A stretch of 64,000 nt of DNA from Plesiomonas shigelloides (GTDB taxonomy: Bacteria; Pseudomonadota; Gammaproteobacteria; Enterobacterales; CAMTGL01). This document shows, one piece after another, positions 1 to 64,000 of this stretch (position 1 is its first letter; each line of letters opens with the position of its first letter). The stretch is from contig NZ_LT575468.1 in the NCBI RefSeq assembly GCF_900087055.1, positions 2,421,773 through 2,485,772 of the forward strand. The letters run 5' to 3'. The translations under genes were made by a program, and so were the position numbers. A model generated the notes under the pieces. The model was not told the DNA's origin and did no database searches. It saw nothing but the letters and a program-made list of their open reading frames with translations.

Positions 1-1629
1 AAAGCGGCAATGCGCGCCACGACTTTCGGTACGGAAGTTAGCCGCCAGCGCGGTGGCATAAGCCGTATCCATCAGGTTATCCAACTCCAGACACTCTACC
101 CGCTGGGTATTAAAGTCAGAGGATGTATCATCCAAACGTGCGGTCTTCAGACGCTCACGAATGGTTTTGAGCTCTTCGAGCCCTTCAGCCATCGCCGCAC
201 CTTCTCGGAATACCGAGAAATTTCGCTGCATGCAGCTTTGCAGATCTTTACGGATTTGCACTGGGTCTTCGCCGTTACGGGTACTGTTCCAGCGATTCAC
301 GCGTGCCAACGATGCCTCGATATCTGACTCACTGGCCGCACGGGCTTCACTTTGCGCCGCCAGCGTTTCACCAAGGTGCAAACCGGTTGCTCGGCCAAAG
401 ACCACCAGATCCAGCAGCGAGTTCCCTCCCAGACGATTCGCCCCGTGTACTGATACACAGGCAATCTCACCGACCGCAAACAATCCTTGGATATCGACAT
501 CACGCCCATCCGCAGTTTGTCCCACCGCTTGTCCACTGACCTGAGTCGGGATCCCGCCCATCATATAATGGCAAGTTGGGATCACCGGAATCGGCTCATT
601 GACCGGATCAACATGAGCAAAGGTGCGTGACAATTCACAGATACCTGGCAGGCGAGATTCCAGAACCTCTTTACCCAAATGATCGAGTTTGAGCTTGATA
701 TGCGGCCCCCACGGACCATCACAACCACGCCCTTCACGAATTTCAATCATCATAGAGCGCGCGACCACATCACGACCGGCCAAGTCTTTGGCATTCGGCG
801 CATAACGTTCCATAAAGCGTTCACCGTGCTTATTCAGCAGGTAGCCGCCTTCACCGCGACAGCCTTCAGTAACCAGCACGCCCGCACCGGCAATCCCGGT
901 TGGGTGGAATTGCCACATTTCCATATCTTGTAACGGCACCCCAGCGCGTACCGCCATCCCGACGCCATCACCGGTATTAATGTGGGCGTTGGTGGTCGAA
1001 GCGAAAATCCGCCCAGCCCCACCGGTGGCCAGCACTGTCGCTTTGGCTTTGAAATAGACGGTTTCACCGGTTTCCAAACAAATTGCCGTACAGCCTTGGA
1101 TCACGCCATCTTGGTTTTTCACCAGATCCAATGCATACCATTCAGAGAAGATGGTGGTTTTATTTTTGATATTCTGCTGATACAGGGTATGCAATAACGC
1201 ATGTCCAGTACGATCAGCGGCCGCCGCCGTACGCGCCGCCTGCTCACCACCGAAATTTTTTGATTGGCCACCAAAAGGACGCTGATAGACGCGGCCATTA
1301 TCAAAACGGGAGAAGGGCAAGCCCATGTTCTCCAGCTCTAAAATCGCCTCTGGGCCGGTTTTACACATATATTCAATGGCATTTTGGTCCCCGATGTAAT
1401 CAGAACCTTTTACCGTATCGTACATGTGCCATTCCCAGTTATCTTCATGGGCATTGCCCAGCGCCACGGTGATCCCACCTTGTGCCGATACGGTATGGGA
1501 GCGGGTTGGGAAAACTTTTGAGATTAGCGCACAGCTCAAACCTGACTGGGAAATCTGCAGCGCTGCGCGCATGCCAGCACCACCTGCACCAATCACGACC
1601 GCATCAAATTCTTTTGTTGTTATATTCAC
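1..1629 (-). CDS. sdhA: Succinate dehydrogenase flavoprotein subunit (3' end outside window)
   Basis: Catalytic flavoprotein of respiratory complex II: oxidises succinate to fumarate at the cytoplasmic face of the inner membrane and passes electrons to SdhB. Reading from 1629 leftwards gives 543 uninterrupted codons that run off the window; the E. coli protein is 588 residues, so about 45 C-terminal residues are missing. The dinucleotide-binding GAGGAG motif is at residues 14-19, and His45 in [10 protein letters not shown] is the family's covalent FAD attachment site. The substrate-site stretch around [10 protein letters not shown] is intact. The start is a GTG, chosen because it aligns with the E. 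coli N-terminus and no in-frame ATG lies before the FAD fold. It begins one base after the sdhD stop codon, so translational coupling is likely. sdhB should lie just beyond the left edge. Confidence 0.96.
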
Positions 1630-1630
1630 C

Positions 1631-1978
1631 TTAAGCCCCCCACACAATGACGACTGTGGAAATCAGGTACACCATCAGTACCAACACCACCACAAACTGC
1701 AAAACCAGACGTAAAGCGACCGGTTTGATGTAATCGGTTAACACCTGCCAAAGTCCAATCCAGGCATGAACCAGCACACACACGGCAGCCAAAATGGTGA
1801 ACACTTGCGTGATGCCAAAGGTAAAGAAGTTCTTCCAGATCCCGTATGTCATTTCCGGGGCGGAAACGATGAAACCTAATAAATAGAGGATGTACAACGT
1901 CATGATGATGGCGGTGGCTCGCAGCAAGATCCAATCTTGCACGCCGCTTCGGCCAAACGCAGTGGCATTCGTTACCAT
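1631..1978 (-). CDS. sdhD: Succinate dehydrogenase membrane anchor subunit
   Basis: Small membrane anchor of complex II which, with SdhC, holds haem b and the ubiquinone site. It is 115 residues, the same length as E. coli SdhD, with three hydrophobic segments and the conserved [13 protein letters not shown] stretch. The histidine in that stretch belongs to the haem/quinone region of the family. Its start overlaps the end of sdhC by 7 bases and sdhA follows after one base, so the three genes form one tightly coupled operon transcribed leftward. Confidence 0.97.
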
Positions 1979-2361
1979 ACCAGCCCCCCCGCAAGCAGTG
2001 ATAAAACGATGGTAATGGCAAAAGCAATCCGCGCACTACGGCTAGCAACCGCCAAGTTTTCTTCACCAAAACCTAAATCCATTAATAAGTGACGTACCCC
2101 GCCAACCACATGGTAGGCCAGCGCCGTCAAAATGCCCCACAAAATGAATTTAACAAGGAAGGTATCGGTAATGGCTTGCGCCTGTGCAAACCCTTGCTCA
2201 GAGGAGAGCGACAGGGATAACAGCCATAACAAGATCCCCAATGCGATGAAGGTAATGACACCGCTCACCCGATGGAGAATCGAGGCGATTGCGGTTATCG
2301 GGAAGCTGATCGTTTTCAGATCAAGATTAACAGGTCTTTGCTTATTCACGGTTCTGCCCAC
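1972..2361 (-). CDS. sdhC: Succinate dehydrogenase cytochrome b556 subunit
   Basis: Cytochrome b subunit of complex II. At 129 residues it equals the E. coli length and aligns end to end. Ser27 and Arg31 in the SILHRVSG motif are the quinone-site residues known from E. coli, and His84 in LAYHVVGG is the axial haem ligand. Three membrane helices are visible. The best start is a GTG with a GGAG Shine-Dalgarno 4 bases upstream; it gives the same N-terminal length as E. coli. First gene of the sdhCDA(B) operon, divergent from gltA across a 530-base spacer. Confidence 0.97.
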   Translation of the reverse strand: MGRTVNKQRPVNLDLKTISFPITAIASILHRVSGVITFIALGILLWLLSLSLSSEQGFAQAQAITDTFLVKFILWGILTALAYHVVGGVRHLLMDLGFGEENLAVASRSARIAFAITIVLSLLAGGLVW

Positions 2362-2528
2362 GCCGCTCCATTGAGCTCTGTTTGTTTTCCTTATCTAACC
2401 TTCAGGTTATTGAAAGTTACCGGGTAAACAGGAGTCATTTTTGCGTTTCAGCATACCGCCGGGCGAGGTGTGTTGGGTGGTGATACGCCTGCAACGCCAA
2501 ATCCATTTACATTTAGGCAATACTTTCA

Positions 2529-2557
2529 TTAACCTGAAGACCCGAGCCAAGTATACT
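2529..2557 (+). promoter_or_regulatory. Candidate distal gltA promoter
   Basis: TTAACC at 2529-2534 and TATACT at 2552-2557 are separated by exactly 17 bases, a sigma70-type arrangement with a 5/6 match at -10. It would give a gltA leader of about 330 nt. E. coli gltA also has two tandem promoters, which makes a distal promoter plausible. Confidence 0.45.
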
Positions 2558-2663
2558 TTTCACCATCATTCATTACAATTCAGGAAAGAGTTGTTAATAA
2601 TTTTTAAACAAACTATGAGACATAGACCGTGTTTTGCTCTTTTTATAAATACAGCAAAGCAAA

Positions 2664-2693
2664 TTGACATGTATGCTAAGCGTCGGTTACAAA
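2664..2693 (+). promoter_or_regulatory. Candidate proximal gltA promoter
   Basis: A perfect TTGACA at 2664-2669 is followed after 18 bases by TACAAA (2688-2693, 4/6 to the -10 consensus). It would start transcription about 190 bases before the gltA start codon. Confidence 0.5.
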
Positions 2694-2891
2694 ATACTCA
2701 CCCGAATTCGACTGGTGTGCAAAGTTTATCCAGATACCTCTTTTCCTCCCTGTTAAGTTGTGCAACATTGGAAAGAGGAAAATTCGGACTAGCTTGGTGA
2801 CGTAACGTGCATTGGCTCAACACACCACTGGTAACTCAACCACAAAGCTAGATCTGCATCAGGACAAAAAATAAGAGCAAAGGAGAATGTT

Positions 2892-4184
2892 ATGGCAGAA
2901 CAAAAAGTCACTCTGCGATTGAGCGACAGTGAGTCCATCGAGTTACCTGTGTATAAAGGCTCATTAGGAAACGATGTGGTCGATGTACGTCCGCTGGGCG
3001 CTCACGGCCTGTTCACGTTCGATCCCGGCTTTATGTCCACCGCTGCCTGCGAATCAAAAATCACCTATATCGATGGCGATATCGGTGTGCTGCTGCACCG
3101 TGGTTTCCCGATTGACCAACTGGCGAACAAATCTGACTATCTGGAAGTGTGTTACATCCTGCTGTACGGCGAAGTGCCGACCAAAGCGCAGTATGAACGC
3201 TTCATCCATACCGTCAAACGCCACACCATGGTGCACGAACAGATCTCCAGCTTCTTCCACGGTTTCCGTCGCGACGCCCACCCAATGGCTGTTATGTGCG
3301 GGGTGAGCGGTGCGTTAGCCGCGTTCTACCATGACTCTTTGGATATCAATAACGACGATCACCGCGCCATTGCGGCATTCCGTCTGCTATCTAAGATGCC
3401 TACTCTCGCGGCCATGTGTTACAAGTATTCTATCGGTCAGCCTTTCATTTACCCACGCAACGATCTCTCCTACGCCGCCAACTTCTTGTACATGATGTTC
3501 GCTACACCATGTGAAGAATATGAAGTCAATCCAGTATTGGCGCGCGCAATGGATAAGATCCTGATCCTGCACGCTGACCACGAACAAAATGCGTCAACCT
3601 CAACGGTGCGTACCGCGGGTTCTTCCGGTGCCAATCCATTTGCCTGTATTGCGGCGGGGATTGCCTCGTTGTGGGGACCGGCTCACGGTGGCGCTAACGA
3701 AGCCTGTCTGAATATGCTGATGCAAATCGGCTCGGTAGAACGTATTCCTGAGTTTATCGCCCGCGCCAAAGACAAGAATGATCCATTCCGTCTGATGGGC
3801 TTTGGTCACCGCGTTTACAAAAACTATGACCCACGCGCCACCGTAATGCGCGATACCTGCCATGAAGTATTGAAGACGCTGAATATCCAAGATCCATTGT
3901 TAGATGTGGCAATGGAGTTGGAGCGCATTGCGCTGTCTGATCCGTACTTTATCGAGAAGAAACTCTACCCGAACGTCGATTTCTATTCCGGTATCATCCT
4001 GAAAGCGATGGGTATCCCAACCTCAATGTTTACGGTTATCTTCGCGATTGCCCGTACCGTTGGCTGGATTGCGCACTGGAATGAAATGCACAGTGAAGGC
4101 AGTGCACTGCGTATCGCGCGTCCGCGTCAGCTGTACACCGGTGAAACCCAGCGTGAATTTCACGCCATGCATGAACGCGAATAA
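2892..4184 (+). CDS. gltA: Citrate synthase (type II)
   Basis: Condenses acetyl-CoA and oxaloacetate to citrate at the entry of the TCA cycle. It is 430 residues against 427 in E. coli, with near-identical sequence throughout. The catalytic triad is visible as His265 (AHGGANE), His306 ([13 protein letters not shown]) and Asp363 (VDFYSG). The long N-terminal beta-rich domain (about residues 1-60) marks the hexameric, NADH-inhibited Gram-negative type II enzyme. A GGAGAA Shine-Dalgarno precedes the ATG. It stands alone as a transcription unit, divergent from sdhC, with a strong terminator at 4270-4300. Confidence 0.98.
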
Positions 4185-4269
4185 CCCTTTCGCGGATACA
4201 TAATGGCTAGACTGGTTATTGGCCGTACTGAGCCAGTAAATAGCCAGCAAATGTAAACCCATTCTTTCC

Positions 4270-4300
4270 AAGGCAGCGTTTCGCTGCCTTGTTCTTTTTT
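4270..4300 (+). terminator. Rho-independent terminator of gltA
   Basis: Perfect 9-bp stem AAGGCAGCG/CGCTGCCTT with a 3-base loop, followed by GTTCTTTTTT. Confidence 0.9.
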
Positions 4301-4321
4301 AAAACGTCCGACACAAAGATA

Positions 4322-4350
4322 GAAAAAGAAAACCCCGCATCAGCGGGGTT
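4322..4350 (-). terminator. Rho-independent terminator of phbB
   Basis: On the minus strand an 8-bp stem AACCCCGC/GCGGGGTT with a 4-base loop is followed by TTTTCTTTTTCT, about 35 bases after the phbB stop codon. Confidence 0.88.
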
Positions 4351-4384
4351 CGGATGTTCGTAACGCATGAGTTAATAACGCGCA

Positions 4385-5131
4385 TTAATCCATGTACTGG
4401 CCGCCGTTCATGGCCAGATTAGAGCCGGTGATAAACCCCGCCTCTGGGGCAGCCAAGAAGGCAACAGAGCGCGCAACTTCCGATGGCTGGCCAAAGCGCT
4501 GCACTGGAATTTGCTTGCGGATGCTGTCACGGATGGTTTCATCAATCGCGAGGATCATGTCAGTTTCAATGTACCCTGGAGAGATACAGTTCACGGTGAT
4601 CCCTTTGGCTGCCGTTTCTTGCGCCAATGATTTGCTAAAACCGTACATCGCCGCTTTGGCCGCCGCATAGTTACACTGACCAAACTGCCCTTTTTGCCCA
4701 TTAATAGACGAAATGTTAATGATCCGGCCGTACTGGCGCTCCAGCATTGGATTGATCACGGCGCGGGATAAGTTAAATACGCTATCCAAATTAACGGATA
4801 ACACCTCGTCCCACTGTGCACGGTTCATTTTGCGTAAGGTACCATCACGCGTGATCCCGGCGTTATTCACCAGCACGGCGATAGGCCCGACCGACTCTTC
4901 AATATCCATAATCGTACGCTGGCAAGCATCAAAATCACTGACATCAAATGCCTGCAAACGGATATTCAAGCGATCTTGTTCTATTTCTGCGGCAAATGCC
5001 TTGGCATTGGCGCCATCCAGACTGGTACAACCGGCAACGACAGTATAGCCATCCGCTGCCATCCGGCGGCAGATTTCACGTCCAATCCCACCTGCACCAC
5101 CGGTCACTAAACATACTTGCACTTTATCCAT
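4385..5131 (-). CDS. phbB: Acetoacetyl-CoA reductase (NADPH-dependent SDR)
   Basis: Short-chain dehydrogenase that reduces acetoacetyl-CoA to (R)-3-hydroxybutyryl-CoA, the middle step of polyhydroxybutyrate synthesis. The 248-residue protein has the cofactor loop TGGAGGIG (10-17), NNAG (89-92) and the catalytic set Asn114, Ser142, Tyr155, Lys159. The PhbB-specific stretch NISSINGQKGQFGQ-NY separates it from FabG, which lacks it. The start is the ATG at 5131, 8 bases after AGAGGG; an open frame extends 21 codons further but adds a non-homologous tail. No phaA (thiolase) or phaC (synthase) is adjacent, so the enzyme is an orphan here. A 17-bp palindrome upstream (5210-5226) may be an operator. 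A FabG-like role in fatty-acid metabolism is the alternative but less likely. Confidence 0.88.
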   Translation of the reverse strand: MDKVQVCLVTGGAGGIGREICRRMAADGYTVVAGCTSLDGANAKAFAAEIEQDRLNIRLQAFDVSDFDACQRTIMDIEESVGPIAVLVNNAGITRDGTLRKMNRAQWDEVLSVNLDSVFNLSRAVINPMLERQYGRIINISSINGQKGQFGQCNYAAAKAAMYGFSKSLAQETAAKGITVNCISPGYIETDMILAIDETIRDSIRKQIPVQRFGQPSEVARSVAFLAAPEAGFITGSNLAMNGGQYMD

Positions 5132-5209
5132 CAGCAAGCCCTCTTCCGTGTATCTATATGAAATAAAAAGAGTAAATTTCTTATATGCAATCAATGATTG
5201 CCAATGAAA

Positions 5210-5226
5210 TTGCAGGCAGCCTGCAA
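5210..5226. promoter_or_regulatory. 17-bp perfect palindrome upstream of phbB (putative operator)
   Basis: TTGCAGGC-A-GCCTGCAA has perfect 8-bp arms about one central base. On the minus strand it abuts a possible phbB promoter (TTTCAT, 18-base spacer, TATAAG at 5185-5180), a position suited to a repressor or activator. It is not followed by a T-run, so it is not a terminator. The binding protein is unknown. Confidence 0.5.
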
Positions 5227-5282
5227 GGAATCACAGACTACCTTCTGAATATTTCACCATAGTGACCGTATGCACAATGCTT

Positions 5283-5342
5283 TATATAAAAAGAGACTAG
5301 CCAACAGGGTTATCTAGATTAAATCGATACTCTGTTAGCTAA
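5283..5342 (-). terminator. Probable terminator of ybgI
   Basis: On the minus strand, just after the ybgI stop, TAGCTAACAG pairs with CTGTTGGCTA (one G-U) across a 24-base loop. It is followed by GTCTCTTTTTATA. The long loop makes it a weaker call. Confidence 0.5.
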
Positions 5343-5361
5343 TCTATTGATTTGGTTATTA

Positions 5362-6123
5362 TTAAACTGGATTAGGGATATCGATGAAAGTGACATGCAA
5401 GCCATAGGCACTGTGCAGCCATTCACCCAGTGCTTTTACCCCGAAACGTTCTGTCGCATGATGGCCGGCCGCAAAGAAATGCATGCCCATCTCACGCGCA
5501 ATATGCACGGTTTGCTCTGAGGCTTCGCCGCTGATAAAGGCATCGACACCTGCTTCAGCGGCCAGCTCGATATAACTTTGGCCGCCACCGGTACACCAAG
5601 CCACGGTGCGGATCAGATCTGGAGCTTGTTCACTGGCACAGTGCAGTGGGGTGCGATTGAGCACATCGGTTAAACGCTCGCTTAGCTGCTGCGCGGTCAC
5701 CGGTGCGGCAAAACTGCCATGCAAGGCAACCGAGTAGCGGTTATCCGGCTCTAATCCCCCCGCCACTTCGATGCCAAGATGCTGGGCTAATTGGGCGTTG
5801 TTCCCCAATACAGGGTGCACATCGAGCGGCAAGTGGTATGCCAGCAGATTGATATCATTGGCCAGCAAGGTCTTCAAACGTTCACGCTTCATGCCTTTGA
5901 TGACTGGCGACTCGTTTTTCCAGAAATAACCATGGTGAACCAACACGGCATCTGCGTTCAGATCCAATGCTGCATCCAGTAACGCCTGACTGGCGGTGAC
6001 ACCGGTGACAATCGAGTGAATTTCCGAGCGCCCAGCAACTTGTAACCCATTTGGGCAATAGTCGCGGATGGCGCTGACATTCAATTCGCTGTTAAGTATC
6101 TGTTCCAGTTCTGTATTTTGCAT
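5362..6123 (-). CDS. ybgI: NIF3/DUF34 family metal-binding protein YbgI
   Basis: Member of the widely conserved NIF3 (DUF34) family, often labelled GTP cyclohydrolase 1 type 2. The E. coli protein forms a toroidal hexamer with a di-metal centre, and its cellular role is not settled. The 253-residue product (247 in E. coli) carries the metal-ligand histidines in VHHGYFWKNESP (near residue 65) and near the C-terminus in AAGHHATERFGV. The N-terminal stretch ending in PNGLQV and the terminal FIDIPNP match E. coli closely. The middle section (about 120-160) is more divergent. It lies upstream of phbB and downstream of phrB on the same strand, near phr as in E. coli. Confidence 0.93.
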   Translation of the reverse strand: MQNTELEQILNSELNVSAIRDYCPNGLQVAGRSEIHSIVTGVTASQALLDAALDLNADAVLVHHGYFWKNESPVIKGMKRERLKTLLANDINLLAYHLPLDVHPVLGNNAQLAQHLGIEVAGGLEPDNRYSVALHGSFAAPVTAQQLSERLTDVLNRTPLHCASEQAPDLIRTVAWCTGGGQSYIELAAEAGVDAFISGEASEQTVHIAREMGMHFFAAGHHATERFGVKALGEWLHSAYGLHVTFIDIPNPV

Positions 6124-6169
6124 AGTTTTCTGTCTGTTCTCTCACGTAATGGCATCATAGCATGAAGAG

Positions 6170-7642
6170 TCACTGCGCTGAGGCCGAAAAGAGGTTACGT
6201 GCCATTTCATAGGCGGCCAGCGTTTGCTTTCTGGCATTGGCATGCTCCACCAGCGGCGGCGGATAATCTAAGCTCACCCCTTGCTTGGCAGCCCACGCAT
6301 GCGGGTTATGTACCCAACGATCTGGCACTGCGGCCAACTCAGGCACCCACTGACGAATAAATTGCCCCTCGGGGTCAAAGCGCTCCCCTTGGGTGGTGGG
6401 ATTAAAGATGCGGAAATAGGGGGCGGCATCGGTACCGGTAGACGCTGACCACTGCCAGCCGCCGTTATTGGCCGCCAACGAGCCATCCACCAGCTGAGAC
6501 ATAAAATAACGTTCGCCCCAACGCCAATTCAGCAGCAGATCCTTGACCAAAAAGCCTGCGCTGATCATGCGTAGCCGATTGTGCATCCAACCGGTCTGGT
6601 TAAGCTGACGCATCGCCGCATCCACAATCGGATAGCCGGTTTGACCGCGTTGCCATGCTTGCAGATGCTCTAGATCAGCAGACCACTCGACATGATCGGT
6701 CCACGGGATAAATGGGCGCCCACGGCACAAATCAGGAAATGCCGCCAATAAATGATGATAAAACTCACGCCAGATAAGCTCATTGAGCCAACTAAAAGCA
6801 CCGCTCTCTGGCTGTAGGTAGGTGTGTGAATGCTCTAATCGCAATCGGTTCAGGCATTGGCGCACCGAAAGCACGCCACACGTCAAATACGCCGAAAGCA
6901 AGCTGGTCGCTGGCAGTGCCGGACAATCGCGCTGTTCGTGGTAGTGTGTCACTTGCTGCTGGCAAAAGGTGCGCAGGCGCTGCAACGCTGCCGCTTCGCC
7001 AGCCACAAACAATGGGTTGTCCTGACACGGATAGCTAAACGGCGTAACGGAGTCAGCTGGACGGGTGGTCATCCACAGAGCCCGACATGCAGGGGCTGGC
7101 AAGCTTGCGGTATCCAGCTGCGCCAATAACCCCAGCAGCGCACGCCGAAATGGCGTATACACCTTATACATCTCACCCTGTCCAGTACGCACAGTGCCAG
7201 GTGCGGCCAACAATGCATCATCGCACCACGTCATCGGCAACCTAACACCAAGTAACGCACTGACCTGACTATCTCTACGCTGCTCATTGAGTTCATACTG
7301 GCGGTTAGCATACAGGTGCGTAACCCCCTGCTCGTCGACCAGCTGTTGTATGGTTGCGGGTATAGCCGCGAAATCTGGTACTTCACGGTAGAGAAAACCG
7401 AGGTTGCGCTGCGCTGCTTCCTGCGCCAACAGGCACAGGTTTTGCCGGATAAATTCGGCTTGGCGCGGCGCCATATCATGCTGCTGCCACTGCGTGGGCG
7501 TTGCGATAAACAGCAGCGAGACACGGGCATGCGGATCGGCGCACGCCGCGTGTAACGCACGGTTGTCGGTCAAGCGCAGATCGGTGCGTAGCCACACCAG
7601 ATGGTGTGGCGTTGAGTGACTGAGCGTCTGATTAACTGCCAT
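6170..7642 (-). CDS. phrB: Deoxyribodipyrimidine photolyase (CPD class I)
   Basis: Light-driven repair of cyclobutane pyrimidine dimers with reduced FAD and a folate (MTHF) antenna. The 490-residue protein has the N-terminal antenna-binding Rossmann domain (about 13-150) and the C-terminal helical FAD domain. Recognisable photolyase stretches are [37 protein letters not shown], and [24 protein letters not shown]. It has about ten more N-terminal residues than the 472-residue E. coli enzyme. The ATG lies inside the 3' end of the upstream DUF523-DUF1722 gene (11-base overlap), so the two are cotranslated. E. coli also pairs ybgA with phr. Confidence 0.96.
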
Positions 7643-8579
7643 AGCGTAGCAACAACGCCTCCGGATAGGGTTCGAAATAGACTTGCTGCGTCAGATAAGG
7701 ATCGGGATGCTCTTCCAGATAGTGGCGTAATAAGGTTAAAGGCGCCAATAACGGCTGAGTACCACGGCGATAGCGATCGATCAGATGCGATAGCTCTTTA
7801 CGCTGTCGTGATGAAAGCTGACGACTGAAATAGCCTTGAATATGTTGCAGCACATTGGAATGGTTTTTCCGCGTTGGTCGCTTGCTGAGGGCCTGCATCA
7901 GATGATCCCGATAGGCAATCAACAACTCGTCAAACGGCATCGCGTCCAGATCGGCCACACGGCGGCCTAAAGCGCGATAATCGGCTTGCGAATGGGCCAT
8001 AATCAACAACTTATAACGGCTATGAAATGCCACCAGCTTACCGCGCGTCATCCCCGCCTCACACTGACGATAAAAGTCATGCAGCGCAAAAATGCGCGTC
8101 ACGAAATTTTCACGCAGCACCGGATCGTTGAGTCGGCCATCTTCTTCTACCGGCAACCACGGCATCTGGCGCATCAACTCTTGCGTAAACAAACCCACGC
8201 CGACTTTTTCCGCCCCCTTACCAGCCGCATCGTACACTTTGACCCGCTCCATACCGCAGGTCGGTGATTTAGCGCACACGATATAGCCGCATAAATGACT
8301 GAGCGATGCCACTTTCTCACGGGAAAACGCCTGCATTGCCTCGGTCACATTCAGATCTTGGCTGCTGCCGACGAGTTGCACTCCCTCTTCGCCGCGGATC
8401 AAACGGATCGCCGGACGCGGACTCGGCATCCCGATCGCCATCTCAGGGCATACCGGATAAAAACGGACATACGGTTTTAGATGATCGGTGGCAAATGGCA
8501 AGCGTTTGTGGCCGCCATCAAAGCGAACCGACTCCCCTAGCACACAGGCACTTATGCCTACAGGTATCAGCGTACTCAT
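7632..8579 (-). CDS. DUF523-DUF1722 fusion, TudS-like thiouridine/thiouracil desulfidase candidate (YbgA-type)
   Basis: Two-domain, 315-residue protein. The N-terminal half (about 1-160) is a DUF523 domain with three widely spaced cysteines: Cys12 (SACVLGESVRFDGG), Cys44 (YPVCPEMAIGMPSPR) and Cys108 (AKSPTCG). In characterised TudS desulfidases of this family, three such cysteines bind a [4Fe-4S] cluster that removes sulfur from thiouracil or 4-thiouridine monophosphate. The C-terminal half (about 185-305) is DUF1722, matching E. coli YbgA, which lacks the DUF523 part. The ATG at 8579 follows GAGAGGGA; an upstream in-frame start would add five residues. It overlaps phrB by 11 bases. Family membership is clear; the exact substrate here is inference. 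Confidence 0.85.
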   Translation of the reverse strand: MSTLIPVGISACVLGESVRFDGGHKRLPFATDHLKPYVRFYPVCPEMAIGMPSPRPAIRLIRGEEGVQLVGSSQDLNVTEAMQAFSREKVASLSHLCGYIVCAKSPTCGMERVKVYDAAGKGAEKVGVGLFTQELMRQMPWLPVEEDGRLNDPVLRENFVTRIFALHDFYRQCEAGMTRGKLVAFHSRYKLLIMAHSQADYRALGRRVADLDAMPFDELLIAYRDHLMQALSKRPTRKNHSNVLQHIQGYFSRQLSSRQRKELSHLIDRYRRGTQPLLAPLTLLRHYLEEHPDPYLTQQVYFEPYPEALLLRYGS

Positions 8580-8690
8580 CAGTTCCCTCTCCATGTGGTT
8601 CAGATAGTCACAGTGTATCGCGCAAAATGCGGTTCAACCGCAGAATGTTGACATCAGCTTAACATTTATCGCCGAGCAGCAGAAATGACC

Positions 8691-8722
8691 ATAAAAAAAG
8701 CCTCTCATCGCTGAGAGGCTTT
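8691..8722 (-). terminator. Terminator of ybfA
   Basis: A perfect 11-bp stem AAAGCCTCTCA/TGAGAGGCTTT with a 4-base loop. On the minus strand it continues into TTTTTTTATGG, about 70 bases past the ybfA stop. Confidence 0.88.
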
Positions 8723-8789
8723 CTTGTATCAAATTCGGTGGTCGCTACGCGACAATGCGGTGTGTTAACGCGCGTTGTAAATCACGAAG

Positions 8790-8993
8790 TTAGTAAAAAT
8801 CGCGCACGCTACGTTCTGAGCTCGCTAACCAAACTGGCTTGCTGCTGGTTTTGCTCCACACCCGGTGCAGGTAGCTGTAAAAGCGTGCCCGGTTCGGGTG
8901 GAAGACCATGACCGGCAACGCCAGAGAACCTGCAATAAGCACCCCAGTGCGGCGCAGAAGAATCTGAGCTAACGAATACTTCTGGTACATCAT
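8790..8993 (-). CDS. ybfA: Small membrane-associated protein YbfA (DUF2517)
   Basis: A 67-residue protein that aligns end to end with E. coli YbfA (68 residues). The block RARFYSYLHRVWSKTSSKPVW is almost unchanged, and the C-terminus is DFY in both. One hydrophobic segment (about residues 15-32) suggests membrane association. Function is not established. Two adjacent ATGs follow GGGAGGAG; either could start translation, the second having better spacing. It stands alone between the ybgA fusion and pgm, with its own terminator at 8691-8722. Confidence 0.88.
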   Translation of the reverse strand: MMYQKYSLAQILLRRTGVLIAGSLALPVMVFHPNRARFYSYLHRVWSKTSSKPVWLASSERSVRDFY

Positions 8994-9154
8994 ACTCCTC
9001 CCGATAGTTGAACCGTTTCGACTGCGTCTTTGCAGTGTAATCAGGAAAAAGTAAGTTTACTACACATTTTTTAATCAATTGGTGTTTAAAAGCACGAGCA
9101 TCTGCATCATTCTGTAATTATTTTACATATTTTAGCATTGTGGCTACATATGAA

Positions 9155-9186
9155 AAACAAAAGGCGCAGAGGGAAGTCTGCGCCTT
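9155..9186 (-). terminator. Terminator of the seqA-pgm operon
   Basis: Minus strand: a 10-bp stem AAGGCGCAGA/TCTGCGCCTT with a 6-base loop followed by TTGTTTTTC, 30 bases after the pgm stop codon. Confidence 0.88.
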
Positions 9187-9214
9187 GAGCAACAACAGGG
9201 ATTATCTAGCCCGT

Positions 9215-10858
9215 TTACTGTGCGTCCGCCAACACCTTATCGATGATTTGCACGGCTTGTTGCTCAATCAGCGCCAGATGCTCTGGGCCGACAAAGCTTT
9301 CACAATAAATCTTGTAGATATCCTCAGTACCGGATGGCCGCGCGGCAAACCACCCATTTTGCGTCACGATCTTCAATCCACCAATCGGTGCATTGTTGCC
9401 CGGAGCTCGGGTCAGACGCGCAATGATAGGATCGCCTGCCAGCGTTTCCGCACTCACCATCTCTGGTGACAAACGGCTGAGGATCGCTTTTTGCTGACTA
9501 TTGGCGACCGCCTGAATCCGCGAATAGCATGGCGAGCCAAATTGCTCGGCCAGTTTCTCGTAATGCTGCTGCGGGTTCATGCCGGTCACAGCCGTGATTT
9601 CCGCCGCCAACAAGCACAAGATGATGCCATCTTTATCGGTTGACCACGCAGTGCCGTCAAAGCGCAAGAAGGAGGCTCCGGCACTTTCTTCGCCACCAAA
9701 GCCTAACCAGCCTTCATGCAGACCATCAACAAACCACTTGAAGCCCACCGGCACTTCCACCAGACGGCGACCCAGTGCCGCAACCACGCGATCGATCATC
9801 GCACTGGAAACCAGCGTTTTACCAACGCCCACCTCTTCGCCCCATTGTGGACGATGACTGAACAGGTAATTGATGGCCACTGCCAGATAATGGTTCGGGT
9901 TCATCAGGCCGGTTGGTGTCACGATACCGTGGCGGTCATAGTCAGGATCGTTACCAAAAGCCAGATCAAACTTGTCTTTCAGCGCCAACAGACCGGCCAT
10001 CGCATACGGCGAAGAACAATCCATCCGGATCACGCCATCTTTATCCAATGACATAAAACGGAATGATGGATCGATCGCATCATTCACCAGCGTCAGATCT
10101 AGATTGTAGTGTTCGGCAATACGCTTCCAGTATTCAATACCCGACCCACCCAACGGATCGACACCCAGTTTCAGACCGGCGTTACGGATCGCGTCCATGT
10201 CCACGACATTGACCAGATCTTCCACGTACGGCTGCACCAAGTCTTGCTCCAGCAGCAGCTCATTTTGCTTAGCCTGCGCAAACGGAATGCGACGCACCTC
10301 CGCCAGATTGCCCGCAATCAGTTCATTGGCGCGCTGCTCAATGGCTTTGGTCAGGTTGGTATCGGCTGGGCCACCATTAGGCGGGTTGTATTTGATCCCG
10401 CCATCTTCCGGTGGATTGTGAGACGGCGTGATCACGATACCATCTGCCAGCACACCGTTGCTACGGTTGTGGCACAAAATGGTGTAGGAAACCGCTGGGG
10501 TCGGGGTAAAGCCATTATTTTCTTGGACAATCACCTGAATGCCATTAGCAATCAGCACTTCCAAAACCGAAATAAAGGCCGGCTCAGACAAGGCGTGGGT
10601 ATCTTTACCCACGATGCACGGGCCTAAGATCCCCTGCTTCATGCGCACTTCAGCAATAGCTTGCGCAATAGCCAGAATATGGGCTTCGTTGAAGCTATGG
10701 CGGGCCGAGCTGCCCCGATGACCAGAGGTCCCGAACTGTACCGCATGAGCGGCATTTTTCGGATCCGGTTGCAGAACATAGTATTCAGAAACCAGCTGAC
10801 CAATATTGATCAGATCGTCTTGCTGGGCCGGTTGACCGGCCCGCGGATGAATTGCCAT
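9215..10858 (-). CDS. pgm: Phosphoglucomutase
   Basis: Interconverts glucose-1-phosphate and glucose-6-phosphate, linking glycolysis with UDP-glucose, glycogen and LPS precursors. It is 547 residues (546 in E. coli). The active-site phosphoserine loop is in [17 protein letters not shown], the metal-binding loop in [13 protein letters not shown], and the sugar-specificity loop in [10 protein letters not shown]. The C-terminal phosphate-binding [12 protein letters not shown] is also present. It follows seqA by 20 bases on the same strand, the same operon as in E. coli. Confidence 0.97.
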
Positions 10859-10878
10859 ACGGCGTTACTCCCTAACGC

Positions 10879-11400
10879 TCAGATGGTGCCGCAAACTTTA
10901 TCCGTCAGTTCCGCGGGGAACTGCATCGCCGTCATGATCTGCTCGACCATGGCGCGTTTACGACCCGAGTTGGTGTTGGTAATGACCCAATAAGGGGTAC
11001 CCGGAATAGCTTTTGGCTTGGTGTGGGTGCCGTGCAGCAACAAGGTTGCCTCATCTTCGGCAAAATAAACCCGGGTACGACCGCGCAGCTCTTCTGTAGC
11101 GGCAGTAAATCCGCTTGGATCCAGCGAATACAAAGAAGAGAGGATCTGCATGAAACGACCGATCGCTTTAGTCTGGGCGGCATATTCATCTGACAACAGC
11201 AGCTCGCGCACGGCCCGTACACGATCGACTGAACACTCTTTTCCAGCATCACGGCTGACCACGATCCCGGCAGGACGTGGCTCGCTGCTCGGGGATAAAT
11301 TCAGCATGCGACGCAAAATGTCGGAGGCACTTTCTCCGATATGCTGTGTATGACCCGCAATAATACGGTACAGCTCTTCGTCTACTTCAATGATTTTCAT
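10879..11400 (-). CDS. seqA: Negative regulator of replication initiation SeqA
   Basis: Binds hemimethylated GATC sites, sequesters oriC after initiation and organises new DNA behind the fork. The 173-residue protein (181 in E. coli) has the N-terminal oligomerisation segment starting MKIIEVDEELYRIIAG and the C-terminal DNA-binding domain. That domain includes GRKRAMVEQIMTAMQFP and ends PAELTDKVCGTI. The linker (about 35-60) is shorter than in E. coli. Presence implies a Dam-methylation system elsewhere in the genome. First gene of seqA-pgm, divergent from ybfF. Confidence 0.97.
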   Translation of the reverse strand: MKIIEVDEELYRIIAGHTQHIGESASDILRRMLNLSPSSEPRPAGIVVSRDAGKECSVDRVRAVRELLLSDEYAAQTKAIGRFMQILSSLYSLDPSGFTAATEELRGRTRVYFAEDEATLLLHGTHTKPKAIPGTPYWVITNTNSGRKRAMVEQIMTAMQFPAELTDKVCGTI

Positions 11401-11439
11401 GTCGATCCAATGTCGTTCTCTTGCATGAATAACTCGGCG

Positions 11440-11468
11440 ATTATACCTTCTCAGGCCATGATTCTCTA
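11440..11468 (-). promoter_or_regulatory. Candidate seqA promoter
   Basis: Minus strand: TAGAGA (11468-11463), a 17-base spacer, and a perfect TATAAT (11445-11440). The -10 lies about 40 bases upstream of the seqA ATG. Confidence 0.5.
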
Positions 11469-11489
11469 TACACCAACTTGGTTTAGCTC

Positions 11490-12254
11490 ATGATCAACTA
11501 CAAACAACAGGGAGAAGGTCCGGTACTGGTGCTGATCCACGGTCTGTTCGGCACGCTGGATAACCTCGGCTTACTGGCTCGCGATCTGGTTAATGACTAC
11601 CGGATCATTCAGGTCGATCTGCGTAATCACGGCCAGAGTTTTCATAACACAGAGATGAATTATGAGGCCATGGCCGCGGATGTGCTGCAACTGCTGGATC
11701 AGTTGCAGATCCCGCAAGCGAGCTTCATCGGTCACTCGATGGGGGGCAAAGTCGCCATGAAGATTGCCCAGCTCGCACCAACGCGCGTTGAACAATTGGT
11801 GGTGCTGGATATGTCACCGGTAGATTACCAAACTCGCCGCCACGATCAGGTGTTCAGCGCCCTGCATGCCGTCGACCAAGCGCGTCCAACGCGCCGTGCA
11901 CAAGCTGCCGAACTGATGCGCCACCATCTCAAAGAAGAAGGCGTGATCCAGTTTTTGCTTAAATCTTTTGCGCCCAGCGATGAGAGCAGCTGGCGCTTTG
12001 CCGTGCGTGAGCTAGAAAACAACTATCCGCAGATTGTCGGCTGGAATGAAGGTACGCCGTTTAATAAACCGGTGCTGTTCATCAAAGGCGAACACTCCCC
12101 CTACATTCAAGACAAATTCCGCCCCGATATTTTGCGCCAGTTTCCACAAGCGAAAGCCCATGTGATTCAGGGAACCGGACATTGGCTGCACGCGGAAAAA
12201 CCAGACGCGGTATTACGCGCAATCCGGCGCTTTCTCAATGCGGATTCCCGTTAA
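11490..12254 (+). CDS. ybfF: Alpha/beta-hydrolase esterase YbfF
   Basis: Acyl-CoA/ester hydrolase of the alpha/beta fold. It is 254 residues, like E. coli YbfF, and the alignment is strong throughout. Nucleophile Ser83 sits in the GHSMGG elbow, and the catalytic histidine is His231 in GTGHWLHAEKPD. The oxyanion-loop HGLFGTLDNLG is near residue 18. The C-terminal AVLRAIRRFLN matches E. coli. Divergent from seqA, as in E. coli. Physiological substrate is unknown. The promoter of the next operon begins inside its last codons. Confidence 0.93.
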   Translation: MINYKQQGEGPVLVLIHGLFGTLDNLGLLARDLVNDYRIIQVDLRNHGQSFHNTEMNYEAMAADVLQLLDQLQIPQASFIGHSMGGKVAMKIAQLAPTRVEQLVVLDMSPVDYQTRRHDQVFSALHAVDQARPTRRAQAAELMRHHLKEEGVIQFLLKSFAPSDESSWRFAVRELENNYPQIVGWNEGTPFNKPVLFIKGEHSPYIQDKFRPDILRQFPQAKAHVIQGTGHWLHAEKPDAVLRAIRRFLNADSR

Positions 12255-12279
12255 CAGGGAACAAGGGCTATGGTATAGT
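12251..12279 (+). promoter_or_regulatory. Promoter of the DUF2788-ybfE-fldA operon
   Basis: TTAACA (12251-12256), exactly 17 bases, then TATAGT (12274-12279) with an extended -10 TG at 12271-12272. Transcription would start near 12286, 30 bases before the first gene. The -35 overlaps the ybfF stop codon. Confidence 0.7.
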
Positions 12280-12315
12280 TCCGGCTTAAACTGACGGGCT
12301 AAATGGAATTGCCAC

Positions 12316-12537
12316 ATGCTTTATAAGCACATGGAAACTATTGAGGCGATTGGCCTTGATTTATTCTTTATTGTCCTCTTCTTTTTTATAGGGATGGCAA
12401 TTCAGGACGTGCTAAAACGTGGCAATGTTCCCCCGTTTGGCCGCCGCATTGTCTGGCTGGTTTTGTTTCTTGGATGTGCAGGCTTCGTTGCCAAAGGTCT
12501 GATCCAGCTCTACTGGGAAGGCGCTGGTATCGGTTGA
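12316..12537 (+). CDS. DUF2788 small membrane protein
   Basis: A 73-residue protein with two hydrophobic helices (about residues 16-32 and 45-65) joined by the basic, conserved-looking loop LKRGNVPPFGRR. This matches the DUF2788 family of gammaproteobacterial inner-membrane proteins, whose function is not known. The first ATG has a GGA nine bases upstream; a second in-frame ATG at 12331 lacks a Shine-Dalgarno. It leads an operon with ybfE (30-base gap) and fldA, which ties it to conditions under which flavodoxin is made. E. coli lacks this gene at the locus. Confidence 0.75.
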   Translation: MLYKHMETIEAIGLDLFFIVLFFFIGMAIQDVLKRGNVPPFGRRIVWLVLFLGCAGFVAKGLIQLYWEGAGIG

Positions 12538-12567
12538 TTCTTAGCAAGAGCAGCACTTGTAGTTCAA

Positions 12568-12882
12568 ATGGCAAAAGAAAATACAGACCGTACCACTCTT
12601 GATTTGTTTGCTGACGAACGTCGTCCCGGTCGTCCAAAAACAAACCCGCTTCCCCGGCATGAACAGTTACGGATTAATAAGCGTAATCAGCTCAAGCGCG
12701 ATAAATCCAAAGGATTACGCCGAATTGAACTGAAAGTCGATAGCCGGGTGGTGGAAGCATTAAACGTGCTGGCTCACGAGCAACAAATGAGCCGCAGTGA
12801 ACTGATCGAACAAATTTTGCTGGAAAAGTTGGGCTTGGATGCGGAAGAATTCGCGCTAAACCTGACTGACAGCCCGAAATGA
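12568..12882 (+). CDS. ybfE: LexA-regulated-family protein YbfE
   Basis: A 104-residue protein closely matching E. coli YbfE (97 residues). The N-terminal MAKENTDRTTLDLFA and the RPGRPKTNPL block are nearly identical. The C-terminal half looks like a ribbon-helix-helix fold (LKVDSRVVEALNVLAHEQQMSRSELIEQIL), as in small DNA-binding regulators. In E. coli ybfE is LexA-regulated. I looked for a CTG-N10-CAG SOS box in the upstream region and did not find a convincing one, so SOS control is not shown here. It sits 18 bases before fldA, the E. coli arrangement. Confidence 0.9.
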   Translation: MAKENTDRTTLDLFADERRPGRPKTNPLPRHEQLRINKRNQLKRDKSKGLRRIELKVDSRVVEALNVLAHEQQMSRSELIEQILLEKLGLDAEEFALNLTDSPK

Positions 12883-12900
12883 ACGCTAAGGTATAAGAGA

Positions 12901-13428
12901 ATGGCAAGTGTAGGAATTTTCTTTGGCAGCGATACCGGCAATACCGAAAACATTGCCAAGATGATCCAAAAACAGCTGGGCAAACACCTGGTGGACGTAC
13001 GTGACATCGCCAAAAGCAGCAAAGAAGACATCGACAACTTCGATCTGCTGCTGCTGGGTATCCCAACTTGGTACTACGGTGAAGCGCAGTGTGATTGGGA
13101 TGATTTCTTCCCTACTCTGGAAGAAATTGATTTCAACAACAAGCTGGTTGCCATTTTCGGCTGCGGCGATCAAGAAGACTATGCTGAGTACTTCTGTGAC
13201 GCAATGGGCTCTCTGCGTGACATCGTAGAAGCGCGTGGTGGCGTGATCGTCGGTCACTGGCCAACTGCCGGTTACCACTTTGAAGCGTCTAAGGCACTGG
13301 TCGATGACCAGAACTTCGTCGGTCTGTGCATCGATGAAGACCGCCAGCCAGAGCTGACTGCCGAGCGTGTCGAGAAGTGGGTGAAGCAAGTATACGAAGA
13401 GATGTGTCTGGCCGAGCTGGATAACTAA
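12901..13428 (+). CDS. fldA: Flavodoxin I
   Basis: FMN electron carrier that feeds reducing power to radical-SAM and other reductive enzymes; LipA and MiaB in this window are typical users of the flavodoxin/flavodoxin-reductase system. It is 175 residues with the phosphate-binding loop GSDTGNTE (9-16). The flavin-stacking regions are around PTWYYGEAQCDWDD (near 55-70) and FGCGDQEDYAEYF (near 86-98), as in long-chain flavodoxins. Last gene of its operon. A terminator follows at 13500. Confidence 0.97.
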   Translation: MASVGIFFGSDTGNTENIAKMIQKQLGKHLVDVRDIAKSSKEDIDNFDLLLLGIPTWYYGEAQCDWDDFFPTLEEIDFNNKLVAIFGCGDQEDYAEYFCDAMGSLRDIVEARGGVIVGHWPTAGYHFEASKALVDDQNFVGLCIDEDRQPELTAERVEKWVKQVYEEMCLAELDN

Positions 13429-13499
13429 ATCTAGATAGCGAATGTCTCGCTAACGTCAATCTTGCTGCCCGGCCTCATCATGGGGCAACAGGCATCCGC

Positions 13500-13535
13500 A
13501 ATAAAGCCGGCATTTAGCCGGCTTTATTCTTTTCA
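13500..13535 (+). terminator. fldA terminator overlapping the DUF4442 stop codon
   Basis: A 12-bp perfect stem AATAAAGCCGGC/GCCGGCTTTATT with a 5-base loop, then CTTTTC. The convergent DUF4442 gene ends inside the loop (stop 13514-13516), so the right arm also encodes its last residues. Confidence 0.8.
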
Positions 13536-14059
13536 TGCGGCTTATCACCCGTTGCGAAATGCGGCCGATGCGCATCTAACGGCGCGACCACCTCTTCGGT
13601 TTTGCACTTACGCCGCACGTACAGGGTGCGGTTCACCCGTGCAACTATCTCGCCCTGCGCATCTTTAATCGCCACCGTAAACTGCGGCAAACATTTCTCA
13701 CCATTGGCGGTAGCCGCCAAAATCTCTTCATAACGGCCTTCACTGATTTCGAAACTGGCGGTGAGCTTACCCCAGCCAGGGCGGATGAAATCAATGTCTG
13801 CCGCTTTATCCCAGACCATGTAATCTGGCCCTAAGCGCCCAATGAGCATCAAGGCATAAATCGGATCGGTCATGGCAAACAGGCTGCCGCCAAACTGACT
13901 GCGATTGATGTTTTTATTCCACCAGCGAAACGCCAAGGTCACTTCGCAACAGCGAAAATCACGGTCTAGACGACGAATACGAATACCGGCCCCGAAAAAG
14001 GGTGGCCAGAGATTCAACGCCCAACGGAAGATCCACGCACGAAACAAAAAGGCTGGCAT
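13514..14059 (-). CDS. DUF4442 / hot-dog-fold thioesterase-like protein
   Basis: A 181-residue protein resembling the DUF4442 branch of hot-dog-fold (PaaI-like) thioesterases. The central pattern NINRSQFGGSLFAMTDPIYALMLI corresponds to the long central helix and its preceding loop, where family members place the active site. Neither substrate nor catalytic residue can be named from sequence. The C-terminal 25 residues are charged and probably disordered (ends HEKNKAG). The ATG follows AGGAT at suitable spacing. It is convergent with fldA and divergent from fur. Function remains a family-level inference. Confidence 0.72.
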   Translation of the reverse strand: MPAFLFRAWIFRWALNLWPPFFGAGIRIRRLDRDFRCCEVTLAFRWWNKNINRSQFGGSLFAMTDPIYALMLIGRLGPDYMVWDKAADIDFIRPGWGKLTASFEISEGRYEEILAATANGEKCLPQFTVAIKDAQGEIVARVNRTLYVRRKCKTEEVVAPLDAHRPHFATGDKPHEKNKAG

Positions 14060-14174
14060 GCGGTTTATCCTGTTATCCTTGTCGACAGAGCAAAAACTCT
14101 ACCAAACAATAACATTTGCGCAACCATTTTGTTTTTATCTGGGATTTACGGTTTTAACTTGGTTACGCACCTCT

Positions 14175-14180
14175 TATAAT
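14175..14180 (+). promoter_or_regulatory. Candidate fur promoter (-10)
   Basis: A perfect TATAAT at 14175-14180, with a weak TTTAAC -35 at 14153-14158 (16-base spacer). It lies about 120 bases before the fur ATG. I see no clear 19-bp Fur box. Confidence 0.45.
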
Positions 14181-14301
14181 GCTAGTCACTCTCATTTCTA
14201 CTCCGGTCGCCATGTCCGATGTAGATAACCGTCCGGCATAGAGATATCGATAGATAGACATACCCTCTGCCCAGACCAAAAAAATCAGGAACGCTGGATA
14301 T

Positions 14302-14751
14302 ATGACAGATAATAATACTGCGCTAAAAAAAGCCGGTCTGAAGGTCACGTTACCGCGGCTGAAAATCCTTGAACTGCTCCAGACTGGGGATTGTCAGCAT
14401 ATCAGTGCGGAAGATCTGTATAAAAAGCTGATCGATATGGGTGAAGAGATCGGTCTGGCTACGGTATACCGTGTACTGAACCAGTTTGATGATGCCGGCA
14501 TCGTCAGCCGCCACAACTTTGAAGGCGGCAAATCAGTCTTCGAACTGACCCAGCAACATCACCATGATCACCTGATCTGCCTTGATTGCGGCAAAGTGAT
14601 TGAATTTAGTGATGACTTTATCGAGCAGCGGCAAAAAGAGATTGCCCAGCGTTATGGGATCCGTCTGACCAACCACAGTCTGTACCTGTACGGTCACTGC
14701 GCCGATGGCGACTGCCGTCAGAACGAAAGCCTGCACGATCCGAAAAACTGA
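14302..14751 (+). CDS. fur: Ferric uptake regulator
   Basis: Fe(II)-dependent repressor of iron acquisition. The 149-residue protein (148 in E. coli) has the winged-helix DNA-binding domain (about 1-82). The metal sites include His86-His90 (HHHDH) and the structural zinc cysteines Cys93 and Cys96 (CLDC), with further cysteines in GHCADGDC near the C-terminus. Its N-terminal 25 residues are identical to E. coli. As in E. coli it follows fldA, though here a convergent gene intervenes. A short upstream open frame is noted in the findings. Confidence 0.98.
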   Translation: MTDNNTALKKAGLKVTLPRLKILELLQTGDCQHISAEDLYKKLIDMGEEIGLATVYRVLNQFDDAGIVSRHNFEGGKSVFELTQQHHHDHLICLDCGKVIEFSDDFIEQRQKEIAQRYGIRLTNHSLYLYGHCADGDCRQNESLHDPKN

Positions 14752-14792
14752 TTCGGCGAGCTTATCCTCGGTCAGTCGCTAACTGGATCGCT

Positions 14793-14823
14793 CTGGTTAT
14801 CTGGTTATCTGGTTATCTGGTTA
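14793..14823 (+). repeat. 8-bp tandem repeat, 3.9 copies
   Basis: CTGGTTAT is repeated without mismatch at 14793, 14801 and 14809, with 7 more matching bases at 14817-14823. It lies between fur and the shared fur/glnS terminator. A pure short repeat of this kind is prone to slipped-strand length change. Confidence 0.95.
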
Positions 14824-14884
14824 ATAGTACTGACATAGGCATGACATCACCGCGTCACTCATGATGTTAAAAGACAAGTCACAT

Positions 14885-14916
14885 AAAAAAAGCGCAGTCT
14901 AGACTGCGCTTTTTTA
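14885..14916. terminator. Bidirectional terminator between fur and glnS
   Basis: The palindrome AGCGCAGTCTAGACTGCGCT is flanked by A-runs on the left and T-runs on the right, so it can stop transcription from fur (plus) and glnS (minus). Confidence 0.9.
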
Positions 14917-14999
14917 TTCGCCATCATTGAGCATATTAACCGGCCAAGAGATCAAGACCGGTTAACCCATACTCGCCTTACCGGCTTAGCTTGCGTGAT

Positions 15000-16661
15000 T
15001 TAGCCTGCTTGATAAGTATCACGCAGACCCACAGTACGGTTAAAGACCAGATGCTCCGCCGATGAGTCTTTGCTATCTACGCAGAAGTAACCTTCACGCT
15101 CGAACTGATAGGCTTTTTCTGCTGGGGCTTGCGCCAAGCTTGGCTCAACCACACCACGGCGGATCACTAAGCTCTCTGGGTTGATGGTCGACAGGAAATC
15201 ATCTGCCGCTGCCGGGTTAGCCACGCTGAACAGACGGTCGTAGACACGAATTTCAGCTGGCACACCTTTATCCGCAGACACCCAGTGGATCACGCCCTTC
15301 ACTTTACGGCCATCGGCTGGATCTTTACCCAGTGTATCGGCATCGTAAGTACAGAAGACGGTCTGGATGTTGCCTTCGGCATCTTTCTCAACGCGTTCTG
15401 CTTTGATCACGTACGCATTACGCAGACGCACTTCTTTGCCCAGCACCAGACGCTTGTACTGCTTATTGGCTTCTTCACGGAAGTCTGCGCGATCGATAAA
15501 GATCTCACGGGTAAATGGCAGCTCACGCGTGCCCATTTCCGCTTTGTTCGGATGCACTGGCGCTTGCAGCACTTCCAGATGACCTTCTGGCAAGTTCTCA
15601 ATCACCACGCGAACCGGATCCAGAACCGCCATCGCACGCGGCGCGTTCTCGTTCAGATCTTCACGGATACAAGCTTCCAGCGCCGACATCTCCACCAAGT
15701 TATCCTGCTTGGTCACACCGATACGACGGCAGAACTCACGGATAGACTCTGGAGTATAACCACGACGACGCAGGCCGGAGATAGTCGGCATACGTGGATC
15801 GTCCCAACCGCTCACCACTTGCTCGGTCACCAACTGGTTCAGCTTACGCTTAGACATGATGGCGTATTCGAGATTCAGACGAGAGAACTCGTACTGACGT
15901 GGATGGCAAGGAATAGTGATGTTATCCAGTACCCAGTCGTACAGACGACGGTTATCTTGGAACTCCAGCGTACAGATGGAATGGGTGATCCCTTCCAGCG
16001 CATCGGAAATGCAGTGGGTGAAGTCGTACATCGGGTAGATGCACCACTTGTTGCCGGTCTGATGGTGCTCAGCAAACTTGATACGGTAGATAACCGGATC
16101 GCGCATCACGATGAACGGAGAGGCCATGTCGATTTTGGCACGCAGACACGCGCTACCTTCGGCAAACTCACCGTTTTTCATCTTCTCGAACAGCGCCAAG
16201 TTCTCTTCTACGCTGCGATCACGATACGGGCTGTTTTTACCCGGCTCAGTCAGGGTGCCGCGGTATTCGCGCATTTGCTCAGCAGTCAGCTCATCCACAT
16301 ACGCCAGACCTTTTTGGATCAGCTCAATCGCATACTGATGCAGCTGATCAAAATAGTCGGATGAATAGCAGATATCCCCACTCCACTCAAAACCCAGCCA
16401 TTTCACGTCGTTCTGGATAGATTCCACGAACTCCATGTCTTCTTTTGCCGGGTTAGTATCATCAAAGCGCAGGTTGCACTGACCCTGATAATCCTTGGCA
16501 ATGCCGAAGTTCAGGCAGATAGATTTGGCATGACCGATATGCAGATAGCCATTTGGCTCCGGCGGAAAACGGGTATGCACGCTGGTATGTTTACCGGACG
16601 CCAGATCTTCATCGATGATCTGACGGATAAAGTTAGTCGGGCGGGCTTCAGCCTCACTCAT
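15000..16661 (-). CDS. glnS: Glutaminyl-tRNA synthetase
   Basis: Charges tRNA-Gln; the five tRNA-Gln copies at 30 kb are its substrates. The class I enzyme has 553 residues (554 in E. coli), with the HIGH motif at 41-44 ([10 protein letters not shown]) and the second signature as MSKRK near residue 270. The C-terminal beta-barrel anticodon-binding domain ends [11 protein letters not shown]. The start is the ATG at 16661, preceded by GAGGG, giving the E. coli-length protein. The frame stays open 32 codons further upstream without homology. It stands between the fur terminator and the chb terminator as a single-gene unit. Confidence 0.97.
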
Positions 16662-16762
16662 TTTTTTACCCTCACTCGCGGTGATGCAACAACATAACCT
16701 AGTATCATCCACAATACCTGTGCTGCAAACAACTGTTGCAGACACAATACTGCACAAAAACC

Positions 16763-16789
16763 GAAAAAAAACCCGCCATTAGGCGGGTT
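16763..16789 (-). terminator. Terminator downstream of chb
   Basis: Minus strand: 8-bp stem AACCCGCC/GGCGGGTT with a 4-base loop followed by eight T. It separates chb from glnS. Confidence 0.9.
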
Positions 16790-16906
16790 GAACCGAGCAC
16801 AACATGCACAAAGTGTGTGAAGACGGCGTTCGCCGCCAAAATCCTCCCGTGGCAAGCGTCGGGGAGGCAATCATGTCCCGTTTAGGAAGTTGGCCAATAC
16901 CGCTTC

Positions 16907-16931
16907 CCTTACCGGCGGCCAACCGGTAAGG
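16907..16931. repeat. 9-bp inverted repeat between chb and glnS
   Basis: CCTTACCGG (16907-16915) and CCGGTAAGG (16923-16931) form a perfect stem with a 7-base loop, about 30 bases past the chb stop. No T-run follows, so it could be an mRNA-stabilising 3' stem rather than a terminator. Confidence 0.6.
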
Positions 16932-16959
16932 AAATTTACCGAGGGATAAACCTCAACGC

Positions 16960-19635
16960 TTATTTAACGCTCTCTACACGGCTAGCACGCTTGCCATCTG
17001 GGCTGACAGTACGAACTTGTACTTCACCAGTGACAGTCGGCTTCGCTGCGGCGTCGTAACGCTGCCACGTTTTACCGTTGTCGGCAGAGTATTCAACCGC
17101 CAGACCCGGCAACGCGGTGTTTACTTCCAACACGCCTGCTGTCACTACCGCACCCGGTACCGGCAGACGGTACTGCACACCGGCAGCATCCAGCTTCGCC
17201 AGCTCACGCTGACCCAACAGGTTGGCAAAACGCGCCCAATCACGGTTCAGCGCTTTGCTGTTCACGTAATGGGTTTCACCGCCTTTGAACTCACGACCCG
17301 CCACGTAATCCAGCTCCCAATCCGCTTGGTGCCAAGCACGCTCAGCCAGTGGCAGCATACGTGGGAAGATCATGTATTCCATGCCAGGGTCGGTACGGAT
17401 ACTTTCACTCCAGAACTGACCTTGTACGCCTGTCGCGCCGCCCCACTTCTTATCGCTCTTCGCGTTAAAGTGGTTGCCGTCACGGTCTACTGAGGTTTCC
17501 GCGTTTTGTGGCAAGTTGTCTGGCGCGAAACCGAACACTTTACGCTCATCGCTGAAACGGGTTGCCCAGTAATAACCGCTCTCTTTCGGGTTCACTTCGT
17601 ATGGCATATCGAAGTACACGTAATCTGGGTTAGAGACCACCAGCTCATAGCCTTTGTTCACCCAATCATTGGCTGAATCAAAGCCGCCCCAGTACAGGGT
17701 ATCCCAGAAGTTCACACCGGTTTTCTTAGTTGCAAAGTCAGATGCGCCGCTGGCATCTTTCAGGCCATCTTGCCACGCCATCATGGTAGTGATGCCATGC
17801 TTGTTCACCAACTGGCTGACTTCTTTCGCAAACTGACTTGGCAGGTGTTCAAAATCAGAAACCTTGCCGCTTTCGACCATCTTCTGACATACCGGAGACT
17901 TGGCCCACGGCTTATCTTCTTTGCTCTGGTCGATCGTGCCACGCCAATCTACTTTCTCGGCCGCGTTCACATCTTGGAAGCCTCCGCCCAAGCGAATGTT
18001 CTTCGCTTCGTCACCACCAAAGTGCCAAGTTTGCAGCGGCATACCGGCTTCTTTGTGCATCGCCGCCACTTCACCGATCACCTTATCGACGAACGCTTGA
18101 GACGATTCCAAGCACGGGTTTAGGTAGCTAGTGCGGTTATAGAACTGTACAGACAGCGTGTTAGAGGTATCTTGCGGATCCAGCAGACGATACTGGTTCG
18201 CTTCGGCCTCTTTGCCTTCCGCCATCAGTTTCTTGTAGCGCGCTTCCATCGATACGACCGCCGCACGCGCGTGCGCTGGCATATCCAGCTCTGGGATCAC
18301 CTCGATGTTACGCGCCTTGGCGTACTTCAGGATATCCACATAATCTTGCTTGCTGTAGAAGCCACTACCTTGGTTGTTGCTGTCAGGACCTGAGCCCAAC
18401 TGAGGCAGCAGACACTGAGTTTCGCTCAAATCATGGCAACGCTGGCTGCCCACGTCGGTCAGCTCAGGCAGACCAGGGATCTCCAAACGCCAGCCTTCAT
18501 CATCACTCAGGTGGAAGTGGAATTTGTTCAGCTTGTACGCTGCCATTTGATCCAGCAGACGCAGAATGCTTTCTTTGTTGTGGAAGTTACGGCCAACATC
18601 GGCATGCATACCACGGTGTTCAAAGCGAGGCATATCCTTCACAGTCACGGTGGCGATGGTTTTGCTGCCATCCATCGGGATCAGTGAAATCAGAGACTGC
18701 AAGCCATAGAACGCACCCGCGGCGTCATTACCCACAATCTGCGCGCCTTGTGGTGTCACTTTCAGGGTATAGGCCCCTTCGGTCTGCCACTTACCTTTAA
18801 ACGCCGCCTTGTTGATTTTCACGTCTACCGGATAAGCATCCGCTGCGCTAGAGGTTGTCACCCCTAACTGCGTCAAACGCTCGCTAACTGCGTCCAGTGT
18901 GGTTTTCGGCAGTGCCAATGTTTGGATATTGATACCGTTTGCCAAGCTGGCATCGGCTTTACCCACAGTGACTTCCACTGGGGTTGGCAGGATCTGACCA
19001 CGCAGCTGCTGCGCTGGCAGAACCGGCACATCTTGGTTCTTAGCGTAACGGGTTTGCGCATTCATCAGCACGTTTTTGTCACCACTGGTACGCTTCCAGT
19101 TATCACCGGTGATTGGAGCCGAAAACTCGCTCACGTTTTCAGTGTCAGTATTGCTGATGACTTTTGGCTTAGCATCACCGGCGGTGACATACCAACGTGG
19201 CATGAAGTCAGTTTCAAACAGCTGCCAGTACTCGCCAATGATAGGAATTTCAACCACTTCACCGGATTGGAAACCATCAAACTTGTCAGTTGGCTCCAGT
19301 TTATGCAGGTCACCGGTTACGTGAGAGATCTTGAATTGTTCATTTTCCACCGCCAGGATTTGGCGGATGCTGTGGAAATAGATGGTCCATGCTTTACCGC
19401 TGATTTCACCGCCATTGTTGGTCAGTGTAATCGTGGCCTTGTTACACGCCGCCCACTCGGCACCCAGCGCGCCACAGTTGACACCGTTTTCGCCACCGTG
19501 GTTATCCAGTACTGCGTACTGCACATTCAACTGGCTACCCATACGGTTAACCAGAGTCTGGTTGCTGTCGCCGCTACCGGCACAACCGGTCAACGCCATC
19601 GTGGTCGCGATAGCAATGGCAGATAATCTCAACAT
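16960..19635 (-). CDS. chb: Chitobiase / beta-N-acetylhexosaminidase lipoprotein (GH20)
   Basis: Splits chitobiose and related oligosaccharides into GlcNAc in the periplasm. The 891-residue protein has a lipoprotein signal (lipobox LTGC, Cys18), an N-terminal carbohydrate-binding-like CHB_HEX domain (about 35-200), and a GH20b domain (about 210-330). A GH20 barrel follows (about 340-770), then a C-terminal Ig-like domain. The catalytic pair is Asp542-Glu543 in WHFGGDEAKN, the GH20 substrate-assisted motif. Overall architecture matches Serratia and Vibrio chitobiases. It lies downstream of nagE on the same strand, with a strong AGGGGG Shine-Dalgarno. Placement predicts NagC/GlcNAc induction. 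Confidence 0.95.
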   Translation of the reverse strand: MLRLSAIAIATTMALTGCAGSGDSNQTLVNRMGSQLNVQYAVLDNHGGENGVNCGALGAEWAACNKATITLTNNGGEISGKAWTIYFHSIRQILAVENEQFKISHVTGDLHKLEPTDKFDGFQSGEVVEIPIIGEYWQLFETDFMPRWYVTAGDAKPKVISNTDTENVSEFSAPITGDNWKRTSGDKNVLMNAQTRYAKNQDVPVLPAQQLRGQILPTPVEVTVGKADASLANGINIQTLALPKTTLDAVSERLTQLGVTTSSAADAYPVDVKINKAAFKGKWQTEGAYTLKVTPQGAQIVGNDAAGAFYGLQSLISLIPMDGSKTIATVTVKDMPRFEHRGMHADVGRNFHNKESILRLLDQMAAYKLNKFHFHLSDDEGWRLEIPGLPELTDVGSQRCHDLSETQCLLPQLGSGPDSNNQGSGFYSKQDYVDILKYAKARNIEVIPELDMPAHARAAVVSMEARYKKLMAEGKEAEANQYRLLDPQDTSNTLSVQFYNRTSYLNPCLESSQAFVDKVIGEVAAMHKEAGMPLQTWHFGGDEAKNIRLGGGFQDVNAAEKVDWRGTIDQSKEDKPWAKSPVCQKMVESGKVSDFEHLPSQFAKEVSQLVNKHGITTMMAWQDGLKDASGASDFATKKTGVNFWDTLYWGGFDSANDWVNKGYELVVSNPDYVYFDMPYEVNPKESGYYWATRFSDERKVFGFAPDNLPQNAETSVDRDGNHFNAKSDKKWGGATGVQGQFWSESIRTDPGMEYMIFPRMLPLAERAWHQADWELDYVAGREFKGGETHYVNSKALNRDWARFANLLGQRELAKLDAAGVQYRLPVPGAVVTAGVLEVNTALPGLAVEYSADNGKTWQRYDAAAKPTVTGEVQVRTVSPDGKRASRVESVK

Positions 19636-19690
19636 AAAACCCCCTAAAACACTCCAAGAGCCTGAAAAAAGATGTGATCAGGCCGTCAAA

Positions 19691-19711
19691 CCCGGCCCCA
19701 AAGGGACCGGG
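19691..19711 (-). promoter_or_regulatory. GC-rich hairpin between nagE and chb
   Basis: CCCGGCCCC/GGGACCGGG forms a 9-bp stem with one mismatch and a 3-base loop in the 111-base gap. No T-run follows, so it may reduce or stabilise rather than fully stop read-through from nagE into chb. Confidence 0.5.
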
Positions 19712-19746
19712 AAATCACAACTAAACAAAGATAGAGATAAAACGGA

Positions 19747-21252
19747 TTACGCTTTTACGGTAGGAATGCTGATGTTGCTCAGATCTTCAGTCGCAGGGAT
19801 GCGCTTCATTTCTGTTGCGATGATTTCAGCTTGTGGGCCCAGAATAATCTGCAGATTGTTCTCACCCAGCTTCACCACACCTTTCGCGCCCAGCGCTTTC
19901 AGTACACGCTCATCAGCGATGCTGCGGTCTTTCATGGTCAGACGCAGACGAGTGATACAAGCATCGATAGTGGTCAGGTTGGCATGGCCGCCCAGCGCTT
20001 TCAGATACTTTTTCGCCAGCTCTTGGTTGTCAGTGCTGTGCACAGTTTCAACCAGCTCTTCGTCTTCGTCATCTTCACGGCCTGGAGTTTTCAGGTTGAA
20101 CTTAACGATAGCGAAGCGGAACACGAAGTAGTACACCGCGGAGAAGGCAAAGCCTTGCAGAACCAGCATGTACCACTGAGTAGCCAGCGGGTTACGTGAA
20201 GACAGCACCATATCCACCAGACCCGCACTGAAGCCAAAGCCTGCAATCCAATGCATGGAAGCGGCGATGAATACAGAGATACCGGTCAACAGCGCGTGGA
20301 TCACATACAGAACCGGCGCTACGAACATGAAGGAGAATTCCAGCGGCTCAGTTACACCGGTGAAAAACGCAGCGAACGCAGCAGCCAGCATGATAGACGC
20401 AACTTTCTCGCGGTTTTCACGCTTAGCAGTGTGGTAAATCGCCAATGCAGCGCCCGGCAGACCGAACATCATGATTGGGAAGAAACCAGCCTGGTACATA
20501 CCAGTCACACCCAGCACCGCTTTACCAGCGTCGATAGATGCCTGACCGCCCAAGAAGTTAGGGATGTCGTTAATACCGGCAACGTCGAACCAGAACACGG
20601 AGTTCAGTGCGTGGTGCAGACCAACCGGGATCAGCAGACGGTTGAAGAATGCATAGATACCCGCGCCTACAGCGCCCATACCCTGGATGCCTTCACCGAA
20701 GCTTACCAGACCGTTATAAATCACCGGCCATACGTACATCAGTACGAAGGCAACAGCAATCATCAGGAAAGAAGTCAGGATTGGAACCAGACGACGGCCG
20801 CTGAAGAATGCCAGCGCTTTGTGCAGTTCTACAGTGCTATAGCGGTTATACAGCTCAGCAGAGATGATACCGACCAGAATGCCGATAAACTGGTTGTTAA
20901 TCTTACCGAACGCAGCCGGTACCTGATCCATTGGGATACCCTGGATCTGGGAAACTGCCCCCGGAGACAGCAGCGTGGTCAGGACTAAGTAGCCCACGAA
21001 ACCGGTCAGTGCCGCAGCACCGTCTTTATCTTTTGACATACCGTAAGCAACACCGACCGCAAACAGTACGGACATGTTGTCGATAATTGCCGCGCCAGAC
21101 TTGATAAAGAACGCCGCTAGTGCGCTGTTACCACCCCAAGCTACCGGGTCAATCCAGTAACCGACCCCCATCAAAATTGCAGCAGCAGGCAAAGTGGCAA
21201 CTGGTACCATCAATGCACGGCCGACTCTCTGTAAGTATCCTAGAATATTCAC
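19747..21252 (-). CDS. nagE: N-acetylglucosamine PTS transporter, EIICB (no EIIA)
   Basis: Imports GlcNAc and phosphorylates it to GlcNAc-6-P. The 501-residue protein has the membrane IIC domain (about 1-370), a charged linker and the IIB domain (about 410-480), whose phosphocysteine is Cys432 in TTIDACITRLRL. E. coli NagE (648 residues) carries a further C-terminal IIA domain that is absent here, so phosphate must come from a separate EIIA, probably EIIA-Glc (Crr). Start is the GTG at 21252, matching the E. coli NILG N-terminus and preceded by AGGGG. Divergent from nagB, with chb downstream. Confidence 0.95.
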   Translation of the reverse strand: MNILGYLQRVGRALMVPVATLPAAAILMGVGYWIDPVAWGGNSALAAFFIKSGAAIIDNMSVLFAVGVAYGMSKDKDGAAALTGFVGYLVLTTLLSPGAVSQIQGIPMDQVPAAFGKINNQFIGILVGIISAELYNRYSTVELHKALAFFSGRRLVPILTSFLMIAVAFVLMYVWPVIYNGLVSFGEGIQGMGAVGAGIYAFFNRLLIPVGLHHALNSVFWFDVAGINDIPNFLGGQASIDAGKAVLGVTGMYQAGFFPIMMFGLPGAALAIYHTAKRENREKVASIMLAAAFAAFFTGVTEPLEFSFMFVAPVLYVIHALLTGISVFIAASMHWIAGFGFSAGLVDMVLSSRNPLATQWYMLVLQGFAFSAVYYFVFRFAIVKFNLKTPGREDDEDEELVETVHSTDNQELAKKYLKALGGHANLTTIDACITRLRLTMKDRSIADERVLKALGAKGVVKLGENNLQIILGPQAEIIATEMKRIPATEDLSNISIPTVKA

Positions 21253-21331
21253 GTTGGTATCCCCTATTTCGGTTTCCAAACCTAATTATTTCTGCCTTCC
21301 AGCTCTCTACCCGTCGCTACTCAGTTTTGGT

Positions 21332-21347
21332 TATGAAACGAGTCACA
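21332..21347. promoter_or_regulatory. Second CRP-like site
   Basis: TATGA-N6-TCACA, nine of ten consensus positions, centred about 87 bases upstream of the nagE start codon. Confidence 0.4.
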
Positions 21348-21403
21348 CAAGCAAAACTGAATGTTTCCACACACCTTTTATTTGGTATGACCGAGTGTAA
21401 GAG

Positions 21404-21428
21404 TTTTATTTTGCCTCGCAAATTAAAA
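21404..21428. promoter_or_regulatory. NagC-like operator 1
   Basis: Arms TTTTATTTTGC (21404-21414) and GCAAATTAAAA (21418-21428) match in 10 of 11 positions about a 3-base centre. The A/T-rich flanks and inner G/C pair fit the NagC box pattern. Confidence 0.65.
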
Positions 21429-21438
21429 CCACCTTGTT

Positions 21439-21454
21439 TGTGATCACAATCACC
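21439..21454. promoter_or_regulatory. CRP-like site
   Basis: TGTGA-TCACAA-TCACC, nine of ten consensus positions, located between the two NagC-like boxes as in E. coli. Confidence 0.7.
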
Positions 21455-21488
21455 GCAATGGGGTAATAAACAGGCAATTTGCTAGCCA

Positions 21489-21512
21489 GATCATAAAACT
21501 TATTTTATCATC
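21489..21512. promoter_or_regulatory. NagC-like operator 2
   Basis: GATCATAAAA (21489-21498) and TTTTATCATC (21503-21512) match in 9 of 10 positions about a 4-base centre. It lies about 85 bases from box 1 (centre to centre) and just upstream of the nagB leader. It is less typical than box 1. Confidence 0.45.
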
Positions 21513-21589
21513 CAAAACATGCTCAGGTTTGCGATAAGCTCACTCACAACACGGTTTTACTCAATTCAGGTTAGTTTAAGAGGTGTACA

Positions 21590-22390
21590 ATGCGCTTAAT
21601 TCCGCTATCAACAGCCAAGGACGTTGGATTATGGTCAGCCCGTTACATTGCCGACCGCATTAATGCCTTTAAACCCACAGCTGAGCGTCCGTTCGTATTA
21701 GGTTTACCGACCGGTGGTACACCGCTGGCAACCTATAAGCGCTTGATCGAGCTGCATAAAGCCGGTGAAGTGAGCTTTGCTAATGTCGTAACCTTCAACA
21801 TGGATGAATACGTTGGTTTACCGGAAGATCATCCGGAAAGCTACCATTCTTTCATGCATCGCAATTTCTTCGACCACGTTGATATTAAACCAGAAAATAT
21901 TAACCTGCTCGACGGTAATGCTGCAGATGTTCATGCTGAATGCCGCCGTTACGAAGAGAAAATTAAGTCCTACGGTAAAATCAATCTGTTTATGGGCGGT
22001 GTTGGCAACGATGGCCACATTGCCTTTAACGAACCGGCGTCTTCTCTGGCTTCACGTACACGGATCAAGACCCTGACCGAAGATACCCGTATCGCCAACT
22101 CCCGTTTCTTTAACGGCGACATGACCCAGGTACCTAAGTACTCCCTGACTGTCGGTGTCGGCACTTTGCTGGACTCCGAAGAGATCATGATCCTAGTTAC
22201 CGGCCATGCCAAAGCGCTGGCGCTGCAGGCTGCCGTTGAAGGCTGCGTCAACCACCTGTGGACGATTTCCGCTCTGCAACTGCATCCGAAGTCCATGATC
22301 GTCTGTGACGAGCCTTCAACCATGGAGCTGAAAGTCAAAACGGTTAAATACTTCCGTGAGCTTGAAGCGGCCAACATCAACAATATTTAA
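21590..22390 (+). CDS. nagB: Glucosamine-6-phosphate deaminase
   Basis: Converts glucosamine-6-P to fructose-6-P and ammonia; allosterically activated by GlcNAc-6-P. At 266 residues it is the E. coli length, with catalytic Asp72 (FNMDEYVG), Asp141, His143 and Glu148 ([13 protein letters not shown]) at the same positions. It heads nagB-nagA-nagC; nagA begins 11 bases later. Confidence 0.98.
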
Positions 22391-22401
22391 GAAGGTCATC
22401 T

Positions 22402-23541
22402 ATGAAATATGCCCTGACAAATTGCCGTGTTTACTCCGGCTATGACATTCTGGATAACCATGCGGTTATCATTAACGGTGACGTCATCGAGTCAGTCTGC
22501 CCGTTGAGCGAACTGCCGGCGGGGATCGCAATCGTCGATCTGGATGGCGCCAACGTCAGCCCGGGTTTCATTGATGTCCAGCTGAACGGCTGTGGCGGCG
22601 TGATGCTGAACGATGCCGTGACCGAAGAAACCTTGCATATCATGCAGCGCGCCAACCTGAAATCCGGTTGCACCAGCTATCTGCCAACCTTGATCACCAC
22701 CAGCGATAGCGAAATGAAAACCGCCATCGCCGTGATGGAAAGCTATCTGCAAGCGCACAAAAACCAAGCGCTGGGTCTGCACCTGGAAGGGCCATACCTG
22801 AATATCCTGAAAAAAGGGATTCACAGCCCAGACTTCATTCGCCCAGCGGATGAAGCAATGGTGGACTATATCTGCGAGCACGCCGATGCCGTGACCAAAG
22901 TCACCTTGGCACCAGAACTGGCACCCGCTAGCCTGATTGGTAAGCTGGTCGACTCCGGTATTGTGGTTTCCGGTGGCCACACCAACGCCAGCTACGCCGA
23001 AGCCCGCGCAGGCTTTACTGCCGGCGTGAGTTTCACCACCCACCTGTTCAACGCCATGCCGCCAATCACTGGCCGTGAGCCGGGTATGGTTGGCGCGATT
23101 TTGGACACTCCAGATGTGTACACCGGCATTATTGCTGACGGTTTCCACGTTTCTTGGTCCAACATCCGTCTGGCGCACAAAATGAAAGGCGAGAAACTGG
23201 TTCTCGTGACGGACGCCACAGCTCCAGCAGGCGCTAACATTGACCACTTCATTTTCGTCGGTAAAAAAGTATATTACCGTGATGGGAAGTGTGTAGATGA
23301 AAACGGCACTCTGGGCGGCTCCGCACTGACCATGATCGAAGCAGTACAAAACTGCGTCGAGCACATCGGCATCGCACTGGATGAAGCACTGCGTATGGCC
23401 ACTTTGTATCCGGCACGCGCCATTAACGTGGCAGACCGCTTAGGTCAGATTAAAGCCGGCAAAGTTGCCAACATAACGGTGTTTGATCGTGACTTTACAG
23501 TCAAGGCGACCATCGTTAACGGACAGCTTGAGCGGCACTAA
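22402..23541 (+). CDS. nagA: N-acetylglucosamine-6-phosphate deacetylase
   Basis: Removes the acetyl group from GlcNAc-6-P; its substrate is the NagC inducer, so this step also controls the pathway. The 379-residue amidohydrolase has metal ligands Glu129 (LHLEGPYLN), His193 (GGHTNAS) and His214 (THLFNAMPP), with catalytic Asp271 (VTDATAPAG). nagC starts 3 bases after its stop codon. Confidence 0.97.
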
Positions 23542-23544
23542 ACT

Positions 23545-24762
23545 ATGAGCACTGGCGGACAAATTGGTAACGTAGATCTGGTTAAACAACTCAATAGCGC
23601 AGCGGTATACCGCCTGATAGACCAGCAAGGGCCTATTTCGCGGATCCAAGTCGCTGATCACAGCCAACTTGCTCCGGCCAGTGTCACCAAGATTACCCGC
23701 CAGCTGCTTGAGCGCGGACTGATCAAAGAGGTTGAGCAACAAGCGTCAACCGGCGGTCGCCGCGCTATTTCCATCGTCACCGAAACCCGGCCATTCCACT
23801 CTATTGCCGTGCGTTTGGGTCGCCGCGATGCCACGATTTCACTCTACGACCTCAGCAGTAAATCGCTGGCCGAAGAGCACTTTATCTTGCTCCAACACGA
23901 TCAGGCGCAGCTGGAAAAAGAGCTGATTGAACTGATTGAACAGTTTATCGCCACCCACCAGCGTAAAATTCGCCAACTGATTGCCATGTCCATCACCCTG
24001 CCCGGCTTAGTCGACCCCGACACCGGTGTAGTGGAATACATGCCGCATGTTAGCGTGCAACACTGGCCGCTGGCCGATATCTTAAGTCGCCACTTTGACG
24101 TCAGCTGTTTTGTCGGTAACGATGTGCGCAGTTTGGCTCTAGCTGAGCACTACTTTGGCGCCAGTCGCGATTGCGAAGATTCCATTTTGATTCGTCTGCA
24201 TCGGGGTACCGGTGCCGGTATTATTGTGCATGGACAGATTTTCCTCGGCTATAACCGTAACGTTGGCGAAATTGGCCACATCCAAATTGATCCGCTCGGC
24301 CCTCGCTGTCACTGCGGTAACTTTGGTTGCTTAGAAACCATCGCTGCCAACAGCGCCATCGAACAGCGCGCGCGTGAATTGCTGCAAGCCGGTTACCCAA
24401 GTAAATTGCTCAATGCTGACGATCTGAATATCTACAGCATTTGTCACGCGGCCAATAAGGGCGATTTGCTGGCGGTGGAGCTGATTGAACAAGTGGGCCG
24501 TAAACTGGGTCAGGCGATTGCCATTACAGTGAACCTGTTCAACCCGCAAAAAGTGATCATCGCTGGGGAAATTACCGAAGCGCAAAAAGTGCTGTTCCCC
24601 GCCATTGAAGCCTGTATTCAGACTCAATCACTCAAAGAATTCCGGCAAAAACTGTCGGTGGTCGCCTCCGAGCTGTATGACAAGCCGACCATCGGTGCGT
24701 TTGCCCTTATCAAGCGCTCAATGCTTAATGGTATTTTGCTACAACGTTTGCTGGAACAATAA
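23545..24762 (+). CDS. nagC: NagC, GlcNAc-6-P-responsive repressor (ROK family)
   Basis: Transcriptional repressor of amino-sugar genes, released by GlcNAc-6-P. The 405-residue protein (406 in E. coli) has an N-terminal winged helix (about 15-75, including PASVTKITRQLLERGLI). The ROK sugar-binding domain carries the zinc motif Cys255-x-Cys257-x4-Cys262 (PRCHCGNFGCLE). It is cotranscribed with nagBA, so it regulates its own operon through the boxes in the nagE-nagB gap. It probably also controls chb via nagE read-through. Confidence 0.97.
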   Translation: MSTGGQIGNVDLVKQLNSAAVYRLIDQQGPISRIQVADHSQLAPASVTKITRQLLERGLIKEVEQQASTGGRRAISIVTETRPFHSIAVRLGRRDATISLYDLSSKSLAEEHFILLQHDQAQLEKELIELIEQFIATHQRKIRQLIAMSITLPGLVDPDTGVVEYMPHVSVQHWPLADILSRHFDVSCFVGNDVRSLALAEHYFGASRDCEDSILIRLHRGTGAGIIVHGQIFLGYNRNVGEIGHIQIDPLGPRCHCGNFGCLETIAANSAIEQRARELLQAGYPSKLLNADDLNIYSICHAANKGDLLAVELIEQVGRKLGQAIAITVNLFNPQKVIIAGEITEAQKVLFPAIEACIQTQSLKEFRQKLSVVASELYDKPTIGAFALIKRSMLNGILLQRLLEQ

Positions 24763-24811
24763 GCTAACGGCGCAATAATTCACCGCTTTTATCCGGTTGT
24801 CATTTTCTCCG

Positions 24812-24820
24812 TGGTATACT
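24812..24820 (+). promoter_or_regulatory. Extended -10 promoter of nagD
   Basis: TGGTATACT is an extended -10 element; no good -35 is visible at 17 bases. A 7-bp stem GGGCTGC/GCAGCCC (24824-24844) follows in the leader. This suggests nagD can be expressed apart from nagBAC. Confidence 0.5.
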
Positions 24821-24874
24821 CGTGGGCTGCGCATAATGCAGCCCTACACCTACCTGTGCTAATTCGGAGATGGC

Positions 24875-25624
24875 ATGAAAAAAAGCGTGATCTGTGATAT
24901 TGACGGTGTGTTACTGCACGACAATACCGCCGTACCCGGAGCAAAAGAATTCCTACATCGCCTGCTCGAGCAAGAAACCCCGCTGGTGATCCTAACCAAC
25001 TATCCCGTACAGACCGCGCAGGATCTGGCTAACCGCTTTCATTCCGCAGGCCTTGATGTCCCAGAAAGTGTGTTCTATACCGCCGGTATGGCGACCGCTG
25101 ATTTTCTGCGCCGTCAGGAAGGGAAAAAAGCGTTTGTCATCGGTGAAGGCGCCTTAATTCACGAACTGTATAAGGCCGGTTTTACCATCACCGATATCAA
25201 CCCCGATTTCGTGATTGTGGGCGAAACCCGCTCCTACAACTGGGATATGATCCATAAAGCCGCGCGCTTTGTGGCTAATGGTGCGCGTTTTATTGCCACC
25301 AACCCCGATACCCACGGCCCAAGTTATGCCCCTGCCTGCGGTGCACTGTGCGCCCCAATTGAAAAAATTACCGGCCGTAAGCCGTTTTTCGTCGGCAAAC
25401 CAAGCCCGTGGATTATCCGTGCCGCGCTGAACAAGATGCAGGCGCACTCCGAAAACACCCTGATCATCGGCGATAACTTGCGTACCGATATTCTGGCAGG
25501 CTTTCAGGCCGGTCTGGAGACCGTTTTGGTGCTCTCTGGGGTATCTAAGCATGCCGATATCGAGACCATGCCGTTTAGGCCGAATCATGTTTTTGATTCA
25601 GTGGCTGACATCGATATTTTATAA
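24875..25624 (+). CDS. nagD: HAD-superfamily nucleotide phosphatase NagD
   Basis: Class IIA HAD phosphatase; E. coli NagD prefers UMP/GMP and its link to GlcNAc use is only positional. The 249-residue protein (250 in E. coli) has the nucleophile motif CDIDGVLLHD (Asp8, Asp10), the motif II region VILTNYP, the motif III lysine in FFVGKPSP, and motif IV IGDNLRTDILAG. It lies 112 bases after nagC with its own promoter-like element and a terminator downstream. Confidence 0.95.
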   Translation: MKKSVICDIDGVLLHDNTAVPGAKEFLHRLLEQETPLVILTNYPVQTAQDLANRFHSAGLDVPESVFYTAGMATADFLRRQEGKKAFVIGEGALIHELYKAGFTITDINPDFVIVGETRSYNWDMIHKAARFVANGARFIATNPDTHGPSYAPACGALCAPIEKITGRKPFFVGKPSPWIIRAALNKMQAHSENTLIIGDNLRTDILAGFQAGLETVLVLSGVSKHADIETMPFRPNHVFDSVADIDIL

Positions 25625-25629
25625 TCACA

Positions 25630-25656
25630 AACACCGCGCTAACGCGGTGTTTTGTT
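25630..25656 (+). terminator. Terminator of nagD
   Basis: 9-bp stem AACACCGCG/CGCGGTGTT with a 4-base loop followed by TTTGTT, directly after the nagD stop. Confidence 0.85.
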
Positions 25657-25748
25657 AAGGGCCTTATCGCCATGCACTAACATTCAATGCAACGGCTTGA
25701 TTAATCTCTAATGGACAGGTCAGTGTCTCTGACCCTGCAAAGGAACGC

Positions 25749-27398
25749 ATGATAGATTCTCAACTCCTGCTACTCATCAGTATTGCTTTTTTTGCCGGCT
25801 TTGCAGTGCAACGTGTCGGCTTACCTCCGCTCATCGGTTTTTTAGTGGCCGGTTTTGGCCTGAATGTCGCGGGTTTCAGTGCCGGTAGCCCTCTGAGCGC
25901 TCTGGCTGATCTCGGGGTAACGTTGCTGCTGTTTACCATCGGCCTCAAGCTGGATATCCGGCTGTTGATGCGCCGCGAAGTGCTGGTCGGCGCCAGTGGC
26001 TACACCCTGCTGTCATCCTTAAGTGTGGCGTTGGTTTTGACCTTGTTGAAGGTCACCACCTTGCTGCTGGTAATGCAGTTGGATTTTTCTAACGCTCTGC
26101 TGCTCGGCTTTGCGTTAAGTTTTTCCTCTACGGTACTGGCCGTCAAAGCCATGCAAGAGCGTGGAGAGCTGCTCAGTACCTATGGCCGATTAGCCCTTGG
26201 GATCTTAGTTATTCAAGATCTGTTCGCCGTCATCTTCTTAAGTGCCTCTACCGGTAAATTACCGCATCCGTGGGCGGCGTTACTGCTGCTGTTGCCACTG
26301 TGTCGTCCTGTGCTATATCGGCTGCTGGATAAACTCGGCCACGATGAGATTTTGGTGCTGGGTGGCATTTTCCTTGCTCTGATCCCAGGGGCGGCTCTGT
26401 TTAGCTGGTGTGGCTTGAAACCGGATCTGGGCGCGCTGATTATCGGGATGCTGTTTGCCGGTCATTCTCGCGCATCGGAACTGTCTAAATCGCTGTTCAA
26501 TCTGCGCGAACTGTTCTTAATCTGCTTTTTCCTGCAAATCGGTCTTGAGGAGATCCCAAGCTGGCAAGGCTTAGGTATGGCGGTGTTACTGCTGTTTTTA
26601 TTGCCAGTCAAAGCGGCGCTCTACTATCTGGCCGCACGTCTGTTTCGGTTTCGGATCCGTACCAGCTTACAGCTGGCGATGACCTTGTGTAACTACAGTG
26701 AATTTGGCCTGATTGTCGGCGGTATTGCCGTACGCCAAGGGTTACTCAGCAGCAGCTGGTTGGTGGTGCTGGCACTGACGACCGCGCTGTCATTCCTGAT
26801 TTCTGTACCACTGAACAAGATGACCGATCGCTTGTATGCCATTTTACGCAAGCAGGCGAAACCAGATGAAAACCGCAATCTGCACCCTGATGACCGCCTG
26901 ATTGACCCCGGCGATGCGCAAATCCTGGTTCTCGGCATGGGGCGCATTGGCTCTGGGGCTTATGATGAGCTGCGCGAGCGTTATGGCGATATTTTGCTCG
27001 GTATCGAGTCCAACCCCGAAAGCGTGCTCGCACATCGGCAAAGCGGACGTAACGTAATTCAAGGCGATGCCACTGACCCTGATTTTTGGGAGCGCGTACG
27101 ACCGCGCGGCAATGTGAAGTTAATCTTGCTGGCGATGCCACACTGGCAAGTGAACCATTTTGCGCTGGATCACCTGCACCATCGTCAATTTACCGGCCGT
27201 ATTGCCGCCATTGCCGAATACCAAGATGAAGTGGAAAAGCTAACCGGTGACGGTGTCCACGCCGCATTCAATATCTATAACGAAGCCGGTAGTGGTTTTG
27301 CTCGCCACGTGATCAGCCATTTATCCACCGATCAACTTTTTGGCCGTTTTGATGAGGATACGATAAAAACGCCAGCGGTAAGGATAACCAATATCTAA
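25749..27398 (+). CDS. CPA2-family cation:proton antiporter with RCK/TrkA-N domain
   Basis: Inner-membrane monovalent-cation/proton antiporter related to KefB/KefC and YbaL. Residues 1 to about 365 form the Na+/H+ exchanger domain with about 12 hydrophobic helices. From about 380, LVLGMGRIGSGAYDEL (GxGxxG) and a downstream acidic residue form a nucleotide-binding TrkA-N domain that gates transport in this family. The 549 residues match the 550-560 range of YbaL-like proteins. Substrate ion cannot be decided from sequence. No KefF/KefG-type ancillary gene is adjacent. It is a single gene between nagD and asnB. Confidence 0.85.
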   Translation: MIDSQLLLLISIAFFAGFAVQRVGLPPLIGFLVAGFGLNVAGFSAGSPLSALADLGVTLLLFTIGLKLDIRLLMRREVLVGASGYTLLSSLSVALVLTLLKVTTLLLVMQLDFSNALLLGFALSFSSTVLAVKAMQERGELLSTYGRLALGILVIQDLFAVIFLSASTGKLPHPWAALLLLLPLCRPVLYRLLDKLGHDEILVLGGIFLALIPGAALFSWCGLKPDLGALIIGMLFAGHSRASELSKSLFNLRELFLICFFLQIGLEEIPSWQGLGMAVLLLFLLPVKAALYYLAARLFRFRIRTSLQLAMTLCNYSEFGLIVGGIAVRQGLLSSSWLVVLALTTALSFLISVPLNKMTDRLYAILRKQAKPDENRNLHPDDRLIDPGDAQILVLGMGRIGSGAYDELRERYGDILLGIESNPESVLAHRQSGRNVIQGDATDPDFWERVRPRGNVKLILLAMPHWQVNHFALDHLHHRQFTGRIAAIAEYQDEVEKLTGDGVHAAFNIYNEAGSGFARHVISHLSTDQLFGRFDEDTIKTPAVRITNI

Positions 27399-27552
27399 CT
27401 AAACTCATTTATGGATGAAGATTCATCAATCAAGGTCAGAAAAAATGCTTGCAAAAATTCTGCGCCTTGGCACATTGAATGAACAAAACCTGTACGGCTC
27501 AGCTCCGATAGGTGAGCCGGTTTAAAAGATCGCAACTGCAAGGAAAGAAAGT

Positions 27553-29223
27553 ATGTGTTCGATTTTTGGTATTTTAGAGCTGAAGTCTGATCCCAGTGAG
27601 CTGCGCAAAAAAGCCCTGGAGATGTCCAAATTACTGCGTCACCGTGGGCCAGACTGGTCCGGGATCTATGCCACAGACAAAGCCATCTTAGCGCACGAGC
27701 GCTTGGCGATTGTCGATGTGAATAACGGAGCTCAGCCACTGTTTAATGCCGAAAAGACCCACATCCTTGCGGTAAACGGTGAGATCTACAACCACAAAGC
27801 GCTGCGTGCCGCGCAGCCAGACTACGCGTTCCAAACTGATTCGGATTGCGAAGTGATTTTGTCACTGTATCAGCAGAATGGTCCTGACTTCCTTGACCAG
27901 CTGTACGGCATGTTTGCGTTTGTACTGTATGACGCCGAGCAAGATGCCTACCTGATTGGGCGCGATCATATCGGTATCATCCCGCTGTACATGGGGTATG
28001 ACGAGCACGGTAACCTGTATGTGGCCTCTGAGATGAAAGCGCTGGTGCCGGTGTGCCGCACCATCAAAGAATTCCCAGCAGGCTCATATCTGTGGAGCAA
28101 AGACGGTGAGATCCGCCGTTACTATCAACGTGACTGGATGGAGTACGATGCGGTTAAAGATGCCGTCACCGATCCTAACCAGCTGCGTGAAGCCTTCGAA
28201 GATGCGGTGAAAAGCCATTTGATGTCTGATGTGCCGTATGGCGTATTGCTCTCTGGGGGGCTGGACTCGTCGGTGGTCTCCGCCATCACCAAAAAGTTTG
28301 CCGCCCGCCGTATTGAAGATAATGAGCAAAGCGAAGCTTGGTGGCCACAGCTGCACTCATTCGCGGTCGGACTCAAAGGCTCACCAGATCTGGCCGCCGC
28401 CCAAGAGGTCGCGAACCACCTTGGTACCGTACACCATGAGATCCATTTTACGGTGCAAGAAGGGCTGGATGCGATCCGCGATGTGATTTATCACATTGAG
28501 ACCTATGATGTGACCACCATCCGCGCTTCAACTCCGATGTACCTGATGGCGCGTAAAATCAAAGCCATGGGCATTAAGATGGTGCTCTCCGGTGAAGGCT
28601 CCGATGAAGTGTTTGGTGGCTATCTCTACTTCCACAAAGCGCCTAACGCCAAAGAGCTGCACGAAGAGACCGTACGCAAATTGCTGGCCCTGCACATGTA
28701 TGACTGCGCCCGCGCCAACAAAGCGATGGCCGCATGGGGTGTGGAAGCGCGCGTGCCATTCTTGGATAAACGCTTCTTAGATGTGGCCATGCGCATTAAT
28801 CCGCAGGACAAAATGTGCGGCAATGGTAAAATCGAAAAGCATATCCTGCGTGAATGTTTTGCCCACTATCTGCCCGCCAGTATTGCATGGCGTCAGAAAG
28901 AGCAGTTTTCTGATGGCGTCGGTTACAGCTGGATTGACTCGCTAAAAGCGCAAGCCGAGCAGCAAGTGACCGAGCAACAGATGGCGACGGCACGTTTTCG
29001 TTTCCCTTACAACACGCCAACCACCAAGGAAGCCTACGTATACCGGGAAATCTTTGAAGAGCTGTTCCCACAACCTAGCGCAGCGGAGTGCGTGCCAGGC
29101 GGTCCATCGGTGGCCTGCTCGTCGGCTAAAGCCATTGAGTGGGATGAAGCTTTCAAAAATATGGCTGACCCATCCGGTCGCGCCGTCGCCGGTGTACACG
29201 TGGATGCCTACAAAGGCGCATAA
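27553..29223 (+). CDS. asnB: Asparagine synthetase B (glutamine-hydrolysing)
   Basis: Makes asparagine from aspartate, ATP and glutamine. The 556-residue protein (554 in E. coli) starts MCSIFGIL, so Cys2 becomes the N-terminal nucleophile of the glutaminase domain (about 2-190). The synthetase domain has the ATP pyrophosphatase loop SGGLDSS (234-240) and the VLSGEGSDEVFGGY signature. The C-terminus carries an insertion-like stretch (VPGGPSVACSSAKAIEW) shared with E. coli. The leader holds a 7-bp stem (CGGCTCA/TGAGCCG, 27495-27519). It precedes the tRNA cluster, as in E. coli. Confidence 0.97.
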   Translation: MCSIFGILELKSDPSELRKKALEMSKLLRHRGPDWSGIYATDKAILAHERLAIVDVNNGAQPLFNAEKTHILAVNGEIYNHKALRAAQPDYAFQTDSDCEVILSLYQQNGPDFLDQLYGMFAFVLYDAEQDAYLIGRDHIGIIPLYMGYDEHGNLYVASEMKALVPVCRTIKEFPAGSYLWSKDGEIRRYYQRDWMEYDAVKDAVTDPNQLREAFEDAVKSHLMSDVPYGVLLSGGLDSSVVSAITKKFAARRIEDNEQSEAWWPQLHSFAVGLKGSPDLAAAQEVANHLGTVHHEIHFTVQEGLDAIRDVIYHIETYDVTTIRASTPMYLMARKIKAMGIKMVLSGEGSDEVFGGYLYFHKAPNAKELHEETVRKLLALHMYDCARANKAMAAWGVEARVPFLDKRFLDVAMRINPQDKMCGNGKIEKHILRECFAHYLPASIAWRQKEQFSDGVGYSWIDSLKAQAEQQVTEQQMATARFRFPYNTPTTKEAYVYREIFEELFPQPSAAECVPGGPSVACSSAKAIEWDEAFKNMADPSGRAVAGVHVDAYKGA

Positions 29224-29574
29224 GCCAAATAGCGCACTGACTTCACGCAATAGAACTCAGTCGCACTAAGTAACGCTCAGCAGTCCGGTCATGGTGTAAT
29301 CACATCCTTAACATCGGCCGGACTGCATCAACACGCAAGACAGCTCATCGATAGACCAATTCACCCGCCACAACTTACTTAAATCAGCGCAAAAACGGAT
29401 TTTCACCGTTCAAAATGCTGATTAACGCCTTTCTACATGATTCTTCGCGGCGAAAGTTGATTATCTCTTGACCATTTACATTATCGCGCTAGCGGGTAAA
29501 GTGAGAAGAGTGGAAAGTAGCGGTAAATTTGTCATGCCGAGCGCACACTTTTTCTGTGCTCTATCACACGAGTT

Positions 29575-29603
29575 TTGACAAACAACTGATTAATTTTTAA
29601 ACT
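29575..29603 (+). promoter_or_regulatory. Upstream promoter candidate for the tRNA operon
   Basis: TTGACA (29575-29580), 17 bases, TAAACT (29598-29603). Confidence 0.45.
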
Positions 29604-29681
29604 TTTCTTGTTTTTTTTTCACCAAACTGGTTGCAAGACAGGCAAACAGGGTAAAATTAGAAATCTTGGCATAAAAAAGGG

Positions 29682-29718
29682 TTGACGGTTTTCGCTGGGA
29701 TACGCATAATGCGCCCCG
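29682..29718 (+). promoter_or_regulatory. Main tRNA operon promoter with stringent-type discriminator
   Basis: TTGACG (29682-29687), 17 bases, CATAAT (29705-29710), followed by the GC-rich discriminator GCGCCCCG. Such discriminators mark stable-RNA promoters repressed by ppGpp/DksA. The first tRNA begins about 34 bases after the predicted start, and the upstream DNA is AT-rich. Confidence 0.8.
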
Positions 29719-29750
29719 CAACGCCGATGAGGTGACGCGATAAAAAAGAT

Positions 29751-29827
29751 GGCTATGTAGCTCAGCTGGTTAGAGCACAGCACTCATAATGCTGGGGTCA
29801 CAGGTTCGAATCCCGTCATAGCCACCA
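29751..29827 (+). tRNA. tRNA-Met (CAT), elongator, copy 1
   Basis: A 77-nt cloverleaf: acceptor GGCTATG/CATAGCC, anticodon loop CTCATAA, T loop TTCGAAT, encoded CCA. It matches E. coli metT/metU. The A1-U72-type features of initiator tRNA are absent, so it is the elongator. Confidence 0.97.
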
Positions 29828-29839
29828 TCTTTTTTTAGC

Positions 29840-29924
29840 GCGGAAGTGGCGAAATTGGTAGACGCACCAGATTTAGGTTCTGGCGCCGCAAGGTGTGTGG
29901 GTTCAAGTCCCTCCTTCCGCACCA
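29840..29924 (+). tRNA. leuW: tRNA-Leu (TAG)
   Basis: An 85-nt class II tRNA: acceptor GCGGAAG/CTTCCGC, anticodon loop ATTTAGG (anticodon TAG), long variable arm and encoded CCA. It is close to E. coli leuW, in the same place after tRNA-Met. Confidence 0.97.
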
Positions 29925-29958
29925 TGTCACTGATTTAGGTATTGCAGATTTACGAGAT

Positions 29959-30033
29959 TGGGGTGTCGCCAAGCGGTAAGGCAGCGGGTTTTGATCCCGC
30001 CATGCCCAGGTTCGAATCCTGGCACCCCAGCCA
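29959..30033 (+). tRNA. tRNA-Gln (TTG), copy 1
   Basis: A 75-nt cloverleaf: acceptor TGGGGTG/CACCCCA, anticodon loop TTTTGAT (TTG), T arm CCAGG/CCTGG and GCCA end. Confidence 0.97.
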
Positions 30034-30081
30034 TCTCCTTGTTCGTTGAAAAACGGCAGAAGATGGGTGAAACAATACGAT

Positions 30082-30158
30082 GGCTATGTAGCTCAGCTGG
30101 TTAGAGCACAGCACTCATAATGCTGGGGTCACAGGTTCGAATCCCGTCATAGCCACCA
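30082..30158 (+). tRNA. tRNA-Met (CAT), elongator, copy 2
   Basis: Identical in sequence to the copy at 29751. Confidence 0.97.
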
Positions 30159-30180
30159 TTTCACTGCGTAAATATTCTTT

Positions 30181-30255
30181 TGGGGTGTCGCCAAGCGGTA
30201 AGGCAGCGGGTTTTGATCCCGCCATGCCCAGGTTCGAATCCTGGCACCCCAGCCA
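30181..30255 (+). tRNA. tRNA-Gln (TTG), copy 2
   Basis: Identical to the copy at 29959. Confidence 0.97.
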
Positions 30256-30280
30256 ATTTAAGTTGTATTGAATACCCGGA

Positions 30281-30355
30281 TGGGGTGTCGCCAAGCGGTA
30301 AGGCAGCGGGTTTTGATCCCGCCATGCCCAGGTTCGAATCCTGGCACCCCAGCCA
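30281..30355 (+). tRNA. tRNA-Gln (TTG), copy 3
   Basis: Identical to the copy at 29959; 25 bases after copy 2. Confidence 0.97.
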
Positions 30356-30414
30356 TTCAATACACAGTTTCTGAAATCGTGAAAAACCGATCTTCGGGAG
30401 CACAACAGATTAAT

Positions 30415-30491
30415 GGCTATGTAGCTCAGCTGGTTAGAGCACAGCACTCATAATGCTGGGGTCACAGGTTCGAATCCCGTCATAGCCACCA
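30415..30491 (+). tRNA. tRNA-Met (CAT), elongator, copy 3
   Basis: Identical to the copy at 29751. With the next two tRNA-Gln genes it repeats the Met-Gln-Gln unit that starts at 30082. Confidence 0.97.
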
Positions 30492-30510
30492 TTAATTTGA
30501 AACACCTTGT

Positions 30511-30585
30511 TGGGGTGTCGCCAAGCGGTAAGGCAGCGGGTTTTGATCCCGCCATGCCCAGGTTCGAATCCTGGCACCCCAGCCA
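30511..30585 (+). tRNA. tRNA-Gln (TTG), copy 4
   Basis: Identical to the copy at 29959. Confidence 0.97.
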
Positions 30586-30607
30586 CATTTTAAAGTGAAA
30601 CACCTGT

Positions 30608-30682
30608 TGGGGTGTCGCCAAGCGGTAAGGCAGCGGGTTTTGATCCCGCCATGCCCAGGTTCGAATCCTGGCACCCCAGCCA
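30608..30682 (+). tRNA. tRNA-Gln (TTG), copy 5
   Basis: Identical to the copy at 29959; last tRNA of the operon, followed 13 bases later by a terminator. Confidence 0.97.
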
Positions 30683-30695
30683 CTCTTCACGAAGT

Positions 30696-30725
30696 AAAAA
30701 GGCCTGCTTTTAGCGGGCCTTTTTG
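30696..30725 (+). terminator. Terminator of the tRNA operon
   Basis: AAAAAGGCCTGC/GCGGGCCTTTTT, a stem with one G-U pair and a 5-base loop ending in a T-run. Confidence 0.9.
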
Positions 30726-30824
30726 CTATCTGGCGTTCAGCTATTTCTTTCTCCCTTTCTCATTATTTGGGCTAGCCATGACTTGGCTAGGCGCTTCGGG
30801 CTGTATTTGAGCGCTGCGCGACAC

Positions 30825-30857
30825 AAAAAAACCGGCGCTCGTGTGAGGTCGCCGGTT
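30825..30857 (-). terminator. Terminator of ubiF
   Basis: Minus strand: AACCGGCG/CGCCGGTT, an 8-bp stem with a 12-base loop, followed by TTTTT. It lies 110 bases past the ubiF stop. Confidence 0.8.
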
Positions 30858-30966
30858 AGATAGGTTGTATATCCGTTCTATTTGAAGCGGCAGCAATGTT
30901 GGCTACGTTGCCGCAGCGCGCTGCCTTACCATGTTCTCTTCTTACACTGATCTTGTGCTCAGGGCG

Positions 30967-32169
30967 CTACAGGCCAAGCGCGTAACGCAGTGCCTGACGT
31001 TTGAGCACGCCAGACTTATCCGCAACCATCAGCCCGACATTGCGCAGCATACGCAGCGGCGGTAAATCGTTACTGAACAGGCCATAGAACAGATCCATAC
31101 CCGATTGCATCAGTAAGTTATCCGGTCGACGGCGACACTCATAACGGCGCAGCACCGCCAGAGAGCCAATCTCTTCTTGATGGCTGACCGCACTGTCCAA
31201 TACCTCCAGCAAGGCTTGCACATCTTTAAAGCCCAGATTGACGCCCTGCCCTGCCAGCGGATTAATGGTGTGCGCCGCATCCCCCAGCAATGCTAGTCCC
31301 GGTAACACATACTGCTGCGCATGACGACGCACCAGCGCGAACGCGCCTTTATCTAGCACCTCAAACTCGCCCAAACGCGCCGGAAAGGCTTGGCTGATAG
31401 CTTTGTGTAACTGCGCATTCGGCAATGCCGACAGCTGTTTGATGCGCGCCGGTTTGTCATACCACACCAGCGACCCATGCTGACCATACAGCGGCAAAAA
31501 TGCCCGCGGGCCAGACGGATAAAAACGCTGCCACGTAGTGTCTTGCTGCGAAGCGGCGGTTTTCACCGTGACTAATAAGCAAGACTGACGATACTGCCAG
31601 CCACTTAAGCCAATACCGGCTTGGACACGCACGCGTGATTGCGCGCCATCTGCGCCCGCGAGCAAGCGCGGTAGCCATTGACGACCATCGGCCAAGGTCA
31701 GTCGCCAACGGTTATCCTCGCGCGTAAGGGTAAAGCCTTCGGACTCACACAGCAGCGTCACCTTTGGATGCGCCTGCAACGCTTGCCACAACGCCAGCTG
31801 TACCACGCAGTTTTCCACGATATGACCGAGCTCGGGCAAATTGAGCTCTTGCGCTGAAAAGCGGGTCTGCGCCCCTTCCCACTCCCAGGTTTCTAAGTGG
31901 CGGTACGGACAGGTGCGCATAGCCTGAATCTGTGGCCAGACGCCTAAGCGCTGCAACAGAGCGACCGACGCCACACTGATGGCTGAAACGCGCACTTGCG
32001 GTGGCAGCTCAGCTGACCAAGGTTCGGGCTCGTGTTGTTCGAGCACGGTGACGCTGAGCCCCTGCTGCGCTGCGCCAAGCGCCAAAGCCGCGCCGACCAT
32101 GCCACCACCGACCACCAGCAGATCCGGCGTAAGCGTATGTTGTTGCCTGTCCATATCCATACCTGACAT
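30967..32169 (-). CDS. ubiF: Ubiquinone biosynthesis FAD hydroxylase UbiF
   Basis: FAD monooxygenase that hydroxylates the last free position of the quinone ring (2-octaprenyl-3-methyl-6-methoxy-1,4-benzoquinol) in aerobic ubiquinone synthesis. The 400-residue protein (391 in E. coli) has the N-terminal dinucleotide motif VVGGGMVGAALA (about 19-30). The second FAD signature is GLALLGDAAHTINPLAGQGVN-type near 285-305. PYRHLETWEWEG matches UbiF rather than UbiH. Position beside the tRNA cluster and miaB is as in E. coli. Start is uncertain: the ATG at 32154 (AGG seven bases upstream) may be used instead of 32169. Confidence 0.93.
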   Translation of the reverse strand: MSGMDMDRQQHTLTPDLLVVGGGMVGAALALGAAQQGLSVTVLEQHEPEPWSAELPPQVRVSAISVASVALLQRLGVWPQIQAMRTCPYRHLETWEWEGAQTRFSAQELNLPELGHIVENCVVQLALWQALQAHPKVTLLCESEGFTLTREDNRWRLTLADGRQWLPRLLAGADGAQSRVRVQAGIGLSGWQYRQSCLLVTVKTAASQQDTTWQRFYPSGPRAFLPLYGQHGSLVWYDKPARIKQLSALPNAQLHKAISQAFPARLGEFEVLDKGAFALVRRHAQQYVLPGLALLGDAAHTINPLAGQGVNLGFKDVQALLEVLDSAVSHQEEIGSLAVLRRYECRRRPDNLLMQSGMDLFYGLFSNDLPPLRMLRNVGLMVADKSGVLKRQALRYALGL

Positions 32170-32458
32170 CTGTAAATATCATCTGTGATTATGCTTACGG
32201 TGAAGTGTACCGGATTTGCCCGCCGCACTCAGCGCCGAAGGCCACTGATTCAAGAAAAAGTTCACGCCTTGCTCAGACCTCGTTTTCCTACACTATGCCT
32301 TCACAGCCCCAAAAGCGGCATTAGGTGCACAGCGGTTAAAAACCGATACGCAAACCAACTGGTCACCGGTCAGGTGAATGAGTAGAATAGTTCGCTTGCA
32401 TACTGTCTGCCCGCCGCGACGGGCCGGCGTTTCACTTTGTTTTGGGCACTGAGATTCG

Positions 32459-33883
32459 ATGACGAAGAAACTTCACATCAAAACCTGGGGCTGCCAGATG
32501 AATGAATACGATTCATCTAAAATGGCCGATCTGCTGGACTCCACTCACGGTTACCAGCTCACTGAAGAAGCAGAAGAGGCAGACGTTCTGCTGCTGAATA
32601 CCTGCTCCATTCGGGAAAAAGCGCAGGAAAAAGTGTTCCATCAACTGGGACGCTGGAAAAACCTGAAAGAGAAAAACCCAGATCTGATCATCGGGGTGGG
32701 TGGCTGTGTGGCGTCACAAGAAGGCGACCATATCCGTCAGCGCGCACCGTATGTGGATATCGTATTCGGCCCACAAACCCTGCACCGTTTGCCTGAGATG
32801 ATCAATCGTCTGCGCGGCAATCGCAGCCCGATTGTGGATGTCAGCTTCCCTGAAATCGAGAAGTTTGACCGCCTGCCTGAGCCACGAGCAGAAGGCCCGA
32901 CGGCTTTCGTTTCTATCATGGAAGGCTGCAACAAATATTGTACTTACTGCGTGGTACCGTATACCCGTGGTGAGGAAGTAAGCCGTCCGGCAGATGATAT
33001 CCTGCTGGAAATCGCGCAATTGGCCGCACAAGGCGTGCGTGAGATTAACCTGCTGGGTCAAAACGTGAACGCGTATCGCGCCACTAACCATGATGGCAGC
33101 GAGTGCACCTTCGCCGAACTGCTGCGTTTGGTTGCCTCTATCGATGGTATCGACCGTTTGCGCTTTACCACCAGCCACCCGATCGAGTTTACTGACGACA
33201 TCATCGCGGTGTACGAAGACACCCCTGAGCTTGTGAGCTTCCTGCACCTGCCGGTACAAAGCGGCTCCGATCGCATTTTGACCATGATGAAGCGTGCGCA
33301 CACGGCGCTGGAATACAAATCGCTGATCCGCAAGATCCGCAAAGCGCGCCCAGGCATTCAGATCAGCTCTGACTTTATCGTCGGCTTCCCAGGTGAAACC
33401 CAAGAAGACTTCGAGCAGACCATGAAACTGATTGCCGATGTAGAATTCGACATGAGCTACAGCTTTGTCTTCTCTGCACGCCCAGGTACACCGGCAGCCG
33501 ATATGCCGGATGATGTGCCGGAAGAAGAGAAAAAGCAGCGTCTGTACATTCTGCAAGAGCGCATTAACCAGCAAGCGATGCAGTTTAGCCGCCGTATGCT
33601 CGGCACCACACAGCGTATTTTGGTGGAAGGCTTGTCACGTAAGAGCGTGATGGAGCTGTCTGGCCGTACCGAGAACAACCGCGTGGTGAACTTCGAAGGT
33701 ACACCGGATCTGATTGGTAAATTTGTTGATGTCGAAATCACCGATGTCAATCCGAACTCCCTGCGCGGTAAACTGCTGCGCACCGAAGATGAAATGAATC
33801 TGCGGGTCGTCGAGTCACCAGAGAGCGTGATCGCCCGTACCCGTAAGGAAGATGATTTAGGGGTTGGTACTTACGCACCTTAA
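32459..33883 (+). CDS. miaB: tRNA-2-methylthio-N6-dimethylallyladenosine synthase
   Basis: Radical-SAM methylthiotransferase that adds a methylthio group to i6A37 of tRNAs reading UNN codons. The 474 residues equal E. coli MiaB. The N-terminal UPF0004 domain supplies three cluster cysteines (Cys12 in WGCQMN, then in NTCSIREKA and GGCVASQEG). The radical-SAM motif is Cys157-x3-Cys161-x2-Cys164 (CNKYCTYC), and a TRAM domain ends the protein. It is followed by ybeZ after a 61-base gap containing an 8-bp stem (33908-33926) without a T-run. Confidence 0.97.
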
Positions 33884-33944
33884 ATCCTCTTAAGCGCTTA
33901 ACTGACACTGCCCGCGCTGCGGGCAGTAATTTAAGAGGTTGAAT

Positions 33945-35051
33945 TTGAACAAGGTCTATACCCACGAAATTTCCCTGACCCCCGCGGATAACAAGCGTCT
34001 GCTGAGTCTGTGCGGCCCGTTTGACGACAACTTAAAACAGCTGGAGCGCCGTCTGGGCGTGGAAATTATCCGTCGTGATAACTTTTTCCAGATCTCTGGC
34101 AAACAACTGTGTGTAGAGGCGGTCAGCCAAATTCTCACGCGTTTGTATGTGGATACCGCGCCGGTGCGTGGCGTGATCCCTGATTTGGAGCCGGACCAAA
34201 TCCATCTGGCTATCACCGAAAGTCGTGTGCTGGAGCAGGTCAATGCTGAGTTGCCGCAATACGGCAAAGAAGTGGTGATCAAAACCAAACGCGGTCTGAT
34301 TAAGCCACGTACGCCAAATCAAGCCCATTACATTGCCAATATCCTTGGCCATGACATCACCTTTGGCGTCGGCCCAGCCGGTACCGGTAAAACCTATCTG
34401 GCGGTTGCGGCCGCAGTCGATGCACTGGAGCGTCAAGAGATCCGTCGTATCCTGTTGACGCGTCCTGCGGTAGAGGCCGGTGAAAAGCTAGGCTTTTTGC
34501 CGGGCGATCTGAGCCAGAAAGTCGACCCGTATCTGCGTCCGCTGTACGATGCGTTGTTCGAGATGCTGGGTTTTGAGCGCGTAGAAAAGCTGATTGAGCG
34601 CAACGTGATTGAAATCGCCCCGCTGGCTTACATGCGTGGCCGAACCTTGAACGATGCCTTCATCATTTTGGATGAAAGCCAGAACACCACCAGCGAACAG
34701 ATGAAAATGTTCCTGACGCGAATTGGCTTTAATTCCAAAGCGGTGATCACCGGTGACGTCACGCAGGTTGACTTACCACGTGGCCAGCGCTCTGGCTTGC
34801 GTCACGCCATTGAAGTGCTGAAGGATGTGGAAGACATCAGCTTCAACTTCCTAATGACCGAAGATATCGTGCGTCATCCGGTTGTCGCCCGTGTAGTGCA
34901 GGCCTATGAAGCGTGGGATGCACAGGACCAGCGTCACCGAGAAGAAAAGGCTGAACAGCGTCGCCTAGAAGCTTTAGCGCTGTCAGCGCCAGCAGCGACT
35001 TCGGAAGTGACTGAAATTACAGCACTTGCTCCTACCAGTGAGAACGAATAA
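33945..35051 (+). CDS. ybeZ: PhoH-like ATPase YbeZ
   Basis: P-loop protein of the PhoH family, functionally tied to YbeY in rRNA and ribosome metabolism. The 368-residue protein has the Walker A GPAGTGKT near 140 and the PhoH signature [16 protein letters not shown] (Walker B) near 240. The acidic/alanine-rich C-terminal tail is variable. No ATG exists near the N-terminus. I chose the TTG at 33945, which has AAGAGG six bases upstream; the TTG at 33939 would have almost no spacing. ybeY follows after 2 bases. Confidence 0.93.
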
Positions 35052-35053
35052 TA

Positions 35054-35524
35054 ATGAGCGTGGAACTCGATCTGCAGATTGCCTGTCAGAATGATACCGG
35101 TTTACCGGCCGCCGCTGACTTTCAGCGTTGGCTCGATGGCGCAGTGCTCGGCTTTCAACCGGAAGCCGAAGTCACCATCCGCATTGTGGATGAAGAAGAA
35201 AGCCATCATCTAAATTTAACCTATCGCGGCAAAGATAAGCCTACCAATGTGTTATCTTTCCCGTTTGAAGCCCCGCCAGGCATTGAACTGCCGTTGCTGG
35301 GCGATCTGATTATCTGCCGTCAGGTTGTTGAAGCCGAAGCGGTAGAGCAACAAAAGGAGCTTTCGGCCCACTGGGCTCATATGGTGGTACACGGCAGTTT
35401 GCATCTGCTGGGCTATGATCATATTGAGGACGAAGAAGCCGAAGAAATGGAGTCTTTGGAAACAGAAATCATGCAGGAGATGGGTTATCCCGATCCGTAT
35501 GCTGCCGAAAAAGACCTGGATTAA
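35054..35524 (+). CDS. ybeY: Endoribonuclease YbeY
   Basis: Zinc single-strand endoribonuclease needed for 16S rRNA 3' maturation and 70S quality control. The 156-residue protein (155 in E. coli) has the metal motif H-x3-H-x5-H at His113, His117 and His123 ([11 protein letters not shown]). The conserved arginine/lysine segment [13 protein letters not shown] is also present. It lies between ybeZ (2-base gap) and ybeX (17-base gap). Confidence 0.97.
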
Positions 35525-35541
35525 CTAACTAAATAGAGCAC

Positions 35542-36420
35542 ATGAGCGACGACCATTCGCAAAACACTGATGGCCCCAGTCAGAAAAAGGGATTCTTCAG
35601 TCAGCTGTTAACCCAGCTTTTTCACGGTGAACCGAAAAACCGTGATGAACTGTTTGAGGTCCTGCGGGACTCCGAGCAGAACGAGCTGATCGATCAGGAA
35701 ACCCGCGAGATGATCGAGGGTGTCATGGAAATCTCCGAACTGCGTGTTCGCGATATCATGATCCCCCGTTCTCAGATCGTTACCCTGAAGGTCAACCAGT
35801 CACTGGATGAGTGTATTGACGTGATTATTCAATCCGCCCATTCACGTTTTCCGGTGATCAGCGAAGACAAAGATCACATCGAAGGCCTGCTGATGGCCAA
35901 GGATCTGCTGCCGTTTATGCGTAGCGATGCCGAGCCGTTTGCCATCAGCAAAGTGCTGCGCCCTGCCGTGGTAGTGCCAGAAAGTAAGCGGGTTGACCGC
36001 ATGCTGAAGGACTTCCGCTCACAGCGCTACCACATGGCTATCGTGATCGATGAATTCGGTGGGGTGTCCGGTCTAGTAACCATCGAAGATATTCTCGAGG
36101 AGATCGTCGGCGAGATTGAAGATGAGTACGACGAAGAGGACGATCGTGATATTCGTCAGCTGAGCCGGCATACCTTTGCGGTCAATGCCCTCGCCCCGAT
36201 TGACGAATTTAATGACGCCTTTGGCACCCACTTCAGTGATGAAGAGGTCGACACTATCGGTGGTCTGATCATGCAAAGCTTCGGCCATCTTCCCGCGCGG
36301 GGAGAGCAGGTCACCATCGATGGCTATCAGTTTAAGGTCACCATGGCGGACAGCCGCCGGATAATTCAAGTGCGGGTAACCATTCCCGACGATGCCCCTC
36401 AACCTGATTTGGCTGACTGA
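35542..36420 (+). CDS. ybeX: CBS-domain transporter-associated protein YbeX/CorC
   Basis: Cytosolic CBS-pair protein linked to Mg2+/Co2+ efflux (CorC) and, from its operon, to ribosome metabolism. The 292 residues equal the E. coli length. Two CBS repeats (about 65-125 and 135-190) include [12 protein letters not shown] and the IDEFGG loop. A CorC_HlyC transporter-associated domain follows (about 210-285). There is no membrane segment. lnt starts 5 bases downstream. Confidence 0.95.
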
Positions 36421-36425
36421 GCTGT

Positions 36426-37949
36426 ATGATGCAACTGTTAACTCGCCGGCGGTTTGCGCTACCGCTGGCGGCGCTGTTTGGCGCCTTGGGTACACTGGCC
36501 TACTCCCCGTTTGATTTTTGGCCGTGTGCTCTGCTGTCTTTGATGGGATTACTCCTGCTGACCTTAAACCGTTCGGCCAAACAGGCTGCGTTGGTTGGGT
36601 TTGTCTGGGGGTTTGCCCTGTTTATCACCGGCATTAGCTGGATCAACGTCAGTATCCAGCAATTTGGCGGGTTACCGGTGGCGGTCGGCTGGGTATTGGT
36701 GGCGTTACTGGCTGCCTACCTGTCGCTCTATCCGGCGCTGTTTGCCGCCTTACTGGCGCGCCTCTTGCCGTATGCCAATGCTGCGCGTTTGGTGTTTGCC
36801 GCGCCGGTACTGTGGACCTTCACCGAGTTTCTGCGCGGCTGGATGCTTACCGGCTTCCCGTGGCTGCAATTTGGCTATACCCAGATTGATGGCCCACTGC
36901 ACGGGCTGGGGCCCATCACTGGCGTGCAAGGCATTACCTTTGCCCTGATGCTCATCAGCGGCCTGCTGACGCTGGCGCTGGTGCGTCGTAAGGTGATCCC
37001 TGCCGTAGTCGCGGTCGCACTACCACTCGCGGCATTGCCACTGGCTAATCTGCATTGGGTGAAAGCCGATGGCGAGCGCAAAATCAACGTGGCGCTGGTT
37101 CAGGGCAATATCGATCAGGAGCTCAAGTGGGAGCCAGCGTATCGGATCCCGACACTGCAAACTTACCTCGATATGTCGCGTCCGTATCTGCAACGCGGCG
37201 ATCTGGTGATTTGGCCGGAAGCGGCGATTCCGTCACTGGAAACCGAGGAAAATGAGCTGCTGAGCATGCTCGATAGCATCACCCGCAGCAATAAATCGAT
37301 GCTGATCACCGGTGTGGTGGATCGTAATCCGCAGACCAAGCAGTTCTTTAACACGGTGATTGTGCTCGGTGATCCGCAAGAGACCTATCAATACCCAACC
37401 CGTAATCGCTATAACAAGAACCATCTGGTGCTGTTTGGCGAATACGTACCGTTTGAAGGTTTGCTGCGTGAAATTGCCCCGCTGTTCAATCTGCCGATGT
37501 CTTCATTTAGCCGCGGCGATTACCTGCAGCCGGATCTGCGGGCCGGTCAATTCCATCTGGAAACCGCTATCTGCTACGAAATTATTCTGGGCAGCCGGAT
37601 GCGCGCTAATTTCCTGCAAAATCCGGATACCGATTTCCTGCTGACTGTCTCTAATGATGCGTGGTTTGGTCACTCTATCGGCCCGTGGCAGCATTTCCAG
37701 ATGGCACGCATGCGCGCTCTGGAACTGGGTCGCCCACTGCTACGCGCCACCAATAACGGCGTCACTGCCGTGATTGATAGCAATGGCGAAATTCAGCAGC
37801 AGATCCCGCAATTCAAAACTGCGGTGCTGAGCGCGACCGTGGTGCCGATGCGCGGTGAAACACCCTATGCTCGGTTTGGTGACTGGCCATTGTGGATTGC
37901 ATCTCTCTTAGCCATCGCAGCGGCGGCGGTTTTACGTCAGCGCCGTTAA
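36426..37949 (+). CDS. lnt: Apolipoprotein N-acyltransferase
   Basis: Third step of lipoprotein maturation at the inner membrane: transfers an acyl chain from phospholipid to the N-terminal cysteine. Chb, LptE, the 47.6-kb SPOR lipoprotein and the efflux lipoproteins here are its clients. The 507-residue protein (512 in E. coli) has multiple N-terminal helices (about 10-210) and a periplasmic nitrilase domain. The catalytic triad is Glu265 (WPEAAIP), Lys331 (YNKNHLV) and Cys383 (AICYEI). Two tandem ATGs begin the gene. Last gene of miaB-ybeZYX-lnt. Confidence 0.97.
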   Translation: MMQLLTRRRFALPLAALFGALGTLAYSPFDFWPCALLSLMGLLLLTLNRSAKQAALVGFVWGFALFITGISWINVSIQQFGGLPVAVGWVLVALLAAYLSLYPALFAALLARLLPYANAARLVFAAPVLWTFTEFLRGWMLTGFPWLQFGYTQIDGPLHGLGPITGVQGITFALMLISGLLTLALVRRKVIPAVVAVALPLAALPLANLHWVKADGERKINVALVQGNIDQELKWEPAYRIPTLQTYLDMSRPYLQRGDLVIWPEAAIPSLETEENELLSMLDSITRSNKSMLITGVVDRNPQTKQFFNTVIVLGDPQETYQYPTRNRYNKNHLVLFGEYVPFEGLLREIAPLFNLPMSSFSRGDYLQPDLRAGQFHLETAICYEIILGSRMRANFLQNPDTDFLLTVSNDAWFGHSIGPWQHFQMARMRALELGRPLLRATNNGVTAVIDSNGEIQQQIPQFKTAVLSATVVPMRGETPYARFGDWPLWIASLLAIAAAAVLRQRR

Positions 37950-38006
37950 TGGTGAGTGGCGACCGCTGAGTAGCCACACCGTAAGCAACGTATCTGCACC
38001 GCAAAC

Positions 38007-38036
38007 AAAAACGCCGTCTTAGGACGGCGTTTTTCT
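38007..38036. terminator. Bidirectional terminator between lnt and ybeL
   Basis: AAAAACGCCGTC/GACGGCGTTTTT, a perfect stem with a 4-base loop, with A- and T-runs on either side; it serves the convergent lnt and ybeL. Confidence 0.9.
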
Positions 38037-38090
38037 TATCTTGAATACTGTTGTCTTAAATGTTGCTATCTGGAATATCGTCAATCCGCG

Positions 38091-38576
38091 TTACGGCTGA
38101 AATGGCTGACGGCTAAACTCGGTACCACCGCATTTTGGACACACCGGCAACACATCCGGATGGTTGAACACCAAACGATGATGGCAATGTTCGCACACCA
38201 GATTCCCCAAACCGACAATCTCGCCGCTTTGGTATACCCCGTGGTGAGTTACATCATCAATCACCTCACGCCATTCCAGCTGGGTTTTATCAGTGATCTC
38301 CGCCAACCCCTGCCAGATACTTTCTTTCAGGCTCAGGTAGAACACCCCGTCTTTGAACGCCGCCTTGCTCTCTTCATATGACTGCGCAAACTCCGCCAAG
38401 TCACGTTCGATATAAGCATTGATCAGAGCCAACTCATCACGGGTCAGATCGCTGGTTGCATTCAGATAAGCTTCGGTGGTCTCCACCGCCTTATTAATCT
38501 GGTGTTCACCGGTTTGCAAATCACGGGTGAAACGCTCGATAAACGCCTGATAGTACTTTGTCCACTTACTCATCAT
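38091..38576 (-). CDS. ybeL: Zinc-ribbon protein YbeL (DUF1451)
   Basis: A 161-residue protein aligned along its length with E. coli YbeL. The N-terminal half is predicted helical and highly charged. The C-terminal zinc ribbon has two CxxC pairs (CEHC and CPKC), preceded by the signature DKTQLEWREVIDDVTHHGVYQSGEIVGLGNLVC. Function is unknown. A double ATG starts the gene; it is divergent from leuS. Confidence 0.93.
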   Translation of the reverse strand: MMSKWTKYYQAFIERFTRDLQTGEHQINKAVETTEAYLNATSDLTRDELALINAYIERDLAEFAQSYEESKAAFKDGVFYLSLKESIWQGLAEITDKTQLEWREVIDDVTHHGVYQSGEIVGLGNLVCEHCHHRLVFNHPDVLPVCPKCGGTEFSRQPFQP

Positions 38577-38780
38577 GCCTCCTCAGCCTGCAAGGCTGTA
38601 CCGGTAGATAGCGGCTTGTTCGCGGCCAGCAACACCACCACGGGCGCTGCTCTATTCAGTGTAATCTGCAAGAAAAGAGTACTCCATCGACAGCAAAACA
38701 CTAAACTCCGACGGGAAAAGCCGGTTGCTATTGTTGCACCTTGCTTCAATACGTTATTCTATGAGAATTTCTAAGTGTGA

Positions 38781-41402
<2,622 letters not shown>

Positions 41403-41417
41403 CACAGGAGCATTTAC

Positions 41418-41984
41418 GTGCTGAAAGCATCGCTACTCAAGCCGTTAATGACAATCCTGACCGTGGTGGCATTAGCCGCCACGGCAGGCTGCGGTTTCCA
41501 TCTGCGTGGGACAACTCAAATCCCACAACCGCTACAGAAAATGAGCCTGCAAAGCTATGACCCGTACGGCCCGCTAACCCGCGCGGTACGCGAGCAAATG
41601 CAGCTCAATGACATCACTATCGTCAGTGATACCACGCCGGGGGTACACCAGTTACCGACGCTGCGTATCAACGGCTCCGGCCAAGGCGATGCGGTCGTGT
41701 CAGTTTTCCGTAACGGTATTGCCGCCGAGAAAAACATTACTCTGAACGTGAATGCCAGCGTATTGATCCCCGGTCAGGATCTCTATCCGCTGTCAGTTCA
41801 GGTAACCCGTTCTTTCTTCGATAACCCGAATACTGCACTCGCCAAAGCAGCTGAAGAAGATTTGCTGCGCGACGAGATGTATGAGGAAGCGGCCCGCCGC
41901 CTGATGCTGAAATTGCTGACTATTCAGGCCCGTACCCCAGCGGCTACGGACACCCTGCCGGCCAACTCTGCGCCGGCACAATAA
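41418..41984 (+). CDS. lptE: LPS-assembly lipoprotein LptE
   Basis: Outer-membrane lipoprotein that plugs the LptD barrel and helps insert LPS. The 188-residue product has a signal peptide ending at a lipobox before Cys26 (TAGCGFHLRG), and the GCGFHLRG start of the mature protein is the family hallmark. Start is a GTG with AGGAG upstream, 15 bases after leuS. holA follows after 10 bases. Confidence 0.95.
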   Translation: MLKASLLKPLMTILTVVALAATAGCGFHLRGTTQIPQPLQKMSLQSYDPYGPLTRAVREQMQLNDITIVSDTTPGVHQLPTLRINGSGQGDAVVSVFRNGIAAEKNITLNVNASVLIPGQDLYPLSVQVTRSFFDNPNTALAKAAEEDLLRDEMYEEAARRLMLKLLTIQARTPAATDTLPANSAPAQ

Positions 41985-41994
41985 TCTGAACCTG

Positions 41995-43032
41995 ATGAAT
42001 AAAATTTATCCGGAACAACTTGGCGCGCAACTGCAACACGGGCTGCGCGCCTGTTACCTGCTCCTTGGTAACGAACCGCTGCTGTTGCAAGAAAGTCTCG
42101 ATACCCTACGCCAGCACGCCCGCCAACACGGCTTCGAAGAGCGCCACAGCTTTACCCTTGATAATAGAACCGATTGGGATGCTATTTTTGACTGCGCCCA
42201 AGCCATGAGTCTGTTTTCCGCTCGGCAAATTATCGAACTCACCTTACCGGAAAGCGGCCCCGGCGCGCATAACAGCGAACCCCTAGTTACGCTGGCCGGC
42301 ATGTTACATCCCGATATTTTGCTGCTGATCCAAGGCGGCAAGCCAACCCGCGCACAAGAAAACAGTAAATGGTTTAAAGCGCTGTCACAGCAAAACGCTA
42401 CCTTAGTCAGCTGCCAGACGCCGGAGTTAGCCCAGCTTCCGCGTTGGGTTAGCCAGCGTGCTCGTTCGCTGAAACTGCAACTCGATGAACCGGCGCTCAA
42501 TTTGCTGTGTCATTGCTACGAAGGCAATCTGCTGGCGCTGGGTCAGGCTCTTGAGCGCCTGCGCCTGCTGTTTCCCGATGGCAAATTATCACTGCCACGC
42601 GTCGAATCTGCCGTTAACCAGTCCGCGCACTTTACCCCTTATCACTGGCTGGATGCGCTCCTCGAAGGCAAGACCAAACGCGCCCTGCGCATTTTGGAGC
42701 AGCTGAAAAACGAAGATGTCGAACCGGTGATCTTGTTGCGTACCCTGCAACGGGAATTACAGCTGGTGCTGCAATTTCACCAGCAGATGCAACGGGGTAT
42801 ACCGCTGCGCACCCTGTTCGATCAGCATAAAGTGTGGCAAAACCGTCGTCCGTTACTGACTCATGCAGTCCAGCGGCTGACCTTGCCACAGCTGGCGGTC
42901 CTGTTCACGCAACTTGCCGCGCTCGAACGCAGCGTCAAACAAGATTACAGCAGTAATCCGTGGCCAGCACTGCAAACCCTCAGCTGTGGTGTGTGTGGCC
43001 ATGTGTTGGATCTGGGGTCACCATCGACATGA
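41995..43032 (+). CDS. holA: DNA polymerase III delta subunit
   Basis: Clamp-loader subunit that opens the beta clamp. The 345-residue protein (343 in E. coli) has the family N-terminus with YLLLGNEPLLLQES and a C-terminal helical collar domain. The first domain is an AAA+-like fold lacking ATP-binding motifs, as in other delta subunits. Its stop overlaps the nadD start (ATGA). Confidence 0.95.
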   Translation: MNKIYPEQLGAQLQHGLRACYLLLGNEPLLLQESLDTLRQHARQHGFEERHSFTLDNRTDWDAIFDCAQAMSLFSARQIIELTLPESGPGAHNSEPLVTLAGMLHPDILLLIQGGKPTRAQENSKWFKALSQQNATLVSCQTPELAQLPRWVSQRARSLKLQLDEPALNLLCHCYEGNLLALGQALERLRLLFPDGKLSLPRVESAVNQSAHFTPYHWLDALLEGKTKRALRILEQLKNEDVEPVILLRTLQRELQLVLQFHQQMQRGIPLRTLFDQHKVWQNRRPLLTHAVQRLTLPQLAVLFTQLAALERSVKQDYSSNPWPALQTLSCGVCGHVLDLGSPST

Positions 43033-43706
43033 CTGAGCATGCGTTATCCCCAGCAGCCACGCTGCCACTCATCGGTCTGTATGGCGGCACCTTTGATCCG
43101 CTGCATCGCGGTCATTTAGAGCCAGTGCAAGCCTTAGCCCGCACGTTACAACTGAGCCAAGTGCGGCTGATGCCCAACAATGTGCCGCCACACCGGCCAC
43201 AACCGGTCGCATCTGCCGCCCAGCGCGCCGAGATGGTGCGTCTCGCCTGCGCAGCTAACCCGCTGTTTGTACCGGATTTGCGCGAACTGCAACGCAGCAC
43301 GCCGTCCTACACCATCGAAACGCTGGAAGAAGTGCGACATGAGATAGGCCCGCGCCAACCGTTGGCCTTTATCATCGGTCAAGATTCCCTGCTCACGTTG
43401 CCCAGCTGGTTTCGCTGGCAGGAGCTGACTGACTACGCACACTTACTGGTATGCGCGCGCCCCGGTTATGCGCGGATGCCGGATGATGTGGCATTTCAGC
43501 GCTGGCTACACCCGCGTCTGACCACGGATTGCAACGTGCTGCACCACCAACCGGCCGGTACGGTATTTTTGGCCGAAACACCGGAATATCCTATTTCAGC
43601 CACCGCCATCCGCCAGCGTTTGCAAAACGGACAACCGTGCGATGACTGGCTTACCTGCGAAGTGGCCACCTACATCACACAGCATGGCCTGTACTCATCA
43701 CGCTAG
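43029..43706 (+). CDS. nadD: Nicotinate-nucleotide adenylyltransferase
   Basis: Joins nicotinate mononucleotide and ATP in NAD synthesis. The 225-residue nucleotidyltransferase has GGTFDPLHRGH (19-29) and the ISATAIR motif near the C-terminus. The start is the ATG at 43029, which overlaps the holA stop by 4 bases; the open frame extends 23 codons upstream inside holA but without homology. Last gene of the leuS operon. Confidence 0.96.
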   Translation: MTEHALSPAATLPLIGLYGGTFDPLHRGHLEPVQALARTLQLSQVRLMPNNVPPHRPQPVASAAQRAEMVRLACAANPLFVPDLRELQRSTPSYTIETLEEVRHEIGPRQPLAFIIGQDSLLTLPSWFRWQELTDYAHLLVCARPGYARMPDDVAFQRWLHPRLTTDCNVLHHQPAGTVFLAETPEYPISATAIRQRLQNGQPCDDWLTCEVATYITQHGLYSSR

Positions 43707-43711
43707 TCGCA

Positions 43712-43720
43712 TGCTATACT
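43712..43720 (+). promoter_or_regulatory. Candidate extended -10 promoter of rsfS operon
   Basis: TGCTATACT (TG plus 5/6 -10) lies just past nadD. A stem ACCGGAA/TTCCGGT (43751-43769) follows immediately before the rsfS Shine-Dalgarno and could modulate translation. Confidence 0.45.
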
Positions 43721-43781
43721 CCGCCGCCTATTTTCGGCTAACTGCATATTACCGGAACTGATTTCCGGTCAGGGGGAACCT

Positions 43782-44099
43782 TTGCAAGGCAAGACACTCC
43801 AAGACTTTGTTATTGATAAAATTGACGATCTGAAAGGCCAAGATATCCTGCCTTTAGATGTACGCGGCAAGTCCAGCATCACCGATTACATGGTGATCGC
43901 TACCGGTACATCAAGCCGTCATGTCTCTTCCATCGCTGACTATGTGGCTAAAGAAGCCCGTCTGGCAGGTGCGGATATGATGGGGATCGAAGGTACACAA
44001 ACCGGTGAATGGGTGATCGTGGATCTGGGTGATGTGATTGTGCACATCATGCAAGAAGAGAGCCGCGCCCTGTACCAACTGGAAAAACTCTGGAGCTAA
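43782..44099 (+). CDS. rsfS: Ribosome silencing factor RsfS
   Basis: Binds ribosomal protein L14 and blocks subunit joining in poor conditions. The 105 residues equal the E. coli length, with the near-identical ends [20 protein letters not shown] and [21 protein letters not shown] split across the fold. It starts at TTG, with AGGGGG five bases upstream and no ATG alternative at the conserved N-terminus. rlmH follows after 3 bases. Confidence 0.95.
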
Positions 44100-44102
44100 G
44101 CG

Positions 44103-44573
44103 GTGAAACTGCAACTGGTCGCGGTCGGCACCAAAATGCCGGCCTGGGTTGAAACGGGCTTTCAAGAATATGTGCGCCGTTTCCCCAAAGACATGCCGTT
44201 TGAACTGCTGGAAATTCCAGCCGGAAAGCGCGGCAAAAATGCCGATATCAAGCGCATTCTGGAAAAAGAAGGCGAACAAACACTGGCGGCCATCCCAAAA
44301 GGCAACCGGATTGTAACGCTGGATATTCCGGGCAAACCGTGGACGACCGAGCAATTGGCCGAACAGCTGGAGCGCTGGAAGCAAGATGGCCGCGACGTCA
44401 GCTTTTTGATTGGCGGGCCGGAAGGTCTGGCGCCGTCGTGTAAAGCGGCAGCGGACCAAAGTTGGTCTTTATCTCCCCTGACCTTACCACATCCGCTGGT
44501 ACGGGTCGTGGTGGCAGAAAGTTTATACCGGGCGTGGAGCATCACAGCTAACCACCCTTATCACCGGGAATAA
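44103..44573 (+). CDS. rlmH: 23S rRNA pseudouridine-1915 N3-methyltransferase
   Basis: SPOUT methyltransferase acting on helix 69 of 70S ribosomes. The 156-residue protein (155 in E. coli) has the knot and SAM loop [13 protein letters not shown] and the C-terminal [18 protein letters not shown] with YHRE end. GTG start. It sits between rsfS and mrdA, the E. coli order. Confidence 0.96.
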
Positions 44574-44614
44574 TTACGCTGTTTACAGCATTATCATTGG
44601 GATTGTTATAGCGG

Positions 44615-46516
44615 ATGAAGCAGGATCGTACGCATTTTCGGGATCACTCGTCGGAAAGCGCGTTATTTTTTCGCCGGGCCATTGTCGCCTTTATCGGCAT
44701 TCTGCTGTTAAGCGGTGTTCTGGTTGCCAATCTGTACCACCTTCAGGTGCAGAACTACGAAGACTACCAGACCCGCTCCAATGATAACCGGATCAAACTG
44801 CTGCCGATCCCGCCGAGTCGGGGTCTGATTTATGACCGCAACGGCATTTTGCTGGCGGAAAACCGCACCGTTTTCCAATTAGAGATGGTGCCGGAGAAAG
44901 TCGACAGCGTCGATAAGACGCTGGCTGCTTTGCGTCCCATTGTGGGCCTGACCGACGAAGATATCGCCAACTTCCGTAAAGAGCGCAAGCGCTCACGCCG
45001 TTTTAGCTCTATCCCAATTAAAACGCCGCTCAATGAAGAGCAGGTGGCCCGTTTTGCCATCAACCAATACCTCTTCCCCGGCGTGGAAGTGAAAGGCTAC
45101 CTGAAGCGTTACTACCCGTATGGGGAGGCGCTGACGCACGTCATCGGCTATGTAGCCAAAATTAACGATAAAGATGTCGAGCGACTGGATAAAGAAGGTC
45201 GACTGGCCAACTACGCCGGTACCCACGATATCGGTAAGCTCGGCATCGAGAAATACTACGAAAACATCCTGCACGGCCAAGTGGGTTCAGAAGAAGTTGA
45301 GGTCAACAACCGCGGCAAGGTGATCCGCAAACTGCGTGAACAGCCTGCCACCGCCGGTCAAAACATTACGCTGAGCTTAGATCTGGAGCTGCAGCAATAT
45401 ATCGAACGCATTCTGGGTAAACGCCGCGGCGCGGTCGTGGTGATGGATCCTCGCGATGGCAGCATTCTGGCGATGGTCTCCAGCCCAAGTTATGACCCGA
45501 ACCTGTTCGTCAACGGTATTCCGAGCAAGACCTATAGCGCCCTGCTCAACGATCCAGATCGCCCGCTGATTAACCGGACCACCCAAGGTACCTATCCACC
45601 GGCCTCCACCGTCAAACCATTGATTACCGTGGCGGCGCTGGAGTCTGGCGCGATCACCACCAAAACCACGCTGTTTGACCCCGGTTGGTGGAAACTGCCG
45701 GGCTCAGAAAAACGCTACCGCGACTGGAAAAAGTGGGGCCACGGTCAACTGAATATCACCAAAGCGATTGAAGAGTCTGCAGATACCTTCTTCTATCAGG
45801 TTGCCTACGACATGGGCATCGATCGCCTGTCGGAGTGGATGAAGAAATTCGGTTTCGGTCAGTATACCGGCGTGGATATCTCGGAAGAGCGCTCGGGCGT
45901 CATGCCATCACGGGAATGGAAAATGGCCCGTTATCGTAAGCCGTGGTATCAGGGCGATACCATTCCGGTGGGGATTGGCCAAGGTTACTGGACCGCCACT
46001 CCATTGCAGCTAGCTAAAGCCATGACCATTTTAATCAACGATGGCGAAGTGAAACCGCCACACCTGTTAAAGAGCATTCAGGGTAACGGCATCACCATGA
46101 ACTATCCGGAAGAAAATCTGCCCTCGATTGGCGTGAAAGACTCCGGCTACTGGGAAATCGCCAAAGACGGTATGTATGGGGTAAACCACCGACCAAACGG
46201 CACCGCGCGCAGAGCATTTGCTGGCACGCCGTACAAGTCCGCCGGTAAGTCAGGTACTGCGCAGGTATTTAGTCTGGCACCAAACCAGACTTACGATGCG
46301 AAGAAGCTGGCCAATTACCTGCACGACCATGCTTGGTTCACCGGTTTTGCGCCGTATGACAACCCACAAGTCGTCGTCTCCATTTTGCTGGAGAACGCCG
46401 GTGGCGGCTCCACCAACGGTGCACCAATCGCACGTAAGATTTTCGACCATATTTTGCTGGGTAAGAACGATACCGATCTGCCGGCTGCGACACAGGATCA
46501 TACTCCGAATGACTGA
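44615..46516 (+). CDS. mrdA: Penicillin-binding protein 2 (transpeptidase)
   Basis: Class B PBP that cross-links lateral-wall peptidoglycan in the elongasome with RodA. The 633-residue protein (E. coli 633) has one N-terminal membrane anchor (about 22-42) and a dimerisation/pedestal region. The transpeptidase domain carries the SxxK motif STVK at 331-334, SAD-type (ESADTFFY) and KTG-type (KSGTAQ) motifs. Its stop overlaps the rodA start by 8 bases. Confidence 0.98.
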
Positions 46517-47627
46517 TACCAATCCCAATCGCCCTCGTTCATTCTGGGATCGCATTCATATCGATCTCCCGCTGCTGACGGGGTTGTTACTGCTGCTGAT
46601 GATGGGCGCGTTTGTGATGTACAGCGCCAGCGGTCAGGACATCGACATGATGGAGCGTAAAATCGCGCAAGTTAGCTTAGGTCTGCTGGCGATGTTCGGC
46701 ATGGCGCAAATTCCACCGCGCGTGTATGAAAGCTGGGCACCGTACCTGTATATCGTCGGGGTGATTTTGCTGGTGCTGGTTGACCTGTTCGGCGCGATCT
46801 CCAAAGGGGCGCAGCGCTGGCTGGACTTAGGCTTCATCCGCTTTCAGCCTTCGGAGCTGATCAAACTGTCGGTACCGCTGATGGTGGCGCGTTTTATCAG
46901 CCGCGAGCCATTACCGCCCTCGTCACGTAACACGGTCATCGCACTGATCCTGATCTTTGTTCCAACCTTGCTGGTTGCAGCGCAACCGGACTTGGGGACC
47001 TCGGTGCTGGTTGCCAGCTCGGGTCTGTTCATCGTGTTCTTATCCGGCATCAGCTGGTACTTCATTTTGGGCGCGGTATTGTTGATCGCCGCCTTCGTGC
47101 CGGTGCTGTGGTTCTTCCTGATGCACGATTATCAGCGCACGCGGGTACTGACTCTGCTCAATCCAGAAAGTGATCCGCTGGGCGCCGGTTATCACATTAT
47201 CCAATCCAAGATTGCCATCGGCTCAGGTGGCGTGTTCGGTAAAGGTTGGCTGCACGGTACGCAGTCCCAGCTGGAGTTTTTGCCAGAGCGCCACACGGAC
47301 TTTATTTTCGCGGTGATCGCCGAAGAACTGGGGATGATCGGCTTCTTAGTGTTGCTGGCCTTGTACCTGTTTGTCATCGCCCGTGGCCTAGTGATCGCGT
47401 CACGTGCGCAGACCGCCTTTGGCCGTCTGCTGGCCGGGGGTATCACCCTGATCTTCTTTGTATATGTATTTGTGAATATTGGTATGGTCAGTGGTATCCT
47501 TCCGGTGGTGGGCGTACCGCTGCCACTGATCAGTCATGGTGGTACTTCCATCATTGCTCTGATGGCCGGTTTTGGTATCGTGATGTCTATCCATACCCAC
47601 CGTAAAATGTTATCTAAAAACGTATGA
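46509..47627 (+). CDS. mrdB: Rod-shape peptidoglycan glycosyltransferase RodA (SEDS)
   Basis: SEDS-family glycan polymerase partnered with PBP2. The 372-residue protein (370 in E. coli) has ten predicted helices and the SEDS signature [19 protein letters not shown]-like block (HGGTS) near the C-terminus. The start ATG at 46509 overlaps the mrdA stop by 8 bases; the frame is open about 97 codons further upstream within mrdA but without homology. A short SPOR lipoprotein gene follows after 8 bases. Confidence 0.96.
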
Positions 47628-47635
47628 GGGACTTC

Positions 47636-48400
47636 ATGCGCAATTTACGCGTTTCCGCAATTGTCTTCAGTTTGCTGCTGGCAGGATGTGCCGCCCAGCA
47701 GCCAGCGCCACATCAGGATGCGGCCAATCAGCCACAAGATCAGGGTGAAGAGACTCAATCTTTTGCTCTGGATATGTCGCCACAAATGGAGACGCTGGGT
47801 AGCGCCGTACCGGTTAATCACGAAGCCAGTGAGCCTGAGTATGCCCAACCTGCGGCGCGCAGCGCAGACAGCGCTTACGCCGCAAGCAGCGATTCAGATA
47901 ACAGTTATGCCAGCAGTGCTGCGCAGCCAACCCTGAGCCAACCGGGCCCGATTGAAGATGCACCGGCTAAGCAGCAAGCCTTACCGATGTACAGCAACAC
48001 CGATCAAAACGGTGTCACCACCATGGTCAGTACCGAAGGCAACAATACGCGCATTCACTTTGCCGCCCCTGCCGGTGAGCCCGAAGTGATCCCCGAGCCT
48101 ACCGCGGCAGCGCCGGTCGCCTCCCGCACCGCGACAACACACACTTACACTCCTGCCGCCAGCAGCGCTGATGGCTACATGGTGCAAGTGGTCGCGATCA
48201 GTAATGCGGAGCGGGCCAAACAATTGCTTACTCAGCTTAAACAAAGTCACCAAGTCAGCGGTAAAATCGAACCGGCCGGTGCGTTTTACCGAGTTCAGCT
48301 AGGACCGCTGAGCTCACGTGCACAAGCTGAGGAACTCCGAGACAGTCTGAAGGTCGAAAACTATCAGCAAGCGTTTGTTTTAGCGGGCGCCGGACGCTGA
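47636..48400 (+). CDS. SPOR-domain lipoprotein at the rlpA position (no DPBB domain)
   Basis: A 254-residue lipoprotein: signal peptide with lipobox LLAGC (Cys18), then a long low-complexity Ala/Pro/Gln/Ser linker (about 20-175). A C-terminal SPOR domain (about 180-252) includes YMVQVVAISNAERAKQLL and AFYRVQLGPLSSRAQAEEL. SPOR domains bind denuded septal glycan. E. coli rlpA occupies this locus between mrdB and dacA, but its double-psi beta-barrel (RlpA/DPBB) catalytic domain is absent here. I therefore avoid the name rlpA and infer a non-enzymatic glycan-binding role. The ATG at 47636 has GAGGG upstream; an ATG at 47624 overlapping rodA's stop is possible. Confidence 0.85.
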   Translation: MRNLRVSAIVFSLLLAGCAAQQPAPHQDAANQPQDQGEETQSFALDMSPQMETLGSAVPVNHEASEPEYAQPAARSADSAYAASSDSDNSYASSAAQPTLSQPGPIEDAPAKQQALPMYSNTDQNGVTTMVSTEGNNTRIHFAAPAGEPEVIPEPTAAAPVASRTATTHTYTPAASSADGYMVQVVAISNAERAKQLLTQLKQSHQVSGKIEPAGAFYRVQLGPLSSRAQAEELRDSLKVENYQQAFVLAGAGR

Positions 48401-48484
48401 TAAAACCCGCCCTGTCAGTGAGGGTAGCGGATACCTTGTTCATTTAACTTTTTGTTTCACCATGGAAGAAGTCACACACAGACC

Positions 48485-49663
48485 ATGAAATTAACTACAT
48501 TTACCCAATCTATTCGGGCTCTGCTGCTCGGTACTCTATCGGTTTCCGCATGCTATGCGCAGGCAGATACCACCATTCCTGCAGCGCCTGAAATCGCGGC
48601 GAAGTCTTATATCCTGATTGATTACAACTCAGGAAAAGTTCTGGCTGAGCGCGATGCCGATATGAAGGTTTTGCCGGCCAGTCTGACCAAGATGATGACC
48701 AGCTACGTTATCGGCCGCGAAATCAAAGCCGGTAAAATCTCGCCGGACGACATGGTCACCGTGAGCAAAAACGCATGGAGCAAAAACTACCCGGACTCCT
48801 CCAAGATGTTTATCGAGGTGGGTAAGCAGGTCAAAGTGGCTGACCTGAACCGCGGTATCATCATTCAATCCGGTAACGATGCGTGTGTGGCGATGGCTGA
48901 ACACGTTGCCGGTAGCGAAGATTCCTTCGCCGACATGATGAACAACTATGCCAAGCAACTGGGCATGACCAACTCCCACTTCATGAACCCACACGGTCTG
49001 GATAACCCAGAACAGTACAGTACCGCGCGTGATTTGGCGACACTGGGCGCCGCGCTGATCCGTGATGTGCCGGATGAGTACGCCGTGTATAAGGAAAAAT
49101 CCTTTACCTATAACGGGATCACCCAGCCAAACCGTAACTCCCTGCTGTGGGACAAGAGCATGAATGTGGACGGGATCAAAACCGGTCACACCGCCGCTGC
49201 CGGTTATAACTTGGTGACCTCCGCGACAGAAGGCCAGATGCGTCTGGTTGCCGCAGTCATTGGTGCTTCCAGTTCACAACAGCGCGCGGCAGAAAGTAAA
49301 AAACTGCTGACGTGGGGCTTCCGTTTCTTTGAAACCATCGAGCCGCTGAAAGCCGATCGTGAATTTACCAAAGAGCGCGTTTGGTTTGGTGACAAGTCAG
49401 AAGTTAGCCTCGGCGTGCTGAAAAATGTTTACCTGACCGTACCACGTGGTCGCGTTAACGATCTGAAAGCGCACTTTGTGCTGGATAAAGAATTGAAAGC
49501 ACCACTTAAGCGTGGCGAAGCGGTCGGTAAAATCTACTTCCAGCTGGATGGCAAAGATATTGATACTCAGCCGCTGGTGGTATTAAATAACGTCGAAGAA
49601 GGCGGGATCTTTAGCCGTCTGATGGATTACTTCACTTTACTGTTCCACCGTTGGTTTGGCTAA
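48485..49663 (+). CDS. dacA: D-alanyl-D-alanine carboxypeptidase DacA (PBP5/6-type)
   Basis: Periplasmic low-molecular-weight PBP that trims pentapeptides. The 392-residue protein has a signal peptide (about 1-27) and SLTK (66-69), SGN ([10 protein letters not shown]) and KTG ([13 protein letters not shown]) motifs. A PBP5-type C-terminal beta domain follows, and the amphipathic membrane-anchor helix ends [10 protein letters not shown]. The start at 48485 gives a normal signal peptide; the frame extends 11 codons upstream. It is downstream of the SPOR lipoprotein, with its own terminator. Confidence 0.95.
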
Positions 49664-49714
49664 TTTCGCCCCCATATAGTCAACAGTAACGCGTAACAAC
49701 GTTATCTCAAGGAT

Positions 49715-49745
49715 GATCCCGGCCTCTTGCCGGGATCGTTTTTTG
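49715..49745 (+). terminator. Terminator of dacA
   Basis: Perfect 9-bp stem GATCCCGGC/GCCGGGATC with a 5-base loop, then GTTTTTTG. Confidence 0.9.
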
Positions 49746-49953
49746 TTGCGGCCAATAGCGTACAACGCAAGAAAGTCGGCATACAAAGATATGCTGACAA
49801 GGCTGCAGATTCGTGCGGATAATACACACCGCCTTAGCGCGATGCGAATAACACGCATCCCATCCGGTGCTCGTATTCCTGTTAGAGAGTAGGGATACCC
49901 TTTAATTTTATCTGGCAACGGAGGCACTCACTCCCCTGATAGGAGACATGATT

Positions 49954-50220
49954 ATGCAAAAGACCAAACTGAATGAACTGCTGGAATTCCCATGCTCTTT
50001 CACTTACAAAGTCATGGGTTTGGCACAGCCAGAATTGGTAGACAAAGTACTGAACGTTGTGCAAAAGCATGCGCCGGGCGATTACACCCCAAGCGTTAAG
50101 CCAAGCAGCAAAGGTAACTACCACTCCGTATCTGTGACTATCACCGCAACCCATATCGATCAGGTCGAAACCCTGTACGAAGAGCTGGGTGCCATCGATA
50201 TCGTACGTATGGTGCTGTAA
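49954..50220 (+). CDS. ybeD: UPF0250 protein YbeD
   Basis: Conserved 88-residue alpha/beta (ACT-like) protein of unknown function, near-identical to E. coli Ybe[20 protein letters not shown] and [18 protein letters not shown] are the hallmark ends. The start is the second of two in-frame ATGs (49948, 49954), since GGAG lies 8 bases before it. It precedes lipB, as in E. coli. Confidence 0.94.
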
Positions 50221-50248
50221 TCAGGCTTTCGCTTGTCCGGCAACACCG

Positions 50249-50254
50249 TATAAT
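50249..50254 (+). promoter_or_regulatory. Candidate lipB promoter (-10)
   Basis: A perfect TATAAT at 50249-50254 lies between ybeD and lipB, about 34 bases before the lipB start; no convincing -35 is visible. Confidence 0.35.
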
Positions 50255-50287
50255 GCACCTGATAATCACAACTTTATGGTGATGCTT

Positions 50288-50947
50288 TTGCAACATCAAA
50301 CTTTGATTGTACGCCGTTTGGGCATGCAGGATTACGCATCGGTCTGGCAAGCGATGCATGACTTCACTGATCAGCGCAGCGAAAATTGCGCTGATGAAGT
50401 GTGGCTGGTCGAACATCCACCGGTATTCACCCAAGGTCAAGCTGGCAAGGCTGAGCACTTACTGGCTTGTGGTGATATTCCGGTGATCCAGTCTGATCGC
50501 GGGGGTCAGGTCACCTACCATGGTCCGGGTCAAATCGTTATGTATGTGTTGGTGGATCTGCGCCGTCGCCGTCTCGGTGTTCGCGAGTTGGTCAGCCATA
50601 TCGAAAACACCGTCATCAATACACTGGCCCACTTCTCCCTGACCGCCGCAGCGCGTGCCGATGCTCCCGGCGTCTATATTGATAATAAAAAAATCTGCTC
50701 TCTGGGTCTGCGGATCCGGCGGGGCTGCTCGTTCCACGGACTGGCCCTCAATATTAATATGGATTTGTCTCCCTTCACCCGAATCAACCCTTGCGGATAC
50801 GCCGGCATGGAGATGACTCAGACAAAAGATCTGGGCGGTCCTGAAACGGTGGCAGAGGTCGAGCCGGTTCTGGTGCAGGAATTTATCAAATTACTCGGTT
50901 ACTCCGGTGCTGAGTATTCTAGTTGGAAACCACTGACCAATGAGTAA
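50288..50947 (+). CDS. lipB: Octanoyl-[acyl-carrier-protein]:protein N-octanoyltransferase
   Basis: Moves octanoate from acyl-ACP to lipoyl domains; LipA then inserts sulfur. The 219-residue protein (213 in E. coli) has the catalytic lysine in [29 protein letters not shown] and Cys in [11 protein letters not shown]. The start I prefer is TTG at 50288: it has GGTGA five bases upstream and gives exactly the E. coli N-terminal length. An ATG at 50276 without a Shine-Dalgarno is the alternative. Its end overlaps lipA by 8 bases; E. coli has ybeF between them. Confidence 0.94.
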
Positions 50948-51905
50948 ACCTATTCAGATTGAACGGGGCGTGAAATACCGCGATGCCGATAAAATGGCAT
51001 TGATTCCGGTGAAAAACGTTGCCGCTGAACAGAGTGAGCGCCTGCGTAAGCCCGAGTGGATGAAAATCAAGCTGCCCGCTGATTCCACCCGGATCCAAGA
51101 AATCAAATCTGCCATGCGCCACAACGGTCTGCACTCGGTGTGTGAAGAAGCTTCTTGCCCGAATCTGGCTGAATGCTTTAACCACGGCACCGCGACCTTC
51201 ATGATCCTCGGCGCTATCTGTACCCGTCGCTGCCCGTTCTGCGATGTGGCACATGGCCGTCCACTGCCGGTTGATCCGGAAGAAGCCGCCAAACTTGGCC
51301 GCACTATCCGTGATATGAAGCTGAAGTATGTGGTGATCACCTCGGTCGATCGCGATGACCTACGCGACGGCGGTGCGCAGCACTTTGCCGATTGCATCAG
51401 CAGTATCCGCACCGAAAGCCCAAATATCCGCATCGAAACGCTGGTCCCTGACTTCCGTGGTCGAATGGACAAGGCACTGGATATTTTCGCGCAAACCCCA
51501 CCGGATGTGTTCAACCACAATCTGGAAAATGTGCCGCGCTTGTACCGTCAAATTCGCCCGGGCGCAGACTATCAGTGGTCGCTGACCTTGCTGCAAAAAT
51601 TCAAAGAACTGCATCCGGATGTGCCGACTAAGTCAGGCCTGATGATGGGGCTCGGTGAAACTAACGAAGAGATTTTGCAAGTGATGCAAGATCTGCGCGA
51701 TCACGGTGTAACGATGCTGACGCTGGGACAATATCTGCAGCCAAGCCGTCATCACCTGCCGGTACAGCGTTATGTCAGCCCAGCAGAATTTGATGACTTC
51801 AAACAAAAAGCGCTGGAAATGGGCTTTACCCATGCCGCGTGTGGTCCGTTTGTCCGCTCTTCTTATCATGCGGATCTGCAGGCTAAAGGCGAAGAAGTTA
51901 AATAA
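50940..51905 (+). CDS. lipA: Lipoyl synthase
   Basis: Radical-SAM enzyme that inserts two sulfurs into octanoyl groups. The 321 residues equal E. coli LipA. The auxiliary cluster motif [12 protein letters not shown] and the radical-SAM motif CTRRCPFC are intact, and the C-terminal SSYHADLQA carries the auxiliary-cluster serine ligand region (RSSYHA). It overlaps lipB, so the two lipoate genes are translationally coupled. Flavodoxin (fldA in this window) is the usual electron donor for such enzymes. Confidence 0.97.
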
Positions 51906-52034
51906 AAGCGACGCTGGTATATTGGCGCTGATAGAACGTCATCGCTGTAACGGCGCTGTTACCGAGCGGCTGTTATAGCGGTGCTGCTACAAACTGCGCT
52001 ATTACACACTGAACATGACACACTGAACAAACCG

Positions 52035-52070
52035 AAGGCCACGGAGCAGTTTTGCCACGTGGCCTTTGTT
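52035..52070. terminator. Weak terminator between lipA and the efflux operon
   Basis: AAGGCCACG/CGTGGCCTT, a 9-bp stem with a 14-base loop; TGTT follows on the plus side and CGGTTTGTT on the minus side. It could serve both convergent transcripts. Confidence 0.5.
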
Positions 52071-52102
52071 CACTCTTGCATCGTTATTAGCCTGCTGCGG
52101 GT

Positions 52103-53512
52103 TTAACGGGTTTTCCCCTTCACCGTCATGCTGTCTGCCTGTGTTACCCAGCCACCGCCCATCGCCGCATACACATTCACGATCGACTGAATCGCCTGCC
52201 CTTGCACCTGAACTTGGTTCAATTCCGTGGTAAACAGTGTTTGCTCAGCATCCAGTACTTCCAAATATGGCGTATTCCCACTGTCATAGCTCAAACGCGC
52301 GAGGCGTGCGTAGCTACGCAGTGAATCCACCTGTTGCTGTAACGTGTCTTGCTGCTCTTTGATTTTCACCACCGCCGATAGCGCATTGTTGGCGTCGGCA
52401 AAAGCATTTTGAATCGCCTTTTGATACTCCGCTAACAACTGTTGTTGCTGCGCACTGGCTTGCTGTATCTGGCCCTCAATACTGCCTGCGGTAAAAATGG
52501 GGCCAGCCAACTCTGCGCCCAAGCTCCACAGCGCCGCGGGGCCGGTCAGCAAATCCGTCAATGCCAAGCTCAAACTGCCCAACGCTCCGGTCAACGAAAT
52601 GGTCGGGAAGTAAGCCAGACGCGCCGCGGCCAAATTCGCCTGCGCGGCTACCAAATTTTGCTCGGCCACACGAATATCTGGGCGCTGCTGCAACAACGTA
52701 GATGGCAAGTCCGCTGGAATGGCTGGCAAACTCAAGCCATCCAAGGTCTGCCCACGTGGGATCGCCTGCGGATTAACCCCCAGCAATACCGACAGCGCAT
52801 TTTCCTGCTGGGCTATGCTGTCTTGCAACCGTGGCACTTCACTTTGCGCTTGGTAGTACTGCGACTCCGCTTGGTTCAGCTGCAACTGTGAAATTACGCC
52901 CGCCTTGAACTGCAAACGAAAGATCTGCAGCGACTCCTGCTGCGCAGCAGCCGTGCTACGAGCAATATGTAATTGCTGATCTAAACTCAACAGTTGAATG
53001 TAGTTGTTCGCGACCTGCGTCACCAACGTCAGCAATACCGCTTGGCGCTGCTCTTCAGCGGTCAACATTTGAGCCTTGCTCGCTTCTGTCGCCGCCCGCA
53101 GCTGGCCGAATAAATCCAGCTGCCAACTGGCGGTCAGGCCGACTTGATAGGTCGAGGTGTAATCACCTAACCGCCGCTGCCGACTGGCGCCTGCACCATA
53201 ACCGAGTTGCGGATAGAGATCAGAGCGCGTCTCTCTAAGCTTGCCGGCAGCCTCTTCAATCCGCTGGGTGGCAATCACCAGATCCAAATTCTGCTGCAGT
53301 GCGGTTTGAATCAAGCGGGTCAGCACCGGATCATTAAATTGCTCCCACCAGCGCATTTGCACTTGTTTACTGGCCTGTGAATACGGCACACGCCACTCAG
53401 CGGGAGTGCTGACCTTCGGCTTTTCGTACGTAAACGGAGTGATACAGCCACTGAGCAACCACGGTATTCCGGCAACAGTGAGTGTGACTGCATGGCGAAT
53501 GCTGCGTCTCAT
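52103..53512 (-). CDS. Outer-membrane efflux lipoprotein (OprM/NodT family)
   Basis: Outer-membrane channel of a tripartite RND pump. The 469-residue protein has a lipobox LLSGC (Cys23) and two outer-membrane-efflux (TolC-type) repeats (about 65-255 and 280-460) with long coiled-coil helices rich in Gln and Ala. Conserved stretches are PDIRVAEQNLVAAQANLAAARLAYFPTISL, split here across the second repeat start. Last gene of the MFP-RND-OMF operon; its ATG overlaps the RND stop (ATGA). Substrates cannot be told from sequence. Confidence 0.92.
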   Translation of the reverse strand: MRRSIRHAVTLTVAGIPWLLSGCITPFTYEKPKVSTPAEWRVPYSQASKQVQMRWWEQFNDPVLTRLIQTALQQNLDLVIATQRIEEAAGKLRETRSDLYPQLGYGAGASRQRRLGDYTSTYQVGLTASWQLDLFGQLRAATEASKAQMLTAEEQRQAVLLTLVTQVANNYIQLLSLDQQLHIARSTAAAQQESLQIFRLQFKAGVISQLQLNQAESQYYQAQSEVPRLQDSIAQQENALSVLLGVNPQAIPRGQTLDGLSLPAIPADLPSTLLQQRPDIRVAEQNLVAAQANLAAARLAYFPTISLTGALGSLSLALTDLLTGPAALWSLGAELAGPIFTAGSIEGQIQQASAQQQQLLAEYQKAIQNAFADANNALSAVVKIKEQQDTLQQQVDSLRSYARLARLSYDSGNTPYLEVLDAEQTLFTTELNQVQVQGQAIQSIVNVYAAMGGGWVTQADSMTVKGKTR

Positions 53513-56500
53513 GATTGCCCCTCCTGATTGCTCTGGCCGCCTTTTGTCTCTTTATCGGCATGCTGTTGCGCATGGGGTGATGGCTCGGCTGTCGGCGTAA
53601 CCTCGCCCTCGCCGCTCGGAGGCGGCGATTTTTTCCCGCGCTCGGCCAAGCGCTCAAAAATGACGTAGAACATCGGGACATAAAACAGCGCCAAGGTGGT
53701 CGCGCCGATCATCCCACCGACAATACCTGTCCCTATGGAGTGACGTGAGTTAGCCCCTGCGCCACTGGCCAGCATCAGCGGCAAGGTACCCAGAATAAAG
53801 GCCAATGATGTCATCACAATCGGGCGCAAACGCAGCTCACCAGCCTCAATTGCCGACTCAATCAAGCCTTTGCCTTTATGTCGCAGCTCCACCGCAAACT
53901 CGATGATCAGTACGGCGTTTTTCGCCGCCAAACCAATCAACACCAGTAGCCCGATTTGGAAGTACACATCATTTTCAAGGCCACGTGCCATGGTGAAAAT
54001 CAGCGAACCAATCAAGCCAAACGGTACCGCAGTTAATACCGCGCACGGCAAGCTCCACGACTCAAACTGCGCCGCCAAAATCAGGAACACAATCACCAAG
54101 CCCAGCGCAAAGGCAACGGTGGAGGTACTACCCGCCTGTTTCTCTTCGAAGGCTTGCCCTGACCAAGCAAAGCTATAGCCTTGCGGTAAAGTCTCCTTAG
54201 CGATTTGCTCCATCAAAGCTATCGCATCACCAGAGCTATAACCGGGTGCGGCTGAGCCGTTGATTTGCGCTGCCGGGAAGCTGTTAAAGTGCGGTACTAA
54301 ATCGGGACCGGCAGCATATTTGGTTTCCATCACTGCCGACAGCGGCACCATATTGCCGACATTGTTACGGGTATAGAACTGCATCAACCACGATGGATTA
54401 TCGCGAAAACGATCCTCGGCCTGCAGCACAACATTCCACACACGGCTTTGGTCAAAGTACTGACTAACCGTGGACGACGCGAGGAAGGTCTGCAACGTGC
54501 CGTAAGCCTCTTGCACCGGCACCCCAAGCAGCATGGCTTTATCGCGATCAATATCCGCCTGCAATTGGGTACTGGCGGCGTTAAAGGTCGACGACAACCC
54601 TGTCAACTCAGGGCGCTGACGCGCCTTGGCCAAAAACTGATTGGTCACTTGCTGCAACTGCGCCAAAGAGCCATTGCCAATATCTTGGATCCAGAACTGG
54701 AAGCCACCAGTAGCACCCAAGCCGGGAATAGCAGGTGGGGAGATCGGCAGAATAAAGGCACCTTCGATACCACGCGCTTTCTTAGCGATATCTTGCAGCA
54801 CCGCATCCGCCGATTGCGAAGGCTCGGTACGCTCTTCAAACGGTTTCAAGGTAACGAAGAACGTCGCGGTATTGGTTTTAAATGAACTGTCGAGCAGGTT
54901 ATAGCCGGTAATCGCCGAGCGCGTATCCACTTCAGGGTTAGAGGCGAAAATCGCATCTAACTGTTCACTGATCTCTTTGGTGCGCCGGATACTGGCGGCA
55001 TCCGGTAAAATCGCCCCTGCCAGCACATAGCCCTGATCTTCTTGTGGCACGAAGCTGGATGGCAAGGCGCGAAACATCATGACGATGGCGCCCATCATCA
55101 CCCCCATCAGCACCAGCGCCAAGGTGGTACGCTCGATGGTCAAGCGCACCCCACGGCCATAGCGAGTGGTGAGTGAGGCAAACAGCCGGTTAAACCAACC
55201 GAAAAAGCCACTCTGCGCCATCTGCCCAGGCTTGAGGAACAAGCCGCACAGCGCTGGCGTTAACGTCAGCGCCACGAACCCCGACAGCACAACCGAGATC
55301 ACAATGGTCACCGCAAACTGCTTATACAGCTGGCCAGTGGTACCGGTTAAGAAAGCTGCCGGAATAAATACCGATGACAGCACCAATACCACCGAAATCA
55401 ATGCGGTGGAGATTTCATTCATTGCCGCCAGTGAAGCGTCTTTCGCCGATAAGTGCTGCTCGTGCATCAAACGCTCAACGTTTTCCACCACCACGATGGC
55501 GTCATCTACCACCAGCCCGATAGCCAAGATCATACCGAACAAGGTCAACAGGTTGATGGTAAATCCAAGTGCCAACATGCCCACGAACGTGCCGATTAAC
55601 GCGACGAATACCGCAGCAATCGCAATCAAAGTCGCCCGTACGCTTTGCAAGAACAGATAGACCACCGCAATAACCAGCACAATCGCTTCTACCAGTGTGT
55701 GCAGCACATCTTCGATGGAAATCCGCACGAAATCGGTGGTATCCAACGTGATCTTGTAATCCATTCCTTCAGGGAAAGTCGGCTTTAAGCGCTCTAAGGT
55801 ATCCGCCACGTTTTTGGACACTTCGAGCGCATTGGCGCCGGGAGCCAGATAGACCGCCAAGAACGTCGCCGGGACTTGATTCAGCGCAGTATCCACCAAA
55901 TATTGCTTCAACCCCAACTGCGCCTTAGCGACATCTTGTAATCGCACCAGCGCCGCGCCGTTATTTTGCGCCCGTAAGATAATGCTTTCATACTCAGACG
56001 GCTCAACATACGGGTTTTGTGTCACCACCGGATAGGTCAACTGAGTGCCCGGCGGGTTGGGCGCTTGCCCTATCTGACCGGCACTGAACAATTTGTTTTG
56101 ATTAGCGACCGCTTGCTGCACATCATCGGTTGTCACCCCTAAATTGGCCATCTTTTCAGGGTTTAACCAGATGCGCATGGCCTGATCTGCCGACCCCATG
56201 ACTGACGCTTGCCCTGCCCCAGGAATACGTTTAATCGCATCGAGCACATAAACGTTCGCGTAATTCGCAATGTAGTCGGCGTTATAACGGTTATCCGGCG
56301 AATAAACCCCCACCAGCATCAAGATACTGGACGAGCGTTTTTGCACCTGTACGCCATTTTGCTGTACCGCTTGCGGCAGTTGAGGTAATGCCAGACTGAC
56401 GCGGTTTTGCACCTGTACCTGTGCAATATCCGGATCGGTATCTAACGAGAAATAGACGCTGATGTTCATCTGCCCGTTCGACGAGGAGCTGGACGTCATG

Positions 56501-56733
56501 TACAGCATGTTATCCACGCCGTTGATTTGCGCCTCAATGGGGCCAGCCACCGACTGGGATAACGTCTGCGCATCCGCGCCCGGATACACCGCCGTGACCT
56601 GCACCTGCACTGGCGTCATCGACGGGTATTGCTCCACCGGCAGATTCATGGCCGAAATGACACCCGCCAACACAATCACCAGCGACAACACCGTGGCAAA
56701 AATCGGTCGTTCAATAAATACGCGGGAAAACAT
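53509..56733 (-). CDS. RND (HAE1-family) multidrug efflux transporter
   Basis: Proton-driven inner-membrane pump of the AcrB/MexB class. At 1074 residues it is somewhat longer than AcrB (1049). The proton-relay residues are Asp410-Asp411 (GLVVDDAIVVVENVERL) and Lys938 (GLAAKNAVLIIEFAVEL). Twelve helices and two large periplasmic loops are visible. The C-terminus has an unusual low-complexity tail (about 1030-1074) rich in Pro, Glu, Gln and Ser. It lies 15 bases after the MFP gene. HAE1 type (drugs, detergents, dyes) rather than metal type is supported by the AcrB-like termini. Confidence 0.93.
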   Translation of the reverse strand: MFSRVFIERPIFATVLSLVIVLAGVISAMNLPVEQYPSMTPVQVQVTAVYPGADAQTLSQSVAGPIEAQINGVDNMLYMTSSSSSNGQMNISVYFSLDTDPDIAQVQVQNRVSLALPQLPQAVQQNGVQVQKRSSSILMLVGVYSPDNRYNADYIANYANVYVLDAIKRIPGAGQASVMGSADQAMRIWLNPEKMANLGVTTDDVQQAVANQNKLFSAGQIGQAPNPPGTQLTYPVVTQNPYVEPSEYESIILRAQNNGAALVRLQDVAKAQLGLKQYLVDTALNQVPATFLAVYLAPGANALEVSKNVADTLERLKPTFPEGMDYKITLDTTDFVRISIEDVLHTLVEAIVLVIAVVYLFLQSVRATLIAIAAVFVALIGTFVGMLALGFTINLLTLFGMILAIGLVVDDAIVVVENVERLMHEQHLSAKDASLAAMNEISTALISVVLVLSSVFIPAAFLTGTTGQLYKQFAVTIVISVVLSGFVALTLTPALCGLFLKPGQMAQSGFFGWFNRLFASLTTRYGRGVRLTIERTTLALVLMGVMMGAIVMMFRALPSSFVPQEDQGYVLAGAILPDAASIRRTKEISEQLDAIFASNPEVDTRSAITGYNLLDSSFKTNTATFFVTLKPFEERTEPSQSADAVLQDIAKKARGIEGAFILPISPPAIPGLGATGGFQFWIQDIGNGSLAQLQQVTNQFLAKARQRPELTGLSSTFNAASTQLQADIDRDKAMLLGVPVQEAYGTLQTFLASSTVSQYFDQSRVWNVVLQAEDRFRDNPSWLMQFYTRNNVGNMVPLSAVMETKYAAGPDLVPHFNSFPAAQINGSAAPGYSSGDAIALMEQIAKETLPQGYSFAWSGQAFEEKQAGSTSTVAFALGLVIVFLILAAQFESWSLPCAVLTAVPFGLIGSLIFTMARGLENDVYFQIGLLVLIGLAAKNAVLIIEFAVELRHKGKGLIESAIEAGELRLRPIVMTSLAFILGTLPLMLASGAGANSRHSIGTGIVGGMIGATTLALFYVPMFYVIFERLAERGKKSPPPSGEGEVTPTAEPSPHAQQHADKETKGGQSNQEGQS

Positions 56734-56748
56734 GATCCTGCCCCCTGA

Positions 56749-58041
56749 TTATTGCGCCTGTGCTGGCTTCTGATCGGGTTTCGGTGCAGGCACCGACTCT
56801 GGTTTCGACGTTCCCGCTGATGCGGCGTCAGCCGCTTTCAAGGCCGTCGCACTCACCTCGGTAGCAACCACTGGCGTATCAGGACGCAGCATCATGCCGC
56901 CTTCTACCACCACCTGCTCGCCCGGTTGTAAACCTTGTTCGATTAACCAGTCATGACCCACGTAGCTACCGACCGTAACTGCCCGATATTCGGCTTTGTT
57001 GTCTTTGTTCACCACCCAGACAAAGTGTCCATTGGCGCCCTGCATCACCGCCGATTGCGGCACTAAAATCGCATTTGGCCGTACCGCGCCTTTCACGGTC
57101 ACGCGAACAAACTGCCCTGGGCGTAATTTGCCATCGGCATTCTCGAAGCTCGCCCGCACCAAAAAAGTGCCGGTTTTCGAATCATATTCGGCATTAGCAA
57201 AAGTGATGCGGCCGTTTTCTGGATACACCGAGTTATCTGAGAGCGTCAGTTGCACATCAAACTTGCTGTCACCCGGATAGCGCAGCAGCCCTTGGCGCAT
57301 CATTTCATCGCGCTTTAACGATTGGGCTTCCGAGATACTGAAATTGACCCACATAGGAGACAACGCCGCCACATAGGTCAATTTGTCGCTGGCGGTGACA
57401 TAGGTGCCTTCATCAATCAGTGCTTCACCGCTGATCCCTGCTAATGGCGATTTGATAGTGGCATAGCCCAAATTTAACTGCGCCTGCACCACTTGCGCTT
57501 TGGCCATTTCGACTTGCGCTTGCGCGGATTTTTCCTGCCCTATCGCCTGATCCAGATCCTTTTGGCTTGCCGCATTTTGCGCGGCAAGTGGCTTAATACG
57601 CCGTAAGTTTTGCTGAGCGACAAGCAAATTGGCTTTTTGCTGCGACAAGGCGGCCTGCGCGGCTTGTAACTGCGCTTGGAATGGTTTGGCATCTACTAAA
57701 AACAAGGTCTGCCCCTGCTTTACCATGGCGCCATCTTGATACACCTGCTTATCCAGAAAACCATTTACACGCGACACAATGTTGACCTGTTGCGAGCTCT
57801 TGGTCAGGCCGACAAAGGAGAAATCCTCTGGCACTTCTTGGCCTTGTAAGCGTAAGGTTTTGACCGGTATGGCCGCAGGCGAGGCGCCACTTTCGGCTGC
57901 GGTCTTATCACCATCGCAGCCTGTGAGCCACAGCAAGGAGAAGCACAGCGTCAGCAACGCAGCAAAGCGGCGAGACGCACCAGCGTGGGGCAAAGAAGAA
58001 ACATGCGGAAGCTGAGCATTCCTGAATAAGAAAAGGCACAT
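56749..58041 (-). CDS. RND efflux periplasmic adaptor lipoprotein (AcrA/MexA family)
   Basis: Membrane-fusion protein that links the RND pump to the outer-membrane channel. The 430-residue protein has a long basic n-region and lipobox LTGC (Cys42). A barrel-sandwich/lipoyl domain (about 85-225) is split by an Ala/Gln-rich coiled-coil hairpin (about 110-185). Beta-barrel and membrane-proximal domains follow (about 230-385), then a Pro/Ala/Lys-rich tail. AAGGAA precedes the ATG. It heads the efflux operon. No TetR, LysR or two-component regulator is adjacent. Confidence 0.92.
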   Translation of the reverse strand: MCLFLFRNAQLPHVSSLPHAGASRRFAALLTLCFSLLWLTGCDGDKTAAESGASPAAIPVKTLRLQGQEVPEDFSFVGLTKSSQQVNIVSRVNGFLDKQVYQDGAMVKQGQTLFLVDAKPFQAQLQAAQAALSQQKANLLVAQQNLRRIKPLAAQNAASQKDLDQAIGQEKSAQAQVEMAKAQVVQAQLNLGYATIKSPLAGISGEALIDEGTYVTASDKLTYVAALSPMWVNFSISEAQSLKRDEMMRQGLLRYPGDSKFDVQLTLSDNSVYPENGRITFANAEYDSKTGTFLVRASFENADGKLRPGQFVRVTVKGAVRPNAILVPQSAVMQGANGHFVWVVNKDNKAEYRAVTVGSYVGHDWLIEQGLQPGEQVVVEGGMMLRPDTPVVATEVSATALKAADAASAGTSKPESVPAPKPDQKPAQAQ

Positions 58042-58140
58042 AATCGTGTTCCTTGCTGCATTTCTGGTTATGACATACAGATGCCTTTAATCAGCATAGA
58101 AGAGCGCCGTTTTTTTGCGGTCAAAAATGTCAGTTTGGCG

Positions 58141-58176
58141 AAAATAAAAACGCCGCCCGGCATAACCGGACGGCGT
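58141..58176 (-). terminator. Terminator of proBA
   Basis: Minus strand: ACGCCGTCCGG/CCGGGCGGCGT, an 11-bp stem with one mismatch and a 5-base loop, followed by TTTTATTTT. Confidence 0.88.
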
Positions 58177-58207
58177 CAATAATAAGCTTGCTAATTAAAA
58201 CAAGGGG

Positions 58208-59473
58208 TTATTTTCTGGTTAGATTATCCCCGTAGCCAATCCACTTATAGGTGGTCAGGGCTTCTAAACCCATCGGCCCACGCGCATGCAGTTTTTGTGT
58301 ACTGACCGCCACTTCGGCGCCTAAACCAAATTGGCCACCGTCAGTAAAACGGGTGCTAGCGTTAACATATACCGCCGCGGCATCTACTTCTAAGGTAAAG
58401 CGATCTGCGTGCGCCAGCGTCTGAGTCAGAATGCTTTCACTATGGCCGCTACCGTGGTGGTTGATATGACTAATCGCTTCATCCAGATCCCCCACAATTT
58501 TGACGTTCAAGTCCAGCGACAACCACTCATCCACATAATCCTCAGCCTGCACCGGGATCACCTGCGCACGTGTACCGGCCGCCTGCAGCAACGCCAAACT
58601 TTCTGGGCAAGCATGTAAAGTCACACCCAAACTGTGCAAATAATTGGCCAATTCCGGCAAAAAATCTGCCGCAATATGGCGATGCACCAACAGGGTTTCC
58701 AAGGCGTTACACACGCTCGGACGTTGCACTTTGGCGTTTTCAATCACACTCACGGCGCCAATCAAATCGGCACTGGCATCCACAAACATATGACACACGC
58801 CAATACCGCCGGTAATCACGGGGATGGTGGCTTGTTCACGGCACAAGGCCTGCAACCCTGAACCACCGCGTGGGATAATCATGTCGACATACTTATCCAG
58901 TGTCAGCAATTCGGTCACCAACGCCCGATCCGGATCGTCAATCGACTGCACAGCAGCTGCCGGTAAATTGCATTCTGCCAACGCATGCTGAATAACAGCT
59001 ACCATCGCCTGATTGGTATGCACAGTTTCCTTACCACCGCGTAAAATCACCGCATTCCCGGTTTTCAGGCATAAACTCGCCACATCAATGGTCACATTCG
59101 GGCGCGCCTCATAAATGGTGCCTATCACCCCAAGCGGAACGCGGCGGCGCACCAGATCCAGCCCATTATCCAAACGACTACCGTCTATCACTTCGCCGAC
59201 CGGATCATGCAAGCGACTAACCTGACGCACATCGCTGGCAATTCCTTGTAGACGTTCAGGCGTCAGACACAGGCGGTCGAGCATCGCACTGCTCAAACCG
59301 GCCGCTTCGGCGGCAAACAAATCACGGGCATTCGCCGCCAGAATTTCAGCTTCCCGCGCCATCAGCTCATCGGCAATCAGATGTAAGGCCTGATTCTTTT
59401 GGGCTGAACTTAAGATAGCTAAACGGTATGACGCCTGTTTGGCGGCATACCCCATATCCGTTAAACGATTCAT
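58208..59473 (-). CDS. proA: Gamma-glutamyl phosphate reductase
   Basis: Second step of proline synthesis: NADPH reduction of glutamyl-5-phosphate to the semialdehyde. The 421-residue protein (417 in E. coli) has the catalytic Cys255 in [15 protein letters not shown]. The cofactor region [27 protein letters not shown]-type block is near 110-140, and the signature [22 protein letters not shown] is near the C-terminus. It starts 10 bases after proB. Confidence 0.97.
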
Positions 59474-59483
59474 TGTCTTACCC

Positions 59484-60587
59484 TTAAATCAGAATCAGAT
59501 CATCGCGGTGGATCACCACCCGTCCGTATTCGTAGCCCAAAATGTCGGCAATTTCTTGCGACTGGTGTCCGGCAATCAAACTGAGCGCATCACTGTTGTA
59601 ACGGCTCATGCCACGGGCAATCTCTTTACCATTCGGTGCCCGCACGCGCAGCACTTCACCGCGCGAGAAGGTACCGCTTACGCTGACCACGCCACTTGGC
59701 AATAAAGAGCTGCCACGCTGTAAAATGGCTTGCGCCGCGCCATCATCTACCTGCAGTTCACCCGCCGGTGGTGGCCCGAAAATCCAGCGTTTACGGTTTT
59801 CTAATGGCGTGGTTTGTGGATGAAAACGGGTGCCCACGGAATGATTGGCAACCACATCGGCAATCACATGCGCTCGGCTCCCCGCTGCAATCACCACTTC
59901 GATACCGGCGCGATTGGCCACATCGGCCGCTTGTAGCTTGGTGCTCATGCCGCCAGTACCTAAACCGGATACGCTGTCACCGGCCAGTGCACGCAAAGTA
60001 TCATCCACGGCGTGGACTTCGCGAATGAGCTCGGCCTCAGGGTGTTTGCGAGGGTCTGCGGTAAATAAGCCTGCTTGGTCAGTGAGCAAAATCAGTTTGT
60101 CGGCTTCGGCCAAAATCGCCGCCAACGCAGACAAATTATCGTTATCGCCCACTTTGATTTCAGTGGTGGCTACGGCATCGTTTTCGTTGATGACCGGCAC
60201 AATATTCTGATCGAGTAAGGCACGCAGCATATCACGGGCGTTCAGAAAACGCTCGCGATCCTCCAAGTCAGCACGGGTCAGTAACATCTGCCCGATGTTG
60301 AGGCCGTAAATTGAGAACAGCTGCTCCCAAAGCTGGATCAGGCATGTTTGCCCCACCGCGGCCAGCAGTTGTTTCGACGCCATCGTGGGAGGGAGATCGG
60401 GGTAGCCCAAGTGTTCACGACCGGCAGCAATAGCACCGGACGTTACGATCACCATACGGTGGCCGGCTTGCTGCATCTGTGCACACTGTCGGACGAGCTC
60501 CACCATGTGTGCGCGGTTCAACTTCCGTGAACCGCCTGTCAGCACACTGGTACCCAATTTCACAACGATGGTTTGACAACTGCTCAT
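59484..60587 (-). CDS. proB: Glutamate 5-kinase
   Basis: First, proline-inhibited step of proline synthesis. It is 367 residues, exactly the E. coli length. The amino-acid kinase domain (about 1-255) has [13 protein letters not shown] and [12 protein letters not shown], and a C-terminal PUA domain follows (about 275-360). The start is the ATG at 60587, matching the E. coli N-terminus; the frame continues 29 codons upstream without homology. Forms the proBA operon. Confidence 0.97.
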
Positions 60588-60706
60588 GGGATAATGCCTG
60601 AATCCTGCTTTGGCTGAAAAAAAGTGAATCTTTGTTGTAGCAGCTTGCAGCGGCGCTGCCAACTGACTGCACAAAAATTTTCACGATTCAGCACGCCGTT
60701 GCAGGT

Positions 60707-61111
60707 TCAGGCCGCCGTATTGAGATCTATGCCACATACGCCGGGCGCAGGCTGCAGTTCAATCTCCAAACTGTGTAGTAATTGGCGTAATCGCGGATAG
60801 AACACCCGTAGGGTATTGTGAACTTCATCAGCAATGGTTTTATCCGGTAACGGTTTTTCCAACCAATCACCGTTCTTATCGTAAAAACCAAAGCGATACT
60901 GATAGGTTAGCGCCTGACGATCCGCATCAGCCTGTAACTCCAGCCACCAGCCCCAAAACTCTCGTTTTTCGGTGGGTAGACGTGGATTGGCGCAAACGGC
61001 CAGACAATCGAAGAAAAACTGCTGCTCCAGACACTGGCTTTCACGCAGGTAAGGGCCAAGAGCAGTCAGTTTTCTGATCAGCTTAGAGCGGGGTTGCCCG
61101 AGAACCAGCAT
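60707..61111 (-). CDS. crl: Sigma-S-assisting factor Crl
   Basis: Binds sigma-S (RpoS) and promotes its assembly with RNA polymerase. The 134-residue protein (133 in E. coli) keeps the core: RSKLIRKLTALGPYLRE, QQFFFDCLAVC and REFWGWWLELQA. The C-terminal 25 residues differ. The start is the ATG at 61111, five bases after a perfect AAGGAGG; a GTG two codons earlier overlaps that Shine-Dalgarno. crl is limited to some gammaproteobacteria, which helps place the organism. Confidence 0.95.
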   Translation of the reverse strand: MLVLGQPRSKLIRKLTALGPYLRESQCLEQQFFFDCLAVCANPRLPTEKREFWGWWLELQADADRQALTYQYRFGFYDKNGDWLEKPLPDKTIADEVHNTLRVFYPRLRQLLHSLEIELQPAPGVCGIDLNTAA

Positions 61112-61172
61112 ATGCACCTCCTTGGTGATTTGCCTATTCTTGCAGCAAATACCGGAGAGCTGGCAAGCTGTT

Positions 61173-62417
61173 TTATATTAGTTTTTGTTCTATCCAATCA
61201 GCAATCTGTTCCATAGCCCGTTGGAAGCCGGTTGGCAGAGGGCTGGACGGAATTTTTAAGCGTCGTCCTTCTACCGAAGACATCGCGATAAAGCGGTTTT
61301 CTTCTTCTGGGCAGAACGGATCGCCCTCAATTCCCGCCGCCAATACCGGCACCTGACAACGACGCCCCAATAGCCCTTGGTTTTTCAGCGAGTAACTTTG
61401 CAGTTCGGCGCGCAATAACCCTTCCGCCGAGGCATCGATGCCCAAGCGGCTCGCCAGCATATCCACATACATCTGCGGCACTTGGTCAAACTGACGTGGG
61501 CTACACAGCAGATGGTGCACCACGGCGCCCAGACAAGCGACGCCACGCAAACGCTGCGGCTCTAAAAACGCCAGTCGGAGCGCGGCATTGGCACCAAACC
61601 GGATCCCTAAAATCACCACTTTATGATGATCGACCCACGGCTCTTGCTCCAGATGGTGCAGCAATACCTGATGCAAACAGCTGGTGTCTTGGGTTAGCGT
61701 CCAGCGTGAAGACGCACCGACCGATGGCATATCCATGGTCACCATGGCAATACCACGTGGGGCCAGATATTCGCGGAACAAGCGATACGAGTCGCTATGC
61801 AGGCTATCAAGACCACCACACAGCATCACGACCGGATAAGGGCCTTCATCGCCCGGCAGGTGTAAATATGCCTGCAACGGGTGTCCTTCATGGCGCAATG
61901 ACAGTTCGCGTACCTTGTAACCCAAGCAATGCGCCGCTTCTTTGTAAGCGCGGTTAGCCAGCACTTCGACTTGCTCGGCCAAATGGTCACCGCGCAGATG
62001 CGGATAACTGGCCACGCTGTAATGCAATGCAGCCTGTAGCCAATGTTCACCGGCCTGCGCCTGATCGCCTGCATCCAGCGCTTTTTGCTGCCACTGCATG
62101 GCCTGATTGGCCCATTCGTAAATCCAGTTACCACTGCGATAGCCAATCACGGTATCGAGCAAATGAGGCTGAGTGCGCTCTGCATCGCTAACCGCAATGC
62201 GCGCCAGTGTGGCTTCTAAATCAATAGGATTGATACCGCGCCAAATCCATTGCGGACGGTTCAAGACCCGATACCAGCTAGGCTCAGTTCGACCATCTAA
62301 AGAGGAGTTAATTTGTGGATTGGCAATACGCGGTTGGCGACGGGCTATCGTCGAGGTTTCCTGCTGATTAACCTGCGGCTTAAACAGACTTTGCGAGCGG
62401 TTGATAGGTTCACTCAT
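61173..62417 (-). CDS. frsA: Esterase FrsA (fermentation/respiration switch protein)
   Basis: Alpha/beta-hydrolase that in E. coli and Vibrio interacts with EIIA-Glc; reported to hydrolyse esters. It is 414 residues, the E. coli length, and collinear with it. Landmarks are WYRVLNRPQWIWRGINPIDLE (near 47-67), MLCGGLDSLHSDSYRLF (oxyanion region near 200), GIRFGANAALRLAFLEPQRL (nucleophile-elbow region near 270) and the final DWIEQKLI. The EIIA-Glc link is of interest because NagE here also needs a separate EIIA. It lies between gpt and crl, as in E. coli. Confidence 0.95.
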   Translation of the reverse strand: MSEPINRSQSLFKPQVNQQETSTIARRQPRIANPQINSSLDGRTEPSWYRVLNRPQWIWRGINPIDLEATLARIAVSDAERTQPHLLDTVIGYRSGNWIYEWANQAMQWQQKALDAGDQAQAGEHWLQAALHYSVASYPHLRGDHLAEQVEVLANRAYKEAAHCLGYKVRELSLRHEGHPLQAYLHLPGDEGPYPVVMLCGGLDSLHSDSYRLFREYLAPRGIAMVTMDMPSVGASSRWTLTQDTSCLHQVLLHHLEQEPWVDHHKVVILGIRFGANAALRLAFLEPQRLRGVACLGAVVHHLLCSPRQFDQVPQMYVDMLASRLGIDASAEGLLRAELQSYSLKNQGLLGRRCQVPVLAAGIEGDPFCPEEENRFIAMSSVEGRRLKIPSSPLPTGFQRAMEQIADWIEQKLI

Positions 62418-62469
62418 TGACGTACAACACTCCTGTCATCCGATGATGTTGTCGAGTTTACGCCACAGC

Positions 62470-62502
62470 ATAAGAAAACGCCCCACAAGATGCGAGGCGT
62501 TT
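62470..62502 (-). terminator. Terminator of gpt
   Basis: Minus strand: AAACGCC/GGCGTTT stem with an imperfect inner extension, followed by TCTTA. It is 10 bases after the gpt stop and before frsA. Confidence 0.65.
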
Positions 62503-62511
62503 AGTCAATAT

Positions 62512-62973
62512 TTAGTCACGTCCGGCAACTGGCGGGACAAAAGTGATACCCATATCCCACGGCTGTTCAATCCAAGTGTCTTGTGGAATATCAATCACAT
62601 AGTCATCAACCAGTGGGCGACCGGCCGGCTTAGCGAACATTGTCACAAAGTGCGCTTTCGGATACATCTCGCGCAGCACCTTAGCGGTACCACCGGTATC
62701 CACCAGATCGTCAACCAGCAGGAAGCCTTCGCCATCCCCTTCAGCACGCTTAAGCACCGTCAGGGCGCGCTGATGATCGTGGTCATAGCTAGAGATACAC
62801 ACGGTATCTACATGACGAATGCCCAGTTCACGAGCCAGCAAGGCTGCCGGTACCAGACCACCGCGGCTAACCGCGATAATGCCTTTCCACTGCTCGGCTG
62901 GCAGCAAACGGTGAGCCAATTTACGGGCGTGGATCTGCAGCATGTCCCAGCTGACGATATATTTTTCTGTCAT
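62512..62973 (-). CDS. gpt: Xanthine-guanine phosphoribosyltransferase
   Basis: Salvages guanine, xanthine and hypoxanthine with PRPP. The 153-residue protein (152 in E. coli) has the PRPP-binding signature [19 protein letters not shown] near 85-103. The N-terminal loop [18 protein letters not shown] and base-site [20 protein letters not shown] are also present. A PurR-like palindrome lies upstream at 63119-63134. Confidence 0.97.
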
Positions 62974-63298
62974 GGCGATAACCCCGATCGCAACCCGTAC
63001 TCAGCGGCATTGCGTTTCAATTTTGTTGGACGTAACACGTTATCAAGAATAAAAACGATTTCAGTAGAATGCCAGATAACCCGACAGCCTAGTGAAATCG
63101 GTCTTGGTATGCATGCAGTGGCAAACGTTTGCCAATTTACCTAAAAAAGAGCCAAAAACTGTTGGGGCGCGATTATAGAGACAACACCAGACAAAAACCA
63201 GTGATTCAGGCAGAGAATCTGCGATATATGCAATCTTTTGAAGGATTGTGCGGCCAACTGCTGCTTTTTACAGCACTGGTAAATTGCAGGCAAAAAAA
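62974..63298. promoter_or_regulatory. gpt upstream region
   Basis: A 325-base non-coding stretch up to the terminator of the small upstream unit. It contains the PurR-like box and, on the minus strand, a perfect TATAAT (63177-63172) followed by CGCGCCCC, a stringent-type discriminator. No good -35 is visible. Open frames here (e.g. plus 63129-63332) lack Shine-Dalgarno and protein-like composition. Confidence 0.5.
63119..63134. promoter_or_regulatory. PurR-like operator upstream of gpt
   Basis: TGGCAAACGTTTGCCA is a perfect 16-bp palindrome whose core GCAAACGTTTGC is the PurR consensus centre. It is 146 bases before the gpt start codon, downstream of the TATAAT element. Confidence 0.7.
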
Positions 63299-63320
63299 AC
63301 CACCTTCGCTGGAAGGTGGT
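63291..63320 (-). terminator. Terminator of the small ORF unit
   Basis: Minus strand: 9-bp perfect stem ACCACCTTC/GAAGGTGGT with a 4-base loop followed by TTTTTTT. It marks the end of a leftward transcript beginning in the 63.7 kb region. Confidence 0.88.
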
Positions 63321-63349
63321 AAAAATACCTAGGAATCAGGTGTGGGCCA

Positions 63350-63403
63350 TCATAATTCACTGATAGACCAATAGGGATGAACAAAATCGTTCAATGTTGC
63401 CAT
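63350..63403 (-). CDS. Possible 17-codon ORF downstream of the 32-codon ORF
   Basis: ATG at 63403 to TGA at 63350 encodes MATLNDFVHPYWSISEL. Only a weak GGTAA lies upstream, inside a hairpin that starts at the previous ORF's stop codon. It lies before the terminator, so it would be on the same transcript. Support is weak. Confidence 0.2.
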   Translation of the reverse strand: MATLNDFVHPYWSISEL

Positions 63404-63428
63404 CATTACCGGGCAGTGAAACCGGTAA

Positions 63429-63527
63429 TCAGAAAATTCGGTAGCCGAACTCGCGTGGATAAACAAACTGTTGTCCGGTATAGACACCACGACGGTTCCA
63501 GAACAAATCGCAATAAATACCTTGCAT
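63429..63527 (-). CDS. Candidate 32-residue small protein, unrecognised
   Basis: ATG at 63527 to TGA at 63429, with a strong GAGGTG Shine-Dalgarno 4 bases upstream. The peptide starts MQGIYCDLFWNRRGVY and ends YPREFGYRIF: rich in aromatics (Tyr, Phe, Trp) and Arg, one Cys, no membrane segment. I do not recognise it. Support comes from its surroundings: an extended -10 promoter with a CRP-like site upstream (63676-63724), a leader with a short GTG ORF and a hairpin ending 3 bases before the Shine-Dalgarno, and a terminator 109 bases past the stop. It could be a small protein or a regulatory leader peptide. Confidence 0.5.
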   Translation of the reverse strand: MQGIYCDLFWNRRGVYTGQQFVYPREFGYRIF

Positions 63528-63531
63528 AAAT

Positions 63532-63582
63532 CACCTCATTAACAAGTGTTACTAAAGACCAATGCGGCGCCTTTAACTTGTT
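63532..63582 (-). promoter_or_regulatory. Leader hairpin next to the small ORF Shine-Dalgarno
   Basis: On the minus strand AACAAGT (63582-63576) pairs with ACTTGTT (63547-63541), and inside it TAAAG (63575-63571) pairs with CTTTA (63557-63553). The 3' arm ends 3 bases before GAGGTG (63537-63532). The 5' arm contains the last codons and stop of the GTG leader ORF. Confidence 0.5.
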
Positions 63583-63608
63583 CTCAGTTCCTTGGAGGCG
63601 TGAGACAC
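63573..63608 (-). CDS. Possible 11-codon leader peptide (GTG start)
   Basis: GTG at 63608 to TAA at 63573 encodes MSHASKELRTS, with AAGGA 8 bases upstream. Its final codons form the 5' arm of the hairpin before the 32-codon ORF. A second mini-ORF (63645-63613, MQRNFRKLKD) lies just before it without a Shine-Dalgarno. Confidence 0.35.
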   Translation of the reverse strand: MSHASKELRTS

Positions 63609-63675
63609 GGGCTTAATCCTTAAGCTTTCTAAAGTTGCGTTGCATGTTGTTGTGTTGCTTTTCTCAACGCTCAAA

Positions 63676-63724
63676 ATAATACCACTTCGGAATTTAATTA
63701 CAAGAAAAAGTGATATGAATCACG
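63676..63724 (-). promoter_or_regulatory. Promoter and CRP-like site of the small ORF unit
   Basis: Minus strand: TTGTAA (63703-63698), 16 bases, TATTAT (63681-63676) with an extended TGG before it. AGTGA-N6-TCACG at 63709-63724 fits CRP (8/10). It also partly fits FNR (TGAT-N4-ATCA) and lies just upstream of the -35. Confidence 0.55.
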
Positions 63725-64000
63725 CAAAAACCTTTCAGCACTAAAATACCCCTTCATTCTTGATCTAAAAATTACAGATAGAGCGCAACAATTCAGCGTT
63801 TGCAACTCATTGTCTTATCAGTGAAATGGCATGTGCCGCGTGGGTCACCTCTTTTACGGCCTGTCATGTGGGTAAAATCTATCGCAGAAAACGGCAGATC
63901 ATTTTTTGCTTCTGCAACGGCAGTGGTATGCTGTGACTCATAAACCTGCATTTGCCAAATAACACGCTGTTTTATTTGACAACGTAGTTATAAATAGCGC
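63725..64000. other. Right-edge intergenic sequence
   Basis: No supported gene. A plus-strand extended -10 (TGGTATGCT, 63924-63932) may serve a gene beyond the window. In E. coli gpt is divergent from pepD, so pepD is a guess for the next gene. Confidence 0.35.

Follow-up and report, generated by a model that had tools for sequence, protein, structure and literature searches.

What became of rlpA in Plesiomonas shigelloides? Within the stretch of this genome analysed here (64,000 nucleotides, hereafter the window), the initial annotation placed a gene for a signal peptide, a long linker and a SPOR domain between mrdB (rodA) and dacA, where Escherichia coli has rlpA, and proposed that the DPBB domain of RlpA had been lost. 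Such a gene raises the question of whether it truly descends from rlpA and, if so, what an RlpA without this domain might do. The accessible sections of two papers (PMC6895207, PMC6113214) call RlpA the SPOR protein with the highest conservation across bacteria. Among the openly licensed papers listed, titles and abstract openings describe no RlpA that has a SPOR domain but lacks a DPBB, and none treats RlpA of Plesiomonas.

Architecture of the gene and absence of the DPBB domain

The features of the locus in window coordinates are as follows:

46509..47627, plus strand: mrdB/rodA, the upstream neighbour (NF008060 MrdB, 1.2e-197, 656 bits; start set by eye)
47636..48400, plus strand: SPOR-only gene, putative rlpA orthologue, 254 residues (an in-frame ATG at 47624 is an alternative start giving 258 residues)
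47636..47689, plus strand: lipoprotein signal peptide through the lipobox cysteine (LLAGC), read from the sequence; the cysteine is residue 18 of the 254-residue form
47756..47806, plus strand: linker motif 1, residues 41-57, QSFALDMSPQMETLGSA, kept in the sister species
47972..48100, plus strand: linker motif 2, the searched segment being residues 113-155 and the conserved core about 116-154
48167..48382 (contig 2469939-2470154), plus strand: SPOR domain, RlpA type (PF05036 at 8.5e-16, RlpA-SPOR model, fold match)
48452..49663, plus strand: dacA, PBP5-type carboxypeptidase, the downstream neighbour (Peptidase_S11, 5.9e-101; ORF start mechanical)

The gene lies in an open frame (47624-48400) between rodA and dacA, and the profiles of both neighbours (MrdB, and DacA/Peptidase_S11) confirmed this as the rlpA locus, with dacA scoring 587 bits with NF008059 DacA, under the cut-off of 694 for that model. 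The rodA stop codon ends at 47627, 8 nt before the ATG at 47636, and because AGGG (47627-47630) stands just upstream of this ATG and the protein of the sister species likewise begins with MRN, 47636 is the better start. No RNA element was found with Rfam in 44000-52000, and the GC content of the window is 52.6%.

In the encoded protein, a signal peptide with a lipobox is followed by about 160 residues of linker and a single SPOR domain, which is the layout first proposed from the sequence. The lipobox was called by eye, Cys18 was invariant across an alignment of 30 proteins, and the alanine at +2 after this cysteine is consistent with outer-membrane sorting. The SPOR domain was detected by Pfam at 8.5e-16 (residues 182-253 of the 258-residue reading; 58.5 bits versus a cut-off of 21). 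The NCBIfam RlpA model NF007953 reached 79.7 bits versus its cut-off of 201 and matched at profile positions 188-360 of 362 only, i.e., the region after the DPBB, spanning linker and SPOR.

A DPBB was found neither in this protein nor elsewhere in the genome, which is a single contig rated 100% complete. The Pfam scan of the protein with a maximum E-value of 10, a setting under which HMMER filters still drop most matches above about 0.1, listed the SPOR domain and no DPBB, and PF03330 gave nothing above its cut-off over the whole 3.41 Mb genome; the lone weak match (E 0.5, 12.4 bits) fell in a frame that we take to be AsnB-like. A DPBB model built from 12 relatives, which scored 178 bits in a positive-control genome, left both this genome and the 75% complete genome of the sister species without a match at E ≤ 1, and comparing the two-species alignment with the 12 DPBBs at the profile level returned a probability of 0.2%. 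The genome thus appears to hold neither another full RlpA nor any recognisable remnant of the domain.

Constraint and probable descent from rlpA

The sole other sampled genome of the genus (G001), the 75% complete draft from the sister species, carries the gene in the same position, after rodA and before dacA, and its product (235 residues, about 60% identical) is SPOR-only too. An assembly or sequencing error that removed the DPBB would thus have to have produced the same architecture in two genomes, and in the window species would have to have done so in a complete single-contig genome with no DPBB elsewhere, so we regard such an error as extremely unlikely, almost to the point of being negligible. 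The initial annotation had named a full-domain orthologue in a close relative, together with such an error, as an outcome that would speak against domain loss; the close relative turned out to share the SPOR-only form.

Synonymous divergence between the two species was high and similar across the locus (pS of 0.76 for this gene, 0.73 for rodA, and 0.65 for dacA), while pN was 0.26 for this gene compared with 0.05 for rodA and 0.06 for dacA. Because synonymous change is saturated, no whole-gene dN/dS was calculated, but the pN far under pS and above that of the neighbours indicates a gene that is constrained yet fast-evolving. By part, pN was 0.23 in SPOR, 0.11 in residues 33-55 (motif 1), 0.13 in residues 113-152 (motif 2), and 0.43 in the other linker, with these motif limits having been set after the alignment was viewed. 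The raised pN might suggest a decaying, pseudogene-like remnant under little constraint, the more so as several lineages lack the gene altogether. Such decay is nonetheless distinctly improbable, as two species with nearly saturated synonymous sites both retain the open frame, the lipobox and SPOR, pN is far below pS, and the two linker motifs are conserved.

A gene under constraint could still be of foreign origin, i.e., rlpA may have been deleted and an unrelated SPOR lipoprotein may have entered the rodA-dacA gap, and it is the SPOR domain that bears most directly on this. A SPOR model was derived from 80 RlpA ORFs, with this genus left out. Its profile score for the protein was 87.9 bits, within the range of true RlpAs with a similar model (about 59-105 bits), and for that of the sister species 83.9 bits. 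The same model gave 41.1 and 21.2 bits for two of the genome's other SPOR proteins, which we take to be FtsN-like and DedD-like, respectively, and listed neither the presumably DamX-like protein nor the fifth SPOR protein of the genome at E ≤ 10. Identity within SPOR ranged from 32 to 47% against 20 sampled Enterobacteriaceae, Yersiniaceae and neighbouring families, and from 18 to 35% against nine from Vibrionaceae and Shewanella. Structure prediction pointed the same way: the alignment used for it was limited to the SPOR ends, and AlphaFold was confident in SPOR (block means 93-96 over residues 181-250), while confidence was low outside SPOR (whole-protein mean 63.8, pTM 0.38). The top PDB fold match was the RlpA SPOR 6i09 (E 6e-4), the sole one of 1105 matches at or below 0.001, and the sequence match to the solved P. 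aeruginosa RlpA SPOR structures was weak (E 0.026).

Some results were set aside in the course of these comparisons. The spread of the linker over DPBB columns in the full-length alignment was judged an alignment artefact, a profile comparison of the two species with full RlpAs (100% probability) was circular as its alignment contains the window protein, and SPOR matches extending into the linker (13 of 40 genomes) or over the DPBB (L013) were taken as chance extensions.

Within motif 1 of the linker, QSFAL weakly resembles the KQS(F/Y)AL that comes shortly after the DPBB in relatives, and motif 1 may perhaps be a relic of that post-DPBB segment. However, in a junction test 100 of 5000 shuffled linkers scored as well as QSFAL (33 of 5000 for the sister species), so that the resemblance is only suggestive of a deletion junction. 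Among 394 genomes of the order, the only two with a match to motif 2 belong to this genus, and AlphaFold placed three short strands in the motif at low confidence. These three observations, i.e., most of the linker having no clear likeness to other RlpAs, the weak junction test, and the confinement of motif 2 to one genus, are what might be expected of a replacement gene. Set against them are the RlpA-like SPOR score obtained with a genus-free model, the graded SPOR identities, the unchanged place and orientation, and the NCBIfam RlpA match that spans linker and SPOR, though under its cut-off. Altogether, we consider displacement unlikely and direct descent from rlpA the better account.

RlpA loci and the catalytic aspartate among relatives

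When the gene itself served as query, no related loci were found. With rodA as query, the best 80 of at least 594 candidate loci were retained, all from named relatives, and 72 of these had a DPBB ORF downstream of rodA, with SPOR in the same ORF in 69. Conversely, all 69 SPOR ORFs carried a DPBB, and SPOR without DPBB occurred at none of the 80 rodA loci. The mirror image of the window gene, a DPBB ORF with no SPOR match by this model, was observed in three Pasteurellaceae (L075, L090, L098). The remaining eight loci had neither domain within 4 kb and comprised three Gilliamella, in which rodA and dacA are adjacent, as well as four insect symbionts and L074. The four symbionts are weak cases of gene absence because dacA is missing or partial within 4 kb and the flanks reveal rlpA only if the operon is intact. 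The L074 locus, titled Enterobacter sp. Cy-643, has a rodA on a long branch and neither rlpA nor dacA in the following 4 kb, and was left out of state counts.

An evenly drawn sample of 295 genomes from the order, each at least 90% complete, extended the survey to genomes without the domain. A DPBB match was present in 254 (253 above cut-off), and the DPBB-negative set comprised 41 genomes including the window genome, 21 of which were identified by exclusion from the list. In the one genome with a weak match (G093), the DPBB frame was cut by a contig end. Among the other 40 DPBB-negative genomes, rodA was present in 33, and 7 had no rodA match at 1e-60. A dacA followed rodA within about 210 bp in 27 of the 33, and in the remaining 6 the operon is not intact, as no dacA was seen in the stretch examined. 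None of the 33 had an RlpA-type SPOR frame downstream of rodA, so other lineages appear to lose the whole gene, and across the 80 loci and the DPBB-negative genomes no genus but this one showed the SPOR-only form. The 27 genomes with no rlpA between rodA and a close dacA (L101-L113, L115-L128) belong mostly to family f27, and the three Gilliamella (L068, L069, L087) show the same arrangement. At one locus, L148 (G145), from a small genome, rodA is broken by stop codons.

Beyond the loss of domain or gene, the enzymatic residue itself varies among the relatives. E. coli RlpA is stated to be inactive because its catalytic aspartate is a serine (PMC9712689, from the part of the text available). 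We infer that the aspartate of an (I/V)IDLS motif corresponds to D168 of P. aeruginosa, which is consistent with this published statement. Read by motif and not from an alignment column, the matching position holds D at 51 of the 72 DPBB loci and S at 14; three loci have A, two (Proteus) have Q, and two (Xenorhabdus) have E. In total, the presumed catalytic aspartate was substituted in 21 of 72 named relatives, the E. coli group among them. Serine was found in Escherichia, Citrobacter, Enterobacter, Raoultella, Buttiauxella, Cedecea and kin. The Morganellaceae RlpAs (L036, L040, L050, L053, L057, L073) have E, Q or A at this position and are without the WYG motif common in most others. A RodA tree, made quickly and used only for the least number of changes, has poorly supported deep branches and a number of long ones. 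On it, the distribution of D versus other states (substituted, domain lost, gene absent) required at least 5 changes, 3 of them forced by strongly supported branches. Given such repeated substitution at the presumed catalytic aspartate, the SPOR-only form may be one of several routes to giving up RlpA catalysis.

Possible role and comparison with known systems

Based on the locus, the RlpA-type SPOR, the DPBB in all 69 comparable relatives, and the like form of the second species, which together support the domain loss first suggested for this locus, we consider it probable (roughly 80%) that the gene is a direct descendant of rlpA, that the DPBB was lost in the ancestor of the genus, and that the product is a non-catalytic septal glycan-binding outer-membrane lipoprotein. 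Mechanistically, an in-frame loss would have removed the stretch that separates the lipidated N-terminus from the C-terminal linker, including the whole DPBB (i.e., the lytic transglycosylase), and what remains would be a lipoprotein that is anchored in the outer membrane and carries its SPOR domain on a flexible linker. As amidases strip septal peptidoglycan, the SPOR domain would bind the denuded glycan, and the lipid anchor might link the constricting septum to the outer membrane, bring the linker motifs near divisome partners, or do both.

The predicted septal binding is drawn from conserved SPOR residues. Residues Q270, A273, R309, L307, F274, R302, and R311 of P. aeruginosa RlpA are linked to denuded-glycan binding in the accessible text of one study (PMC6895207). 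By alignment, Q270, A273, and R309 are kept here as Q184, A187, and R219, with Q184 invariant and A187 and R219 nearly so in 30 sequences. The other four are changed (L307 to Phe, F274 to Ile, R302 to Glu, R311 to Gln), and the basic patch is weaker than in P. aeruginosa as a result; E. coli-type RlpA, too, has Gln at the R311 position.

The protein itself would cut no glycan, and this work at the septum would fall to the genome's other lytic transglycosylases. These include Slt, MltA, an MltB-type enzyme, MltC, MltD, MltF, and an MltC/EmtA-like protein (below both cut-offs), in an inventory that did not cover MltG. No GHL10 (PF02638, DigH-type) hydrolase was found in the genome, with a positive E. 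coli control, and the septal denuded glycans are thus presumably handled by the transglycosylases listed.

It is also conceivable, though we hold this only tentatively, that the enzyme was turned into a dedicated regulator or tether, in which motifs 1 and 2 would serve as partner-binding sites (divisome or envelope) and RlpA would act purely by recruitment, as FtsN and DedD do. A precedent for the non-catalytic septal role proposed above exists in E. coli, where RlpA is described as a partner of FtsK and its deletion as partly suppressing ftsK44 filamentation (PMC6113214, in the portion available); such a role need not require catalysis.

This lineage bears on how E. coli RlpA functions with no detectable catalysis. 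That the catalytic domain was dropped while the anchor, the glycan-binding domain and the locus were kept suggests that selection maintains the non-enzymatic part in these bacteria, and a SPOR-only RlpA offers a clean test protein for the idea of a non-enzymatic role.

Compared with known systems, the protein resembles E. coli RlpA in its locus, in being a lipoprotein, and in sharing the Q, A and R at the key positions of its SPOR domain (as read from the E. albertii row). The accessible parts of two papers describe E. coli RlpA as structural, with no detectable lytic activity (PMC9712689, PMC6113214), and those of a third state that no enzymatic activity has been reported for E. coli SPOR proteins (PMC7642682), while a further paper treats it as a putative lytic transglycosylase, one statement there having rlpA cleave denuded glycans at the septum (PMC12288456, available in part). 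As several papers report E. coli RlpA itself to be inactive, the change in function may be more modest than the architecture implies. The E. coli group nevertheless differs in keeping a full DPBB, with the catalytic Asp reportedly a Ser, whereas here the whole domain is gone, and the Plesiomonas form is probably a more extreme version of what E. coli RlpA is thought to show. P. aeruginosa and Vibrio cholerae RlpA share the SPOR domain and lipoprotein anchor, and the P. aeruginosa SPOR-RlpA structures were the best fold and sequence matches for this protein, but both RlpAs are described as enzymes in the available text (PMC9712689, PMC12288456), unlike a protein without a DPBB. Finally, FtsN, DedD and DamX likewise carry a C-terminal SPOR after a linker, shown by NMR to be disordered in DedD, and in the passages available of two papers they have no reported enzyme activity and are linked to septal peptidoglycan synthesis in E. 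coli (PMC7642682, PMC9712689). In contrast to these membrane-spanning proteins, each with its own SPOR subtype, the Plesiomonas protein is a lipoprotein of probable RlpA descent.
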